This document shows, in pieces, positions 1 through 64,000 of a stretch of DNA of 64,000 nt; within the stretch, counting starts at the first letter, position 1, and the number at the start of each line of letters is the position of its first letter. A model generated the notes under the pieces. The model was not told where the DNA came from. It searched no databases and saw only the letters and a list, made by a program, of their open reading frames with translations. The stretch comes from Chloropicon primus (lineage: Eukaryota > Chlorophyta > Chloropicophyceae > Chloropicales > Chloropicaceae): NCBI GenBank assembly GCA_023205875.1, contig CP060759.1:473501-537500 (forward strand), written 5' to 3'. The position numbers were made by a program, and so were the translations under genes.

Positions 1-1421
1 GCCTTCCCGTCCGCCAAAGTGGCCTCGAGCGGAAAACCCAAAAGGGTCTCAAACTCCTCTACGCTCTGGTTCAGGGTGACGAGGGCCTCCTGGAATATCT
101 CCACCGTCTTCGCCATGATCACCCGGGCCTCCTCGGTGTCCGGACCCGCCAGAACGCCCTTCTCCACCCACAGGTCCGTCAGCCTCCTCTCGAGGTCACT
201 CGCGTCGAGCTGCCTGATGTACTGAGAGTTCATCCAGTTCAGCTTCTGCTTGTCGAAGACGGCGGCGCTCTTCGTGATCCTCCCTAGGGAGAACTTCTCG
301 ATCAGCTCGTCCTTGGTGAACATCTCTTGCTCCGTTCCGTCGTTCCACCCCAAAAGGGCGAGGTAATTCATGAGAGCCTCGGAGAGGTACCCCTCCTCCT
401 TGAATTCCCCGACCGAGGTCGCGCCGTGCCTCTTGCTGAGCTTGCTCCTGTCGGGCGCGAGAATCAACGAGCAGTGGGCGAACTTGGGAGGCTTGAGCCC
501 TAGCGCGTTGTAGATGAGGACCTGCCTCAGGGTGTTGGGCAGGTGCTCCTCCGCCCTCACCACCTCGGTGATGTCCATATCCGCGTCGTCCACCGCCACG
601 CAAAAGTTGTACACCGGGGACCCGTCCGACCTCATGATGATGAAGTCCCCGAGCGTGTTGGTGTTCCAAGTGACCTCGCCCCGGATGGCGTCCTGGATCG
701 TCACGAGCTCGTCCTGGGGAACCCTGAAGCGCACCGCGTACGTCTCCCCCTTGGCCAGCATCTCGTCCACCTCCTCCCTGGAGGCGCTGGCCCACTTTCC
801 AGAGTAAATCGGAGGCTTCCCCTCCTCCGCGGCCTTCTCCTTCATCGCCGTGATCTCCTCGTCGGTGCAGAAGCACTTGTACGCCAGCCCCCCATCCAGG
901 AGCTCCTGGGCGCGCTGCCTGTACAGGTCGCCCCTCTCGCTCTGCCTCAGCGGACCCTCGTCCCAGTCCAGGCCCAGCCACTTCAGGTCCCTCAGCACGG
1001 CCTCCTCGCTCTCCTTGGTGCTCCTCGCCTTGTCCGTGTCCTCCACGCGCAGGACGAAGGCGGAGCCCCCCGCCGCTTGCCTCTTCTGCTGGGCGTACAA
1101 GTAGTTGTACAGCGCCGTCCTCGCTCCACCGACGTGCAAGTTCCCCGTCGGTGAGGGAGCGAACCTCACGCGAACTTGCTCGCCGTCCGCGCTCGACGAG
1201 TAGCACCTCACGCCCCGCCGTCCCACCGCCGCGCTCCTCCCCGCGGCCTCTGCCAGGCTCCCCGCGGGAGGAACCACGCCGTGGCCCCTTCCTCCCGTGC
1301 GGAGGCCAGACAACTCGCACCCGAACAGACTGCGAATCCTCGCGCCAGAATCCCGGCCCAGAGCCCTAAGCGTCCTCCCCCTCGACGCCGGAGCCTTTAT
1401 CCCCGTCATGCAAACCCTCAT
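1..1421 (-). CDS. Glutamyl-tRNA synthetase, bacterial/organellar type (3' end outside window)
   Basis: Class I aminoacyl-tRNA synthetase that charges tRNA-Glu; the bacterial-type sequence suggests an organellar enzyme. Reading from the ATG at 1421 gives about 473 residues before the left edge cuts the gene. Residues 89-99 read PSPTGNLHVGG, the HIGH-type ATP site, followed by ARTALYNYL. Near residue 330 KLSKRHG is the KMSKS loop. About 75 basic, Ser/Ala/Gly-rich residues precede the catalytic core, which fits an organelle transit peptide (inference; dual plastid and mitochondrial targeting is common in plants). One continuous exon is seen. The C-terminal anticodon-binding part is outside the window. 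A different minus frame between 196 and 1320 is also open, but it has no family signature and is a composition artefact. Confidence 0.93.
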   Translation of the reverse strand, partial: MRVCMTGIKAPASRGRTLRALGRDSGARIRSLFGCELSGLRTGGRGHGVVPPAGSLAEAAGRSAAVGRRGVRCYSSSADGEQVRVRFAPSPTGNLHVGGARTALYNYLYAQQKRQAAGGSAFVLRVEDTDKARSTKESEEAVLRDLKWLGLDWDEGPLRQSERGDLYRQRAQELLDGGLAYKCFCTDEEITAMKEKAAEEGKPPIYSGKWASASREEVDEMLAKGETYAVRFRVPQDELVTIQDAIRGEVTWNTNTLGDFIIMRSDGSPVYNFCVAVDDADMDITEVVRAEEHLPNTLRQVLIYNALGLKPPKFAHCSLILAPDRSKLSKRHGATSVGEFKEEGYLSEALMNYLALLGWNDGTEQEMFTKDELIEKFSLGRITKSAAVFDKQKLNWMNSQYIRQLDASDLERRLTDLWVEKGVLAGPDTEEARVIMAKTVEIFQEALVTLNQSVEEFETLLGFPLEATLADGK

Positions 1422-2494
1422 GACGCGCGACGACGCCAACCCCAACCTCCCTCTCGCCCCTCTCCGATCCTATGCACTCCGCCGGAAGCTCCCCTCAAGT
1501 GAGACGGAGCTTCGACTGAGCCGCCCTTTGAGGCCGTGCCCTTCCCCTTCCGTCGTCACGACGACGCGTTCCAGCTTCCGAGTCTGTGCCACACCACGAA
1601 GAAAACATCAAAACGTTTCAGCTTCCAAAAGTCTCAAAACGACGTCATTCCCTTCAAGAAGCGGCTCCTTCGAAAGATCACGGAACGAAGCTTCGAGATC
1701 TAACCCTCGATCTCGCCCCTTCTCTCGCCCTCGCCGCTCCCCTCGTCCCACAAAACTCACCTCCCCTGACCCTCCTCCCGCGGCACCAATCCCCTCGTCA
1801 CTCGCTCAATCCTCCGCCGTTCCTTACAAGTTCGGGATCAAACGAAAGAGGAAGACCTCCTCTATCGATATCTGACCAAGAACCTCCGCCTAAAACCCCT
1901 CCGTCTCCGTCCTCTCGGCCTCTCTGCGCGCCACTCGGTGGCTCCCCTTCTCTTGTCAGCTCTTCCCTCACTCGTCGAAGAGAGAGAGAGCCTTTTTGGA
2001 TAAGGTTTTGGATCAGCCGTCGACTTCAGGTGGAAGAGGTGAGTTTTCGAGGGCAAGGACGGAGCGCAAGAGCTTGATTTGGGTGAGAGAGGCCGCGTCA
2101 CGGGAAGCTTCTTCTCTTTATCTTTCCGTAGACCCCTCGGTCGAGCGTTACGACTCCCGGACGAAGATGTTGTGCGACGAGGTTGTGTGATTCTGGCTGC
2201 CTCGTCGACGGAGGGAGCCAGGGTTCGAGGGGTGTGGACCACGGGAACGTGTCGCCAAGGGTGGAGACCGTCGTTCGATGTCGCACTCGTCTCTTGTGCT
2301 TTCGAAGGGGCACGCACTCGAAGGGGTGACGGCCTGGTGAGTCCGCTTGGGACGAGACTGAAACGAATTCCGTTTGTTTGTGTGTTTGGTTTGCTGCTGC
2401 AGACTTTTGGCAACGACGAGGACGAGGACGAGGACGACGGAGAGAAGGAGGGAGGGAGAGGCAGGGAGGGAGAGGTGATCGTGTGATTGTCGTG
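1422..2494. other. Intergenic, divergent GluRS/RAF1 promoter region
   Basis: About 1.07 kb between head-to-head GluRS (minus) and RAF1 (plus). It is rich in CT and purine tracts and has a GAGAGAG run near 1981. Several open frames cross it, but none shows a recognisable domain. No RNA gene or repeat was recognised. Confidence 0.5.
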
Positions 2495-3898
2495 ATGAGC
2501 GGAGAGGGTGTCGTGATGCGCAGGGTGGGGAGCTTCGGAGGGAGGAGGAACTTGGGAAGGGTGAGGGCGACGACGAGGATGGGGGCGGGGTTTCCTGGGA
2601 TGGATGGGGGCGGGGACCGAAGGAAGCTGATCATACCGTCCCAGGGCGTTGGCATGGACAGGCCAAGCAAGGGCGCGGGGCCGGGAATCGTGGGGTTCGT
2701 CCAGGAGGGGGAGGGGGCCGAGAGCCGGAACAAGTTCCAGCTGCCCAAGAACTTCATGGACAGGGCGCCCGGGCAGGAGCAGGAGCAGGAGGGCGACGAC
2801 CTCACAATCGACGACATGCTGACGATCTTGACGGAGAGGACGGACGTGTGGCACTCTCTCGCGATTTACGTCACCAGGCTCAAGACGGAGGGCATCGGGA
2901 GCGAGATCATTGACGACGTCGCTGGCATCAACGCTCTGGAGCAGAACCTCTGGGTCGTCGGCAGCAACGTGTACAAGACCCTCGAGGACAGGAAGGTCAG
3001 CGAGGACCTCCTGTCGTACTACTCCCAGTTCGGCGCGGAGAAACTCCTTTACCCGCTGCGCGTGATGACGGCGGAGGACAGGCAGACCTGCGCCGAGTAC
3101 ATCTCCGCGGAGGGCCTGGACGAGAAGCAGTGCGAGACCCTGGTGAGGGCTATGAGGGAGCACGCCAGGAGGACCTACGACAGCGACAGGCTGATGTTCG
3201 ACTACAACCCCGGGGACTGCTTGGCGTACAAGTACTACAGGGACGCCCTGGAGGAGACGAGGAACCCGGAGAGGAAGCGCCAGATCGTCGAGCAGGGCCT
3301 GCAGAGGGCAACGAGCGAGCGGGGTCGGGAGGCCCTCGAGGAGCTCCTCGTGGAGAAGGAGGACGACGAGTCGAAGGGAAGGATTCCCGTCGTGGAGCTT
3401 GACGACGAGGAGTTCGACACTTGCCTGCTCTCGATCGCCGGCGAGCTGCAAGGGATCGGCGTGGCGGACCTCAAGGCGGCGTCCGCCACCAACAGGAAGG
3501 GCCCGTTCGGAATCGTCACGGTCGGGAAGTCGGACGAGGAGTGGATAAGTCTCCCCATGTTCCAGCCCTTTGTTGCGGGCTTTGACATGATCGCCATAAC
3601 GGTGGACAACATGATGGACCTCGAGAGCTACGGCGCGAAGACGGGTGGCCCCGGAGTGCTGGTTGTGGACAGGAGGGTAGACCGGGCAAATATTGACACG
3701 GAGGGCCTGTATGCGATTACTTTTGACGACAATGAGATCAGCTTCGTGTCGGGCACCGAACTCCTCAGCCAGGTAGACATCGTAGGCGAGGACAAGCTGA
3801 AGGTTTTGGCCAAGGCGCTTATGGCGGTGAAGCCTCCGGGCAAACAATCGGAGTGGGGGGACGCGACCGCTGTGATCAACCAGTCCCCGGAGCTTTGA
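2495..3898 (+). CDS. RAF1: Rubisco accumulation factor 1 (RAF1), plastid
   Basis: Chaperone that stabilises RbcL dimers during Rubisco assembly in the plastid stroma. The product is about 467 residues. A basic leader rich in Arg, Gly and Ser (about 50 residues) fits a transit peptide. The RAF1 alpha domain follows: an N-terminal helical part containing GINALEQN and VVGSNVY, then FDYNPGDCLAYKYYRD, a close match to the plant/cyanobacterial RAF1 signature. After an acidic linker, RIPVVELDDEEFDTCLL begins the C-terminal beta domain, which ends in VMAVKPP-like residues and a short tail. The ATG at 2495 is chosen because upstream in-frame sequence is low-complexity; the ATG at 2516 is possible. Single exon. 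RAF1 is known from cyanobacteria, green algae and plants, so it is a strong lineage clue. Confidence 0.92.
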   Translation: MSGEGVVMRRVGSFGGRRNLGRVRATTRMGAGFPGMDGGGDRRKLIIPSQGVGMDRPSKGAGPGIVGFVQEGEGAESRNKFQLPKNFMDRAPGQEQEQEGDDLTIDDMLTILTERTDVWHSLAIYVTRLKTEGIGSEIIDDVAGINALEQNLWVVGSNVYKTLEDRKVSEDLLSYYSQFGAEKLLYPLRVMTAEDRQTCAEYISAEGLDEKQCETLVRAMREHARRTYDSDRLMFDYNPGDCLAYKYYRDALEETRNPERKRQIVEQGLQRATSERGREALEELLVEKEDDESKGRIPVVELDDEEFDTCLLSIAGELQGIGVADLKAASATNRKGPFGIVTVGKSDEEWISLPMFQPFVAGFDMIAITVDNMMDLESYGAKTGGPGVLVVDRRVDRANIDTEGLYAITFDDNEISFVSGTELLSQVDIVGEDKLKVLAKALMAVKPPGKQSEWGDATAVINQSPEL

Positions 3899-4058
3899 GC
3901 GAGCGACCCGGGAGCTTTTGCACCGAGGCCCGGCAAAGCTGCAAAATAGAACAAGAAGAAAACGCGCGCGCGCGCGCGGGTTGTAGTTCCGTTCTGCTTT
4001 TGTAATCAATTTCTTTCGTTAAGTGATCCGCGTGCATTACGAGAAAAACGGCTTGCGT

Positions 4059-5036
4059 TTAGGCACAGTTCAGCATCAGCCAATTCACGGCGTCCTCCAA
4101 AACAAAATTCGTCTCCTTCAAGGCGTCCATCGCGTACTTCTTCGTGAAACCCATGGCTAAAATTTGCTGGAGAACTTCGGGGTCCGCGCTCTCCCCCGGA
4201 TGCACGCTCTTGTCGTGCCTCTTGGTCTTTCCTCCTGCCTTCTTGCTCATCTTGTTTTCACCCCGCGAGACCCCAACTTCGATGGACTTGCGACCCTTGC
4301 CCTTTCCTTTGCCGCCTCTGCTGACCGGAGTCGTGTTCTCCTTCCCCTCCCCCTTGATCCGCGTCGGCGCAGCGGCCCCGTCGCTCTTGCCGCCGACACC
4401 CTCACCCTTCAGCCCAGAACTCACGCCGTCCCCCGCTTCCCCCGTGACCTCTTTGCCCTTGTTCTTCTCCCAGACCCCGTGCAGGGCCTTGAGGTTCACC
4501 CGAAGCTTCTTCAGCACCCCCACCAGCGCCTTCTTGTCGAGGGACTTGGTCTCGATGGGATCCTCCAACGAAAGGTGCTCCTCAATCAGAGACTTGTCCT
4601 TCTCAAGCTTGAACTGATCGAGAGCATCCTTGTACGACTGCCTCACCTCCTCCGACAGGCCGTACTTTGCCTTGGCCTCCGCTTGCCACTTGGCACGGAG
4701 AGTTTTAGTCGGGTTGGGACCGGAGTTGATCAACAGGCCGCCCTTCCTCTCTCCATCCTTCTTGTCGTTATCCTCCCGGATCTTATCCAGGTCAACGCAC
4801 AGACCGGTATAAGCCGCCAGACTCTGTTGCCCGATCAACCGCTGCGTTTGGCCGTTCAGCTGCTGGATCAGTTTCCCCGAAAGGTAACCGGATTCCAGGA
4901 TCTGCACCCACCGTCCCACGCCGTAATACATGAGACAATACTTTAGGATGACAACCTCCTCTTTGGTGAAGCCAGGAGACGGTGCGAAGTTCCACAACGA
5001 AACCGCATCGCCGATCTTTGGTCCGCGCTTGCTCAT
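4059..5036 (-). CDS. Myb/SANT-like and UBA domain protein
   Basis: Predicted 325-residue protein of unknown role. Residues about 20-70 (GFTKEEVVILKYCLMYYGVGRWVQI) resemble a SANT/Myb helix-turn-helix with spaced tryptophans. The middle is charged and Lys/Gly-rich, with basic GKGKGRK stretches that could be nuclear signals. The last about 45 residues (DPEVLQQILAMGFTKKYAMDAL through VNWLM) form a ubiquitin-associated (UBA) three-helix domain with the MGF loop. The combination suggests a nuclear protein that reads ubiquitin (inference). Single exon; starts at MSKRGPK. It lies tail to tail with RAF1, 160 bp away. Confidence 0.75.
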   Translation of the reverse strand: MSKRGPKIGDAVSLWNFAPSPGFTKEEVVILKYCLMYYGVGRWVQILESGYLSGKLIQQLNGQTQRLIGQQSLAAYTGLCVDLDKIREDNDKKDGERKGGLLINSGPNPTKTLRAKWQAEAKAKYGLSEEVRQSYKDALDQFKLEKDKSLIEEHLSLEDPIETKSLDKKALVGVLKKLRVNLKALHGVWEKNKGKEVTGEAGDGVSSGLKGEGVGGKSDGAAAPTRIKGEGKENTTPVSRGGKGKGKGRKSIEVGVSRGENKMSKKAGGKTKRHDKSVHPGESADPEVLQQILAMGFTKKYAMDALKETNFVLEDAVNWLMLNCA

Positions 5037-5376
5037 GTCTCAAGGTCAAGCACTCTTCTACTCCTCGCCCCTCCGCGCCAGGCGCTTCGCTTCGTTTCGT
5101 TTCGTTTTGGGTTTTTTTTTCGCTTGGCGGGAAATCCTTCCAAAAAAAAGTCTGCAGGAGTTAGTGGAGTGGAGTGGATGCGGCATCGGGAAACAGGACG
5201 AGGGGTGGATGGGGCAATGGGAAGCAGGTTCCAGCTTCAGCTTAACCTTCAAAGCAAATCGTGATGTCCCTGACTGGGCCTCTGCCTGAGCGAAGGGCTT
5301 CAAAAAGACCAGATTGGTGGTCGCGTGGGTGGAAAGAAACATGCTAGTGGTACAATACATAGTTGGGTGGTTGAGG
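5037..5376. other. Intergenic spacer
   Basis: 340 bp between two minus-strand genes. It should hold the LMBRD2 3' end and the Myb/UBA promoter. A T-rich run near 5110-5120 is the only visible feature. Confidence 0.5.
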
Positions 5377-7546
5377 TCACGACAGGAGGCCCTTGAAGAT
5401 GGAGTCGAGCTTGTCAGACGATGTGGCATTAGGATCCAGGGAAGCGGTGGTGGACTTCTTTTCCGAGGCCCTCGACGATGAGGACGACGTCGTCGTTCCC
5501 CTCTTGGCCATCCTTTCCTGCGCCTGCTTCCACCTCGCATCCGTGTCGAGCTCCCTGTCGTCGTCGTAGCTCCGTGGCCGCCCGTGGCCGCCCTTCGTGG
5601 TGTCCCCCTTGCCGCTGTGGTGAGACCCTGCGCCCACAGAGCCAAAGTCCAGGAGGTGTGTGTCGTTGCCGTACACGACGCCCTGACCCCGGGTCAAGAA
5701 ATCACTCTCGTCGTTGTCGTTGTCGTCGTCGTCGTCCTCAAAGTTCAAGCTCGAGGAGAACGTGACCCACCTGAAGGCCTTGATCACCGTGCCCCACAAG
5801 TTGAAGGCCACCGCGAAGTAGAAGAAGCAGCCCATGATCGGGTAGTACACGTTGAAGTCCCGGCCGAAGAAGGGGACCTGGCCCATCGGGGCCAAGGCCG
5901 AGTCCGTCAGCGCCGTGTGCTTCAGCTTGGTCAGGGTGATGAAGTTGTAACAGAGCGGCGCCGTGAAGCGAGCCAGCATGGAAGCATTCAGAAGCAAGCT
6001 GTAGCTGTCCGTGTACTCTGGCACCAGATAGTAGTAACTGAAGATCTTCATCTTGAACAGCGAGTGGTAGGTGCAAGAGCAGAAGTACAGCAAGAAGACG
6101 AGGACCGAAACGTAGGTCCCCACGATGTTCTCGTTGCACACCCTGACCAGCAAGGACACCATCGAGAGGTCGTCCGCGTAAGGGAACCGCAAGGACAGGG
6201 TCCCTTCCGCCAAGATGATGCACCAGGACATGAGCGAGCACAAGATCGCGAGGGCTTTCAGGCCCATCTCCCTGGCTAGAAGCTGCGAGTGGGCACCGCT
6301 CTGTTGAAGTTGAGACAACCTCTCCCGCGTCATTTGAACGGACGTCACGAGCTTGGTGTACTGGTACTTGCTCCTGTGGTACACGATCACCGCCCGCTGG
6401 CACCTCTTGCGAAGAGACACCATCCCCTCGTGGTCCAACTCGTAATCAAGGTCGAGGTCCCCTATCTCCACGTCCTGGACGGCGGACAGAGGTATGACGC
6501 TCGTGATCTCCTCATTGATTTGGTCCACGTACTTCCTCAAGGAATCCCTCTTGGAGATCAGCTTGGACATGTTCATCGCCAAGGCCGCGGCTATCTTGAG
6601 CTCGCTCACGGCCTCCTCGACCTTCTTGTGCAACTTGCCGACCTTCCTCGTGGCGTACAAGGACCAGCTATCGAGGTCGCTGAAGCGCCAGATGCTTCGA
6701 GGAACGTCCACGAGGCCGTAAGCCAGGAGCAAGACCACGACGAGCAAGCCAAAGACGTTACCCGCAGCACTGATGACACCGGGAATGCCTTCCCAAGTCA
6801 GCTTCCCGGAGAAAATGAGGAGCAGTATCCCCAGCACCGTCACGACGGTCGACAACACGTAGACCAAGACGTTCTCCTTGATGCTCGCCGTCATTCTAGC
6901 CGTCACCGTGAAGTCAGCCGAGCTCACAAAGGACGCGATGATTGGGTTGAACACCCAAGTGAAGAGGAAGCACATCCTGAGCACAAGCAAGAGGAGCAAG
7001 GAACGCAAACAGAGTGATAGAGAGTAAGCAGCTGGGTGACAAGACTTTTGGAGTCCACAACAGCAACAGTGGACAAACCGACAGAGAGCCGCCTATCCTC
7101 AGACCCCTTCACTCACCAGTACGTGATGTTCCAAAGCAGCGACAGGGCGATGTGCTGCTGCTTCGGCTGCACCTCCCTGGCGCTCACTTGAACGTCCGTT
7201 GGCACGATAAGCACCATTCCCACACAAAATAGCCATGACGTCGCGACGATGATCTTCACGAACAAGGCACAGGTTGGTGCTGCATAGAAACGTATGCTGG
7301 GGAACCCAAGCAAGCAAAAGGAGGCAAACAAGGTTGGGACACAGCAACCAAGCAAGCAAAAGGTGTCAGCGAGAGGGGGTATAACCTTTGGGGAGGAAGG
7401 GCAAAAGGAAAAGGAAAGTCCAGTGGAAGTGAAGTGGCACTTGTTGAGAGACAGAGACAGAGACACAGAGAGAGAGAGAGAGTCACTTACCCGTATGCCG
7501 AGATGAGGAAAGATATGACAGCGATGGCGATGGTGTAAGCCAGCAT
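5377..7546 (-). CDS. LMBR1-domain membrane protein (LMBRD2-like), 3 exons
   Basis: Polytopic membrane protein of the LMBR1/LMBRD2 family; animal LMBRD2 has been tied to GPCR signalling, and the algal role is unknown. Exons: 7491-7546, 7117-7296, 5377-6976; joins keep frame and give 611 residues. Exon 1 (MLAYTIAIAVISF) and exon 2 encode the first helices. Exon 3 has FTWVFNPIIASFV, the family's W..P..Q-like helix, then FGLLVVVLLLAYGLVDVPRSIW, a strong LMBR1 signature, a coiled central loop with MSKRDSLRKY-like sequence, and more helices (YVSVLVFLLYF, YYPIMGCFFYFAVAFNLWG). The C-terminal about 110 residues are acidic (runs of Asp encoded by GTC/ATC codons) and Ser/Lys-rich, probably disordered. 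Intron 1 carries a short GA/CT tract. Confidence 0.85.
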
Positions 7547-8117
7547 CTCGGCTTGTCCTCCCTCGATGAATCCACTCGATGGTACAGCAACTCAAAGAGC
7601 TTTTGTCACACGCGCATCCTGCAGCCGTTTGGCCTTCCTCTGTCTCGCCTCTCCCAACGTTTTGCGTTCCCAAAACCTTCTCTTTCCAATGCAAAGAGAA
7701 CGTCTCGCCTTGGATTAAGGAATTGACACTTTCGTACACTCACGGCACGACATTGCGGGTCCCTCTTGGCTCTGATTAAGGAAAAAGGGGGGGGAGGTTT
7801 TGAGATAAACGTTGAGTAACACTTCTTTCTAGCCTCCCCCCCACCTTGGTCTGTACTTAAGGAAATACGACGGGTACCCGTGTACACTCGTTTCCACTTC
7901 CCCCTCCTCTCGACAGGAGAAAGTCAACCCAGAGGATCACGAGCGGAGGAGGCATCATCCTCATCCTCCAGCGGCAGCGGCATTAGCTTCACCGCCACTA
8001 CACGGAGAGGAGGGAGAAGAGAGGCTTGAAGGTTTGGCGCTTGGCCTTGGCCTTGGCCTTTGCATTGCATATTTCATTTCATTTTGGTTTTTTGTGTGTC
8101 ACGGAGGAACGGAAGTC
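7547..8117. promoter_or_regulatory. Divergent promoter region (LMBRD2 / small orphan gene)
   Basis: 571 bp between head-to-head genes. It contains poly-G and purine runs near 7786-7795 and pyrimidine-rich stretches, and a CTTGGC-type repeat at 8039-8060. No clear TATA box or RNA gene was seen. Confidence 0.4.
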
Positions 8118-8571
8118 ATGGGCAAGAGTCCAGAGAAGCAAGGTGTGGGCCGAGTGGGTTGGCTGGATACACAAAAGTCGAACGTGATTAGGGAAACAAT
8201 AGAGAAGGAAGACAAGTAAGTGCATGACGAGGAGGATGTCCAAGGTTTTTTGCTTTGGGTTCTCTCGCGAGTTTTTCCTTCTTCTGACACGAGGTGGTGT
8301 GCCGTTTTTCAAGAATCCGACACAAGTTTATCAGGGCACACAGCCAACTCAATCCAGAGGACTTCCAAGAGACGGAGTCTGTTGCGACAACGACGTTGTC
8401 TTCGGTGTTCCCTCAGCCTGAGAAGCACTGGAGCACGGAGCTTTCCAAGTACCTCTGGCGTAACTGCAACCCTGGGTACATCCTCAAGACCCAAAATGTG
8501 CCAAGCACCACTAAGGAACACTTTTCTTACGACGAGGAAGAGGTAAGGAGGACGACACAAGCAAGTGACAG

Positions 8572-8638
<67 letters not shown>

Positions 8639-8819
8639 AGTCGTTACGGTTTTGTTCTTGGTGCTGCTGCTGACTCGTCGTTTGACGCTTTCGCAGGTTC
8701 AGTTCTACAAGGAGAACGGCTTGTTAGGGAAGGTGCACAATAGGAGGCGAGACGACTTCACAAAGTACTTGGAGTCTTCCGCAAGATATAAGCTTCTCAT
8801 GAAAAAAGGAGGGCGTTAA
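8118..8819 (+). CDS. Small orphan protein, 3 exons, 149 aa
   Basis: Unrecognised family. Exons 8118-8215, 8314-8542 and 8697-8819 join in frame with GT-AG borders: donor GTAAGT at 8216 and GTAAGG at 8543, acceptors CAAG at 8313 and GCAG at 8696. The product is basic and helical in part: GWLDTQKSNVIRETIEKEDK, then IRHKFIRAHSQLNPEDF, later HWSTELSKYLW and VPSTTKEHFSY, ending YKLLMKKGGR. Short STTK-type motifs and spaced tryptophans recall small axonemal microtubule-binding proteins, but the resemblance is too weak for a name. Intron 2 contains a CT run followed by a GT run (8574-8637). It is convergent with the CCCH gene. Confidence 0.7.
8574..8637. repeat. Compound (CT)n(GT)n microsatellite in intron
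   Basis: About 15 CT units run straight into about 16 GT units inside intron 2 of the small orphan gene, just upstream of the next exon. Likely variable in length between strains. Confidence 0.95.
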
Positions 8820-8961
8820 TTCTTTTTTATGTTACTGCCATAATAAATTGTTCAAAGCCGACAGTGAATATGATTGCTACCAGGCCCAAAGAAAGGAGTC
8901 GTCCGCCTTGCGTGCCTGTGTGCTGCCCTTTATACAACTGAAGAAAGATTCCATGGCGAGC

Positions 8962-10138
8962 TCAGGTCATCGCTTTCAGCCTCTGAGCGAACGTCATGAT
9001 TGGCGTATCGTTCTGGTTCGTCGCTGCGTTCGAGATCAAGGCCTTCTTCAAGTGAGACAGCTTATCCTTGTTAGAAAAGGCAAAAGGATTCGACCCCTTC
9101 TTGATGCCTGGTCCGGGTGTCATGGGCATCTTCGAGGCTGACTTCACGGCGTCCTCCCAATCTTCGTCGACCTTAGTGGCGCAAAGAAGATCAACCTCAG
9201 GGAAACTATTACGTCTTTCCCTTTCGTGCACAGCTTGGTTCTCTGAAGGCAACCCGAATTCAGGCTCGTCGTTGTGATTGGCTCCATCCAGGTTCGTGGC
9301 CGCTCTATTCTCGTCGTGCAAACGCCAGCCGGTGAGACCGGCGTCAGACACACGTCGCTTCCTTGGGCCCACTCTCTTCGACCTCGCCCACTGGAAGGTA
9401 AGGTCCTTCATGATGCTTGACAGCCACTCGTTGTCAAGGTCTCCGGGAGGGTTGACATACATATGCTGGAAGATCAACATGGTGCGCCTCTCATACTTCT
9501 TCTTCTCGCCCTCAGCAAAAGTGGTTCTCAAGTTTCCAGTAAGCTCGGAAGGAAAAAGAATGTGAGTCACGCCCTGACCAGAAATAGAATCTTTCTTCTT
9601 GCCCTTCCTCTTGTTGTTCCTGTTGTCCTTAGCGCCCTCTCCTACGACAGGAAAACACTCTTCGTTACCAGGACCGCCGTCCTTCTTCGCCAACAACTCG
9701 TTCAAGACAGGCTGTCGAACGCGAAGGTCGTTGATGCCGTGAGCAAACCTGCACCTGTTTCCACGCAAGCAACCGTAAGACATGTAGTGGTAACAGAGTC
9801 TTGTCTTCACCAAACGTCCCGATTGAATCTTGTCCGAGTTCTCGGTGTCTTTCTCCTGCATATCGACAATGTATCTCAACGCAAGCTTCTCCAAGGCCTT
9901 GGTCAGGTCCCCATTTGTCTGACCTTGTTCAATCTGGACACACACCCGAGAAAGAGAAACGAAAGGTTTCGTTTTGTCAGCCTGGCGTGCTCCAACGAAG
10001 AGTCAAAGACAAGAAAAGCATACTCACCAGCTTGTTCGCCTGCTTGTACGCTTCCAGGAAGTGAATACTTCCTAGCTTCACAAGCATATCAGCTATCTGG
10101 TCTTGTGGAACTGATTCTTTGGCCGACATCGCGCACAT
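8962..10138 (-). CDS. CCCH zinc-finger protein, 2 exons
   Basis: Probable RNA-binding protein of 360 residues. Exon 1 (10028-10138) ends at a GTGAGT donor; exon 2 (8962-9933) starts after a GTCCAG acceptor, phase 0. One CCCH finger is visible: C84-x7-C92-x5-C98-x3-H102 within LCYHYMSYGCLRGNRCRFAHG, the classic mRNA-binding type. The first exon gives a short helical segment (IADMLVKLGSIHFLEAYKQ). The rest is charged with a KGKKK patch that may be a nuclear signal, and a central hydrophobic stretch (ILFPSELTGNLRTTF, MLIFQHMYVNPPGDLDNEWLS) that looks folded but is not recognised. A second in-frame ATG lies at 10129. Confidence 0.75.
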
Positions 10139-11175
10139 ACTTCCACAGGTGGTCTCTTCTCTACTAAACTAAAATATAACTTCGACAGAAGTGCTATACA
10201 TAAGCCTCGGCTTTCGCTTTGATTGTCAAAGCTTCTTTCTTTTGATGAGGAAACAAACAAAACCAAGAAAGAGAAAAAAAAGGGATGACTTTGCTCTAGG
10301 GCAAACACCTTGGGGTCCCGCGAGAGGAGGTTCGTGTGCACAACCAACACAACCAAAACGGTTTTGTCAACGTGGCTGGAGTTGCGACTCTGTCCGTTTG
10401 TATGTACACGACAACCGGGCACGAGCTTCCTCCCTCGTTGGCTTCGACTCCAGCAAGGTCTATAAGTCACACCGTTCGTTTGCCTCCGCGCGAAAGCAGG
10501 ACCTAAACCAAACAAAACTCGAGGCAAAAAGACACGAAAGACCTAGCGCTGGAGGGATGTTTATTAGTTAGTTTTGTTATTCACTGGCCTTGTCTTGCCT
10601 TTGCTGTGTCTTGGTTATATAACATCAAGGTTTTGTTGGTATATAAGGAGAACCTACCTAAAGCTGAGGATTACCTTATGAACAAGCCACCACGATTCCT
10701 TCGGAGGAAACAAGCAGGAGGGACCCTTACCCTGGACTAAGAGGGGGATAGAAAGAGAAGCCTGGGCCATCCCATTACTTGTCCGATCAAAGTTTCTTAA
10801 AGATTCCCTCGGAGGTGATTCAGAAACCACCACATACCCACGTGGATGCTACAAAACGACGAACAATCATCCTTTCTAAACCTAAACCTTTCTACTGGGG
10901 TCGATGATGGATTGGATGCTTTGAGTGAGATACCAGTGACTCCTCCAACAACAGATAGAGATAGAAAACACACACCACACGTGAATACGTCGCTTCGCTT
11001 CATTCCCTGTCCTACTCCAGTGCTAAAACCCTGGAAAGCAAAGCCAAGCAGAGAGCATAGTCAAACTTGCTTCCACTGCCCGAAGGGGACTCGAGGACTC
11101 GAAGGATTACGTGAGGGTCTCCATTTTCTCTTTTTTTTTTTTGGAGGGCTGGAGATCACACCATACCTCGCAAAG
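10139..11175. promoter_or_regulatory. Long divergent promoter region with two TATA-like sites
   Basis: 1.04 kb between the CCCH gene (minus) and sterol reductase (plus). TATATAA occurs at about 10616 and again at 10640 (TATATAAGG), more than 500 bp from the reductase start. They may serve a 5' UTR exon or an unseen RNA gene; none was identified. CCTAAA-type telomere-like units occur near 10880. A run of 11 T lies near 11129. Confidence 0.4.
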
Positions 11176-12791
11176 ATGGTGACGACGCGAAGGCAGGCGG
11201 CCGCAGGGAGCGGCAATGGCGATGCACCGCGAGGGTCGAGGACCAAGAAGGACTCGTCAAAGAGCGACGTCGCGGGACGCCACCCTGACCACGTGGAGTA
11301 CGAGTTCTTCGGTCCCATCCTCGGCCCCATCGGCATCGTGGTTGGCCTCCCTGCTGTGATGTTTGGCTTGTACGGGTTCTGCGGGAAGCATGGGTGCGTC
11401 TCGCTCAAGCCTTTCGAGATCCCGGAGGTGAACATCGGGGACCGCGCGATCTCCTTCGAGGGCTTCCTCGTTTACTTGGGCTGGATCTTCGGCGTGGTAA
11501 GTTGGTTTTGAGATCGCAAGCCTCGAGTACTCTCGTGGCAAACCTCTGTGACGGGTGGGACACTGACTCGCCTCGATTGGAATGATTGGAATGATTAGGC
11601 CCTCCTTCACTTGGTCTTGCCCAGCTCCAGGAAGCTGGGCGTGAGCCTTGCGAACGGGAAGCGCCTGGAGTACCGGATGAACGGGCTGCTCGTGTACGCG
11701 ACCACCCTGCTTCTGGTCTACGCCCTCGTGGCGGACTGGGACTGGCCCCAAAAGATCGGTTTGAGGGCGTCCATGCTGGGATACGTGTACGACCACTACG
11801 TGGAGCTCATCTCGGCGTCTGTTGTATGCACCCTGCTGTTCAGCATTGCGTTGTACCTCGCGTCTTTCAGGTCGAAATCCGTTCTTTGTGCAAAAGGTAA
11901 GGGAACACCGCCGCGCTCTCGAGGCGGGGGTGGGGACGCAGCTGCTCCCTCGTTGGCGTGAGGAACTAACTTTACCGAAATGGCTTGAAATTCTCTCGAC
12001 TCTCGCTCGAACTCCGACAAGGCGGCGACACGGGAAGCAGAATCTACGACTTTTTCATCGGGCGCGAGCTCAATCCGAGAATAGGCAGCTTTGACCTCAA
12101 GGAGTTTTGCGAGCTGTACCCGGGTCTGATAGGTTGGGTGGTCATTGACTTGGCCATGGCGTACAAGCAGCACGAGATTCACGGCTCGGTTTCCAACTCC
12201 ATGGCCATGGTATGCCTCTTCCACGCGATTTACGTGGCCGACGCGCTCTACTACGAGAAGTCCATCTTGACGACAATGGACATCGTTCACGATGGTTTTG
12301 GCTTCATGCTCGCTTTCGGGGACCTTGCTTGGGTCCCGTTCACGTACACCGTGCAGGCCCGCTACCTGGTGGACCACCCAATCCACCTGTCCCGCGCCTT
12401 TTTGGCCGTTGTGCTGGCTTTGAAGATCGTCGGTTACCTGGCGTTCAGAGGAGCAAACGGCCAGAAGGATATGTTCCGGAGAGACCCGAACTCCCCAAAG
12501 GTCAAGCACATCAAGTACATCAAGACGAAGAGGGGGACGAGGCTCATGGTCTCCGGGTGGTGGGGAATCGCGAGGCACATCAACTACACGGCTGATTGGA
12601 TCATGGGCCTGTCGTGGTGCCTTCCCTGCGGTTTCGATCACGTCGTCCCCTACTTTTATGCGATTTACTTTGGAGTTCTCCTCATTCACAGGGACTTGAG
12701 GGACGGTGAGGCGTGCGAGAACAAGTATGGCAGCGACTGGGACAAGTACTGCAACGTGGTCAAGTACAGATTGATTCCCTTTGTCTACTAA
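11176..12791 (+). CDS. C14-sterol reductase (ERG24/FACKEL/LBR family), 3 exons
   Basis: ER membrane enzyme that uses NADPH to reduce the delta-14 double bond in sterol synthesis. Exons 11176-11496, 11599-11896 and 12022-12791 join in frame to 462 residues. Family signs in order: EYEFFGPILGP near the N-terminus, many hydrophobic helices, IYDFFIGRELNPRIG (signature I, residues about 212-226), DGFGFMLAFGDLAWVPF, then SGWWGIARHINYTADW and the C-terminal KYGSDWDKYCNVVKYRLIPFVY. The last two are typical of C14-reductase rather than DHCR7, where the cognate text differs. No tudor or nucleoplasmic domain as in animal LBR, so a metabolic enzyme is the best reading. The C-terminal HRDLRDGEACENKYG is conserved across the family. 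Confidence 0.92.
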
Positions 12792-13181
12792 AGACAAACG
12801 CGGTCCGTGTAACCATATCTATCCTATCCTCCTTCCTTCCCCCACTCTCAATTTTACGATTGCGAAACCAACCAGGATTTCGCACAAAACACCAAGGTCC
12901 CTCCTCCAACAGAAACAGAAAGCGGATCGAGTGCCTTGGGTACCGAGCAAGCTTCGAGCTTCCTTCCGGTCCCCGCATGGTGTCCTGCCCAGACCAGGGA
13001 GCCCACCACTTGCTTCGGTCCTCGAGAGGGTCTAGAACAACCCACCCAGGGTCTCCTCCCAAGATGGTTTGCCGAGTGGTGAGAGGGATGGAGTAGGAAA
13101 GGGGAACGGTTGTCACAGTTTTTTCAAGTCCAGGAAGGGAACGCGGGTCACCTCCCTCCGAGGGAAGGAACAAAGGCAGCC
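12792..13181. other. Intergenic spacer between co-directional genes
   Basis: 390 bp on the same strand; holds the 3' end of the sterol reductase and the promoter of the next gene. Nothing further was recognised. Confidence 0.5.
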
Positions 13182-14220
13182 ATGGACTACACGAGTAGTG
13201 CCCACATGAAGGAAAAGAAAGCGGAGAGGGAGGCAATGGCATTCATTGACCAGCTTGTGGTGGACGTCGGAGGGCTCAAGAGTCATATCAGGAGTCTCCA
13301 ACAAAAGTGCGAGGTGGGTTTACCGAGTGTGAGGTGGAGGAAAGAGCGGGTCCTAACCGCAAGAGCCCGCCGAGGTTTCGGTCCTTCTGCGCCACAGGCG
13401 CTTTGCTCTTCCCGTCCTCGAAAAGGTGGCCAGTTTTTCAGAGTTGTGGCCAATGAATCTGGTGTGACGGTCCGGAGCGAATCGGCAGCACAGGTCGTGC
13501 CACCACGGTTTGAGACACGCTTGCTGACAATCATCTTCGTGCTCTTCCTCACAGGAGGTGGACGCTATGCTGGTCCCTGCGGAATTCCCCAAGAGCAACA
13601 AGAAAGGTGAGCACCCCCTGGAGCAGCAAGGCAAGGTAGTGCTACCCCAAACCCCTCCCCACTGACGTTACGCTGCCTTTGTTTCGATCGTGCAGTGGAG
13701 AGAATCAGCGTGAACAGGCACAAGAGCGTGGAGCTCGTTCGGAAGGAGAGGGACCAAGAAAGAAAGCAAAAGTATTGGTCGAGCCCCACTTCCCTGATTC
13801 CGGTGAGCTTGCCGAGGCAGACGCCTGAGGAGCAAGAGCAGAGGGAGCTCAAGGAGAAGAAGGAGAAGACTTACATGGAGTATGCCAGCGTGAGCTTCAA
13901 GGTATGTGGCCACCGCATCGAACGAGGACGAGGGACACTGACGGCAACGACTTGTAATTTTTCCTGCTCTCTTCGGGAACTACTCGACCGCAAAGGCTTC
14001 GGAACGGACCGTCGAGCACTACCAGGACGGGGTGAAGAGCTTCAGGACCGGGAAAGTCAGGGACAAGTACCTGCACAAGCAGGACATGGAGAAGCTCAAG
14101 GAGCACCAAAAAGGCGTCACCAGCTCGCGCGCCGCGGCGAGGCAGCTCTCGAACGCCCTCAGCGGGTGGGTGGAGCAGCCCGAGGGCGAGGACATCGACG
14201 AAGATAAGCGGAAAGACTAG
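13182..14220 (+). CDS. Orphan charged helical protein, 4 exons, 204 aa
   Basis: Unrecognised. Exons 13182-13313, 13556-13607, 13696-13901 and 13996-14220, all GT-AG and in frame. The product is highly charged and mostly helical: KEKKAEREAMAFIDQL and LKSHIRSLQQKCEEV form a short coiled coil, RHKSVELVRKERDQERKQKYW a second, and QEQRELKEKKEKTYMEYASVSFK a third. The C-terminal exon is basic, then acidic (EDIDEDKRKD). Exon 2 is only 52 bp. Coiled-coil architecture suggests a structural or axonemal role, but nothing in the sequence proves it. Confidence 0.7.
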
Positions 14221-14338
14221 GTCTAATAGTTATTTACAGCTTCCTATATATCATTGCCTCCGAAGAACAGCAAGCGGCAGCTCGTGCCACACTACCCAAT
14301 AAGAATGATAAAGTCCAGATGATGAAGAAGATGATGAT

Positions 14339-14817
14339 TTACTTCTTGCTCTTCTTGGACTGCATCTTGAGCACCTTCTTGACAATCTTCTGCTCCTCGA
14401 TCAAGAAAGCCCTGACGATTCTAGTCCTGACGTTGGCGCCGGAAAGGACGCCTCCGTATGGGCGGTGGACAGTGCGATCCTTCTTGTTCGTCTGGCTCTT
14501 GGATCCTGTGTCGTGATTCAGCACCAGCAAAACAAAACAAAACAAAACTCGGTTGTCAGACCAAAAAAAAGAAAAGCACGAGAGAGAGAGAGAGGTTGGA
14601 GGCGTCTCCGTCCGCGTCCGAAATGAAACTCACCCTTGGCTGGCCTGAGGACAGGAACGCCGTTCAATATCTGCTTGGACATAGGGTCCACGGCAGGGTT
14701 GCTCTTCTTCGCCACATAGTGAAACACGAGCTTTCCACCTGGAGTCTTCAACTTCTTGACCCTGTTGCTCTTCGTAGCATACGAGTGCCTCCTTCTGTAC
14801 GTCAAACGCTGAACCAT
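14339..14817 (-). CDS. RPL34: 60S ribosomal protein eL34, 2 exons
   Basis: Cytosolic large-subunit ribosomal protein eL34, 116 residues. Exon 1 (14634-14817) begins [19 protein letters not shown], a diagnostic eL34 start; exon 2 (14339-14505) has [21 protein letters not shown] and a Lys-rich end. Phase-1 junction G|GA gives PAKGSKSQ. The length is normal for the family (about 115-120). It is head to head with RLP24, with which it shares a 458-bp region. Confidence 0.97.
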
Positions 14818-15275
14818 CTTGCCCTCTCAATCACACACACACCTCGTGCCCTTGTAATGCGTCGCGCGATCAACTCCGCTTCTCTCTCTGAGGAACGCCG
14901 CTCTCTCGTTTTCGTTGCGTTTCGTTTCGTTTCGACGCTTCTCTGTCTCTGTACGGAGTAGATTTCCCTTCTTAACAAGGAACAAAAAAAAAGAGGCGGC
15001 GGCGGCTGGGTATCATCCAGTGTAAAGACTATAAAAGAGTGTACATGACGTGAACCAGCGGGAGCGAAAAAAGAAAACCAGCACGCGCAGCCGATCGATC
15101 GCTTGTGCGTTCTTGCTTTGGTGAAGGTTCTTTGCTTGTCACGGGTAATCATATCGTGTCCAGCTGCGGATTGAAGTTCTTTATTCTCTCCCCCACTACC
15201 TTTTTTTTTTTTCTGTTCTCTCGCCCTTCAGGAGCCACCGAGAACAACGACGACGACGACGACGACGACAACAAG
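14818..15275. promoter_or_regulatory. Bidirectional promoter of eL34 and RLP24
   Basis: 458 bp separating divergent starts of two ribosome genes. A pyrimidine-rich tract (TTTCGTTTCG type, about 14905-14935), poly-T near 15200 and CTATAAAAG at about 15030 are visible. Shared control of two ribosome-biogenesis genes is an inference from layout. Confidence 0.5.
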
Positions 15276-15770
15276 ATGAGATTGGAGACGTGCTGGTTTT
15301 GCTCTTCGAACATTTACCCCGGGAGGGGCGTTGTGTTCGCGAGGAACGACGGCACCGTGTTCAGATTCTGCCGCTCCAAGTGCCACAACAACTTCAAGAT
15401 GAAGCGTAACCCGCGGAAGGTGAAGTGGACCAAGGCGTACAGGGCAGCCAAGGGGAAGGACCTGACGAACGACACGACGTTCGAGCTGGAGAGGAAGAGG
15501 AACAGACCGGAGAGGTACAACAGGGACGTGATGCAGAAGACTCTGAAGGCGATGGAGAGAATCACGGATATTCGAAACCAGCGCGAGTCGAGGTTCATCG
15601 CCAACCGCTTGAAGGAGAGGAAGAGGCAGGAGAGGAAGCTCGCGAGGAAGCAGCTCGACCAGGAGATCCACCTCGTCCAGTCCCCAGCCGCCGCGATTGC
15701 TTCCACCTCCAAGGAGAAGCTCAAGACGCCCGTCGAGAAGGTCAGGGGGAGGCAGAAGATGCAGGAGTAG
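15276..15770 (+). CDS. RLP24: Ribosome biogenesis protein RLP24 (eL24-like)
   Basis: Nuclear pre-60S factor that holds the eL24 site until it is exchanged for eL24 in the cytoplasm (established in yeast, with AAA-ATPase Drg1). 164 residues. N-terminal TRASH/L24e zinc ribbon with C6, C9, C32 and C36, in [17 protein letters not shown] and [32 protein letters not shown] is typical of RLP24, and the long basic helix [12 protein letters not shown] distinguishes it from true eL24. Single exon. The start follows a GAC-repeat 5' leader. Confidence 0.95.
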
Positions 15771-15917
15771 AACCTTGCAAAGGAGGTCTGTTGTTTATCG
15801 ATGGGCGCTCGCGCGCGTACTCGCTCTTTGCTCCTCAAGTGGGGGCACGCCCGGGGAGGCCGCCGAGCGCCACGGGTGGCCAAGTCCTGATGATCGGCTT
15901 GCACGTTTGCCTCAGTT

Positions 15918-17348
15918 TCAGCCGTGCGTGAATTTCCTGCCGCCAAAGACGTCGACAAAGCTCTGCGAAGCGCCCGCCGCATGATTTTGATGTTTCGGCT
16001 TGTGATTCTTCTGATCCTTCGAGCTCCCGGGAGCCTTTTGCCTTTCCTTCGCGGCGGAGGGGGGGGCTGTCCTTGGCTTTCTCCTCGCTTGGCGAGGCTT
16101 GTCTTGCTCGTGCGCGGGCAACAAGTTCCTGGCTGAGGAATGGAATCAGGGGTACGAAAATGTTTTGGGGCGGGGAGCAAGCCGACGACTGTAAGTAATA
16201 CGCACACTAGCGCACTTGTAATTCAATCACACACACACACACGTTCTCACTGATGCCTTTCGCGAGAGACTCACCCGTGACGAAAGTGGGTCCGGGATGG
16301 ATGGACTGGGCGCTGCTGTGGAATCGTGGAGCTTGGTGGTTGCTGCGACTCGAGCCAAGGGGAGCCTGAGCAAGAGCCCAGCTCAGTCAGTCATCGGAGA
16401 AAGCGACAACACGCGGAACAAGTGTTTGAGAGAGAGAGAGAGAGAGAGCAAGTGCTTACCACGTGATCGAACGCTTTCCTGAGCTTTGCGATCTCCTCCT
16501 GCTCGTGCATGTGCTCCATGACCAGGACGTCAATCCTGTACGAGACACAGAGAGAGAAACCAACACAGACGACGACGCGTGTGAGCAAAGGTGTCCATAG
16601 AAATGCCAGGCATTGAATGCCTGAAGGAAGGATGAGGGAAAGGGGCTCTTCACCTGTCTTGCAGAAGCTGCTTCTCGTGCTGATGGGCAAGGATGTCAGC
16701 GGCAACGATGCTCTCCTCGGCGCTCTCGCGCTGCTCACGCCTTCGCAGTGCCATCTGCTCGTCCACGTCATCCCTCTCCTCGCGCATTTTCACCATGGCT
16801 TCCCTCAGCCACGATATGTACTCCTCCAAGTTCTCCAGCTGCACTGCGAACTTTTGGGTCTCCTTCTCCAGGTTTGCCGCCTCCGCCGCGGCGCGGCTCT
16901 CCCGCTCTTCCAGCCTGGGAACATCCGAGTCGTGAGCTTTGCAAACTTTGTCTGCAGAGTCCATGCTCTGCTGAATCTCGCGCGAATCCAGTCCGGACTG
17001 GTATCTCTTGCTGTCCCGCATGAACGAATTCACTCTGGAGAACAAGTTCTTCCGCATGTCACGCACCTCCCCCCTCCTCGAGTCCAATCTGTCCTGGGCG
17101 ATCTGCTTCTGCCTCAAGACTATGCTCTGGCCTTGGTCGATCGAGAGAAACTTTCTCAGCTTGAGGGCCGCGACGTCGTCCACGTGACGGGCGATCGCCT
17201 CTTCCACCTCCGCACCCTCCGCCCTCGTCGCCTTGAGCCTTTTCTTCACGCTCTCGATGACTTTGGACTCCTGTCTGATGGAAGCGTCGATGCTTCGCAG
17301 CTGCTTCGCGAGCGAGTTCACCGCGTCCGTCAGCGCGTCGTCCAGCAT
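15918..17348 (-). CDS. Coiled-coil protein, 4 exons, 358 aa
   Basis: Unrecognised structural protein. Exons 16654-17348, 16460-16535, 16275-16365 and 15918-16132 join in frame. The first exon is almost all heptad-rich coiled coil (SLAKQLRSIDASIRQES through HEKQLLQDR), continued by exon 2 (VMEHMHEQEEIAKLRKAF). Exon 3 is Ser/His/Pro-rich and exon 4 basic, ending FVDVFGGRKFTHG, so the C-terminus is probably disordered. The ATG at 17348 follows an in-frame stop, but another open frame just upstream looks protein-like, so a missed 5' exon cannot be excluded. Intron 1 has a GA microsatellite near 16432. Convergent with RLP24. Confidence 0.7.
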
Positions 17349-17988
17349 CGTCGTGATCGTGGTTGGAGAGCGACAGAAGCAGCTCCACCGGCCTCAGGTC
17401 CCCCAGGGAGGCGAAGAAGTGATCGCAGATTCTGAACACGAGGCGGAACGCCGAGGAAAGAGAGCTTGTGCGATCTTCACGTCCTCCTCCTCCTGCCTCC
17501 TCCTCGCGATGCGATCGATCGATCACCGGCAGCTGTCCTCTTCGATCAAAGTGATCGCAGACTTCCCACCCACGCACGAAAAGAGGAAAGAAAAAAAACC
17601 GAGAGAAGCACAGGGAGCAGAGACACTGGCAAGTCTTCGTCTTCACGTCCTCCTCCTCCTGCCTCCTCCTCGCGATGCGATCGATCGATCACCGGCAGCT
17701 GTCCTCTTCGATCAAAGTGATCGCAGACTTCCCACCCACGCACGAAAAGAGGAAAGAAAAAAAACCGAGAGAAGCACAGGGAGCAGAGACACTGGCAAGT
17801 CTTCGTCTTCACGTCCTCCTCCTCCTGCCTCCTCCTCGCGATGCGATCGATCGATCACCGGCAGCTGTTCCCTCCCCGCTAAGGAACGTTATCCCGCCGA
17901 TCTCGATCGGATGATCGCCGATTTTGATTTTTGATTTTTTTTTGGTTTTAGGTGGCGGCTGAAGGAACGATCAGTCGGGGGGAGCACC
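17349..17988. promoter_or_regulatory. Divergent promoter region occupied by a tandem repeat
   Basis: 640 bp between the coiled-coil gene (minus) and bS6m (plus). About 390 bp of it is a 166-bp tandem repeat (listed separately). The last about 100 bp before the bS6m ATG is T-rich, with TTTTGATTTTTGATTTTT near 17920. Confidence 0.5.
17475..17866. repeat. 166-bp tandem repeat, about 2.4 copies
   Basis: Copies begin at 17475, 17641 and 17807, each with CTTCACGTCCTCC. Copies 1 and 2 look identical by eye; the third stops after about 60 bp at GGCAGCTGT. Each unit holds CGATCGATCGATC and a CAAAGTGATCGCAGACTT block. Identity implies a very recent or homogenised array between two promoters. Confidence 0.95.
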
Positions 17989-19098
17989 ATGGCGCCCTTG
18001 TACAGCTTGTTCTGCGTGACGAAGCCGACGGCGCTTCCGGTGGAAGTGTTCCGCCTGATGCGGAGGGTGGGGACCAAGGTGTACACCGACGGCGGGGTCG
18101 TGACGCAGGTCGCGTCGTACGGGAACAACGAACTGGCGTATCCGGTCAAGAGGGCTGGAGAAACGTTTAACGAGGGAGAGATGTGGCAGATGGGTTTCCA
18201 CGCTTCTCCTGGGTTCGTGAAGGACTTGAGGAAGCTTCTTTCGGAGGACCACAGGGTGTTGAGGCAGCTTGTGACGAAGGAGCCGAGGTATCCGCCTCTT
18301 TATTATTTCAGCGCGCAAGCCATTGACGAGTTCGTGACGGCGCAGAAGACGCAGGAGGAGCTGGAGCACGAGGCGGACCTCCTGGAGCTGGAGAGGGAGA
18401 AGCTCAAGGAGGCGGAGAAGGCATCCACGCGTCTGAGGGGTTACTTTGACTCGAGGGCCGTGTTCGACGACACCGAGGCGCGGTCGAGAGAGACGGTGAG
18501 CGGGAGGCAGGGGAAGCCAGCCAAGCACGGGGGGAAACGGCGGGAGCAGTTTGAGCCCGAGGAGGTGAACTCCATGGCGGATTTGGAAGAGGAGGTGACC
18601 CTGGACCAGATCGTATCTGAGTTGAAGAGGTACGAAATGCTTCGCTCCGGGATCGAAGAGCTTCTTGAGGACACGACTCTGACCCAGGAGGAGAGGGAGG
18701 AGCTGACCGAGGAGAAGGAGAAGGCTGAGGTCGTCATCAGCCAGGCGTCCGAGAGGGTGGAGAGCTACCAGCGGGAGCTCGCAGTCCTTCAACGGGAGTG
18801 GGTGGAGGAACTGAACGAGTACGCCAAGAAAGCGGAGGAGATCGAGAGCATGCTCAAGAGCGAGGAGTACGGCGAGGAGGAGAAAGAAGCCCTCGCGCAG
18901 TTCAAGGAGGACTTGAAGAAGAGGGGGGCCAAGATCGAGGAGCAGTTTCACACGGTTGAGGCCTACTCCCAGTACTGCCTCGACGTCGCGAGGGGGGATC
19001 TAGACTTGGGGGACGTAAGAAAGCTAGAGAAGCTTGAGCTGGACTCGGACTCGGACTCGGACTCGGACTCGGACTCCTCCGAGCCTCGGGAGAACTAG
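17989..19098 (+). CDS. Mitochondrial ribosomal protein bS6 with long coiled-coil extension
   Basis: Small-subunit mitoribosomal protein. Residues 1-110 match the bS6 fold: LYSLFCVTKPTALP, a helix, GGVVTQVASYGNNELAYPVKR (the L-x-Y-P-I hallmark), and MGFHASPGFVKDLRKLLSEDHRVLRQLV. The family is usually 100-150 residues; here 369 are encoded. The extra about 250 residues are highly acidic and basic coiled coil (TQEELEHEADLLELEREKLKE, LTEEKEKAEVVISQASERVE), ending in a DSDSDSDSDSDS tail made by a GACTCG repeat. Start at the first ATG of a strong open frame. Extensions are common in mitoribosomal proteins, but this one is large. The downstream transcript appears to host snoRNAs. Confidence 0.88.
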   Translation: MAPLYSLFCVTKPTALPVEVFRLMRRVGTKVYTDGGVVTQVASYGNNELAYPVKRAGETFNEGEMWQMGFHASPGFVKDLRKLLSEDHRVLRQLVTKEPRYPPLYYFSAQAIDEFVTAQKTQEELEHEADLLELEREKLKEAEKASTRLRGYFDSRAVFDDTEARSRETVSGRQGKPAKHGGKRREQFEPEEVNSMADLEEEVTLDQIVSELKRYEMLRSGIEELLEDTTLTQEEREELTEEKEKAEVVISQASERVESYQRELAVLQREWVEELNEYAKKAEEIESMLKSEEYGEEEKEALAQFKEDLKKRGAKIEEQFHTVEAYSQYCLDVARGDLDLGDVRKLEKLELDSDSDSDSDSDSSEPREN

Positions 19099-19163
19099 GG
19101 GTTCGAATGTACAACAGGTAAGCTTCGGCCAGTGACTTTTCTGACTTCTTTGTTGTTTCTGAT

Positions 19164-19247
19164 AGGCATATGATGAAGAACCATTATTTTTATCAGTTAT
19201 CCCTATCTGAATAAGAATTTGAGGACCATTAGCTCTACCTGATGCTT
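19164..19247 (+). ncRNA. C/D-box snoRNA, double guide (18S and 25S rRNA)
   Basis: Terminal stem AGGCA/TGCTT, C box ATGATGA at 19170, D' box CTGA at 19207, D box CTGA at 19239. The stretch before D', CAGTTATCCCT, is complementary to AGGGATAACTG of the peptidyl-transferase region of large rRNA; the fifth base from D' pairs with the G equivalent to yeast Gm2815 (snR38 site). The stretch before D, ATTAGCTCTA, is complementary to 18S TAGAGCTAAT; the +5 rule picks the A equivalent to human Am166 (U44 site). Two independent +5 hits on known sites make this strong. Confidence 0.88.
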
Positions 19248-19421
19248 GAAACAACGAGAAAAGAAAAGTCTTCGTAGGCAAGCAAGTGCGAGGAGAAGAA
19301 GCTCTGTTCCTGACTTGTGGTTTGCCTTTCGTCTTTCCAGTGATACTTTATTTTTGCGGACAAGCAAGTGTATTTTTGTAGCCAACAGGTGAGTTTGGAA
19401 TATGACAACAGCAACAACAAA

Positions 19422-19541
19422 GGTATTCGTCAAGGATGAGAAACAAAACATAAGGTCTTCTTTCCGCGTAAGAGGAGTTTGTAGATAGGACTCCGATGAC
19501 GTCTATATCGAAAATCAAAATCTCTGAGGCAACAACATACC
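19422..19541 (+). ncRNA. Candidate C/D-box snoRNA, 25S GATTTTGATTTTC target
   Basis: D box CTGA at 19524 is preceded by GAAAATCAAAATC, complementary over 13 nt to GATTTTGATTTTC of large rRNA, the segment holding yeast Um2724 and Um2729. The +5 base falls on the second U of the first UUUU. The C box is imperfect (GGATGA near 19434) and the outer stem GGTAT/ATACC is interrupted, so the ends are uncertain. Confidence 0.5.
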
Positions 19542-19602
19542 AAGAATCGTGCGCGCGTTGTGTACCGCCGCGTGTGAAAAGAATATCAGGGGGGCTTGGC
19601 TG

Positions 19603-19715
19603 CATGCAAAATGTGATGAAGAACACTTTTATTCAACAAGCTCAACAGGACAGATGACGTCACACAAAAGATGTGCCGCATGTTGATTATCTCCGCTGTA
19701 CTGAGCATTTTCATG
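19603..19715 (+). ncRNA. C/D-box snoRNA with long terminal stem
   Basis: C box GTGATGA at 19613 and D box CTGA at 19701 are bracketed by a 10-bp stem, CATGCAAAATG against CATTTTCATG, with one bulged C. Before a D'-like CAGA at 19651 lies CAAGCTCAACAGG, complementary over 13 nt to CCTGTTGAGCTTG of large rRNA. The +5 base points to the G of CCCTGTT. The target of the D guide (CTCCGCTGTA) was not identified. Confidence 0.72.
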
Positions 19716-19899
19716 AGCACGAGAGCCTTCGCCCGGACTTGAGTGTCAGAGAAGGACCCAAGCAACTCAACTCAACTCTTTTTTCTTCCTTTATTCGGCT
19801 TCAGGTGCAGATTTTGAGTGAACGAGCTCCACAGAACGACGACGACGGTGGCGTCCCTTTTTGGTGGAGGTAAGCCGAAAGAAGAATGAATTGACTCAC

Positions 19900-20025
19900 G
19901 CATATGCCGATGATGAAGAATTCAATGGGCGTTTCTCAAAACATTCGCAGACCCATCTAGAGCTTTCCCTGCGCAGGTTGAGAGCTGTTGCGGTATCATT
20001 TCCTTGGATGTCTGAGGCGTAATGC
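19900..20025 (+). ncRNA. U14: U14 C/D-box snoRNA
   Basis: Length about 126 nt, as in yeast U14. Terminal stem GCATATGCC against GGCGTAATGC, C box ATGATGA at 19910, D box CTGA at 20012. Domain A, AACATTCGCAG at 19940, pairs with 18S CTGCGAATG. Domain B, TTTCCTTGGATGT before the D box, pairs with ACATCCAAGGAA; its +5 base points to the C equivalent to yeast 18S Cm414. Both U14 domains are needed for 18S rRNA processing and methylation in yeast. Confidence 0.95.
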
Positions 20026-20348
20026 ATGTCAAGTGTGTGAGTTTGAAGTGAGGGACCGCCGAGGGTAGACGTGAAAAAACGCATTTGATTGAAACTCAAA
20101 ATCGGATTCCCACTGAAAATAGAGTGATGGATAAAAGAGTGATGATGCGTTTTGCCTTTGGCTGGTCAGCAAAGGTTGAGATTCGGGGGACAGAAAGAAA
20201 GGCGTGTGTGTGTGTGCTGACCGTTGTATCATTCTTTCTAGCTTCGTTTCGCGTAAAGAGCCTAGCCTTGTGACGTTCCGAGGGGCGCCTTCCCGGGGTG
20301 AACCCTTGGTACGGATGGTTTTGTAAAGTTTATTTTGTAAGAATGTAT

Positions 20349-22049
20349 TTACATGGTCAGGTCATCTGGATTCTCGATGACTGCCTTGAGCGTTTGGCAG
20401 AACTCCGCCGCGTCAGCCCCGTAGATTATCCTGTGGTCGGTGGTGAGATTGATCGTCATCTGCTTCTCGACTCCGATTTTTCCGTCAGCAGTGGCCACGA
20501 CAGTGGGCTTGCTTCCACCCACAGCCATGATGGTTCCCGTACCAGAGGGCAGGATGGCATCGAATTTATCGACTCCGTACATGCCCAAGTTCGAAATGGT
20601 GAAGGTTCCGGTGCTGTACTCATCGGGTGCGAGCTGCTTGCCCCTCGCTCGGGTCACGAGGTCTCCCCAGTTCCTCGAGAGCTGGTAAATGTCGGTCTTA
20701 TCGGCGTTCTGCAGCACAGGGGTGATCAACCCTCCGTCAGGCATCGCCACTGCCACAGCGATGTTGATGTTCTCGTTGTAGATGATCCCATCTCCCGCTG
20801 GTGTGCATGCCGCGTACATGATTGGGTGCTTCGTCAGAGCAACTGCAACGGCCTTTGACAGGAGGGCGGTCATCGTCACGCCCTTGGGCTTCAGCTTCTT
20901 GTACAGGGCGTCAAACGCGTCCGTGGTTATCGTGTAAGCGACCCGGGAGACAGGAATCTCCAAGCTTGCGATCATGTTGGAAGAAACCGCGGCCTGCATG
21001 CCGGTGAAAGGGACGACCTCACCATCCCCAGAAGGAGCGGCGGCGGCAGGCGCGGCCTTCTTTGCGGGGGGAGAGGAAGCAGCCGCTGGGGCAGCAGGGG
21101 TGGCGGCAGGGGTGGAAGCTGGGGGGGCAGCCGGGGGGGCGCCTCCCGACTTGGCCAACTCCACGTCAGAGGCTGTGATCCTGCCGTTCGGGCCAGACCC
21201 TCCAAGGGTCGAGAGGTCCACGCCCAACTCCTTCGCAAGCTTCTTGGCGTACGGCGTGGCGATGACCCTCCCGTCGGCCCTCTTCACGGGCGCAGGCGCA
21301 GGGGCCGCAGGCGCAGGGGCCGCAGGCGCTGGGGCTGGGGCCGCTGGGGCTGGGGCCGCAGCCTCGGCCGGTGGGGCCGCAGGGGCCTCGGGCTCCGGCT
21401 CCGCCGCGGCAGCAGCAGGGGCTCCCCCACCTCCCGACTTCGACTTGGCCTCCTCCAGCTCGGCCTCTGTTTCCGCGATGTACGCTATCGGCTCTCCAAC
21501 CGCAGCGGTGGCTCCGTCGGGGACGACTATGCTTCCGATGTACCCGTCGTAAAACGTTTCGACATCCATATCAGCCTGGAGGAGGAAGACGACAGACAGA
21601 CAGACAGAGACAGAGAGAGAGAGAGACAGAGAGAGTCAGATCCGATGCAAATTGTCCGGAGGGCCACGATGCGACCGAGGGCATCACTTCGCACCCTCAT
21701 CATCCGAGTAGGATGATGTTGTGTCCCTCGACGTGGCGTTTCGTCACGACTGCTCAAATCTCTTTTTCGTCCCCGTCGACCCTTTTCTTTCGTTCGACCC
21801 CTTCGCGCCACTCACCTTGTCACTCTCGACGACCACGATGCTCTCCCCCTTGGTGATCTTCTCTCCCGAACCCTTGAGCCAGGACACGATCTTTCCCTCT
21901 GTCATGGTGCTACTGAGCGCCGGCATGAAGATCTCACGAACTTTCGCCCTCGTGACGAGCCTCTTGGCGGTCGACCTGCCGGACCTCTGGGCACCTCCGA
22001 CGCAGGTCGCCACCTTGGTCGTCCTCGTGACACTCGCGAACCCCTTCAT
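20349..22049 (-). CDS. Plastid pyruvate dehydrogenase E2 (dihydrolipoamide acetyltransferase), 2 exons
   Basis: Acetyltransferase core of the plastid PDH complex, making acetyl-CoA for fatty-acid synthesis. Exons 21816-22049 and 20349-21575, phase 0, 486 residues. A basic, Thr/Ser/Arg-rich leader (MKGFASVTRTTKVATCVGG) fits a plastid transit peptide. The single lipoyl domain has the lipoylated Lys in VVESDKADMDVETFYDG, with the exon junction right after that Lys. An Ala/Pro linker follows, then the E3-binding domain (ATPYAKKLAKELGVDLSTLGG) and a second Ala/Pro linker. The catalytic domain ends with TTDHRIIYGADAAEF, the active-site DHR-x3-G motif. The single lipoyl domain and motif match plant LTA2-type plastid E2 rather than mitochondrial E2. 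An alternative earlier start is non-ATG. Confidence 0.93.
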
Positions 22050-22695
22050 CGTGGACCACAACAACCTCTTGACCTCCGCTCTCTCTCTCTCTCTCTCTCT
22101 CTCGCAGCGCGCTCCACCGCTCGCTTGGGGCGCAACTTTTCCAAACTTACATTCTAACTACGCGAAGTGGGAAACCTGTTGGAATACAACTTCACATTTA
22201 AAATACCACTGGAAATCTTCGCACACCCAAACGAAACGCCTGAACCACTCAGTTCAGGTGAGTGTAATTATGTACTTTTGGAGTGTAAAGGTGTCAGATT
22301 GGTTTGGCGCCCGACGAAGCTGTCGGGGGGAGAGGACCGCCTTCGTCTTCAGTCCAGAACAAGGCGGAGGGAGGTCTACTGAGGTGACTCTCAAGGTAAG
22401 AGATGAATTCTTCGCGTCTTCCTCTTTCGAACGAGTGGTCGTTCGAAAGAAACGAAGCAGGGATGAGGATGACAGAGACTGATGGTTTTGATTTTGGAAT
22501 CGGAATGGGAATGGGATCCTCTTCTCTTCCTGTTGCTGCTGTTGTTCGTGATGATGACGACGATGGTGAGCAGAGGAAGGGACGCAGAAACAACGCGTCG
22601 TTCCTTTTCTCCTTCGCTTTCGATTCATCCAGGTGGTGGTGATTGTCGTCGTCGTCGTCGTCGTCGTCGTCGTTAGATTCTTCTTCGGTGCTTGG
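22050..22695. promoter_or_regulatory. Divergent promoter region (PDH-E2 / UBE2T)
   Basis: 646 bp. A CT microsatellite (22080-22103) sits 30 bp upstream of the E2 ATG, and a GTC triplet run (about 22645-22672) lies upstream of UBE2T. No other gene was recognised. Confidence 0.5.
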
Positions 22696-23689
22696 ATGGA
22701 TGGATTGAAGATGGAGCGAGAGAGAGTCGTGTTGGGGAAGCAGGCGATGACGAGGATGCACAGGGAGCTCAAGATGATGGCTACAGAGCCGCCTCCGGGT
22801 GTGAGCGCCTGGCCAAAGGACGAGAACAAGATTCATGAGGTGAGGAACTCCTCCCGGCCCAGCCCTATTTGTGTGTGTGTTGTTCGCTGACCATTCCCTT
22901 GGTTCTTTCGTCCTCGAACGCGACCAGCTCGAGGCGGTGATTCAGGGACCGCCGGACACGGTGTACGAGAACGGGTTCTTTCACCTCAACGTGACGATAC
23001 CGACGAGGTAAGAAGAGGGAGACAACAGTTGTTCGTTCTCACACCAACTTCTTTCTGCTGCTGCTGACCCTGTGCCACTCCCGCCTCTCTTGTTCTTAGG
23101 TACCCGTTCGAGCCGCCGAGCGTGCAGTTCTCGACGCCGATCTACCACCCGAACATCGATTCGAGCGGCAGAATCTGCTTGGATACGCTGAACATGCCGC
23201 CCAAAGGCGCCTGGAAGCCGTCCCTGAACATCTCCACCGTCCTGTCGACCATAAGACTTCTTTTGGAGCACCCCAACCCCGATGACGGCCTCATGACTGA
23301 CATCGTAAGTACCCTCTCCATCTCGAGAAGGAGAAGGAGAAGGAGAAGACGTCGTTAACCCATTCCCCACTCGCGCCGCTTCGGTGACTGACGCCGCTTC
23401 TCGGACCCGTCGTCGTCGTTCTTCATCTTTTGTGTGTGTGCGTGTGTGTGTGCAGACGCAAGAGTACAAGCACAACAGGGAGCTGTTCGACGCCAAGGCC
23501 AGGAAGAGCGTAGAGGCTCACGCGAAGAGAGGAAGCCGGGCGGAAGCCCGTGCCGGTGGCGCCGAGCCCGCGGCCTCGCAAGAGGAGAGAAGCGTGGAGG
23601 ACGACCACGAGCTCGCCACCGCCGGGAAGCGCAAGTCCAGGCTGGGCCTCGTCTCCAGCAGCAAGAGCAAGATTGCGAAGCAAGTGTAA
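22696..23689 (+). CDS. UBE2T: Ubiquitin-conjugating enzyme UBE2T-like, 4 exons
   Basis: E2 enzyme; in animals and plants UBE2T monoubiquitinates FANCD2/FANCI in the Fanconi DNA-crosslink repair pathway. Exons 22696-22839, 22928-23007, 23100-23304, 23456-23689 give 220 residues. The UBC fold is complete: [37 protein letters not shown], the HPN motif and catalytic Cys in [16 protein letters not shown], and [16 protein letters not shown] after the Cys and EPNPDD-like text are UBE2T hallmarks. The C-terminal about 70 residues are Lys/Ser/Ala-rich and disordered, as in UBE2T homologues. The second ATG at 22711 is an alternative start. No FANCL or FANCD2 gene lies in the window. Confidence 0.9.
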
Positions 23690-23764
23690 AACAAAGCTGT
23701 ACTAGAGAAGGGTGTTTCTTTTATTGTTGGCTGCTTCCTCCTCCACCCCCCCCCCTTCCTGGAC

Positions 23765-24377
23765 TCAAAGTGACTTGAGAGCTTCCTGGATGTCGGCGTA
23801 AACCTTATCCTTGGCCTGGTCGCCGTTGATTCTGACCAAAACATCGCTGTAGGAATCCAAGATCGCGGCAACGTTGCTGTTGTGAGTCTCGAGCCTCGGC
23901 ACAACCTTCTCCTCGGTGTCGTCGCTCCTCTGGATCAGCCTCTCCGCGACCTCCTCGCTCTCCGGTGGAGCGTACTTGAGGTGGTAGATCTTTCCCGTCT
24001 CCGGGTCGAGCCTCCTGCCCACAACCCTGTCCACCAGGATAGAATCCGGCACCTCGAGGAGGAGGAACACTTCCGGCCTGATGTTCGCCTCCTCCAGGGC
24101 ATCGGCCTGGTCCTTGCTTCGAGGGTAACCGTCCAGGAGCCACCCAGCCAAAGCGTCCGGCTGGTTCAGCCTGTCTTTGACCATGGTCACAACGATCTCG
24201 TTGGGAACGAGCTTTCCGGCATCCATGAACTCCTTCGCCTTCAGCCCGTTCGCAGTCCCGCTGCCCACCTCCGCGCGAAGGAGGTCGCCCGCGCTAATGT
24301 GCGTCAAGTTGTAGTTTCCCGAAAGCATCTCGCATTGCGTCCCCTTTCCAGAAGCAGGAGCGCCTTTCGAGCGAGCG

Positions 24378-24417
<40 letters not shown>

Positions 24418-24672
24418 TCCATCGTCGAGTCAGCGAGCGAATCGGAATCCCAATGACGCGCTCGCAAACAGAAAGACTTCGTGTGACGGGGCGTTGAAAA
24501 TGCTTCACGACGACGTACCTGATATCATGACCTTGTTCACGGCCATGCGAGTCAAGTTCCTGGTCCCCCTGGGTTGCGTTCTCCTGCTGGACGAAAGTGC
24601 GGGGGCGGGGCCCACCCTGGTACCCCAGCACCTCACCCTTGTCGTCCTCTCCGTCCTGTAAGCCGTCACCAT
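23765..24672 (-). CDS. Adenylate kinase, probably organellar, 2 exons
   Basis: Interconverts AMP, ADP and ATP. Exons 24519-24672 and 23765-24363 join with a phase-1 junction inside the P-loop, giving GAPASGKGTQC. 250 residues. The N-terminal about 45 residues (MVTAYRTERTTRVRCWG) are basic and rich in Thr/Arg, fitting a plastid or mitochondrial leader. NMP-binding text HISAGDLLRAEV, then DGYPRSKDQADAL, and the long-type LID with RRLDPETGKIYHLK follow. The LID lacks the zinc-binding cysteines, as in most eukaryotic long forms. Intron 1 holds a GA microsatellite. Confidence 0.92.
24381..24414. repeat. (GA)n microsatellite in adenylate kinase intron
   Basis: About 17 GA units, preceded by a GAGC tetranucleotide run, inside the intron and next to its acceptor (CT on the coding strand, so it doubles as polypyrimidine tract). 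Confidence 0.95.
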
Positions 24673-25043
24673 GTTCCCCTTTCCCCTAACGGCGGCCTTG
24701 GTTGCTGGTATGTTATCCTCAAGATGATTGAAGATCTGGCCTCCTTCATGGGCGCCAGTCCGTTATAACCTTTTCGAGCTGGGAGTGATGGAGTGATGGA
24801 GAAGGGGAAGAGAGGGAAGGGAGACCAGGATAGAAGGAAGAACTTGGTTGCTCTCTCCATTGCTTTCGATGGATCCAGACATGAATGGATCGGTCGCTTG
24901 CTTGCTATGGAACGCACGCGGCGATCCCGTGTCGGCGTCGATCGATATTGATGAGGAGAAAAGGCGATGATGACAACAGGCTGATATTTGTCGTCGTTTG
25001 TTGCTCTTGTTATACAAAGGCAGCGAGGCTCCAAGCCGACGGC
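24673..25043. other. Intergenic spacer
   Basis: 371 bp between two minus-strand genes: the adenylate kinase promoter and the 3' flank of the ChAP gene. Nothing else was recognised. Confidence 0.5.
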
Positions 25044-27539
25044 TTAGTGTGCGAAGCCTGCGATGTGCCACTCCACGGCTTGGTGGAAAATTTCGCTGAT
25101 CGCCGCCGGACACTTGCCTCCCAGCTGCTGCTGGGCGCGCCTCACGGCCTGCAGACCGGATCTGGAGATCATGTGGAAGAAGGCGTCCTGGATCGCGTAT
25201 GGGATCTCGACCTGCTTTGCTGGATCGTTCACCAGGCCGGGGTGGAGCTCGCGCAGCGCTTTGGAAGCCATTTCGCAAGCATCCTTCAGCTGCTGGGACT
25301 CCGCGTACATCCGGAGGAGGGTCACGCATGACACGAGCTTGAACTGGGAGTTGAGCGCCGCCCTGTGGCTCCTCTCGGCCTCCACGGGCCTGAATATCCT
25401 CTCTGCCAGGATGCCCCTTCGGTACCAGTCCACCGCGATATTTTGCCCGGTGAACATGCTCACCGCGGTGACTTCCTCATCCGTATCTGGGTCCTCCTCG
25501 TCCTCACCCTCGTGGAGTTCCGTGTCATAGTCAGACACCTCAAAGTCGTTGTCGATCACTTTCTTTATGTTCTTCACGTGAAGCTTGAACTCCACGTATT
25601 CTGCGAGGTCGCTGTACAGCGCGTAGATGATCTCGTCCAGCCAAATGTTGCAGACTTCTTTGGCAAACTTGCTGGCCTTGAGCTTGGGCTCGGGGGATTC
25701 CGAGAGCTTGACGCCGACGCTCATGAGCTTGACGCCTTCCTCGATCTGGGCTTGGGCCTCGGGGTCGGGCCCCTGATCGACCTCCTCTTCGTCCCCGCCG
25801 CTGTCGCCCCGATCAGCAGCCTCGCCGTCGTCGTGGATCTCAACCGCAACCTCCTTGGGGGCCACTTCCTCCTCCCTTCCTTCTGCTGCGTCTCCTTCCT
25901 CGCCAGCCTCAACGTCAATGCACACAGCACCCGCCGCCTTGGCGTCACCACCCTGCTCAGAGGTGGGTTCCTCGTCGCTCTCCCCCTCGGTGTTCTCTTC
26001 TTCACTCTCGTCATTGCCACTGTCAACCTCCTCCATGAAGAAGGTCTGGGCTCGAAGCTGCAAGAACGGATCCCAGTCCAACTCCGCCACGAGCTCGACC
26101 AGGACAAGATACACCTCCCTCCTCACAGCCGCCGCGAAGTTGTACAAGTAGTAGTCGTGGGTCAGGAGCATTTTGTGCGGCACCAGTAGGTTGCCGGGGA
26201 GCTCCATGAGCTTGGCCCTGCCGTACTCCTCCAACTCCTGCTTCAGCTTGGACATCATCTTGGTGTCAATGTTGCCGGACCCATCGCTGGGTTCGACCAC
26301 CCGGGACCACTGAGGAATGATAATGAGGATGTCTTCGGTCTCCTCTATGTCCTGGGGCGGGTGGATCTGGTTCAGCGCCAGCAGGGCCTCCCTGAAACCT
26401 GCCATCGAGCTTGGGCTATTGAAGCACGAGATAGCTCGCAGCCTCGCCAGGACGACTCTCGCGGGCCTGTAATCCGCATCGAGGCTGACCGCCTTGGTGG
26501 CGGCCTCCAGCCCGAACTCGAGGTTTGTGCCGTCGGAGGGATCATCCAAGTCCACGCACAACTCCGCCACCGCCGTGTACAGCGGAGAGTAGACTTCCTT
26601 GTACCCCTCCTCGTCGCTCAAGTCCTGTAACACGAGGGAGATGGTGTACTCGAGGTACTGGAGGGCCTCCTGCCGCTTGCCGAGATACCTCATGCACGAC
26701 GCCTCGTATATCGCTTGGATCGGGTCATCCAAGTCCGTGGCCATCTGGTGGAAAACGTTCTTGAGCACGCTCACGCGCTGCACGTGGGTGAAGTGGTTCA
26801 TCAGGGCCAGAGAGACGATGTCCACGTGCTCGCTCCTGCAGCCTTTGGCCCCGTCGTAGTGCAGCCTCTCCCTGACTTGCTTGATCCTCCCGGTCCTCAC
26901 GATGTGCATCACCGAGTCCAGCAGGAGTGCTTCGTCTTGCAGGGAGCACGGGAACCTCTCGTGGCTCTTGAGCACCGCGAGGTTGGGAACCTCCAGCCCC
27001 AGAAGCAAGTTCGGATGCAGCATCGTTGTCCTGATGAAGCTGCTGACCATCGCGCCCTTCCATATGTCGTCGTCCACGGGGACCTCCTGGCCGGAACCGG
27101 TCACTGCAGAGACGGTCACGCCTCCCGGTATCTTCACCCTGCACCTCACGTCGCAGCCCGAGAATATGTCGTAGCAGCAGTACGTCCCCCCCGTGAACTT
27201 CCACGTCTGCGTCTGCACCAAGCTCCCCAAGAAGCTCGCTTGCTCCTGGCTCCGGGTCAGCCTGGCAAAGTAGGCAGCGAAGGAGGCCGCCCCTTCCACC
27301 CGGAGACCCAGCACGTAGTGAAAGCAGCAGCACGTCGTGGTAGGTTGAGGGGTCAGGTAGGACAACGTCGAAGAAGAAGAAGAAGTCTTGTCCACCGTGC
27401 AGAGGTCCGGTGGCCCGATGCCTGAGATACCACTACCATTGTCCGCCTCCGTCAGCAGGGCTAGGCTCGCGTCCCTCGTCCGAAGGGCGCACCCGAGCTC
27501 GGCCTCCTCAAGCTCTCGGAGCGAGGCTATCGACTCCAT
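25044..27539 (-). CDS. ChAP-family (Chs5-Arf1-binding, exomer-type) TPR protein
   Basis: In yeast, ChAPs (Chs6, Bch1, Bud7, Bch2) with Chs5 form the exomer coat that exports selected cargo from the trans-Golgi. About 831 residues from the ATG at 27539. Family cues: CCCFHYVLGL, TGGTYCCYDIFSGCDVRCRVKIPG, SSFIRTTMLHPN, TPR-like helices (EASCMRYLGKRQEALQYLE; AATKAVSLDADYRPARVVLAR), LDWDPFLQLRAQTFFMEE, corresponding to the fungal GWDELLK-x-R-x-FVMEEE block, and IWLDEIIYALYSDLAEYVEF. A second TPR pair lies near the C-terminus. An acidic linker of about 120 residues interrupts the protein between the FFMEE block and the WLDEI block and looks like an insertion relative to fungi. Single exon. A Golgi role is inferred from the family. 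Confidence 0.8.
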   Translation of the reverse strand: MESIASLRELEEAELGCALRTRDASLALLTEADNGSGISGIGPPDLCTVDKTSSSSSTLSYLTPQPTTTCCCFHYVLGLRVEGAASFAAYFARLTRSQEQASFLGSLVQTQTWKFTGGTYCCYDIFSGCDVRCRVKIPGGVTVSAVTGSGQEVPVDDDIWKGAMVSSFIRTTMLHPNLLLGLEVPNLAVLKSHERFPCSLQDEALLLDSVMHIVRTGRIKQVRERLHYDGAKGCRSEHVDIVSLALMNHFTHVQRVSVLKNVFHQMATDLDDPIQAIYEASCMRYLGKRQEALQYLEYTISLVLQDLSDEEGYKEVYSPLYTAVAELCVDLDDPSDGTNLEFGLEAATKAVSLDADYRPARVVLARLRAISCFNSPSSMAGFREALLALNQIHPPQDIEETEDILIIIPQWSRVVEPSDGSGNIDTKMMSKLKQELEEYGRAKLMELPGNLLVPHKMLLTHDYYLYNFAAAVRREVYLVLVELVAELDWDPFLQLRAQTFFMEEVDSGNDESEEENTEGESDEEPTSEQGGDAKAAGAVCIDVEAGEEGDAAEGREEEVAPKEVAVEIHDDGEAADRGDSGGDEEEVDQGPDPEAQAQIEEGVKLMSVGVKLSESPEPKLKASKFAKEVCNIWLDEIIYALYSDLAEYVEFKLHVKNIKKVIDNDFEVSDYDTELHEGEDEEDPDTDEEVTAVSMFTGQNIAVDWYRRGILAERIFRPVEAERSHRAALNSQFKLVSCVTLLRMYAESQQLKDACEMASKALRELHPGLVNDPAKQVEIPYAIQDAFFHMISRSGLQAVRRAQQQLGGKCPAAISEIFHQAVEWHIAGFAH

Positions 27540-27836
27540 AAAGCAGAGCAAAGCAGAGCAAGATGGTTGGTTATTGGTCACGGGGGTGGGAGTGGCTTGC
27601 TGGCCCTGTGACGAGTGCAAGACGACTTCCTTCCACGAAGGCCTTTGCTTAGGTTGGCTTTCCTTGCCTTGCCTTGCCGGGCAAGATAGGCAAGGCAAGG
27701 ATCTTTTGGGGTGATCTTTGAGAGTGAAGGAGGAGGAAAGCGACCACCACCAATTCTAGAACAACAAGATCTTTTGAAACACAAGATCCAACCCTTGACT
27801 CAAAGGTCTCCTCTCTTCCTCTGTTCTGGAAGATGA
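27540..27836. promoter_or_regulatory. ChAP promoter region with strong hairpin
   Basis: Upstream of the ChAP start. A near-perfect inverted repeat lies at 27661-27701: TCCTTGCCTTGCC and GGCAAGGCAAGGA flank a 15-nt loop that itself contains TTGCC/GGCAA. It could form a cruciform or act as a transcript hairpin. Confidence 0.6.
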
Positions 27837-28058
27837 AGAGGCACCGTCGACCCAACTCGCACCCGTCCCCATGGTGCAGCTTGGAGAGGTCACCTTAATG
27901 TTCTCAGGTGGGCTCTAAGCCAGAATCCGCCTTGGGATTGGGACGCAGTGAGATGCTTAAATGGGGCGGAGTTGTGCGGTCACCAGCACATCACCGACTG
28001 GGCCGAGGCTCTGGCACTTGCTGCTGATGAGTATGATGACCTGAGTGATTTTGAGTGA
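27837..28058 (+). pseudogene. Ankyrin-like repeat fragment
   Basis: An open frame of about 73 codons with no ATG, ending at TGA 28056. It reads PHGAAWRGHLNVLRWALSQ, then PPWDWDAVRCLNG and AELCGHQHITDWAEALAL, with an acidic tail DEYDDLSDFE. GHLxVLxWA followed by PWDxD is the consensus of a divergent ankyrin-repeat family common in algae, oomycetes and giant viruses. An in-frame stop lies just upstream at 27834 and no start or donor exon is visible, so this is most likely the surviving 3' end of a lost cellular gene, or a terminal exon whose upstream part was missed. Confidence 0.55.
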
Positions 28059-28192
28059 TGTTGCTTACTTACGTGAAGAAGATATTCGACTTTCTGCACT
28101 CTTCGCGATCTTAAGGAGGTCTACATGAATGTATTCCACACAATCAATGATCAATGTTACAAAGAGCACCACCTTCCTTACGCGTCCGAATC

Positions 28193-28449
28193 GGCGGGCT
28201 TCGCGCACAGTTGCCGAACGCACGCACGCTGCCTCTCTCCCCTCGCCTCGGAACCCCCAACGCCCTCGTCCGCGTCGTAGTCCTCCAGAGGGTTGGACCA
28301 CCTTTCTCTCACGGCGATTGCCTCCTCCTCCAAGGGCGAAGTCACTTTCAGCTTGGACCAAGGTTCACTCTCCTCCTGCTCCCTGAGGTAAGCGTGCGAC
28401 CTGTACCTCGCCTCGATCTGCCTCTTGGTCTCGTGCGTTAATGTCTTAA
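28193..28449 (-). pseudogene. Orphan exon-like open frame beside U6
   Basis: On the minus strand, after a possible acceptor (CGTTACAG, ending at 28450), a frame reads SFKTLTHETKRQIEARYRSHAY, LREQEESEPWSKLKVTSP, then VRERWSNPLEDYDADEG to a stop at about 28193. Codon use and composition match host proteins, but no upstream exon or ATG exists between it and the DUF1664 gene except inside the U6 RNA. It may be a terminal exon stranded by rearrangement. Family unknown. Confidence 0.45.
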
Positions 28450-28466
28450 ATGACTGTAACGTGGTG

Positions 28467-28477
28467 GGACTCGAACC
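28467..28477 (-). promoter_or_regulatory. Pol III B-box directly downstream of U6 terminator
   Basis: Minus-strand GGTTCGAGTCC matches the B-box consensus GGTTCGANTCC exactly. It starts 7 bases after the U6 T-run. Yeast SNR6 also uses a downstream B-box, but about 120 bp away. The surrounding T-stem-like bases could instead mark a tRNA 3'-half relic. Confidence 0.75.
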
Positions 28478-28483
28478 CGCAAC

Positions 28484-28492
28484 AAAAAAAAA
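28484..28492 (-). terminator. Pol III T-run terminator of U6
   Basis: Nine consecutive T on the minus strand directly after the U6 3' end. Confidence 0.9.
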
Positions 28493-28591
28493 TTTGGACT
28501 CTTCTCGATTTATGCGTGTCATCCTTGCGCAGGGGCCATGCTAATCATCTCTGTATCGTTCCAATTTTGAAAAATGACTCCGGAGAGTCAC
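28493..28591 (-). ncRNA. U6: U6 spliceosomal snRNA
   Basis: Catalytic spliceosomal RNA. The minus strand reads a 5' stem-loop GACTCTCCGGAGTC, then CAAAATTGGAACGATACAGAG, the invariant ACAGAG box, GATTAGCATGGCCCCTGCGC with the AGC triad (U4/U6 helix region), AAGGATGACACGC and a 3' tail ending in the T-run. It matches the human U6 core almost base for base from AAAATTGG to GACACGC; one visible change is GATGATTAGC for GAAGATTAGC. Length about 99 nt, normal for U6. 5' end set by the stem and the TATA distance, accurate to a few bases. Confidence 0.97.
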
Positions 28592-28612
28592 AATTTCGAA
28601 ACTTGGGCTACA

Positions 28613-28618
28613 ATTTAT
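28613..28618 (-). promoter_or_regulatory. TATA box of U6
   Basis: Minus-strand TATAAA ends about 22 bases before the predicted U6 start, the usual -25 to -30 placement for Pol III U6 promoters. No plant-type USE was found upstream. Confidence 0.75.
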
Positions 28619-28691
28619 ACCCCTGGCCGAACTCGCGACATAATCCCAATCGGGTGTTGTGTTCAGTCACACACACACAAGTCAAGCAAGG

Positions 28692-29740
28692 ATGGCGGCA
28701 GCGGCGGGGACGCGTTCCGTGAGCTTAATTGCGCTCACTGCTGGTGAGTAATTCACTCATCCACTCGGTGCTTTCGTCCTCCCCCCCTCTCTTTCGCTGA
28801 CCACCGGGAGGAACCTCATCCTCATCATCCTCCTCCTCCTCCTCATCCTCTTCTTCTTCTTCCAGGCGCAGGGGGAGCGATACTGGCGGGGAACGCGGAC
28901 ATCGTGGCGCACGTGGTGAAGGAAATTCTCCTGGCTGCGGGGAAGATAGCCTCTCGAGTCACCCAGCAAGGCGGCGGCTCGGCCTCCGGGTCAGTGCCGC
29001 CAGCTGCAGATGGTGCCTCCGTCCAAATCACGGAGCTCGCGCTCCAGGTGCAGGAGCTTTCGAGGATGGTGCACAAGGCGGTGGTGTCTGGGGGGCAAGG
29101 GGCCTCCAAGGGACCGAGCTGGCTCACAATTTTTCTTCTGACGTCCCTCGGGGCGTCCGGGGCCATGCAGCTCGGGGGCTTCGGGCCCCTCTCGTACCTG
29201 CTGGACTCGCTCTTCGTGACCAAGAACGTCTTCAAGAAGGGGGTCGGCCGGATCGGGGCCGAGGTGTCGAGCCTCGGGGACAGGGTGGCGCAGATGCGGT
29301 CCTTCTTCTCGGAGAGGATGGCCGCCCTGGACTCGAAGCAGGGCGAGTGCAACGAGGCCGTGGAGTCCTTGGGGAAGCGCGTGGATGGTGTGGCCAGGGA
29401 CGTGGCCCAGGTGGGCGAGGGACTCGACGCCGTGGACGCGAAGATCGACGGCCTGGGCGAAAGGCAGGACCTGGCGAACCGCGGCATCGGCCTCCTTTGC
29501 AAGGTCGTGATGCGTCAGCTCAACCAGGGGAACCGGACGTACGAGAACAGAAGCACGACCGCCGAGCTCGAGCACTACTTGAAGGACGAGCTCTTCAGGG
29601 GAAAGGCGGGTGACGGGGTCGCCCTCCCGGGTCTGAGGGACCTCCTGGTCCTCAAGGCGTCGAGGCCACCGAAGGGCCAGCAGCAGCAGCAGCAGCATGA
29701 GAAGAAGAAGGACAGCAGGGAACCCAAGTGGCTCGAGTAA
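28692..29740 (+). CDS. DUF1664-family membrane coiled-coil protein, 2 exons
   Basis: Family known from land plants and green algae; function unknown. Exons 28692-28743 and 28866-29740 (donor GTGAGT, acceptor TTCCAG) give 308 residues. N-terminal hydrophobic segment (TAGAGGAILAG), an amphipathic region, then the DUF1664 core: FLLTSLGASGAMQLGGFGPLS, a hydrophobic segment, and DSLFVTKNVFKKGVGRIGAEV, which matches the plant DVMFVTKxxMxxAV signature. A helical coiled coil follows (QVGEGLDAVDAKIDGLGERQ). The C-terminus has a short CAG repeat (Gln run) and a Lys-rich end. The 5' end lies only 100 bp from U6, in the opposite direction. Confidence 0.85.
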
Positions 29741-29765
29741 TGCGGTCCTCCTTGTCGCAAATCCA

Positions 29766-30160
29766 ATGCATGCGCCGACCTTGGTCCTCTGCATGATCAT
29801 CCACTCCAAGTGCTGGAAGGCTAACTTCTTGTACAACCACGTCGCGATGGGCATGACTGGTCTCGGGGCGAGCTCCAAGTACAAGCTCGTGCATGGTTCG
29901 TCTTCCCCATGCTCCAGCTCCTGGTGATCATCAACATGTTGAAGAACACAGGGAGAGGCCCATCGGAGCCGCCGATGGTTGGGTGGCCTCCCTCTCCAGG
30001 GAGGTCCTGGACACGGAGATCCACGGGCTCACCGACCGGATGACGTCCAACGTCGCCATGGACTGCAACATGTACAACTCTGTGTACACGCTTGTCGGGT
30101 GGGAGTGGAGCGTCCCTCTCGCCTCTCGCGATGCTCTTTTCGATGCAAGTAAAGGGAAAA
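29766..30160 (+). pseudogene. Broken cellular gene, family unknown
   Basis: Three successive stretches in different plus frames have host-like codon use and protein-like text: IIHSKCWKANFLYNHVAMG with GLGASSKYKLV (about 29766-29894), then AWFVFPMLQLLVIINMLKN (about 29891-29965), then GAADGWVASLSREVLDTEI and DCNMYNSVYTLVGWEW (about 29960-30110). No GT-AG introns join them, so at least two frameshifts break it. The middle stretch is hydrophobic, so the parent was probably a membrane protein. No family was recognised; a parent copy elsewhere in the genome is expected. Confidence 0.55.
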
Positions 30161-30440
30161 ATGATGTAAAAAAACACGTCCGTAACGGTTTTGGGTTTTT
30201 GGAGGGCAAGAGCGAACCCAAACAGTCGGACGACGACGGAACGAAAAACGAAACGACCGACGACAGGGAACGGCGTCGTCCTTGAGAGAAGCCAAAGCCT
30301 CTCCTTCTCCTTCTATCTTCTCCTTCTCCTTCTCCTCCTCCTCGAAGGCGGCTTGGAGGACACACACACCCCGACTTCGGGTTCCCTCTTGCATTCACGA
30401 TACCCATACCATACAGGTGGTGGTAGGGTTTTCGACGATC
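30161..30440. other. Spacer upstream of small membrane gene
   Basis: About 280 bp, with CTCCTTCT pyrimidine repeats (30298-30345). It probably holds the promoter of the next gene. Confidence 0.4.
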
Positions 30441-30977
30441 ATGGCGGAAGAAGCGACGTTCGACCAGAACACCGGACTGATGGTGAGTACGCGGGACGAC
30501 GAGGACGCCGGCCCATCCCACACACACGCACGCACTCACACACGCACGCACTCGATCAAGCACCACCACCACCACCACCACCTCCACCTTCATGCTCACA
30601 ACTTGTCTCTGCCCCTGCACCTCCTGGATCGAGAATGAACGCGCTGACCCACCGCTTCCTCGCTTTTCTTCTCTCCTGCGCAGGTGGTGACCTTCCTCCT
30701 CTCGGGGGTGGCCCTCGTCATCGGTTTTGGATTCCTGCTAGCGGTGGTCTTCGTCGAGCCCATCGTCATGGACAAGTACTACAAGCGGTGGTACGACAAG
30801 AGGAGGGAGGTCTGCGCCAGTGAGAGAGCGACGCAGAAAGAGAGAGAAGTGGCCAGTAACAACAACAGCAGCAACAAGTCAAACGGCACGAGAACCAACA
30901 CCGCCTCCGCCAGAGTCTCCCAGGGGTCGCTGCGGTCCACAGTTGAGCTGCTTGATTCATCCGCACCAAGGGCTTAA
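30441..30977 (+). CDS. Small single-pass membrane protein, 2 exons, 111 aa
   Basis: Unrecognised. Exon 1 (30441-30482) encodes MAEEATFDQNTGLM; exon 2 (30684-30977) begins after GCGCAG. A single transmembrane helix (VVTFLLSGVALVIGFGFLLAVVF, residues about 15-37) is followed by a basic segment with KYYKRWYDKRRE and a Ser/Asn-rich tail. By the positive-inside rule the C-terminus faces the cytosol or matrix. Small size and intron-interrupted start explain why it could be missed. The intron holds CA-rich repeats. Confidence 0.65.
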
Positions 30978-31427
30978 CTCCTCACTCACTGACACACACA
31001 CACACACACAGACACACACACAGACACACACACACGCCTTGCTGCTCCGGAATTAATAACAAACCCAATTTCATTTCCAGCGCGACTCCTCTTCCCCCTC
31101 CCCTCTCTCTCCCCTCTCTCTCATCCGCTTCAGCAGTCCTCTCCTGTCCTGTCCTGCTCTCCACCCAATGCCCAGAACCCTGGAACCACACATCCTCCAC
31201 GGGCATGCTCCACTCCCTCTTCACATTGAGCCTCCCCCCTCCCCCTCCCCCTCCCTCCCTCCGCTTCGCTTCATCTCATCCTCACCTTTTTGGCCATTAT
31301 TATTACTAGCAGCAGCAGCTCTGCTCTGCGTTCACGGCATAGACGACGAGGAGGAGGAGGAGGGTGCCGGGGTGCCGAGACCACGCCCTTCGACGCTTGC
31401 CACCAGCATAACCGTCGTCGTCGTCGT

Positions 31428-31464
<37 letters not shown>

Positions 31465-31671
31465 CTTGCTTGCTTACTTGAAAGGGAATGGCGTAGGTGT
31501 CCACGGCGGACTGATCGATTTCGCTCTGCTCCACCACCTTGCTGCTGTTGTTGTTGCCTGGTCGTGCTGGAATTCTTGTCCTGAAGCTCATGTGGACTTG
31601 ATCCAACAACTTTAGGCGGTCACCGGTCGTTCAATACATCACCATCATCGTCGTCATCATTATCATCATTG
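30978..31671. promoter_or_regulatory. Upstream region of importin gene with microsatellites
   Basis: 694 bp between co-directional genes. CA repeats (about 30990-31038), a CT run (31431-31462) and an ATC triplet run (about 31634-31668) reaching the start codon. No gene recognised. Confidence 0.55.
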
Positions 31672-34656
31672 ATGGCAGCAGCAGGGGCTTCTCCTCCTCC
31701 TAGTGGGGATATCCTGGCGCAGGCCATCACGGCGGTGCTTCACACGGCAGCCCCCCAGGATGCTGCAGCTGCTCACTCGTGGCTCACCCGGTTTGCAGAG
31801 ACCAAGGAGGCATGGCAGACTTCGCTGGACCTCCTGGGACCCCAGCACCAATCCAACGAGGTGCAGTTCTTCGTCGCGAACCTGTTGTACAAGAAGGTGA
31901 GGGCCAACTTCAAGGCGACTGACTTCGATTCGGAGGAGGAGAGGCAGGGGGTCCTGCTCGCGATAAATGCCAAGCTGCAGATGATCCTCAGCACGAATAC
32001 CGTGAGCTCGTCGCCCTCGTCGTCGTCGCTAGTTGTGGACAGGCTGGCACTGGCGAGGGCGCTCGGGGCCGTCCAAAGCAGCTCCCCCGATCCCGTGGTC
32101 AGCGATGCCATCTCCTGGATCTCTGCTGGGAGCGGGAACGGGACCACGGACAAGGTGGCGTTCACAATGCTTCTGACTCTGGCGGAAGAGGCGAACAATC
32201 TCGAGGCCGCGAGGAGGCAGCCCTTCGCGCAAATGCTGGTCGCGAGGGTGGGCGAGCTCTTCAAATGCCTCGACCACGCGGTCCAGGGGCACCCGCACAG
32301 GATGATGGCCTGCTTTCAGCACATGGGCCCAAGCCTCGTCGAGTGGATCAAGGTTACCGCCGGCCAACCCGGCGGCCTGGGCCTGGGTCTCATAGTCGGC
32401 ACGTATGGGAACCTTTTCAACTTTCTCCTGAACGCGATCGTCTCGGACAACTCCATCGGGGCCGGGGAAGCCATCGCGGCAATGATCGAGAACAGCCCGC
32501 CGAGCGACCAGCAACTTTACCCCCAGCTGATCCGCTACTTGCTGGTGGAGAACGGCAGCAAAGTCATAGGTTCCGACGAGGGCATTGAGGCGACCACTTG
32601 CATCGCGTCCGCAATAGCCACGAACCACGGAAGCTTCTTCCAGTGGCAGGAAGGCCTGCAGTTGGCCGACTTCCTGCTGCGGGCCCTGGATCGTGGGGGG
32701 TCCAGGTGCGGAAAGGAGAAAATCTTGGAGTTTTTCATCGACCTGAACTCCGTTCCAGCGTACGAGCGCCTGCCTCAGCTCAGGAACGAGCTGTATGAGA
32801 GCCTTTTGACCCGCCTGATCCTTCAAGTAGCCTCGTACCCGCCAGACTTTCAGGGCTGGGACTCCTGCTTCGATGACGACGAGGACTCTTTCCACAGGTT
32901 CAGGGAGCAGTTCCTGGTGGACTTGTTCGAGATCACTTACGAGCTGATCGGCTTGAGCTATTTCAGGTGCATCATGTCCCTCTTCGAGAGGTTCAAGGAT
33001 AAAACTGCGGCGGGGGGCTCCTGGCAGACCGCGGAGGCCGTGATGTACGCCCTGCGGATCGTTTCGGTCCAAGTGAAATCGAGGCTCAACTCGAAGAGCC
33101 ACCAGACCCAAGCAGACATGGCGGACACGGCGGACGTGCACCAGATGCTGGTCATCGTGTTCACGCACGTCACGAGCGGCGTGGCGCAGGTCGGCGCGGA
33201 GGACATCTTCCTGTCGAACGCGGTCCTGGTCGAGAGTGTGGCGAGGCTGATAGGGTCGTACGGGCAGTGGTTCAGCAAGAACCCCCAAAGCCCGATTGAG
33301 CAGTGCCTCAGCTACTTGATACGTGGGACGGGGGGGAGCAAGGGTGGGGGCACCGGGGCCAGGCCCTCTTCCCACGCTTCCCATGCCTTCAAAGTCCTCT
33401 GCATCAAGTGTGGCTTCCGATTGAAATCCAGGGAAACCGTGCTGGGGCTGATCGGCGCGACGTCCGAGCGCATGAACAGCCCCGCAGTGAGTCTGCCCGA
33501 CAAGAAAGCTCTGGTCGAGGGAGTCTCGCGACTCATTAATTTGCTGAAGGTGGAAGACGCTTACTTTGCTGCCGAGCAGCTGCTGCACCCCGTGCTGAGC
33601 CACTTGAGCAACGAATTTATTGCCAGCACGGGCGGGCAAGGGGTGTTCGACCTCAAGGACGGCCTGGAGATTTACGCTTCGGCTATCATCTTCTTCGAGT
33701 TCCCGAGCTTGCGGCCCGGGGCCGTCCACCCGACGCTGTACATTCTGCAAAAGTCGTGGGAGATGTTCCAGGCCATGCTGGAGAACGAGGAGGCCACCAA
33801 GCTCGAGGACAACGCCGAGGCGTTCTGCAGCATATTCAGGAACGTGATCCAATCCGCCAAGACCGCCGCGATCGACGTGGTTCCAGCGATTCTGTCGAGA
33901 ACCCTGCACCTTCTGCGGCTCCACGCTCATTCCACGTGCCTCGAGGTCGTGGCGTCCGCGGTCGAGGTGTTTGGCAGCGATGATCGCGTCAAGCAGCACC
34001 TGGGGGAGGTCGTGCACCAGAGCCTGTCGGTCTCCTTCGCCTTCCTGCAGACCGTGAAGATCGGGGAGAACGCCGAGCACGTGCAGGCTATTTACGACGT
34101 CGCCAGCAGGTGCCTGATCTTCAGACCGGAGATCGTCCTGTCGCCCCAAGTCCTTGAGATCTTGGTGCAGATGGGGAGCTCCAACGTCAAGCTGAGGGAG
34201 AGGGAGAGCTTCACGGCGGTGAACGCTTTCCTCTCCCAGCTCTTCAACTTGCTGGGGGCTCAGAGGACTCCCGCCTGGGCGGCGGCGAAGCCGGCGGCCA
34301 TGGATTGCCTGGCGAGGAACGGTGGGGGGCTCCTGGTGAACATGCTGGACGCGTTTAGGGAGACGTGCCCCGCCCACATGTTCCGATCCCTCGGGTCCTG
34401 CATTTACCACTTCAAGAACGTCCTTGGCCCGGTGTTCGACCAGGTCTTCCTGGAGGCGGTGAAGCGCCACGTCGCCCTTTGCAACGGCGCGGGGAAGCAG
34501 GGGCTCGCGTTCCAGGAGCAGGACGCGGCCTGCTTCGTCCGCGCGGTGCTCAAGCAGCCCCCGCTGCCGAGGCCCAAGTTCGAAGCCATCTTCAGCGACT
34601 TTGCCAAGGTGAGCCGGAGGGAGCTCAACTCGGACGCCCTGCGCATGTACGAGTAG
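31672..34656 (+). CDS. Importin-beta family, transportin-3/MOS14 type
   Basis: Nuclear import receptor; the TNPO3/MOS14 class carries SR-type splicing factors. 994 residues in a single exon. N-terminal importin-beta-like region: AHSWLTRFAETKEAWQTSLDLL and NEVQFFVANLLYKKVRANF, characteristic of transportin-3/importin-13. HEAT-type helical repeats run throughout (RLPQLRNELYESLLTRLILQ; ITYELIGLSYFRCIMSLFE; FPSLRPGAVHPTLYILQKSW), and the C-terminus FSDFAKVSRRELNSDALRMYE fits the class. Start at ATG 31672 inside an ATC/GCA-rich leader. A long open frame on the opposite strand (32029-34725) is a mirror of GC-rich codons and was not annotated. Confidence 0.88.
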   Translation: MAAAGASPPPSGDILAQAITAVLHTAAPQDAAAAHSWLTRFAETKEAWQTSLDLLGPQHQSNEVQFFVANLLYKKVRANFKATDFDSEEERQGVLLAINAKLQMILSTNTVSSSPSSSSLVVDRLALARALGAVQSSSPDPVVSDAISWISAGSGNGTTDKVAFTMLLTLAEEANNLEAARRQPFAQMLVARVGELFKCLDHAVQGHPHRMMACFQHMGPSLVEWIKVTAGQPGGLGLGLIVGTYGNLFNFLLNAIVSDNSIGAGEAIAAMIENSPPSDQQLYPQLIRYLLVENGSKVIGSDEGIEATTCIASAIATNHGSFFQWQEGLQLADFLLRALDRGGSRCGKEKILEFFIDLNSVPAYERLPQLRNELYESLLTRLILQVASYPPDFQGWDSCFDDDEDSFHRFREQFLVDLFEITYELIGLSYFRCIMSLFERFKDKTAAGGSWQTAEAVMYALRIVSVQVKSRLNSKSHQTQADMADTADVHQMLVIVFTHVTSGVAQVGAEDIFLSNAVLVESVARLIGSYGQWFSKNPQSPIEQCLSYLIRGTGGSKGGGTGARPSSHASHAFKVLCIKCGFRLKSRETVLGLIGATSERMNSPAVSLPDKKALVEGVSRLINLLKVEDAYFAAEQLLHPVLSHLSNEFIASTGGQGVFDLKDGLEIYASAIIFFEFPSLRPGAVHPTLYILQKSWEMFQAMLENEEATKLEDNAEAFCSIFRNVIQSAKTAAIDVVPAILSRTLHLLRLHAHSTCLEVVASAVEVFGSDDRVKQHLGEVVHQSLSVSFAFLQTVKIGENAEHVQAIYDVASRCLIFRPEIVLSPQVLEILVQMGSSNVKLRERESFTAVNAFLSQLFNLLGAQRTPAWAAAKPAAMDCLARNGGGLLVNMLDAFRETCPAHMFRSLGSCIYHFKNVLGPVFDQVFLEAVKRHVALCNGAGKQGLAFQEQDAACFVRAVLKQPPLPRPKFEAIFSDFAKVSRRELNSDALRMYE

Positions 34657-35295
34657 CGAGGACGGTGGAGGTGGAGGTGGAGGTGAGAAGGAACGAAAAC
34701 GAAAACGAAAACGAAAGACTCTCATATTATCATATTTAATGAACCGGGATTACTATATTGTCTATGCCCCACCCCACCCACGCACGCACGCACACAATGA
34801 ACCCCATGTGCATCCCTCCAGGCAGGCAGGCTTGGTCCTTCCCTTTACCCACAGAGACCCTGCTGATAATCCACTCCATCCCATCCATGCAAGGAAGCAA
34901 GCCAGCATCTTGGGTAAACTATAATACGGCCAAGCTTGCCGACCCAGGTCCGTTACCTCCTCCTCCCTCCTCTTCCTTTCCCTTGGGATCCCTGCCCCTT
35001 ATCCGGATAAGATCATCTGTTCTTTCGTAGGAATTCCATCTTAGCCAGGGAGCTCGCGCGGCCACAAAAAATAAAAGAAGACGAAAAAAAAAAGCGGCTC
35101 CGACAGAGGAGTAGTTTGTGTTCACGAGCGACGACGGAGGGAGAGCGCGACCGGTTGTGGTTCCTGTCGAGGAGGAGAAGCTCTTCCATTCTCCGTTGAA
35201 TTATTTTTCTTCCTTGCTTTTCTCATTCTTTTTCTTGTTCCGAAAAAGGGGAAGCGAGAGCAACTTGGTGTCTCTCACTCGTCTGAACAAGAGAG
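34657..35295. other. Intergenic spacer
   Basis: 639 bp. GAAAAC repeats follow the importin stop (about 34692-34715), and short GCAC and CCACC repeats lie near 34770-34795. The last 150 bp, T-rich, should be the bS1c promoter and leader. Confidence 0.5.
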
Positions 35296-36504
35296 ATGAA
35301 GATGAAGATGAAGATGAAGATGAAGATGAATGGTGTGACTTGTTCACCCTCGAAGGTGTGTGGGGTTGTGAGGGTACCCTCGCGAGGGAGGAGGCAGATG
35401 ACGGCGTGCCACGCGGCGGCGAAGAAGGCGACGACGTCGGGGCAGGCGGTGGGCGCGGCGGCGTTCGAGGAGGTGGACCAGGCCTTCGGGGCGCTCAAGG
35501 ACTGGAACGGCGACCTGGATGACTTTAAGATGGAGACGGACTTGTCCAAGCTCGTGTCGGAGGAGGACCTCGCGGAGAAGAGGAAGGAGTTCGAGGGCTT
35601 GCTCGACACGTATTCTTACAGGTTCCAGCCAGGCGACAGGGTGGTGGGTTTGGTCCTCTCTGTAGGCAAGAGGGGGTGCACGGTGGAGATTGGTGCCAAG
35701 CTTCCAGCGTTCTGCCCGGCCTACGAGCTGTCGGTCAAGAGCAACACGAACGTCAGGGCCCTGATCAAGGCCGGAATGGAGAGGGAGTTCGAGGTGATCC
35801 CCTCCAGGACCAACGGGGAGACCCTCTTCGTGTCCGCGAGGCTGATCGAGAGCTCCTTGGCCTGGAAGAGGGTCATGCAGCTCTACGAGAAGAACACCGT
35901 GGTGGAGGTGAGGATCAAGCACGTGAGCCGAGGCGGTGCGATCGTGGAGCTCGAGAACCTCCAGGGCTTCATCCCCAAGTCCCACCTGGGGATGGACCTC
36001 GACAAGGCCAAGGAGAACATCGGGAAGACGCTCGTCGCCAAGTTCCTGGAGGCCGACGCGGAGTCCAACCGGCTCGTCCTCTCTCACAGGCTCGCGAACG
36101 TGCAGAGCAACGTGAAGGACCTCGAAGTGGGGAGCGTCATCAAGGGCAAGGTCGTCGCGGTCAAGGACTACGGGGCCTTCGTGGACCTTGGCTTGGAATT
36201 CAACGCCCTCCTGCACGTGTCCCAGATTAGTTACAACCGTTTGTTCAACGTGGACCAGGTCCTTTCCGTGGGAGACGAGATCAAGGCCATGGTTCTGAGC
36301 TACGACGCCAACCGCGGCAGGGTCAGCCTTTCGACGAAGAAGCTGGAGGGAGAGCCCGGAGACATGCTCAGGGACCCCGCCAAGGTTTTCGACAACGCGG
36401 AGCAGATGGCGTCCCAGTTCAGGGAGAGGGTCGCCGCGGCCGAGGCTGTGGCCAGAGCGAGCGCGGCGGAGACCAAAAAGACGGAGGAAGTGAAGGCCGA
36501 GTGA
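35296..36504 (+). CDS. Plastid ribosomal protein bS1 (three S1 domains)
   Basis: RNA-binding protein of the plastid 30S subunit. 402 residues from the first ATG. Three S1/OB domains: about 115-185 (GDRVVGLVLSVGKRGCTVEIG), 200-265 (VEVRIKHVSRGGAIVELENLQGFIP) and 280-350 (GSVIKGKVVAVKDYGAFVDLG, ending GRVSLSTKKLE), the number known for algal PRPS1. An Arg/Ser/Ala-rich leader after VTCSPSKVCGV fits a transit peptide. The start is inside a GATGAA hexamer array that supplies six in-frame ATGs (35296 to 35326), so true leaders may read (MK)n or simply MNGV. Ala/Glu-rich C-terminus. Confidence 0.9.
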   Translation: MKMKMKMKMKMNGVTCSPSKVCGVVRVPSRGRRQMTACHAAAKKATTSGQAVGAAAFEEVDQAFGALKDWNGDLDDFKMETDLSKLVSEEDLAEKRKEFEGLLDTYSYRFQPGDRVVGLVLSVGKRGCTVEIGAKLPAFCPAYELSVKSNTNVRALIKAGMEREFEVIPSRTNGETLFVSARLIESSLAWKRVMQLYEKNTVVEVRIKHVSRGGAIVELENLQGFIPKSHLGMDLDKAKENIGKTLVAKFLEADAESNRLVLSHRLANVQSNVKDLEVGSVIKGKVVAVKDYGAFVDLGLEFNALLHVSQISYNRLFNVDQVLSVGDEIKAMVLSYDANRGRVSLSTKKLEGEPGDMLRDPAKVFDNAEQMASQFRERVAAAEAVARASAAETKKTEEVKAE

Positions 36505-36626
36505 AGGAAAGAAGCGCGACGAGTGTTCCAGTACCAAAATGCCATATGTAATCAAAGCTTTTCTTTCTTCCCTAAAAAAAAAAAACACAAGCAGAAAGAC
36601 GGCAGCAACAATTTTTATAGCTAGCT

Positions 36627-37544
36627 TTACATCACCTGCGCGACGTCCGAGTGCCTCTGCTCCTCGAAGTTGAGGGCCTCGAGGGCCTCCTTGTGCACCC
36701 CCTCGTCCCCGGCCGCAATGACCTCTGTGGCCTCCACGTTCGACAAGTCAAAGTTGTCAAAGGGATTCCCGTTCCAGTCCGTGATGACGCCGCCCGCGCC
36801 TTGCACGATGGGCACGAGCGCCATGTAATCGAAGGGCTTCATGTCTGCCTCGCACACGACGTCGCAGAAGCCCATCGAAAGCAAACCGTAAGCGTAACAG
36901 TCGCACCCATACAACGGAGTCCTGACCTTGGTGCAGACGTGCTCAAAGGACAATGCAGTGGAGCCCTGGAACATGTCGGGGGAAGTGGCGTAAAGGTACG
37001 CGGAGCCGAGGGAATCGCACTCCCTGACGCCCACGTCCTTGTGGTTGAACTGGGTCTTCTGGCCCTTCACCCCCACCCACCTCTCGCCGAGGATGGGCTG
37101 GTCAATGATGCCCAGGATGGGCTCGCCGTCGCATACAAGAGCTATGAGGGTGCCGAAAAGCGGCTTTCCCGTGATGAAGCTCTTTGTCCCGTCTATCGGA
37201 TCCAAAACCCACACCATCTTCGCCTCCTCAGTCCCGCTCTCCCTTCCCGGAACGTGGCACCCATACTCTTCCCCATAGATGGAGTGCCCAGGAAAGTAGT
37301 CCTCAATCACTTCGCGCATGGCCTTCTCGGCCTCCTTGTCCGCAATCGTCACAGGGGACTCGTCCTCCTTCAGCTCCAGGCTTATCGAAGACATCGCTGG
37401 GGAGTACCTGAAGTACTTCCTCGTCACCTTGCTCGCTGCGTCGGCAACCTTGTTGGCAACCTGCCCGAAGAGGAGAGACAAAAGTAAACCAACACCGCCA
37501 GACATCAGACACTGCGTGGAAACCTCCCCCCTCGCGGGATGGGA

Positions 37545-37595
<51 letters not shown>

Positions 37596-37779
37596 AAACA
37601 CAATCACTCACCTTGACGATCTTCGGATCGATCTCGCCGTCTGCAACAGCACGAAGCCTCGTCGTACAACCACGCTGCCTCCTTCGCCCTGAGGAGGAAG
37701 GAGCAGTTTTCCAACCGGGTTGGGCCGGTGCCCTCGCGAAGCTCGTCGCCGTCACCTGCAACGCGCTCCCTCTCACCAT
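36627..37779 (-). CDS. HISN7: Histidinol-phosphate phosphatase, IMP-like (HISN7/IMPL2), 2 exons
   Basis: Mg-dependent phosphatase of the inositol monophosphatase superfamily; in plants IMPL2 catalyses the histidinol-phosphate step of plastid histidine synthesis. Exons 37612-37779 and 36627-37460, 333 residues. Arg/Ser/Thr-rich N-terminus (MVRGSALQVTATSFARAP) fits a plastid leader. Metal motifs: SPVTIADKEAE, YGEEYG (Glu ligand), WVLDPIDGTKSFITG (DPIDGT) and the C-terminal motif DMKPFDYMALVPIVQGAGG, with the WD-like EADxxPYDxxA pattern of HISN7. The intron carries a 40-bp CA repeat. Upstream non-ATG extension of the frame is ignored. Confidence 0.88.
37553..37593. repeat. (CA)n microsatellite in HISN7 intron
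   Basis: About 20 CA units next to the splice donor of the single intron. Confidence 0.95.
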
Positions 37780-38148
37780 CGCTTCGACAAAGGTCTCAAT
37801 CAACTCAAACTGATCGCCAAGCGCTGCTTGCTTGCTTGCTTTTCACGTGCTCGTGCTACGGCACTTGAGGATATTTTTGGATGAATGATGGATGGATGAA
37901 TGAAGTTTGGGACGGTTGCGGTGTGGGTGATGGTGACGGAGGCGAGAGGGAGGGCCCGGGCATCGATTCCCTGTCTTCGTGGTCTTTCTCTTGATTCCTC
38001 GCTTGCTGAGAATGGCCCACTTGGCAGGGTTTGAGAGACCAGAAGAGCGTTGTCATTGTGTTTATTTCTTGGGCTGTTACACTTGTCGCTGGAGTGCCCG
38101 GCGGTGGGATTGAGGCCTTCCGCTGGGCGCCAGGGAGGCGACGGGGTT
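37780..38148. other. Intergenic spacer
   Basis: 369 bp between HISN7 and the first cytochrome b5 reductase gene, both on the minus strand. A GCTT tetranucleotide run (about 37826-37840) and an ATGGATGA-type repeat (about 37882-37902) are visible. No gene. Confidence 0.5.
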
Positions 38149-39072
38149 TTAGAATTTGAAGACCTGGTCTGAGGTGTACCCGAGGTCCTTCAACAAGCCC
38201 TTGAGCTCTCCCTGGGACTTGTCAGGGGCCTTGTCGCCGGAGATGACGTTCATCATCGGCGGGGGACCGCACACGAACACCATGTTCTCGTTCGAGGGGG
38301 CGGGCATCCTCTGCTGCAGCATCTCCTTGGTGATGTACCCCTTCCCTCCCTTCCAGAAGAAGCCTGGCTTGTCCAGGACGTAGAACACCTCGAACCTGTC
38401 CGGGTGCTTCTTCGCGTACTCGTCCAGCTCCTTCCTCAATATGATGTCCTTCTCGGTCACGTTGCCGAAGATGAGGGACACCTTGGTCTTGTCCTCCGGG
38501 TTGCTCAGGATGGCCTCCGCGACTTGGAGCATGGGCGTGATGCCCGTGCCGCCCGCGACCATGCCGATGTGCTTCTTCATGTTGGCCGCGTAAGGGAGCT
38601 TGACGATCGGCCCCTTGATCTCCAGGCTGTCCCCTGTCTTGAGGTTCCCAAAGTGCTTGGACATCACGCCCTTCTCGTACACCTTGACCACCAGGTCGAA
38701 GTGTCCTTTGGTAGTCGCCGAGGAGGTTGGAGTATAAGGCCTGACGACGTGCTCTTTGGTGCCGTCCTCCTGCTCTTCCCCGATCCTCGCCCGAACGAGG
38801 AGGCAGGAAGCGACCGGGAGGTTGATGGAGTCCTCCGCGTCGTCGAGCTTGAACCTGTACAAGTGCGTGTTCCCCGTGACTTTTGTGCGCTCGCTCAGCG
38901 TGAACGGAACCCAAGCGTCCTCTTGCATGCCCCCGTGCTGCTTGGCTTTCACCCTCGTCATCGTCGCCCTCCTCGCCGCTTCCTTCGAAGAAAGGGTGCG
39001 CGAGGCGCTGCCGCGGAGACCTCCGTACGCCCTCCTGCCGACCAGGCGAGGCCCTCCTCGTGCCAGCATCAT
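38149..39072 (-). CDS. NADH-cytochrome b5 reductase, copy 1
   Basis: FAD enzyme passing electrons from NADH to cytochrome b5 (fatty-acid desaturation, sterol synthesis). 307 residues from the ATG at 39072. FAD-binding RPYTPTS, FNLKTGDSLEIKGP-like turn, then the NADH domain with GGTGITPMLQV, VFVCGPPPMMNVISG and C-terminal FKF, all family signatures. The N-terminal about 45 residues (MMLARGGPRLVGRRAYGG) are basic and contain no clear membrane helix, unlike copy 2, suggesting mitochondrial or plastid import. Its catalytic region is almost identical at DNA level to the inverted copy at 39727-40689. Confidence 0.93.
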   Translation of the reverse strand: MMLARGGPRLVGRRAYGGLRGSASRTLSSKEAARRATMTRVKAKQHGGMQEDAWVPFTLSERTKVTGNTHLYRFKLDDAEDSINLPVASCLLVRARIGEEQEDGTKEHVVRPYTPTSSATTKGHFDLVVKVYEKGVMSKHFGNLKTGDSLEIKGPIVKLPYAANMKKHIGMVAGGTGITPMLQVAEAILSNPEDKTKVSLIFGNVTEKDIILRKELDEYAKKHPDRFEVFYVLDKPGFFWKGGKGYITKEMLQQRMPAPSNENMVFVCGPPPMMNVISGDKAPDKSQGELKGLLKDLGYTSDQVFKF

Positions 39073-39726
39073 CCTATCTCTCGATCCGATCTCAACCGTT
39101 ACGTTACGCGCGTTAGACTTTGAGCTCGCTCGCTCGCTCTCCCTTTTTCTTCTCAGCTGAGCTCCTCTCCTGCTGCTGCTGGTTTCGAGGAGGAGAGAGG
39201 GATGGTGATGAATAGGAGGAGGGAAGGGGGGGAGGGAAGGGAGGCGAATCCTGGGTCTTGGCCTCGACCCCGTTGCGTTCCCTGTGTCCTCCCTTCGTGT
39301 CCTGGTCCTTCGTGATGCATTCATCCGTCATGACGAAGGACCAGGACAAGGAGAGAAGGAGGCGATCCCTCCATCCTAACCCAGAGAAGACAAGAGCAAG
39401 AAGAGGAAGAGGAGGAGAGAAAGAGAAAGAGAAAGAGGGAGGAAGCGATCGGGAGGAGGACGCTTCCCTTGGCCTTCCCTTGGCCTTCCTCCATTGGCAT
39501 GGGTAACGTCCTCACGGAATGGGAATGACCCCCGAGGATGACGGCCGGAAAAGACTTTTCCTTTCGGGGGGACGAAAAAGGAGGTTTTCGGTGACGTCGG
39601 CGACGATCGGTACCACCGAGGCGGGAGCGAGCGAGGTTGGGCGTTGCGGCGATCGGGTCGGGCGTGTTGGTCGACTTGGACTTTCGGGTTTTCCTTCTTC
39701 TTCTTCTTCTTCTTTTTTACCCTTTC
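39073..39726. promoter_or_regulatory. Divergent promoter region with hairpin near the inverted-duplication axis
   Basis: 654 bp between the two reductase starts. A 16-bp perfect inverted repeat, TGTCCTGGTCCTTCGT at 39298-39313 and its complement at 39333-39348, extends to about 20 bp with one mismatch and a short loop. CTT triplets (about 39697-39715) lie just upstream of copy 2. Confidence 0.8.
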
Positions 39727-40689
39727 ATGAGCAGCAGCAGTAGCATCATGTTCGCGAGAAAGTCTTTGATGTACCTCGGAGGGGCTGCGATCGGCGGAGC
39801 ACTTGGTGTTCGCCTCGGGTCGCACATGCTGGGCGACAAGGCCGACGGGATGAGGCTGGCGACGTTCAAGACCGCGGAAGCCGACTCTACGAAAAGCAAG
39901 CACGGGGGCATGCAGAAGGACGCTTGGGTTCCGTTCACGCTGAGCGAGCGCACAAAAGTCACGGGGAACACGCATTTGTACAGGTTCAAGCTCGACGACG
40001 CGGAGGACTCCATCAACCTCCCGATCGCTTCCTGCCTCCTCGTTCGGGCGAGGATCGGGGAGAAGCAGGAGGACGGGAACAACAAGTTCGTCATCAGGCC
40101 TTATACTCCAACTTCTGCTTCGACTACCAAAGGGTACTTCGACCTGGTGGTCAAGGTGTACGAGAAGGGCGTGATGTCCAAGCACTTTGGGAACCTCAAG
40201 ACAGGGGACAGCCTGGAGATCAAGGGGCCGATCGTCAAGCTCCCTTACGCGGCCAACATGAAGAAGCACATCGGCATGGTCGCGGGCGGCACGGGCATCA
40301 CGCCCATGCTCCAAGTCGCGGAGGCCATCCTGAGCAACCCGGAGGACAAGACCAAGGTGTCCCTCATCTTCGGCAACGTGACCGAGAAGGACATCATATT
40401 GAGGAAGGAGCTGGACGAGTACGCGAAGAAGCACCCGGACAGGTTCGAGGTGTTCTACGTCCTGGACAAGCCAGGCTTCTTCTGGAAGGGAGGGAAGGGG
40501 TACATCACCAAGGAGATGCTGCAGCAGAGGATGCCCGCCCCCTCGAACGAGAACATGGTGTTCGTGTGCGGTCCCCCGCCGATGATGAACGTCATCTCCG
40601 GCAACAAGGCCCCTGACAAGTCCCAGGGAGAGCTCAAGGGCTTGTTGAAGGACCTCGGGTACACCTCAGACCAGGTCTTCAAATTCTAA
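39727..40689 (+). CDS. NADH-cytochrome b5 reductase, copy 2 (membrane-anchored)
   Basis: Same enzyme family as the copy on the opposite strand. 320 residues from the ATG at 39727, or about 313 from the ATG at 39748. Its leader has a hydrophobic segment (KSLMYLGGAAIGGALGVRLG) that can anchor it in the outer mitochondrial or ER membrane, as in yeast Cbr1. RPYTPTSASTTKGYFDL, GGTGITPMLQV and CGPPPMMNVISG are conserved. Only a few residues differ from copy 1 after KHGGMQ, for example GNK for GDK and EKQEDGNNKF for EEQEDGTKEH. Two products thus share one catalytic domain but carry different addresses. Confidence 0.93.
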   Translation: MSSSSSIMFARKSLMYLGGAAIGGALGVRLGSHMLGDKADGMRLATFKTAEADSTKSKHGGMQKDAWVPFTLSERTKVTGNTHLYRFKLDDAEDSINLPIASCLLVRARIGEKQEDGNNKFVIRPYTPTSASTTKGYFDLVVKVYEKGVMSKHFGNLKTGDSLEIKGPIVKLPYAANMKKHIGMVAGGTGITPMLQVAEAILSNPEDKTKVSLIFGNVTEKDIILRKELDEYAKKHPDRFEVFYVLDKPGFFWKGGKGYITKEMLQQRMPAPSNENMVFVCGPPPMMNVISGNKAPDKSQGELKGLLKDLGYTSDQVFKF

Positions 40690-40788
40690 AACAACCCCAA
40701 CAAAAAGTTTTGTTATCCATCCCTTTGTGATCCCAAGGACAATTTCTTCCCCAGCAAAGGCCAAAGGCCAAAGGCCCCTTCCGTCGTC

Positions 40789-42213
40789 ATGAAGCAAAGG
40801 TCACACAGGTTGCGGCCACGACAACGGCGGCAGGGCATCACGTGGGGCAGGGCACTCACCCTGCTCGCCCTGGCCACTGCCTTTGTCTTCGTGTTGGACT
40901 TTTTGCGCCAGCACGCGAGGCTGAGCGATCAACGTCATCATCATCAACAACGACAACAACCTTCCATCTTTCGTCGCAGAGCAGAGCAGAGAGGGGTCTC
41001 TCCTCAAGGGCCGTTGTCCGGGACGGAGACCTCCTTTGACGCCTGCCCAGCGAGAATGACTGGCAAGGACTTGGAATCAGGGAGTCAGTCCAAGTCCATT
41101 GTCGTGCACAGGGCATCACCAGGCCCCATGCAGTACAATCACATGGCTATGCTAGACAAGCTTGACAACGGGTCCTTGGTGTTGGTCTGGCAGTTCTCTT
41201 CTGGAATCGAGGGCGTCACTGACCAGCGCCTGGCCCTCTCCCTGTCCAGCGATGACAGCGGCACCTCCTGGAGTGCACCGAGAGTCATCCCGATAGAAAG
41301 AAACAGGGAGAAGGGTGCGATCTGGAGCCCTGTGCTGCACTCGATGCCGGGAAAGCTCTTGCTGCTGTACGCTGAAAGCAACGATTGTGTCATTCACAAG
41401 GGAGGCGTCAAGAGGTTTAGTCCAGGGGGGACCATAAAATCGGTGGAGTGGGATTACGCGAACAACGAAGAGGAATTCTCGTGGACGGCGCCAAGGACGG
41501 TACACGACCAAAGGGAGGGGGACAAGCTGCCGAAAGTTTTGGCGAACAAGCTGATCGAGCTCAAATCAGGGGAGCTCGTGCTCCCGATGTGGAGCGAGAA
41601 GCATGGATCTTGCCAAAAGTCCAAAGAGAAAGGGTCTGCGGGCGTGCTCGTGAGTGCAGATTCTGGACAGACTTGGGTTCGGCGCGGCAACCTGTTTGCC
41701 TCGGACACTTGGCTGATTGAGAACACGGTGGTCGAGAGGAGCGATGGCCTGCTCATGCTCTTCAGAACGAAGAAGGGCTACATCTACCGCAGCCTTTCCA
41801 CCGATAAGGGGTACACTTGGTCCAGGGCAAAGAGGACGCACGAACCGAATCCAGACGCGAAGATACACGCTTTGAGACTCTCGAACACGACCATCGCCCT
41901 CGCGAGCAACAGGCACAAGAAGTTCCAGAAGCCAAGCTCGAGGGGTTGCAGGACGAACTTGGACGTGGCCTTGTCCCCTGACGGAGAAACTGGATACAAG
42001 AGGGTCGTGCGCGTGGAACACGAGGTCGACACTGGTCTCCGGTCTCACTATCCGACTCTGTATCATGACGGCAAGTGCAAACTTTTTTTGGCCTACACAA
42101 GGTTTTACCACGAGAGCGTCCAGGAGAGATCCAAGTGGGAGCTCTTTGGAACGAGCGAGTGGGACAAGGCTCCCGTCCTCGGCGTCTTCGTAAGGATCAT
42201 CGACTTTGCTTGA
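40789..42213 (+). CDS. Sialidase-like (BNR/Asp-box) type II membrane protein
   Basis: Six-bladed propeller of the sialidase superfamily. 474 residues. Basic N-terminus then a signal-anchor helix (ALTLLALATAFVFVLDFL, residues about 21-38), His/Gln-rich stalk, and a lumenal or extracellular propeller. Three Asp-boxes are visible: SSDDSGTSW, SADSGQTW and STDKGYTW. GAIWSPVLH, LVLPMWSEKHGSC and IHALRLSNTTIALASN resemble bacterial BNR-repeat exo-sialidase-like proteins. An N-terminal Arg of the catalytic triad was not fixed by eye, so activity on sialic acid is not shown; other glycans are possible. Golgi retention is inferred from the type II layout. Single exon. Confidence 0.8.
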   Translation: MKQRSHRLRPRQRRQGITWGRALTLLALATAFVFVLDFLRQHARLSDQRHHHQQRQQPSIFRRRAEQRGVSPQGPLSGTETSFDACPARMTGKDLESGSQSKSIVVHRASPGPMQYNHMAMLDKLDNGSLVLVWQFSSGIEGVTDQRLALSLSSDDSGTSWSAPRVIPIERNREKGAIWSPVLHSMPGKLLLLYAESNDCVIHKGGVKRFSPGGTIKSVEWDYANNEEEFSWTAPRTVHDQREGDKLPKVLANKLIELKSGELVLPMWSEKHGSCQKSKEKGSAGVLVSADSGQTWVRRGNLFASDTWLIENTVVERSDGLLMLFRTKKGYIYRSLSTDKGYTWSRAKRTHEPNPDAKIHALRLSNTTIALASNRHKKFQKPSSRGCRTNLDVALSPDGETGYKRVVRVEHEVDTGLRSHYPTLYHDGKCKLFLAYTRFYHESVQERSKWELFGTSEWDKAPVLGVFVRIIDFA

Positions 42214-42305
42214 GCGCCTCGACGAAAGGTATATACCATATAAAGGTACCTACATATATATACAATAAATTTTCTTAATGTAAACTAAGCGGCGGGAAGC
42301 AAACT

Positions 42306-42662
42306 CTAATCGATGTGCTTGTCGATGGCCAAGCCCCTAGCGTTGAGCTCTGCTTCGTACCTCAAGTAGTCCCGCTTCAGGAGCTCCCTCAAACGCTCTT
42401 TCCTCAAGATTTTCACCGACTTGTTCGCCATTCCCATCTCCACAACCATCTCAGAGTGCTCGTCGAAGACGCTCTTTCCCAGGTCAACGTCCTCTTGAAA
42501 GTTCACCTCCAAGTTACGAATCCTGCTCTTCTGGTATTGCTTCTCGTGCCAACTGCACACAATATTTGTCTTGCGAACATCTGTGTCGTACTCCTCCGCT
42601 GCAGCATACTTGTCGTTAATGCCCACCAGGCGAATGATATTCAAAGGTTGAACGGTTCCCAT
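42306..42662 (-). CDS. CFAP141: Probable CFAP141 (axonemal microtubule inner protein)
   Basis: 118 residues. The C-terminal half (EMGMANKSVKILRKERLREL, then YLRYEAELNARGLAI) matches the helical pattern of CFAP141/C1orf189, in which an E-x2-A-K-x-R helix is followed by Y-x2-EL-x2-G-A. The N-terminal half has a Trp-containing segment (VCSWHEKQYQKSRIRNLEVNF). CFAP141 is a small protein inside the axonemal doublet. Head to head with CFAP299, another axonemal protein, which supports the call. Distant family, so moderate confidence. Confidence 0.6.
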   Translation of the reverse strand: MGTVQPLNIIRLVGINDKYAAAEEYDTDVRKTNIVCSWHEKQYQKSRIRNLEVNFQEDVDLGKSVFDEHSEMVVEMGMANKSVKILRKERLRELLKRDYLRYEAELNARGLAIDKHID

Positions 42663-43531
42663 CGTAAGCTTTGTCCGTGACCACCCAAGTACTCAAGGCT
42701 CAATTCGAGACCCTCCACCAAGTCCGTCTCTCTCTCTCTCTCTGTTCCCCTTTTCCAGTGCTCGACACACACCCCTCGTCGTGTTCCTTGTTTCTCTCTC
42801 CTCTCCCTCTCCCCTTTATCCTCGAACCAGCGTAACCACCGAAAGGTCTTCAGTTCCTCTTACGTTTGGCTTGCTCCTCCAACCGTCTAGGCCTCTTCCT
42901 CGCCTTGCACTTGCTCTGCAAACCTCCGCACTCGCGTCACCTCTTTGGCTTCCCTCTCGTCCCTTCTCGTTTGAAACGTTGACCACCTTGTCCATGGGAT
43001 CAGAGCACCAAGATGGAATTACCACAGGAACAGGGAGGGATAAAAACCCGGATTGAAGCCCAGCGGAGAGAGATAGACTGGGGGAGGGGTTTTAGACGGG
43101 AGTGAGGACCGAGGTGGCGCAAGCAACCAACGAGAAAGTGCTTCATTCGAAAGAGCGTCTCTCGAGCTTTCCAAAGAGCCCTCGCTTGAGCCATTTGGTG
43201 CGCCAGAAGAGGACCAAGGCGGGGACCAAGATCCTGTGGAGGACAAGCTGAAAGGAAGGGGCAGGGGGATTGTTTGACGGAGTGAGGGACCAAGACGGTC
43301 GCCAGAGGGAGCGAAAGCTTTGCCACACGACAGTTCGCCTCACGGGCTTGGCACTGGCAAGCCTCACTGGAAGCGTTGGCTTCCCTTGGACTGGGGAGGG
43401 AGGCGAAGAGGGGTGAGCAGGGGGAAGGGAGCTGAAGCTGAAAGCTGAAGCTGAAGAGAGTTTGAGGGAGGAGTTGGCACTTGTGCTTGCGTGCTCGCGT
43501 GCTTGGTGTGGTACTGAGGTGAGAGGTCGGG
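42663..43531. promoter_or_regulatory. Shared promoter region of CFAP141 and CFAP299
   Basis: 869 bp between divergent flagellar genes. A CT run lies at about 42727-42743; GCTGAAGCTGAA repeats occur at 43430-43455. No perfect X-box (GTNRCC-N-RGYAAC) was seen by eye. No other gene recognised. Confidence 0.5.
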
Positions 43532-44245
43532 ATGGACGACGAGACGGCGTTCCAGGACAGGGGTGTGGACGCCATAGTGGCGGAGTTCGACACGTATGAG
43601 GACTATCTGGACAAGCAGATAACGACGACGGATTTGTATTATTTAGAGGATATTGAGCTTGCACGGCAGCTGGTGGAGTTGGGGTACCGTGGAACGGGAG
43701 AGATACTGAAGAGGGAGGACTTTGAGGAAAGGAAGGAAGCTGCTGAGAGGGCCCGAAGGCAGAAGCTGCTGAACAGGCCCAAGACACTGTATAGCGCGAA
43801 CAAGAACCTCGAGGACCACGCTCTGCTTCAGGCTCTGGCTCTGAGGGAGGAGCCCGTGAGAAGCGGAAAGCTTGTCACAATTGTATTCATTAGGGACAAA
43901 AACAGCAAGGGGCAGGAGATCTCGGGGTACATAGACTTTGCCCACAGGCTTCAGACGGAGAACCTCGAGCTTGTTTTCGACGGGAAGAAGCGTTTGCTTC
44001 CAAAGCCTTCGGACCTGAGCTTCTACAATTGGGAGACCCAGACCTCCACCTCGAGCCCCACGCCCAACTTCCAGGTCATCGCAGACAGTGAAGTGGGCTT
44101 GCTCTTCAAGAACAAGAGGGATAGGAAGCTCGTCAACGTGGACCCCAATGCCCCACCTTCAGATAACACGACGAGAACTGAGATTGAGACGGATGAGTAC
44201 CTGCAGGTAGTCCTCTACGACCACATCACTCGAAGGCGGACCTGA
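43532..44245 (+). CDS. CFAP299: CFAP299 (C4orf22) homologue
   Basis: Cilia- and flagella-associated protein, 237 residues, close to the human length. Long blocks match human C4orf22: EDYLDKQITTTDLYYLED, LARQLVELGYRGTGEILKR, VRSGKLVTIVFIRDKNSKGQ, EISGYIDFAHRLQTE, GKKRLLPKPSDLSFYNWE, and the C-terminal YLQVVLYDHITRRRT. The family is restricted to organisms with motile flagella, so it implies a flagellate stage. Single exon; ATG at 43532 follows a pyrimidine/purine leader. Head to head with CFAP141. Confidence 0.95.
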   Translation: MDDETAFQDRGVDAIVAEFDTYEDYLDKQITTTDLYYLEDIELARQLVELGYRGTGEILKREDFEERKEAAERARRQKLLNRPKTLYSANKNLEDHALLQALALREEPVRSGKLVTIVFIRDKNSKGQEISGYIDFAHRLQTENLELVFDGKKRLLPKPSDLSFYNWETQTSTSSPTPNFQVIADSEVGLLFKNKRDRKLVNVDPNAPPSDNTTRTEIETDEYLQVVLYDHITRRRT

Positions 44246-44307
44246 GAGAGAAAAAATTGTATTTTTTTATACAATAATAGTTGTTACACAAGTTAGGAGG
44301 CAGGAAT

Positions 44308-45562
44308 TCAGATATCCTCCCACTCGACGTCGTCCTCCTCGTCGTTATTCTCCTCGACCTTGACCTCTTCGACCTTCACTGGCTTCTCCGGCTCCACCTT
44401 CACCCTCTTCGCCGGTGGCTGCTCCTCGCTCCCCCTGCTGTCCTCCGCCTTTGCCCTCTTTGCCTCTGGCTCGTCAGCAATCTTCGGCGCCCCTCGCTCC
44501 TGATACCCGAGCCTCATCCACGGCGGAAGCTCCTTTGGCTTGCTCACCACCGTTGGTTCCAAAATATCGTCGCCCTCCTCTTCTATGTCAATATCGATCA
44601 CAAGGTTCTCCGCCTGGTCAAGGATATCGGTGTCGCCGTTCTGCTTCGCCTCCCTGATCTTGGCCTGCGCCTGCGCCCACTCCTGCAAGGTGCCAAAGTA
44701 AGGCGCAGGGAACGGCTTGAGCCTGAAAGGGGGAACGAGAAGAACAAAGTCAGCACAAACCTATCCCCTCCGTGCCAGCAGAAAGTGACGTACCTGTTCA
44801 GCAGGTCTCCAAAGGGCTGCAGCTCCTTCTCAAACGTCTTGGACAGCTCCTTCTGCTTCTCCTTCTGCCCGCTCTCGTCCGATTGATTGCTGAAGAGGCG
44901 AGTAAGGGAAGCTGTCAGCACAAAGGAAGAGGCGAAAGAATCCTCTGAAGAAGAAGAAGAAAAGTGCGAACACAGCTTACCCATCTTCCAGTGTGGCCTC
45001 ACAATCCTCGCACAGAAACATGAAATCAGCACCCACTTCCAGCGTGGATGTCTCCAACGCAGAGTACTTCTTCCCGCAGTCGGGACACACCAGCACCGCC
45101 AACTTGCTCTCCTCCTCCTCGCCCTTGAGGTACCTCCTCACCAAGTGGAACTTGAGCCTGCAGGTGTCCACCATACTCTTGTAGTCGAGACAGCAGTAAG
45201 ACTGCGAGTTGCTGCCGAACCGCCCGACCTCCTTGTCCTTGAGGACCACCCTCGACACGATGAGATCCTTCTGGAGCTCACGCAACACTTTGTGGACCTG
45301 ACGCGGCGCCAGGCCCAACTCCTTGGCGAGAAGCTCCTCCTTGGCCCACTCGTGTCGAGTCAAGAGGTTCAGCAAAAGCGCTGGGGACAAAATCGAGAAA
45401 ACCGAGAACGAGAACGAACCGCAGGTCGAGTCAGAGAAAGGCGAGTCGAAGGAAAGGGGGCCAGCGCGCATGCTTACCGTGGACGCTCTTCCTCCCATAG
45501 AACAACCGAGCCACCTCCCGCGTCAGCTTCGCGTACTCCAGCTCTATCTCCCCGTGGTTCAT
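44308..45562 (-). CDS. TFIIE alpha subunit, 4 exons
   Basis: General RNA polymerase II initiation factor; recruits TFIIH. Exons 45478-45562, 44981-45380, 44794-44889, 44308-44722 join in frame to 331 residues. An N-terminal winged helix (LTREVARLFYGRKSVH, ALLLNLLTRHEWAKEEL, VHKVLRELQKDLIVSRV) is followed by a zinc ribbon with paired cysteines in VLVCPDCGKKYSALE and FMFLCEDCEATL. The C-terminal part has an acidic region and ends EEDDVEWEDI, like other TFIIE-alpha tails that contact TFIIH p62. A central helix LSKTFEKELQPFGDLLNRL is present. 63 bp from CFAP299, tail to tail. Confidence 0.92.
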
Positions 45563-45640
45563 CGCGCCCGGTGAGAACTTGCTTGCTGATCTGCTTGATC
45601 ATCAGACCTGACAGAGGGAGGGAGAGGGAGAAGGGACACT

Positions 45641-45670
45641 GAATGAATGAATGAATGAATGAATGAATGT
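45641..45670. repeat. (AATG)n microsatellite
   Basis: About seven AATG units between TFIIE-alpha and the E(z) gene. Confidence 0.95.
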
Positions 45671-45725
45671 CGGTGGACGTGAGGGGTAGGTATACATTGC
45701 AAAAGCTTAGGTGCGACAAGGATAT

Positions 45726-48700
45726 TCAAAGCTTGCTTCGCTTGGAAGAAGCCCGAGGGCGCCCCCCCTTCCTCTTCTTCCCGGCCCGCCGGCTCGAACT
45801 CTCTAGTTTGAGTTCCTGGAACCACTCTATCTTTCCGTCGTTGTTGAAGTTGTAGTCAAAGAAGAGCTCCTCCATCGGTGCGATGTCCCTCAAAGCAAAG
45901 ATCCCGAGCCTCTTGTCACCGCGCACAATGAAATTCTTTGGGGTGCAGTTCGCTTGCACCCCTCTGTTGGTCGGCGGATGGTTGATGAATTTGGACTTCG
46001 CTCCCAACCTCAGGGCATCGACCGTGGGGTGGGAATCAAGGCCCGAGGCCAAGTCGAAGAGGAAAGTGGTCCCAACGGCCTTGTCATCGTACAGTGCCCC
46101 CCTTCTGTCTGCTTCTTTCGTCGGAATCCTCTCTCCCGTGTATTCGCAGATGAACTGGTTCTTCTTGACGCCATCCTTCACGAAGAGCCCCCAGCCTTGC
46201 ACGTCCGACTTCCCCACGAGGGTTTTCACGTGGGACCACGTTTGCATCTTTCTGTTGAAGCAGCCCGTGGGCCCAGTGTCGCACTTCCTGCACCCGGTGC
46301 AATTGCAGGTATCCGGGTCGCACTCAGAGCCCCTCGCGAAACAGGGGCAAGCGTTAGTCTTGCAATGGCCTTGCTGAGCCTTGCAGTTGCAGCCCTCGTA
46401 CTTGTACTTGCAGTAATCGTTGACGTCCTGTTCCAGAATCTGCATGACCTGCTGCTTCTTATAGTTCTTCCTTTTCCTTCCTGCTTTCTTCTTTGGTTTC
46501 ACAACCTTGACCGATGGGCTCTCCACATGAAGCTTTTCTTCTTGCTTGCACTTGTGCGTCAAATAGTTGCGAATCGCTTTGCAAGGAAGCTGCAAAATTT
46601 TGCTCACCTTGCAGCAATCGCTCTCGTAGATAGAACCAAGAAGCACGCACTGCTCTTTCCAATTCGATGGAGCATCGGCTGGCATATCACTGGATTGGTT
46701 TGTGTTCGCAGAAGTGCCCTCTTGCTGCCTTCCTGTTTCCCCCTCCGCAGAGTCCTCCCAAGTGTGCAAGCAGCAGTCACCACTGCATGGGCTAAGCGGC
46801 TTCACCGGGGCTAGCATTCGCTTTGTGGGAAGCCCCTTTTCAATCAAAAATTCGTTTCCCAGAATGGTTTCTCTGTCGTAGATGCAGCTTTCTTGTGCAT
46901 CAAGCCCCTTGTGAATCAAACAATTGAAGATGTGACACCGCTTGCAATAGATGCTTCTCAGTCTGGGATAAGTATCAAAGCTGTAAGCGGGCCCGCTTTC
47001 TTTGGGCCTCTCATGGGGTATCATCCCCGGGATCACACTCTCCTTCATCGCATAGTAAGCGATAATGTTGTCCTCCACCCAGTCGTGCAAAACGTCGATA
47101 ACGTGTTGAGATCTCCCATGCTCTTCGATTGCTTTGAGAACTAGATACTTGATGCATTGACGCTCTTCCAAGTCTGGCAAATAGGACAGTGAATCGTGCT
47201 GGTCGATGTAGCCTGACAAGGGCTGGCTATCGTCACCGAGATGCGGCATGAACTCAAATTCTTCCACCCGCTCTCCCAAAATGTTCTTCTTTGTCAAGAC
47301 CCAAGAAGTCGACTTTGGGATTTCCAAGCTCTCGTCGACCTTAAACTTTGTTCTGATGCAGCAATCAAATGACTTTTTGGACAACTCCTCCACGGCGGCA
47401 TTTTCGGTGACTGGATTTGCCGCTTTGTGGAGATGGTCTCCCAGCCTGCTTCGTAACAGTTTCTTCTTCCGCGCAATTTGTGCCATCACGCCTGTCCGAT
47501 TGTGTTCGAGAATGGACTCACAATTCTCCTTCCTCGCGACCACCATCTCTTTCTCCTTGTACTCCTTGTACCAACGATGCAGCTCCGCCTTGAGTCTGCC
47601 CCTGTTTAACTTGGAACAAGAAGGGCCCGACATTAGAGTATCACTCTTTTCGTGAGGGCCGCCTGAGTAGCCAAGATCATCCTCGTGCTCCACCTTAATG
47701 CCCCGATGCCCCTCGTGAAGCCCGTCCTTTGCGTCTGACCTTTTCGAAGTAGAGGGCGAATGATCCCTTCTCTCCGGGCTAGCAGGGTGAGAATGCCCCT
47801 CTGACACCGTTACCGTGGACGATGCATCTCTTTTCATGCGATCGGCAAAGCCATTAAACCTCAGCCTGAGTCTCTGCTCGCGCCTTTCTTCAGGCTTAAT
47901 TTTACGACTCGGGCGATGTTTAGAGACCCCCTCTGCTGTTACCAAACTCTTCGTCCTTTCAAGCAGACCTTTCGTACCCGTCTTGAATTTCTTCGCTCTA
48001 AAAAAATCGTACTCAGTGTCCGAGTCCCACGTGTCGTACACAGAACCCAAGTCAGGCCCATCCCCGTTCGTCTGGCCACTGCTATCGTCCCGAACCTTGA
48101 TGAAATCGTCAACAACGTTCTTGACACCACCGACGACGCTTGGTGGCGGAGTCTCTCTTGACTCGTTTTCCATCTCCTTTTTTCCTGTTGTCTTCAACGT
48201 CTTCACCATCGCGTTCAGCAGGCCTTTGCACCGTTTTCCCTGCCGCCCTTGCTTCTGCACGACAGGAGGCTCCACGACAGGAGGCTCCACGACAGGAGGC
48301 TCCACGACAGGAGGCTCCACGACAGGAGGCTCCACGACAGGAGGCTCCACGACAGGAGGCTCCACGACAGGCGCCTGTCCTTCCGAGGCAGATGAAAGGG
48401 ATATGACTGAGATCGCAGCTCCCGAAAGTTGAGGAGAAGTATTCTGGAAGCATCCTGCATTCCTGCTAGGGAAGGGGCTCGTCAATTCCACGCCCCCAGC
48501 CCCCGCGTCGCCTCCCCCGCTCTCCCCGTGTTCTGAAGGCAGCCAGCCGGAGCCCTTCTCGCTGTCAGTAATGACAACCTCGGCGGAAGTTTGTTTTGCT
48601 TTCGAGTGCTTCCTCGAAGCATTCTGTATCTTCAAAGCCACTGCCGAGCGGGACGGTAGCATCGCCCGAGGCATGCTATTCATCCCTCCCCTCCCTTGGG

Positions 48701-48860
48701 TCCCTCCCTCCCCCACCTCATCCACCAAGATGGGGTGTCTCACCCCGCGCCTCCTTACCCTCATCGTCCCCCTCCTGTCCCTTCTATTTGGGCGGGAGCC
48801 TGACAGGAGGATCATCCTCGACATCGAGGGGAGGGATAGGATGGGATGGGGCGTGATCAT
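45726..48860 (-). CDS. E(z)-type histone H3K27 methyltransferase (PRC2)
   Basis: Catalytic subunit of Polycomb repressive complex 2. Up to 1044 residues in one exon; several early ATGs exist (for example before NSMPRAMLPSRS), so the N-terminus is uncertain. N-terminal about 330 residues are low complexity and include seven PPVVE repeats. Middle: coil and SANT-like helices (LKAELHRWYKEYKEKE), YSFDTYPRLRSIYCKRCHIFNCLIH, typical of E(z). CXC domain: CNCKAQQGHCKTNACPCF, CDPDTCNCTGCRKC. SET domain: GWGLFVKDGVKKNQFICEYTGE, then KFINHPPTNRGVQANC and GIFALRDIAPMEELFFDYNF. The usual NHS..PNC loop is here NHPPTNRGVQANC, changed and about five residues longer. Confidence 0.92.
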   Translation of the reverse strand: MITPHPILSLPSMSRMILLSGSRPNRRDRRGTMRVRRRGVRHPILVDEVGEGGTQGRGGMNSMPRAMLPSRSAVALKIQNASRKHSKAKQTSAEVVITDSEKGSGWLPSEHGESGGGDAGAGGVELTSPFPSRNAGCFQNTSPQLSGAAISVISLSSASEGQAPVVEPPVVEPPVVEPPVVEPPVVEPPVVEPPVVEPPVVQKQGRQGKRCKGLLNAMVKTLKTTGKKEMENESRETPPPSVVGGVKNVVDDFIKVRDDSSGQTNGDGPDLGSVYDTWDSDTEYDFFRAKKFKTGTKGLLERTKSLVTAEGVSKHRPSRKIKPEERREQRLRLRFNGFADRMKRDASSTVTVSEGHSHPASPERRDHSPSTSKRSDAKDGLHEGHRGIKVEHEDDLGYSGGPHEKSDTLMSGPSCSKLNRGRLKAELHRWYKEYKEKEMVVARKENCESILEHNRTGVMAQIARKKKLLRSRLGDHLHKAANPVTENAAVEELSKKSFDCCIRTKFKVDESLEIPKSTSWVLTKKNILGERVEEFEFMPHLGDDSQPLSGYIDQHDSLSYLPDLEERQCIKYLVLKAIEEHGRSQHVIDVLHDWVEDNIIAYYAMKESVIPGMIPHERPKESGPAYSFDTYPRLRSIYCKRCHIFNCLIHKGLDAQESCIYDRETILGNEFLIEKGLPTKRMLAPVKPLSPCSGDCCLHTWEDSAEGETGRQQEGTSANTNQSSDMPADAPSNWKEQCVLLGSIYESDCCKVSKILQLPCKAIRNYLTHKCKQEEKLHVESPSVKVVKPKKKAGRKRKNYKKQQVMQILEQDVNDYCKYKYEGCNCKAQQGHCKTNACPCFARGSECDPDTCNCTGCRKCDTGPTGCFNRKMQTWSHVKTLVGKSDVQGWGLFVKDGVKKNQFICEYTGERIPTKEADRRGALYDDKAVGTTFLFDLASGLDSHPTVDALRLGAKSKFINHPPTNRGVQANCTPKNFIVRGDKRLGIFALRDIAPMEELFFDYNFNNDGKIEWFQELKLESSSRRAGKKRKGGRPRASSKRSKL
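48261..48370. repeat. 15-bp in-frame minisatellite in E(z) gene
   Basis: Seven near-perfect copies of GGAGGCTCCACGACA (plus strand), giving PPVVE repeats in the encoded protein. Length differences between alleles are likely. Confidence 0.95.
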
Positions 48861-48884
48861 CCATCAATCGATCTGTGCTTGTGC

Positions 48885-48889
48885 TTGTG

Positions 48890-48924
<35 letters not shown>
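48885..48924. repeat. (GT)n microsatellite upstream of E(z)
   Basis: GT-rich run of about 40 bp directly upstream of the earliest E(z) ATG, within its likely promoter or 5' UTR. Confidence 0.9.
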
Positions 48925-48927
<3 letters not shown>

Positions 48928-49120
48928 AAGAGAGCTTTCCTGGGACATCACTAATGTTTTGGGTCTGCAGTCTGCTTCGATTGTCCAGCCAAGAACGGAC
49001 AAGGGAGGCGTGGGAGGCAAGCGAATTAGGCGGGATGATATGATCAGATATCAGAAAATCCTTCATTATTATAAAGGAAGGGTCTTATTGTACAGAAGAG
49101 GACTTCGGATTCATCACAAA

Positions 49121-51022
49121 TTATACCACGTCCCAAACTCTGTAACGACCTTGACGGCCAACACGACTACCAGAAGCTCTGAAACCAAACCGCCGGTACA
49201 CCAAGTAGGAAACAGTAACAAAGGTGATGCCAAAGATCATGATGCTGTAAGATCCCAGCATGAACGAGTAGCTGCTTGAGGCAGTGCGGCTTATCATCAC
49301 TTTCTTCTTCAAGTCCTCCACTACGGAAGTCGTTGAGGGAACGCCGTTACTGACGTTTATTGACGGCTTTCCTTCGCTTGATCCCCCCGCTGTTCTGGCT
49401 TGTTTTGCTCCAGACACATGGTCCCCCATTTCGGTCGAGGGAGCGGAATCCTCCTCGTCCCAGTCCTCCTCCTCCTGCAAAGTAGGCATGATCAAAGTCG
49501 GAGTGCTCGCCATCGCGTTCGCCACGAAGGAGGACCTCTCCAGCTTGTCCCCACGACCCAAAGCAAGGTCGCTAAGACCCCTCATCGCGTTGACGTGGGA
49601 CTCGGTCAGTCCGCAAGTGTTGGGCTCGGGAAGCGACGCAACCTCCTCAGAAAACTTATCTGCGGGACTCCGGATGCCGGGAATGAGGCCCTGGTGCAAG
49701 TGAGTGATGTGCTCCAAGGCCATACCTGTCCAGTTCCTCACGTACTCCTTCAGCTCGTCCTTTTCGATGGGATTGTAAGTCTCCATGCAGTTCTTGTATG
49801 AAGCGAACCAGTTGCCAGCAATCTCCCAAGTCTCCGCGGAGGGAACACCAAAACCCGTGTGAACAAAGTCGTTGTGGGTCCCGTAAGCCACGTACCCAAC
49901 AGCGTGACCACCGGCGCCAACCGTGCATTTGCCATCCATCCAGCGCTGGTTCAACTGGCTCTGCAGCTTCACCTCTGCGAGACTGGCAGCAGTGTTAAGC
50001 ATGATGGGGCTGTAGTCCGGCGGCGAGAACATCCCGTGCATTCCCGAGTGCACGTTCACCACCGCGAGGGGCTCCACAGAATCGTAGACTCGAAACAGCA
50101 ACCTGGTCTCGGGCTCGCTAAGCGCGGCTGGGCCACCGTATTCCTGCTCCAACTGATAGTCTGTTGGCTTAACGTTCCAGTACAAGGGCCAGTTCCGGTT
50201 CGGATCAACGCCCCTGACGTTTGGTCTTTGGCAGATGTTGCTGGGATACTTGGAAACTACCTCCTCATCCAGCAGTTTCACTGTCCTCGGCCCCGGCCCG
50301 TCCTCCGTCTCCACAATGCGCCGAGCGCTCTTGTTTTCACAAGGAACAATGTGAACAACGGTGTCATCCAACGCCTTCAGTACACTGTCCACAAACAACC
50401 TGTCGTTGTCAAAGATGGGAAGCAGGGTCTCCACAGAAGCCTCGGACAAGAGTTTGATAAAGTACTCTCCCACCTCCGTTGTCACAAGCTCGCGACCGTG
50501 CTCGCCGAAAATAAATACAACGCGAAGCTTGCCATCCGTCGGCCTCTTGCGGGGTATCGCCCTCACATTCTCATTGTTCGAAGACCAGTCCTCCTGGTTG
50601 TTGTCCCTCAACCAGTCCAGAACGATGTCGTCGGAGCCTATGCTATTGATGGCCTGCAGAGTGTCGGAGGACAAACCACCGCGCTCGTAAACCACAAGCT
50701 CAAGGTCGGCACGATGAGAGGAGTTGCCCGCCAGGAGGCCATCGGACCTCAGGTTCTGGATGTGCATCTCCTTCGGGTTCCCCTCAACAACCTCGTAGAT
50801 ACGCTTCGTCTGCACGTCAAGCTTGGAATACATATTCTCCCAGTCCGGCTTTGGCAACGTGGTTTCCATCCGCCGCGTTCCTACCTCTGGCATGTCGCAC
50901 TTCAATATTCCAGCTTTATTGAAAGCTTCTCGTGTATTGAACGAGAAGTCTGCATACGCCCCATGGACTGACAGGCAGACCACTGCCACCGCCAATACCA
51001 ACACACCTTGGGATGAAAGCAT
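49121..51022 (-). CDS. Membrane-anchored M14 zinc carboxypeptidase, copy A
   Basis: Metallocarboxypeptidase trimming C-terminal residues outside the cell or in the endomembrane system. 633 residues from the ATG at 51022. Signal peptide (MLSSQGVLVLAVAVVCLSVHG), pro/N-domain, then the M14 fold: z-ligands H175 and E178 in FGEHGRELVTTE, R276 in DPNRNW, H325 in NVHSGMHG, catalytic E397 in SAETWE. An acidic Ser-rich stalk of about 85 residues leads to a transmembrane helix (SYSIMIFGITFVTVSYLVY) and a short basic tail. Type I membrane layout. Copy A and copy B are colinear without gaps over 49489-51346 at an offset of exactly 2286 bp. Confidence 0.92.
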   Translation of the reverse strand: MLSSQGVLVLAVAVVCLSVHGAYADFSFNTREAFNKAGILKCDMPEVGTRRMETTLPKPDWENMYSKLDVQTKRIYEVVEGNPKEMHIQNLRSDGLLAGNSSHRADLELVVYERGGLSSDTLQAINSIGSDDIVLDWLRDNNQEDWSSNNENVRAIPRKRPTDGKLRVVFIFGEHGRELVTTEVGEYFIKLLSEASVETLLPIFDNDRLFVDSVLKALDDTVVHIVPCENKSARRIVETEDGPGPRTVKLLDEEVVSKYPSNICQRPNVRGVDPNRNWPLYWNVKPTDYQLEQEYGGPAALSEPETRLLFRVYDSVEPLAVVNVHSGMHGMFSPPDYSPIMLNTAASLAEVKLQSQLNQRWMDGKCTVGAGGHAVGYVAYGTHNDFVHTGFGVPSAETWEIAGNWFASYKNCMETYNPIEKDELKEYVRNWTGMALEHITHLHQGLIPGIRSPADKFSEEVASLPEPNTCGLTESHVNAMRGLSDLALGRGDKLERSSFVANAMASTPTLIMPTLQEEEDWDEEDSAPSTEMGDHVSGAKQARTAGGSSEGKPSINVSNGVPSTTSVVEDLKKKVMISRTASSSYSFMLGSYSIMIFGITFVTVSYLVYRRFGFRASGSRVGRQGRYRVWDVV

Positions 51023-51346
51023 GTTGCTCCTCTTCTTTCGCGTCACAAGTGTTCGCGCGGTCAGGTCATTGCTCGATGTGCGTTTCGACTTCGATGGCCA
51101 GCGTTAGTCCTCGCCCCTTCCCCAGTGCCAGCCGCCGAGGTGGTCTCCCCTCCTTCTCTCCTGCTCCTCTCTCTCTGTCTCCTCGAGTTCTGCTCCTTTC
51201 CCACCAAAAATGGTGATGATGGTGGGTGGAGCATCAGATGGCCGAGACAGGGGGGGACGGGGACGGGGACGGGGACGTGATGATGGTGGGCTGCGATGAG
51301 CAATGTGGCAAGGGTCATCCCAGTGAGCCGTGGAGACGCACTCAGA
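51023..51346. repeat. Duplicated 5' flank of carboxypeptidase A
   Basis: 324 bp upstream of copy A reappears upstream of copy B at 53309-53632, offset 2286 bp, apparently base for base by eye. It includes a GGGGAC repeat and CT tract. Similarity stops at CACTCAGA on both sides, marking the duplication edge. Confidence 0.9.
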
Positions 51347-51523
51347 TTACCAAAGCTTCGTAACCATGAATTACACGCGCATAAACTTAAATACAACAAA
51401 TATAAATACTCTACTACTTACATCCGGGGGGACGACGACGACGACGTTCACACCGTACCACAGAACGGGAGTGTGACAATTCAGTTTCCTCACGATCACC
51501 ACATCCTGCAATCATGTATGCAA
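51347..51523. other. Spacer between carboxypeptidase copies A and B
   Basis: Unique AT-rich spacer with GACGAC triplets; probably the 3' end region of copy B plus upstream of A. No gene. Confidence 0.5.
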
Positions 51524-53308
51524 CTACCGAGGTAAACGGCCAACACGACGGCCAGAAGCTCTGAAACCAAACCGCCGGTACACAAAGTAGGAAAAAGTAA
51601 CAAAGGTGATGCCAAAGATCATGATGCTGTAGGATCCCATCATAAGCGAGTATCTGTTTGAGTCCTCGGTGCTTTCCTGTACCCCTTCGTTCCGAGTGAC
51701 CCCCGCGCCCATATCTTCACCCACATGCGAATCTACAGGGGACTCTCTCTCGTCCTCCTCGTTCACTGTAGGCATGATCAAAGTCGGAGTGCTCGCCATC
51801 GCGTTCGCCACGAAGGAGGACCTCTCCAGCTTGTCCCCACGACCCAAAGCAAGGTCGCTAAGACCCCTCATCGCGTTGACGTGGGACTCGGTCAGTCCGC
51901 AAGTGTTGGGCTCGGGAAGCGACGCAACCTCCTCAGAAAACTTATCTGCGGGACTCCGGATGCCGGGAATGAGGCCCTGGTGCAAGTGAGTGATGTGCTC
52001 CAAGGCCATACCTGTCCAGTTCCTCACGTACTCCTTCAGCTCGTCCTTTTCGATGGGATTGTAAGTCTCCATGCAGTTCTTGTATGAAGCGAACCAGTTG
52101 CCAGCAATCTCCCAAGTCTCCGCGGAGGGAACACCAAAACCCGTGTGAACAAAGTCGTTGTGGGTCCCGTAAGCCACGTACCCAACAGCGTGACCACCGG
52201 CGCCAACCGTGCATTTGCCATCCATCCAGCGCTGGTTCAACTGGCTCTGCAGCTTCATCTCTGCGAGACTGGCAGCAGTGTTAAGCATGATGGGGCTGTA
52301 GTCCGGCGGCGTGAACATCCCGTGCATTCCCGAGTGCACGTTCACCACCGCGAGGGGCTCCACAGAATCGTAGACTCGAAACAGCAACCTGGTCTCGGGC
52401 TCGCTAAGCGCGGCTGGGCCACCGTATTCCTGCTCCAACTGGAATCTGCTTGACTTAACGTTCCAGTACAAGGGCCAGTTCCGGTTCGGATCAACGCCCC
52501 TGACGTTTGGTCTTTGGCAGATGTTGCTGGGATACTTGGAAACTACCTCCTCATCCAGCAGTTTCACTGTCCTCGGCCCCGGCCCGTCCTCCGTCTCCAC
52601 AATGCGCCGAGCGCTCTTGTTTTCACAAGGAACAATGTGAACAACGGTGTCATCCAACGCCTTCAGTACACTGTCCACAAACAACCTGTCGTTGTCAAAG
52701 ATGGGAAGCAGGGTCTCCACAGAAGCCTCGGACAAGAGTTTGATAAAGTACTCTCCCACCTCCGTTGTCACAAGCTCGCGACCGTGCTCGCCGAAAATAA
52801 ATACAACGCGAAGCTTGCCATCCGTCGGCCTCTTGCGGGGTATCGCCCTCACATTCTCATTGTTCGAAGACCAGTCCTCCTGGTTGTTGTCCCTCAACCA
52901 GTCCAGAACGATGTCGTCGGAGCCTATGCTATTGATGGCCTGCAGAGTGTCGGAGGACAAACCACCGCGCTCGTAAACCACAAGCTCAAGGTCGGCACGA
53001 TGAGAGGAGTTGCCCGCCAGGAGGCCATCGGACCTCAGGTTCTGGATGTGCATCTCCTTCGGGTTCCCCTCAACAACCTCGTAGATACGCTTCGTCTGCA
53101 CGTCAAGCTTGGAATACATATTCTCCCAGTCCGGCTTTGGCAACGTGGTTTCCATCCGCCGCGTTCCTACCTCTGGCATGTCGCACTTCAATATTCCAGC
53201 TTTATTGAAAGCTTCTCGTGTATTGAACGAGAAGTCTGCATACGCCCCATGGACTGACAGGCAGACCACTGCCACCGCCAATACCAACACACCTTGGGAT
53301 GAAAGCAT
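51524..53308 (-). CDS. Membrane-anchored M14 zinc carboxypeptidase, copy B
   Basis: 594 residues from the ATG at 53308. Same architecture and active-site set as copy A (HGRE, DPNRNW, NVHSGMHG, SAETWE). The body is almost identical to A; visible changes include VKSSRFQLEQ for VKPTDYQLEQ, MFTPP for MFSPP and MKLQ for VKLQ. The stalk is different and shorter (VNEEDERESPVDSHVG, then QESTEDSNRYS) before the shared helix SYSIMIFGITFVTFSYFVY. The tail ends RRVGRLPR. Likely the most recent duplicate with A, since flanks are shared too. Confidence 0.92.
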   Translation of the reverse strand: MLSSQGVLVLAVAVVCLSVHGAYADFSFNTREAFNKAGILKCDMPEVGTRRMETTLPKPDWENMYSKLDVQTKRIYEVVEGNPKEMHIQNLRSDGLLAGNSSHRADLELVVYERGGLSSDTLQAINSIGSDDIVLDWLRDNNQEDWSSNNENVRAIPRKRPTDGKLRVVFIFGEHGRELVTTEVGEYFIKLLSEASVETLLPIFDNDRLFVDSVLKALDDTVVHIVPCENKSARRIVETEDGPGPRTVKLLDEEVVSKYPSNICQRPNVRGVDPNRNWPLYWNVKSSRFQLEQEYGGPAALSEPETRLLFRVYDSVEPLAVVNVHSGMHGMFTPPDYSPIMLNTAASLAEMKLQSQLNQRWMDGKCTVGAGGHAVGYVAYGTHNDFVHTGFGVPSAETWEIAGNWFASYKNCMETYNPIEKDELKEYVRNWTGMALEHITHLHQGLIPGIRSPADKFSEEVASLPEPNTCGLTESHVNAMRGLSDLALGRGDKLERSSFVANAMASTPTLIMPTVNEEDERESPVDSHVGEDMGAGVTRNEGVQESTEDSNRYSLMMGSYSIMIFGITFVTFSYFVYRRFGFRASGRRVGRLPR

Positions 53309-53632
53309 GTTGCTCCTCTTCTTTCGCGTCACAAGTGTTCGCGCGGTCAGGTCATTGCTCGATGTGCGTTTCGACTTCGATGGCCAGCGTTAGTCCTCGC
53401 CCCTTCCCCAGTGCCAGCCGCCGAGGTGGTCTCCCCTCCTTCTCTCCTGCTCCTCTCTCTCTGTCTCCTCGAGTTCTGCTCCTTTCCCACCAAAAATGGT
53501 GATGATGGTGGGTGGAGCATCAGATGGCCGAGACAGGGGGGGACGGGGACGGGGACGGGGACGTGATGATGGTGGGCTGCGATGAGCAATGTGGCAAGGG
53601 TCATCCCAGTGAGCCGTGGAGACGCACTCAGA
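53309..53632. repeat. Duplicated 5' flank of carboxypeptidase B
   Basis: Second copy of the 324-bp block seen at 51023-51346. The two genes may therefore share promoter control. Confidence 0.9.
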
Positions 53633-53656
53633 CTCCTTCAACTTCAACAAGAAAAT

Positions 53657-55501
53657 TTATATAATAATCATTACACAGTCACACCCAACAGTGTTTTGCA
53701 CACGGATCACACGACGTCCCAAACTCTGTAGCGACGGGGACGACGACGACCAGAAGATCTGGAAACCAAATCGCCGGTATACGTAGTAGGAAACAGTAAC
53801 AAAGGTGATGCCAAAGATCATGATGCTGTAGGATCCCATCATAAGCGAGTAACTATTTGCTGCGCCACGGCTTTGTCCCAATGCCTCGTTCCCCGTCAGC
53901 AAATTTCCATTCACTGGCTTTCCATTCTGAACTGAAGATGCCACGACACCAAAAAGGCCCCCCGTTCTAGGCTTGACCTCCTCAAAAGTAGGCATGACCA
54001 AAGTCGGAGTGCTCGCCATCGCGTTCGCCACGAAGGAGGACCTCTCCAGCTTGTCCCCACGACCCAAAGCAAGGTCGCTAAGACCCCTCATCGCGTTGAC
54101 GTGGGACTCGGTCAGTCCGCAAGTGTTGGGCTCGGGAAGCGACGCAACCTCCTCAGAAAACTTATCTGCGGGACTCCGGATGCCGGGAATGAGGCCCTGG
54201 TGCAAGTGAGTGATGTGCTCCAAGGCCATACCCGTCCAGTTCCTCACGTACTCCTTCAGCACGTCCTTTTCGATCGGATTGAAGAGCCCAAAGCAGTCAT
54301 AATATTCGGACCGCTCATTTCCGTATACCTCCCAAGTCTCCGCGGAGGGAACACCAAAACCCGTGTGAACAAAGTCGTTGTGGGTCCCGTAAGCCACGTA
54401 CCCAACAGCGTGACCACCGGCGCCAACCGTGCATTTGCCATCCATCCAGCGCTGGTTCAACTGGCTCTGCAGCTTCACCTCTGCGAGACTGGCAGCAGTG
54501 TTAAGCATGATGGGGCTGTAGTCCGGCGGCGAGAACATCCCGTGCATTCCCGAGTGCACGTTCACCACCGCGAGGGGCTCCACAGAATCGTAGACTCGGA
54601 ACAGCAACCTGGACTCGGGCTCACTGAGAGGGGATGCCCCCGGACCGTCTTCCGAGGATTTCTTGAAGTTCCAAGGCTTCACGCCCCCGTAAAGGGGCCA
54701 GTTCCGATTTGGGTCCACCGTTCTCTTGTTCACTCTTTGGCAAATATTTGGATCCTCTGACAACCCTGACTTCCCGTTGTTGGGGTCCGGGGTCTCCACA
54801 ATGCGCCGACCACTCTTGTTTTCACAAGGAACAATGTGAACAACGGTGTCATCCAACGCCTTCAGTACACTGTCCACAAACAACCTGTCGTTGTCAAAGA
54901 TGGGAAGCAGGGTCTCCACAGAAGCCTCGGACAAGAGTTTGATAAAGTACTCTCCCACCTCCGTTGTCACAAGCTCGCGACCGTGCTCGCCGAAAATAAA
55001 TACAACACGAAGCTTGCCATCCGTCGGCCTCTTGCGGGGTATCGCCCTCACATTCTCATTGTTCGAAGACCAGTCCTCCTGGTTGTTGTCCCTCAACCAG
55101 TCCAGAACGATGTCGTCGGAGCCTATGCTATTGATGGCCTGCAGAGTGTCGGAGGACAAACCACCGCGCTCGTAAACCACAAGCTCGATATCGGTGCTGT
55201 GGGAGGAGTTGCCCACCAGGAGGCCATCGGACCTCAGGTTCTGGATGTGCATCTCCTTCGGGTTCCCCTCAACAACCTCGTAGATACGCTTCGTCTGCAC
55301 GTCAAGCTTGGAATACATATTCTCCCAGTCCGGCAGCGGATAAGGGGGCCTCACCCGGGTTCCAATTTTTGGCATGCTACATTTCAGGATGCCCACCTCG
55401 TCGAACGCCTTCTCCGTGTCGAAGTCCACCGCATACGCCCCATGGACTGACAGGCAGACCACTGCCACCGCCAATACCAACACACCTTGGGATGAAAACA
55501 T
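53657..55501 (-). CDS. Membrane-anchored M14 zinc carboxypeptidase, copy C
   Basis: 614 residues from the ATG at 55501. Long stretches match A and B nearly exactly, including the signal peptide region and the active-site blocks. Between them lie patches unlike A/B: after the signal peptide (VDFDTEKAFDEVGILKC for DFSFNTREAFNKAGILKC), near the substrate loop (NGKSGLSEDPNICQRVNKRT; YGGVKPWNFKKSSEDG), after the catalytic Glu (EVYGNERSEYYDCFGLFNP for EIAGNWFASYKNCMETYNP) and the whole stalk (FEEVKPRTGGLFGVV). The cytosolic tail is longer and reads in a shifted frame relative to A's VWDVV ending. 5' flank differs from A and B. Confidence 0.9.
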   Translation of the reverse strand: MFSSQGVLVLAVAVVCLSVHGAYAVDFDTEKAFDEVGILKCSMPKIGTRVRPPYPLPDWENMYSKLDVQTKRIYEVVEGNPKEMHIQNLRSDGLLVGNSSHSTDIELVVYERGGLSSDTLQAINSIGSDDIVLDWLRDNNQEDWSSNNENVRAIPRKRPTDGKLRVVFIFGEHGRELVTTEVGEYFIKLLSEASVETLLPIFDNDRLFVDSVLKALDDTVVHIVPCENKSGRRIVETPDPNNGKSGLSEDPNICQRVNKRTVDPNRNWPLYGGVKPWNFKKSSEDGPGASPLSEPESRLLFRVYDSVEPLAVVNVHSGMHGMFSPPDYSPIMLNTAASLAEVKLQSQLNQRWMDGKCTVGAGGHAVGYVAYGTHNDFVHTGFGVPSAETWEVYGNERSEYYDCFGLFNPIEKDVLKEYVRNWTGMALEHITHLHQGLIPGIRSPADKFSEEVASLPEPNTCGLTESHVNAMRGLSDLALGRGDKLERSSFVANAMASTPTLVMPTFEEVKPRTGGLFGVVASSVQNGKPVNGNLLTGNEALGQSRGAANSYSLMMGSYSIMIFGITFVTVSYYVYRRFGFQIFWSSSSPSLQSLGRRVIRVQNTVGCDCVMIII

Positions 55502-56211
55502 CTCGTGACGAGCAAGAGAAGCAACAGCTCGTGTGGACTCCAATGCCAACAGACACGGAAATGAATAAGAGTATCAACGCGTGGCGGCCCTTACCGACTG
55601 TCCCATATGCTCAGCGCCTGCCACTCGCACTTGACCTGCACACTCTTGACCCAAACAGTCCCTCACAATCCAATCCAATCCAATCCAATCCGATTCAAAT
55701 CGTTCTCAAACCTTCACCAGAGCACCAAACAAGTCAAGAAATGTCTCTTTCGAAAGCTCTCGACATGAAGGTTGTGTCTACCGATCTCTCCTTGGTCCCC
55801 GCCACCTCAACCGCCTTCCCCCTCGTCTCCAATCCTTCCCTCTTTCGTCCCACCCCCCGTACACCGAAATCGAAGCCTTTTGCCGCCAACGCGGAATCCT
55901 TTCAAAACCCAGAAGCGTTTCGTTTCGTTTCATTGACGGAGGAGAGGAGGACGAATCGTAACCGAAAGGCGAGCGTGTGTGTAACCGATAGAGCGTCAAG
56001 GGAAGGGTCCAGGGGACGAGATTATCTCGCTGGCTTACTGACCGTATCGGATTTGAAGCGGTGCGGCTCGGCGAGTGTCCGCACAACGACAAACAACACG
56101 CTTTGGTTGGCGTGGATTAGGCTGGGAGGGGGGATGACTCGAGTGTAACCGTCGAGAGAGTGAGCGAGTGAGGAAGCCGGGGAGGGAAGAGGGGTGCGAG
56201 GGGACGAGGTT
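55502..56211. promoter_or_regulatory. Divergent promoter region (carboxypeptidase C / coiled-coil gene)
   Basis: 710 bp. An AATCC pentamer run (about 55668-55690) is present. A TTTCGTTTCATTGACGG pyrimidine tract lies near 55917. No coding gene is supported. Confidence 0.45.
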
Positions 56212-58178
56212 ATGCTTCTGGGACTGGCTCTGTACCGGATCCGCAAGAGGAAGGAAGGAGAGATGAAGGGGCGTGAAGGTTCGGACGACGGGAAGGGTGC
56301 CGAGAGTTACAGAGAGGAGCACGCCCGGTGCTACGAAGAGGGTCCCTTTGCGTTCAAGGTAAGCAAAGACGCTCGGCAGGACTTCCTCGCACGACAGTGT
56401 TCTCGTTCTTTGGGCTGACAACTCGCCCGCTTCGCGCAGTGCTCCACCTCCTGTCATGAGCTCGATCGAGCCGGCGAAAAACTCGAGAGGATGAGTGACA
56501 ACAACAAGACGGAAAGGAAGGAGAAGGGTCCGGCAAGAGGGTTTCGGTTCCCTTATCGCTTGGCCATTTGTGCTGGGGGTTACTTGCTAAGGCTCGTGAA
56601 CAAGCACGGGGTGCGGCTTGTGAAAGGTGGGCACCCTGAGGAGGACGCGGGGACGGAATGTCCGCCACTTGTTGGTGGCGCGGCGCCTTTGGAGGAGAGT
56701 GCTGAGAACGCGCCTGCTGAGGAGAGCAGTGCCACGATCACGCTGGGGCACTTTGTGGAGCCCGGCCGCGATTCGACCAAGGCGACGTGCTTCACGGTTC
56801 AGCAAATCGAACAGATTCTGGCAAAGGAGAGAAAGAACAGGGAAGATGTGCTGGAGTTCACGATGGAGCAAAGTGCTTTGCGGAGCAAGGAGAAGGAAGA
56901 TCTGAGAGACGCGATCCGTTCAAGGGATCGCGAGATAGAGCAGAACTCGGAAGTTGTTGACAGGCTCCTTACCTCGATCTCCGAGTGCTTAGGCATAAGC
57001 TTTTCAGACCTGACCGGCGGCACAAAGTTAGATTCGTGCAGCAAGCAATCGACCAGCGAATCGACGACGAGTCCTGACTCCACCCTCACGCCAAAGTTCT
57101 TGATCAAAGAGAGCACGCCTGACATATGGAGAATGAAGCACGAAATGATCATCGAAAAAATCATGGAGATGGCGCAGGTGCTTGAACAGAAGACGGGGCA
57201 GTGCTCTGCCGCTCCGGCGCTGGGTCCACAGACTCAAAGCGGAGCAAGTTACCCGAAAAGGAAGGAGTACTCGAACGATGGGAACTTTTCTTCGTTCCTC
57301 AAGAGCTTCCGAGTGGAGCAGTTCGAATTCTTTACCGAAATGAAAGACAAGGAGTCCCAACTGCAGGAGTATTCCAAATTTGTTTCCAAGGTAAGTGTGT
57401 GGTTTTCGGATTTTCCCGGACACGCGCGCTGACGGGCGTGTTTTTGGCACTTTTCCCTACACAGTGGCACAAGGACATCAGCGAGATGAAGGAGAGGCAG
57501 GCAAAGCACTATCAATGCGAGCTGGACAGCCTCGTTGAGCAGCAGCAACAGATGTGCGAAGAACATGAAGAGCAAGTTTCGAGATTGATCGAGGACCATG
57601 CCGAAGAAGTTCACGAGATCAGGGCACACCACCAGGCTCAGTTGGCTGAGAAGGAGGGTGAGATCCAGCTACTGACAAGGGAGTTCGAGCGGCAAAGCGA
57701 TCGCTTGCAACAAGAGATGTTTCGCATGGAGGACAAAGTGCAGAACACGGTGAATGTCGCCATGGAAATGGAGCGCGACATCAATTTGGTCTGGAACAAG
57801 AACAGGGTGCAGAGGGCCAAACACAAGGCGGAGAAGAAAGAATTGGAGGCCCGGTTGAAGGATGCTATGGAGGTCAACGAAAAGCTTGCGGCTCGTCTTG
57901 GGGACCTACAAAACGAGCGCACCAAGAACCAGGCCGAGCTGAGCTACTTTTTGCAGGAGCTCTCCACCCTGTCCACGTCGGACCGCCTTCCAAGCTTTGA
58001 TTCGAGGGACTCCTATGCGCTGGTGGGGCGAAGCAAGGAGGGTCTTTGGTCAGGAACTTCGTCCTTGGACGTGAGCGCGATCAAGAGGTCCCTGTTCCAG
58101 GAGGACAGCGTAGAAATTCCGTCCCTCGAACTCCTTCAGAAAGTCTCCGTATCGGATCGTTACGAGGATTCTCAATAG
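56212..58178 (+). CDS. Large coiled-coil protein, 3 exons, about 603 aa
   Basis: Unrecognised. Exons 56212-56358, 56440-57390, 57465-58178, all phase 0 with GTAAGC/GTAAGT donors. Exon 1 and the start of exon 2 give a Cys/His-containing segment (REEHARCYEEGPFAFK then CSTSCHELDRAGEKLERM) that may bind a metal. The centre is charged with a helical stretch (VQQIEQILAKERKNREDVLEF) and Ser-rich loops. Exon 3 is a long coiled coil (EEHEEQVSRLIEDHAEEVHE; EREINLVWNKNRVQRAKHKAEK-like), ending acidic. It could be cytoskeletal or centrosomal, but no domain name is supported. An earlier non-coding first exon cannot be excluded. Confidence 0.7.
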
Positions 58179-58226
58179 ATAATGTCCCTCTTACACCGTC
58201 CCATAGTTACACATGTAAACATTTTC

Positions 58227-58994
58227 TTACTCTACATCGTTCCCACCCCCAGCAGCTCCGGCCCTGGCTTTCCCCCTCACCCTCCTCCTCTTGGGCTTCT
58301 CTGCTTGGGCGGCGGGTTGAGCCTCCTGGTTGTGGCGCCTCCTTTCCGGGCCCTTGGCCGACTTCTTTCTCACAGACAAAGGGTTCGGTCCCTTTGCCTT
58401 CTTCTTCTTCTTCCTCGCCAGCTGGTCCTGCTGGGCCTCCTCCCCGCCCGCGAGCTCTCTCATCACCCGCGTCCCCCTCTCGTAGTCTTGGATCCCCATC
58501 TTGGCCTCCGACGCCCTGTTCACGAAGTTCTGCAGGTTGCTCCCAGGCTTCTGGAGCGAGACCCCGTTGACGGTCTTAAAAATGATCGGGACGACCGACG
58601 ATTTGGACAGGTACTTCTGCAGGTCCTTGTCCTGGGTTGCAACAAAGAAGTGAGACTCGTTCTTCTCTCCCACCTCGCGCTTGATGCACTCCGCCGCGGT
58701 CGTCACCCCTTCGTAACTGCACTTGTGCCTCTCCAGCCTCCTCGCCCCCTCAAGCGTCGCCCTGTACTCCTTCCCCATGCCGTGCAGCTCGTGCAGCGTG
58801 TACCTCGTAGTGAAGGCCCTCACGTTCCCCATAAGGAGCTTCGACAGCGTTGCTTCCACGTCCCCGTTCCCGGTGGCCAACACCGCGTGGATGAAATTCC
58901 CATCCACGAGAACTTTGTACGGCTCCCTGAAGCCGAAATTCACGTGGAAGAACTTCAGCGTCTTCCTCACCGCCTTGTGCCTCTTGATCCTCAT
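58227..58994 (-). CDS. UTP23: UTP23, rRNA-processing PIN-domain protein
   Basis: SSU processome factor needed for early 18S rRNA cleavages; in yeast it binds the snR30 snoRNA. 255 residues. Starts MRIKRHKAVRKTLKFFHVNFGFREPYKVLVDGNF, the diagnostic N-terminus. PIN-like core with LLMGNVRAFTTRYTLHEL and HFFVATQDKDLQKYL; HKCSYEG with downstream C and H (residues about 95-125) fits the Utp23 zinc site. The C-terminus is Lys/Arg-rich with multiple KKK stretches, a nucleolar-type signal. Tail to tail with the coiled-coil gene, 48 bp apart. Confidence 0.93.
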   Translation of the reverse strand: MRIKRHKAVRKTLKFFHVNFGFREPYKVLVDGNFIHAVLATGNGDVEATLSKLLMGNVRAFTTRYTLHELHGMGKEYRATLEGARRLERHKCSYEGVTTAAECIKREVGEKNESHFFVATQDKDLQKYLSKSSVVPIIFKTVNGVSLQKPGSNLQNFVNRASEAKMGIQDYERGTRVMRELAGGEEAQQDQLARKKKKKAKGPNPLSVRKKSAKGPERRRHNQEAQPAAQAEKPKRRRVRGKARAGAAGGGNDVE

Positions 58995-59759
58995 CCCCTC
59001 CCCTCCCGGAGTTGTCCCTTGCCACCGGTCTGCTGGTCACGCCAACCCGTACCCGAACCGAACCCGTTGCCGGTGAAAACCTCGTCAAGTGGCGCGCTTT
59101 CGCCCGAAACTCTCACCACGTCACTGGGTGGCGCACAACAAGCAGATATATCGACAGACCCTCCCCCTCTTCCGCTCAACCCACCCACTCGCGCTCCACC
59201 TCTCTCGGCGATCTCTCCCAATGCTTCTCTCCCTCTCTCTCCAGGGGATCCCCTTCTCCTTTTCGTGAACCTAAAATCCTCACCACAGCGTCGTTTCTCT
59301 CAAGCGAGGGCTCTTTGGAAAGACAAAGAGACGAAGATTACGTTGATACACTCTTCCCCCCGTTCCTGTCCCCTCCAAGTCCTCTCCCGTATCCCTTCTC
59401 TCTCGCCTTCCAGTTGCAGGAGCAGAAAGCTTTTTGTGTTTCATCCCGGCAGCTGAAAAGGGGTTCCTCTTCGTTTATTGATCGACGTTAATTATCCCCG
59501 AAAGAGAACCTGAGGCTGAGGCTGAGCCTCAGGATAAGGTAGAGCGACGACGAACGACGACGACGACACCGACGACGACGAGCGTTGTTGTTAGCGACGA
59601 GGGTGCGTGGTAATCGTGCGTCCATCTTGAGGTCTTGTTGGAATCGTTTCGTTCCGAGGGAGAACGAGGACGAGGAATCCATTCACTCTTCATCTTGTCA
59701 TTCTGTTTTGGAGGAGAGAAGTCGAGCGGGTTGGGGTTGACGCGGAGCAAGGGGACGTC
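58995..59759. promoter_or_regulatory. Divergent promoter region (UTP23 / plastid membrane protein)
   Basis: 765 bp, rich in CT tracts on its left half. Between 59514 and 59530 there is a GAGGCTGAGGCTGAGCCTCA inverted-repeat-like element. GAC triplets near 59545-59585. No gene recognised. Confidence 0.45.
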
Positions 59760-60284
59760 ATGGCGTCGGCGAAGACGACGAGGAGGATGACGACGAGGTG
59801 TTCGTGCTCGTATTCGGGTTCGTTCCTCCGAGGGGGGAGGAGGTTGTTGGGAAGGAGCGGGGAGGGACGGGAAAGAATGGGGGTGCGTTCCCGTGCCCTC
59901 GACCAGTCGATATGCTTGAGCGTTGCCCAGGAGGAGCTCGCTTTCGCGGTCGCGGTGGCTGCGGAGACTTTTCTGTCCGCGAGGAAGAAGAAGGAGCTGA
60001 CGGGGGAGGACACGAACTTCTTCCAGCCTGCTGTGATCGTCGGGGTCATCGCCGTGTCGTCCGGGCTCGTGTACACGAGGAACGACCTGCTGGGGAGGGT
60101 CGGGCTGCTTTTCAACTCCATTGCGGCCTTTGCGGTGATTGGCAGCTACTCCAAGCGGTTCCTCGAGGCTCCTGAGAGCTCCAACGAGGAGAACGAGTTC
60201 CCGGGCCCCAAGGGGACGCCAGCCTTTGGGATCTTCATGTCGCTGATGGCCTTCCTGGCCTCGACGCAGGCCCTCACGAGGGTC

Positions 60285-60287
<3 letters not shown>
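59760..60287 (+). CDS. Putative plastid membrane protein, two helices
   Basis: Unrecognised 175-residue protein. N-terminus is basic with Thr, Arg and Ser (MASAKTTRRMTTRCSCSYSG), fitting a plastid leader. Then FFQPAVIVGVIAVSSGLVYTRNDLLGRVGLLFNSIAAFAVIGSYSKRF in pieces: a hydrophobic helix, a basic loop and a second helix. A Pro/Gly link (NEFPGPKGTPAFG) precedes a third hydrophobic stretch (FMSLMAFLASTQALTRV). Single exon. The stop codon runs straight into a GA microsatellite (60286-60325). Confidence 0.65.

Positions 60288-60325
<38 letters not shown>
60286..60325. repeat. (GA)n microsatellite at stop codon
   Basis: About 19 GA units begin within the TAGAGA of the plastid protein stop, forming the start of its 3' UTR. 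Confidence 0.95.
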
Positions 60326-60328
<3 letters not shown>

Positions 60329-60414
60329 GAGTTCGCCGCTGGGGTCTTGTCCTCTCACGACCGCCTTTCTTTTCAAGGAAAAAGTTTATGATTACAGCAA
60401 GTTTTGTTTTCTGT

Positions 60415-61134
60415 TTAATAATATTCGTTACAAGGCTCGAGACTGCTGATGGACTCCTCCAGGAGCGACCCGAAAAACTCCCTGTTCTTCAGCTTGGACT
60501 GGCCCCTAATAATACTTACAGCGACGTGCTGCGGGATGCCGTGGGCTTGGCTCACGTGCCAGGCAAAGTCTTCTAGGTCGCCGCTCCACTTCCTGCAAAA
60601 GATGCACTTCACTCGCGAGGGGCTCGTCGCGGAGTCCAAGGACCCGCCCACGATGACCTGGGGCTGCTCCGCGACGTCGATGCAAGTCCGAGGCGACTCG
60701 AGTGCCCCCACCCCGTGAGCTGGAAGCGAAGAGGAAAGGAAAGATGCCAAGAAAGAAACGAAAGAGGTCAGGAGTCAGAAAAGAAAGAAAGAAAGAAAAG
60801 CGAGGGGAGCACACTTCTCACCTGTCCGCAGACCGAGCCCGTAGTTCTCGTAATCGTAGTCGTCGCTGGAAACGAAATCCATGGGGTCCCTCTCGCAACC
60901 TTGGCCATCGCTGTCGTTGTTGTTGTGAAACCCGTTCAAAAACCTCTTGGGTCTCTTGAGCGCCACGGAGGAGCGGTCCCACTCCATCGGGTACTCGATC
61001 TCCTGCGGAACCACGGAAGGGTTCGCGCCCCTCTTCCTCTTCCATATCGTCGAATTACTCTGCTGGATGTGTAGAGCCCGCAAGGGCGTCCCGTGCTTCC
61101 CCCCTCGGCCGTGCTTCCTGCTCCCGTCTTCCAT
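60415..61134 (-). CDS. C2H2-type zinc-finger protein, 2 exons, 205 aa
   Basis: Unrecognised family. Exons 60822-61134 and 60415-60719 join in frame (phase 1). The first exon is basic, then acidic (QEIEYPMEWDRSS; DFVSSDDYDYENYG), likely disordered. The second exon has one finger-like motif, CIFCRKWSGDLEDFAWHVSQAHG, a C-x2-C-x12-H-x4-H pattern resembling C2H2/BED-like zinc sites, then VAVSIIRGQSKLKNREFFGSLLEESISSL in part helical. Intron has a GAAA run. Possibly nuclear; function unknown. Confidence 0.7.
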
Positions 61135-62002
61135 CGCCCCTCAATCCCCAGGGGTTGACAAACTCTCTAAATAAAATATAAAAAAAACCCAAAAGCTTCG
61201 CCGCTTCTGCTCTCTACGACGGTGCACAAAACCCTTTCAGTCGACCACGAAGAGCGATCCAACGCAAAGCAAAAACCCTTTCGCACACCACGACGACGAC
61301 GACGACGAGGACGAATCCAATGCCCCCACACCCACACGAAACCTTTCTCTTTCTCGAAGAGCAAACCCAACCCAAAGCGAAAGGTGTTCGGTACCTCGGG
61401 TCGACGACGGGTACGTTCCTTCCGATCACGAACCCGTCCAACACGAACCACCTTCCGTCCTCCTCCTTAAGCCCTCTCTCTCTCGCTCGCTTTGCTCGCC
61501 CAAGACACACCACACCTCTTGCGCTCTTCTCTCTCTCTCTCTGGCGCGCGCTCTTCGCCATCCGGGGGGCACAACTTTTCCAAAGTTAAAATACAACTCC
61601 CGAAAGGGTCCACTCTGTTACGCGCGTATTTCAGATTTGAAGTAGAGGCAACATTTCCAAAAGAACGTCTCTCGTAGAACCCATGTTTGAAATTTCCACA
61701 ATTCCGTTGATGAGGAATCCATCCATCAATCAGCGCAGCTGTCACGGCAGAGGTGAAGGAAGGTGAGTGTTGGAAGAGAGGTTTTGGGACGCGGTAGTGA
61801 GGTTTACGGTCAAAGGTGTTGGAATTATCAAATTCTTTGTCTCTCTCTCTTTCGAACGACCCCTCGCTCGACCGTGTGCGTGACGGTTGGACTGAGAAAC
61901 GTCTTGATATCATTCATTGGTTTTTGTTTGTTGTTGTGATGGGTTGGATGGTTTCCCAGCAGAGGAGAGAGAGAAGAGACAGAGAGAGGTGAAGGCGACG
62001 AG
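61135..62002. promoter_or_regulatory. Divergent promoter region (zinc-finger / FHA gene)
   Basis: 868 bp. GAC triplets (about 61290-61312), CCCACACCC repeats and a CT run near 61530 occur. No RNA gene or domain-bearing frame recognised. Confidence 0.45.
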
Positions 62003-62621
62003 ATGGTCACCAGAGGGAGCAAGAAGAACGAGGTAAGACGAACACGCCGACGGCGTGGCGTCGCACTCCCTGAGGACTGGACTAACTGACTGACCCAATG
62101 AATGAATGAATGAATTATGGGTGACGACGACGTTGTCGTTGTTCCGAAAGCAGGAGGAGGCGAGCGGCGCGTTGGGGCCGAACCAGACGCTTGTGATAGA
62201 GGTGGTGAAGGGGCCGTCCAAGGGAAAGGTGTACAGGGCCGGGCCGAACCAGAAGCAGCTTTCGGTGGGGAGGACCAAGGCCTCGGTCGTCCACGTGAAG
62301 AGTCCGGGGGTCTCCGAGAAGCACGCGGAGGTCGTGTGGAGCCCGGAGAAGACCTCGTGGTGCATCCGGGACGTGGGATCCTCGAACGGAACGGTCGTGA
62401 ACGGCGAGAACCTCGAGCCTGAGGTGCTGGCCAGGCCACTTCGGGACGGCGACAGGGTGAAGCTGGGACTCCAGTCGGAGCTCCTGATCCAGGTGGTCGA
62501 CGTTCCGGACGAGAACATCACCGTCGAGCAGTACCTGAACAAAGAGTGCGATAGGCTCATCTCCAAGATGCAGTCCAGAACGAGCGAGCTCGTGGGCGAC
62601 ATGAAGAAGGTGCTGGCGTGA
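62003..62621 (+). CDS. FHA-domain protein, 2 exons, 165 aa
   Basis: Phosphothreonine-binding FHA module. Exon 1 (62003-62032) encodes only MVTRGSKKNE; exon 2 (62154-62621) encodes the rest. FHA landmarks: a glycine-rich start (VKGPSKGKVYRAG), the GRTKAS turn that contacts phosphate, GVSEKHAEV (the S-x-x-H core), DVGSSNGTVVNGENL with the invariant SNGT/N, and LRDGDRVKLG. A C-terminal helix follows (VEQYLNKECDRLISKMQ). The phosphoprotein partner is unknown. A GAAT repeat lies in the intron. Confidence 0.88.
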
Positions 62622-62791
62622 GAGAGGCCCGGCGACCAGCGACGACGAGAGCGAGTCGAACTACTTTATATGCGCGCGCCGGGCGCGTAAACCACTGCCG
62701 AGAACAACAACCCAAAAAAAAAGCAGCTCAGCTGTGTTGTACATTAATAAGAATAGAAACGACTGAGTCAACTTTGCTTTAAGACCAATCC

Positions 62792-64000
62792 TCACGCCTG
62801 GCGAGTGTTGCGAGGAGAAAACTCTTTGCTGTTCGGGCTCCCCTCCTCGAGCGTCGTGGGAATTCGGAAGTTGTACGGGCCCAGAAGCGGTGTGGAGATC
62901 GCATCGGACGACAACTGGATCGATTTCCTCATGCTGTCGTCGCCAATGATCGGGCTGCCCGCGGAAGGCGTCATCATCGTCCTGTTCTTCCTCTCATCGA
63001 CTTTTTCCAGCAGGATGCCCAGTTTCATGTCGATCTGCTTGAGCCTGGCCACAAAGACGTCCTCGTTCGTCGTTCCCTTGAGCTCCTGGTCCTTGGGACC
63101 GCCTTCCTCCACCAGCGGCATCAGGCGCTGGCTCATCTCGTTCGTCCAGCTCTGCAAGTTCGCAAACAGCTGCATCTGGTCCTTGAAGCCGTTGTGCTTG
63201 TCCTTGAAAATTTCTTCCGCGGTCGAAAGCTTGCTCTCAAGCTCGCTGAACTTCTTCGTCGACGCTTGTCTCAAGTCCCTCTTGTAGTCCGCGAGCTCCC
63301 TGGTGGCGTACTTGAGCTCCTTGTTCACCTCGCTGAGCCTCGCCTCCGTCTCCTCTTTCATCTCTTGGAACTCTCTCAGCTTGTTCGGGTAGTCCATGAG
63401 GTAGTCGTAAATCTCGTGCTCGTCGAGGCCGAGCCTTTCAATCAGCTTGGTCATCTTAACCGCCACCGCCTTGTCCACAAAGTTGGCCGAGAAATCTTTC
63501 GAGGACAGCTGGGCACTCTTCAAGTCATTCCTTTTCGGCCTCTCCGTCTCTCTCTTCTTCCAGGCCGCTTCCCACTGCGTCCAGCGTTCCTTGTTCTTGA
63601 TCACCTTCTTCATGGCAGAGATCTCAAGGTCGTGGTACTTGGCCCTCTGCAACTTCTTGTGCCGGACGTCCTTCACCGAGGACACGGCCAGGTGCCTCTG
63701 GTCCTTCACGCTTCTGCACTCGAGAGCAATGTCCGTCTTGCAGTTGTTCGCGCCCTCCAAGATATTCGTCAAACGATCGACGTTCTGCTTCGCGACGATC
63801 ACTCCCATCTCGATCCTCTTCTGGACGAACTCGAGCTGGAAGTGAAATATCCCCAGGTTCTGGGACTTGCCTCGAGCGCTGTCAAGCTCCTTGGCGATCG
63901 TCTTCGCCTTCAGCTTCGCGGCATTATCCGGCGCGGCAACTGATGCCGTGTAAGCAGCATGCCTCTCCAGCTCTTTGCTCGTCCCCTCCAACGTGCTCAG
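62792..64000 (-). CDS. Coiled-coil protein (5' end outside window)
   Basis: At least 403 codons; the frame is still open at the right edge and no in-window ATG is convincing as its start. The text is basic/acidic coiled coil: FHFQLEFVQKRIEMGVIVAKQ, KKVIKNKERWTQWEAAWKKRE, LGLDEHEIYDYLMDYPNKLRE, EETEARLSEVNKELKYATREL, KDQMQLFANLQSWTNEMSQRL. The C-terminus is Ser/Pro-rich with TPLLGPYNFRIPT. The architecture recalls outer-arm docking-complex or intermediate-filament-like proteins; the family is not fixed. Confidence 0.7.
   Translation of the reverse strand: MSTLEGTSKELERHAAYTASVAAPDNAAKLKAKTIAKELDSARGKSQNLGIFHFQLEFVQKRIEMGVIVAKQNVDRLTNILEGANNCKTDIALECRSVKDQRHLAVSSVKDVRHKKLQRAKYHDLEISAMKKVIKNKERWTQWEAAWKKRETERPKRNDLKSAQLSSKDFSANFVDKAVAVKMTKLIERLGLDEHEIYDYLMDYPNKLREFQEMKEETEARLSEVNKELKYATRELADYKRDLRQASTKKFSELESKLSTAEEIFKDKHNGFKDQMQLFANLQSWTNEMSQRLMPLVEEGGPKDQELKGTTNEDVFVARLKQIDMKLGILLEKVDERKNRTMMTPSAGSPIIGDDSMRKSIQLSSDAISTPLLGPYNFRIPTTLEEGSPNSKEFSPRNTRQA

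Follow-up and report, generated by a model that had tools for sequence, protein, structure and literature searches.

How can neighbouring gene copies be nearly identical at silent sites over long stretches and, within the same reading frame, be diverged almost to saturation? This question is raised by three tandem M14 zinc-carboxypeptidase genes on the minus strand of Chloropicon primus, a tiny marine green picoalga, within the 64,000-nt stretch of contig CP060759.1 analyzed here (the window, to whose positions the gene coordinates refer). With moderate confidence, we favor the account that tandem M14 paralogs evolve in concert, with a backbone homogenized by conversion and patches kept by selection.

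The carboxypeptidase array

The three copies, A, B and C, have open and apparently intronless frames, and the array extends from the stop of copy A (49121) to the ATG of copy C (55501).

Copy A, 49121..51022, minus strand: M14 zinc carboxypeptidase, 633 aa (ORF; Pfam PF00246, E 1.6e-15), with likely signal peptide, peptidase domain, stalk, TM segment and a tail ending RYRVWDVV
Copy B, 51524..53308, minus strand: M14 zinc carboxypeptidase, 594 aa (Pfam E 4.8e-16), with shorter stalk and tail
Copy C, 53657..55501, minus strand: M14 zinc carboxypeptidase, 614 aa (Pfam E 2.4e-14), bearing the divergent version of patches 1–4

The products look like membrane-anchored zinc carboxypeptidases. From hydropathy, the copies seem to have a signal peptide as well as a membrane segment at the C-terminus (19-residue Kyte-Doolittle maxima of 1.56–1.68 in the TM segments), and the peptidases would probably reside at the cell surface. 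All three copies score above the curated cut-off of the Peptidase_M14 profile (PF00246; 54–60 bits vs 21.6), with matches beginning at profile position 44. No Propep_M14 or other non-Peptidase_M14 Pfam domain reached the cut-off in the copies, whose N-domain could be too divergent, and a search of NCBIfam with A and C returned weak matches only, all under the cut-off.

The closest solved structure by sequence is PDB 2c1c (E 6.3e-06, B residues 277–411, numbered on a query 8 residues longer than from the ATG), which we take to be carboxypeptidase B of Helicoverpa zea. The relationship is distant, and to such an enzyme the algal proteins add an unassigned N-domain, a stalk and a likely TM anchor. 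The active site was assigned from the 2c1c alignment for the C-terminal half and otherwise from motifs and CPA numbering. The zinc ligands (HxxE and a downstream His), the Asn-Arg pair and the equivalents of Tyr248 and Glu270 are intact in A, B and C; in A and B the catalytic residues are H175, E178, N275, R276, H325, Y377 and E400, with equivalents present in C. An AlphaFold2 model built on the three-sequence alignment had a mean pLDDT of 27.8.

Six other M14 genes were found in the genome (contigs 13, 1, 12, 2, 17 and 3); in tblastn against copy A they gave nothing better than E 0.14 and are thus no close paralogs of the array. Relatives were found neither in public genome contigs (three-copy alignment; 191-aa B fragment) nor in public viral contigs (three-copy alignment; copy B), by searches that start from short exact peptide patterns and miss distant relatives. 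An exact fourfold repeat of CCTAAAAA, sought as a telomere mark, was not found; the published repeat unit is variable.

A near-identical backbone and four diverged patches

Over codons 1–510, A and C differ at 157 of 1497 aligned nt, and these differences are clustered far beyond chance. Identical runs reach 270 nt, and five of at least 100 nt together make up 993 nt, whereas no run in 20,000 shuffles exceeded 121 nt and no shuffle held more than one run of at least 100 nt; uniform divergence along the genes is thereby excluded. The sequence-only reading had described long blocks identical at the DNA level, silent sites included, and this is borne out, with a backbone dS of 0.008 between C and A/B (2.0 differences over 250 synonymous sites) and no synonymous difference over 250 sites between A and B. 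Identical runs of 67–270 nt alternate with saturated patches, so that silent divergence changes roughly 230- to 260-fold over tens to hundreds of bases. Near-zero synonymous divergence over long stretches beside high divergence is the pattern by which concerted evolution with divergence islands is recognized, and it agrees with the earlier proposal of backbone conversion. From the aligned sequences, our best reading is that the backbone was homogenized by interlocus gene conversion or, between A and B, by recent duplication.

Four patches separate C from A/B, all on the minus strand.

Patch 1, C 55334..55432 (codons 24–56), A 50849–50953, B 53135–53239: starts at about the end of the likely signal peptide, as judged by eye; 21.2 of 22.7 synonymous sites differ, dN 0.40
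Patch 2, C 55187..55216, A 50702–50731, B 52988–53017: 30 nt without indel; 5.0 synonymous and 4.0 nonsynonymous differences
Patch 3, C 54599..54814, A 50093–50329, B 52379–52615: the largest, with indels; it begins at the Arg127-like residue, takes in NRNW and extends to the SEPE motif; dS 1.1–1.25, dN 0.31
Patch 4, C 54260..54328, A 49754–49822, B 52040–52108: 69 nt without indel, the loop just past the catalytic Glu; dS 1.8, dN 0.49

Pooled, the four patches are sharply bounded and near saturation, with dS of 2.1 (A-C) and 1.8 (B-C) and dN/dS of about 0.17 (A-C) and 0.19 (B-C), and give no signal of positive selection. In the catalytic stretch VDPNRNWPLY of patch 3, 5 of 10 codons differ between A and C, all silently. 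The active diversification of patches proposed earlier is therefore not supported; the patches look like long-diverged paralogs under constraint, that is, old paralog sequence that seems to have escaped or resisted conversion, and patch 3 is an unconverted block rather than a hypermutated one. Targeted hypermutation of the patches is rejected on the same values. GC3 does not differ significantly between backbone and patches (Fisher p 0.20 in A, 0.28 in B and 0.74 in C), and hence there is no sign of GC-biased conversion.

Two peptidase types and three different stalks

Patches in the N-domain, the Arg-His loop and the loop after the catalytic Glu had been reported for all three copies. They do distinguish C from A/B; A and B, in contrast, are near-identical there. 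As far as codon column 511, the difference between A and B amounts to six codons, namely two single ones (334 and 352) and four adjacent ones that form a micro-island in the loop after NRNW.

A/B micro-island, A 50156..50167, B 52442–52453, minus strand: codons 286–289, 12 nt (positions counted by hand from each ATG)

The micro-island reads PTDY in A, SSRF in B and PWNF in C, and between A and B it is flanked by identical runs of 855 and 129 nt. As nothing else separates A from B before the stalk, there are in effect two peptidase types, A/B and C, for which "repertoire" is too strong a word.

The likeness of A and B continues upstream, while their C-terminal ends do not share it.

A upstream block, 51023..51346, minus strand: 324 bp abutting the ATG, 100% identical to the B block
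B upstream block, 53309..53632, minus strand: 324 bp abutting the ATG, 100% identical to the A block
Stalk, A 49286..49492, B 51668–51778, C 53867–53998, minus strand: unequal in length and old-diverged in all pairs (dS 1.2–2.0, dN 0.5–1.1)
Likely TM segment, A 49178..49285, B 51560–51667, C 53756–53866, minus strand: intermediate divergence (dS 0.11 for A-B, 0.35–0.54 to C)

Upstream of C, blastn found no match to the B upstream region, and the B-C match begins at the ATG; 100% blastn pieces that arose from overlaps of the cut regions and from the A/B upstream repeat were not scored as C homology. Stalk, TM segment and tail differ in A-B, A-C and B-C, which upholds the claim of a differing membrane stalk. 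Since the region upstream of C is unlike that of B and the stalk and tail are old-diverged, the whole genes are old duplicates of which only the backbone is young. The intermediate divergence of the TM segment is as if it had been converted earlier.

Position of the patches relative to the substrate

Patches 3 and 4, when placed by sequence motifs and CPA numbering, appear to adjoin loops of the active-site funnel. Substrate-contacting residues of bovine CPA were taken from the list in the available text of PMC10687636. The ones that motif and CPA numbering allowed us to place do not differ between A/B and C (R177, D273, N275, R276, Y377 and Y409 in B). One contact that varies is the equivalent of Glu163, described as a substrate contact in the part of PMC5015106 consulted; it is Gln in B and Ser in C, as placed by eye. 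Because the placeable contacts are mostly conserved, the patches have no clear effect on specificity, although the A/B and C peptidases may act on different substrates.

How the mosaic may have arisen

In the account that we favor, C and the ancestor of A/B would be old duplicates, whose coding backbones were recently made nearly identical by short tracts of interlocus gene conversion. Four segments would not have been overwritten, namely the mature N-terminus, a short stretch of the N-domain, the region that begins at the Arg127-like residue and runs beyond NRNW, and the loop that follows the catalytic Glu, and these, together with stalk and flanks, would retain the old divergence. A later long conversion or duplication would account for the likeness of A and B over the 324 bp upstream and the peptidase-coding part, with both retaining their old, differing stalk-TM-tail ends. 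The patches would most likely persist because selection removes converted alleles, and they may shape the outer substrate funnel and its surroundings, while catalytic and S1' residues would be common to the copies. We infer gene conversion as the agent and selection as the keeper; that selection can produce divergence peaks of this kind under conversion is well established, according to the sections of two studies available to us (PMC3924837; PMC3728101). A more ambitious extension, which we regard as doubtful, is a small modular surface-peptidase system, in which conversion would keep scaffold and S1' pocket common, selection would separate the funnel-rim, N-terminal and stalk modules, and the loop after NRNW, with three versions in three copies, would still be renewed.

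It is possible, though less likely, that the same conversion operated without any selection on the patches, which would then be passive and functionally meaningless remnants, too diverged or too rich in indels to be converted because mismatch repair rejects the heteroduplex. Indels do occur in patches 1 and 3 and could themselves block conversion, the stalks differ in length, the patch dN/dS of 0.17–0.19 is that of ordinary constrained divergence, and the similar mosaic of a reductase-type pair (see below) requires no peculiarity of surface proteins. However, neither patch 2, of 30 nt, nor patch 4, of 69 nt, contains an indel, and a tract of normal length is expected to overwrite both. Among runs of at least 60 nt, those closest to patch 2 measure 119 and 179 nt, and those closest to patch 4 measure 270 and 231 nt, one silent difference, at codon 433, intervening before the 231-nt run. 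Moreover, patches 3 and 4 sit beside known funnel loops.

An improbable alternative reverses the process: C would be a young copy of A/B, or the other way round, into which short tracts pasted the patches from a divergent donor, now lost or present in another strain or species. Over codons 1–511, four imports are about as economical as five homogenized segments by our own reading of the clusters. Against this, the upstream region, stalk, TM segment and tail of C are diverged as well, which a recent duplication of the whole gene does not give, and no donor was found, since a DNA search with C and a protein search with B of the 17.6-Mb assembly returned only A, B and C among the best candidates.

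It is very improbable that the mosaic is an artefact, in which short-read polishing made paralogs on nanopore contigs falsely alike or haplotypes of the mostly diploid strain were mixed. The RCC138 assembly does consist of nanopore contigs polished with short reads, and where tandem copies are nearly identical, four rounds of Pilon can obscure differences of one base; the A/B micro-island and a one-base difference of frame in the C tail might be examples. Yet the silent saturation of the patches cannot be error, and reads of a backbone as diverged as the patches would presumably neither map on nor rewrite another copy, so that the backbone identity must be largely real; the assembly's authors, in the text available, also made a comparison with SPAdes contigs (PMC12301720).

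Programmed or targeted diversification of the patches by hypermutation or cassette exchange, yielding a surface-peptidase repertoire, is scarcely credible: the 12-nt micro-island, with its three versions within a nearly identical A/B stretch, speaks for it, but patch divergence is constrained and silent-rich, there are only two types of peptidase domain, and donor cassettes for the variable segments were not found among the best candidates in the own genome.

Comparison with known systems

Concerted evolution with retained patches is known from other gene families, and the mosaic array seems to be a clean new example of it. The GOT1p1/GOT1p2 genes of Tigriopus californicus are likewise a duplicated pair of enzyme genes in which highly diverged islands interrupt near identity, with a low Ka/Ks, and the portion of that report available reads the islands as gene conversion, possibly selected (PMC3728101); multiple populations stand behind that case, whereas in C. 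primus there are three copies in one strain. The primate red/green opsin genes are neighboring duplicates homogenized by conversion, with a divergence peak kept by selection, as given in the available part of PMC3924837; their functional sites are known, whereas the meaning of the patches in C. primus is deduced. Within the M14 family itself, tandem copies can be compared. In A, B and C, residue 255 (CPA numbering) is presumably Asn, and it is the surrounding loops that differ. The tandem CPO genes of fishes and Xenopus, by contrast, are vertebrate genes whose Xenopus copies change S1' residue 255, with gene conversion evidenced in a number of cases, as far as the available text goes (PMC9925722).

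As a natural example, the array sharply illustrates apparent conversion beside retained divergence within a single open reading frame; it lies in a picoalga whose genome is compact and mostly diploid, and another mosaic pair is close by. Should orthologs bear out the mosaic, the kept patches would mark the parts of an uncharacterized M14 enzyme that must differ between copies, which is directly assayable. If the modular reading were true, the peptidases displayed by the alga would share one terminal-residue preference but differ in reach or partners.

A second mosaic pair and other repeats

The same window holds an inverted pair of FAD/NAD-binding reductase-type genes, unrelated to the M14 array, whose plus-strand member matches Pfam PF00970 and PF00175. 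Within their shared part, none of about 117 synonymous sites differs between codon 81 and the end, against 6 of about 30 in codons 41–80. The occurrence of a mosaic in this pair as well as in the array suggests a general process.

As a control for generality, the first 200 kb of contig 6 and the window were covered, and two repeated pairs were compared besides the M14 genes, the inverted reductase-type pair and one at C6:55284. In the latter, 1498 aligned nt show 7 differences, located near the ends, and there are 99 gap columns; its longest identical run of 1235 nt exceeds that of all 5000 shuffles, while its dispersion exceeds them only in part (fraction 0.05). It is read as a recent tandem copy, though it is no clean uniform control. 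Very similar gene copies often stand as tandem repeats in the C. primus genome, according to the portion of PMC6731263 consulted. Internal repeats were also seen near C6:216, C6:111 kb and C6:167 kb, and a 166-nt repeat lies at position 17474 of the window.

Organization of the three M14 genes and their products

Copies A, B and C, three M14 zinc-carboxypeptidase genes, are arranged head to tail, all on the minus strand.

M14 carboxypeptidase genes, each read from ATG (window coordinates)
51022-49121, minus strand: copy A, 633 aa
53308-51524, minus strand: copy B, 594 aa
55501-53657, minus strand: copy C, 614 aa

Each scores 54-60 bits for Peptidase_M14 (Pfam; cut-off, 21.6), and all keep the zinc ligands, the Asn-Arg pair and the equivalents of Tyr248 and Glu270, as placed by alignment to the carboxypeptidase B structure 2c1c and by the numbering of bovine carboxypeptidase A (CPA). 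At the floor of the S1' pocket, all three carry Asn at the site that we match, on CPA numbering, to residue 255. Because hydrophobic stretches are present at both ends (Kyte-Doolittle maxima of about 2.2 N-terminally and 1.56-1.68 C-terminally), the proteins are suggested to have a putative signal peptide and, behind a stalk of varying length, a membrane anchor. In the tail of copy C (window about 53757-53765), one extra C relative to A and B follows TTTGGTTT, and therefore the frame departs from the A-type ending and continues into a different tail; the extra base is either real or a base error.

For Chloropicon primus RCC138, a marine picoalga of the green lineage that is mostly diploid when cultured, the assembly was built from nanopore reads and polished with nanopore and Illumina data, with SPAdes contigs as comparison, as described in PMC12301720. 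The window covers bases 473501-537500 of contig 6 (C6) in an assembly of 17,584,162 bases and 20 contigs. At least six other M14 genes are found in this genome, none of them a close paralog (best tblastn match to copy A, E 0.14), and viral and prokaryotic contigs, when scanned, gave no relatives. A literature search found no paper joining 'carboxypeptidase' and 'Chloropicon', and the main text of neither of the two papers on Chloropicon genomes contains 'carboxypeptidase' or 'peptidase'. Adjoining the array is a SET-domain open frame of 1044 aa (window 45726-48860, minus strand), inside which a VEPPV repeat run is made of 15-nt units (around 48240-48389).

A near-identical backbone around probably old patches

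The sequence-only reading had described near-identity that extends to silent sites and is broken by divergent patches, and this pattern is borne out. Comparison of A with C across codons 1-510 gives 157 differences in 1497 aligned positions, and five identical runs of at least 100 nt, the longest of 270 nt, hold 993 nt; 20,000 random placements of these differences gave at most one run of that length, and the longest never exceeded 121 nt. Between C and A/B, the backbone, namely the near-identical coding stretches common to all copies, has a dS of 0.008 (2.0 of 250 synonymous sites) and a dN of 0.001-0.004, versus a pooled dS of 2.1 (A-C) or 1.8 (B-C) and a dN of 0.35 in patches 1-4, the segments that separate C from A/B. 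In the backbone, variation among A, B and C is confined to five codons (alignment columns 2, 167, 334, 352 and 433). Patch 1 starts at about the end of the likely signal peptide, patch 2 is 30 nt long, patch 3 extends from the Arg127-like residue to beyond NRNW, and patch 4 starts immediately 3' of the catalytic Glu codon. The stalk shows old divergence in every pair (dS 1.2-2.0), the transmembrane segment is intermediate, and the B-C region match (blastn) begins at the ATG.

The same reading had proposed that the exposed parts were being diversified, a proposal that the patches do not support. Had mutation or selection been driving change in them, amino-acid replacements near or above the silent changes in number would be expected; instead, dN/dS is 0.17 (A-C) and 0.19 (B-C), values that are rough because silent sites are near saturation, and in the catalytic stretch VDPNRNWPLY of patch 3, five of ten codons differ between A and C with no amino-acid change. 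Given this low ratio and the silent-only changes, the patches appear to be old sequence under constraint, and the unusual feature would be the sameness of the backbone. Gene conversion of the backbone, likewise part of the sequence-only reading, is the probable explanation.

A and B are closer still, with zero differences in 324 bp upstream and zero synonymous changes in the backbone. To codon column 511, only six codons differ, four of them adjacent (286-289) and two single (334 and 352), while the stalks have diverged to the level of old paralogs; the front of the unit is therefore young and its back old. The pattern is compatible with long conversion or with a duplication whose junctions fall inside the genes.

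Persistence of the patches

Selection may eliminate converted alleles at the patches, and such selective retention is the reading towards which we lean slightly. Divergence kept by selection against conversion has been reviewed for opsins (PMC3924837, section 3.2), and the same process has been argued for copepod GOT1 (PMC3728101). Counted in its favor are that patches 2 and 4, both short, contain no indels and sit close to long identical runs, and that patches 3 and 4 would adjoin the substrate funnel. Residues of S1-S4 include Arg127, Lys128, Asp142 and Phe279 (PMC10687636), Glu163 makes a contact (PMC5015106), and the funnel wall is described as built of turns and loops (PMC5683605). However, most placeable contact residues (R177, D273, N275, R276, Y377 and Y409 of B) are equal in A/B and C, which counts against selection; the only one found to differ is the Glu163 equivalent, placed by eye. 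Xenopus CPO is the published example of M14 genes that changed function once duplicated in tandem; there, residue 255 is involved and changed (PMC9925722), whereas its equivalent is invariant in A, B and C.

The other remaining reading, which we rate as less likely, is that diverged segments simply evade conversion, with no need for selection. Divergence of C also in its upstream DNA and its 3' part speaks against a recent copy of the whole gene with divergent patches pasted in later, and no patch donor was found in the assembly among the best candidates scored.

Other repeated pairs and repeats

Mosaics exist beyond the M14 locus in the sample compared, which comprised the first 200 kb of contig 6 and the window, some repeats left out, and from which no rate is derivable; the mosaic is probably not special to this locus. 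The second case is an inverted reductase-type pair, whose products might be isoforms for different compartments.

Divergently oriented reductase-type pair, FAD/NAD-binding (Pfam on the plus-strand gene only; window coordinates)
38146-38943: one member
39894-40692: the other member

None of about 117 synonymous sites differ between codon 81 and the end of the shared part, and one amino acid is changed there, versus six synonymous and 11 nonsynonymous differences in codons 41-80. The diverged stretch spans codons 54-79 of the shared part, the N-terminal stretches look dissimilar, and the differences cluster above all 5000 shuffles. Another pair, at C6:55284, has seven differences placed near its ends and resembles a recent duplication; because none of 5000 shuffles reached its longest identical run either, it does not serve as a clean uniform control. 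Section 6 of the 2019 genome paper (PMC6731263) describes tandem repeats of identical or closely similar gene copies as frequent in this species.

At window 17474-17868, a 166-nt unit is perfectly repeated in tandem, with two full copies and part of a third, and C6:111030-113110 carries direct internal repeats, 69-97% alike, that recur every 210-280 nt or so across 2 kb. Rfam places a U6 spliceosomal RNA at window 28487-28589 (minus strand) and, barely above the cut-off, a snoR38-like RNA at 19162-19249 (plus strand).
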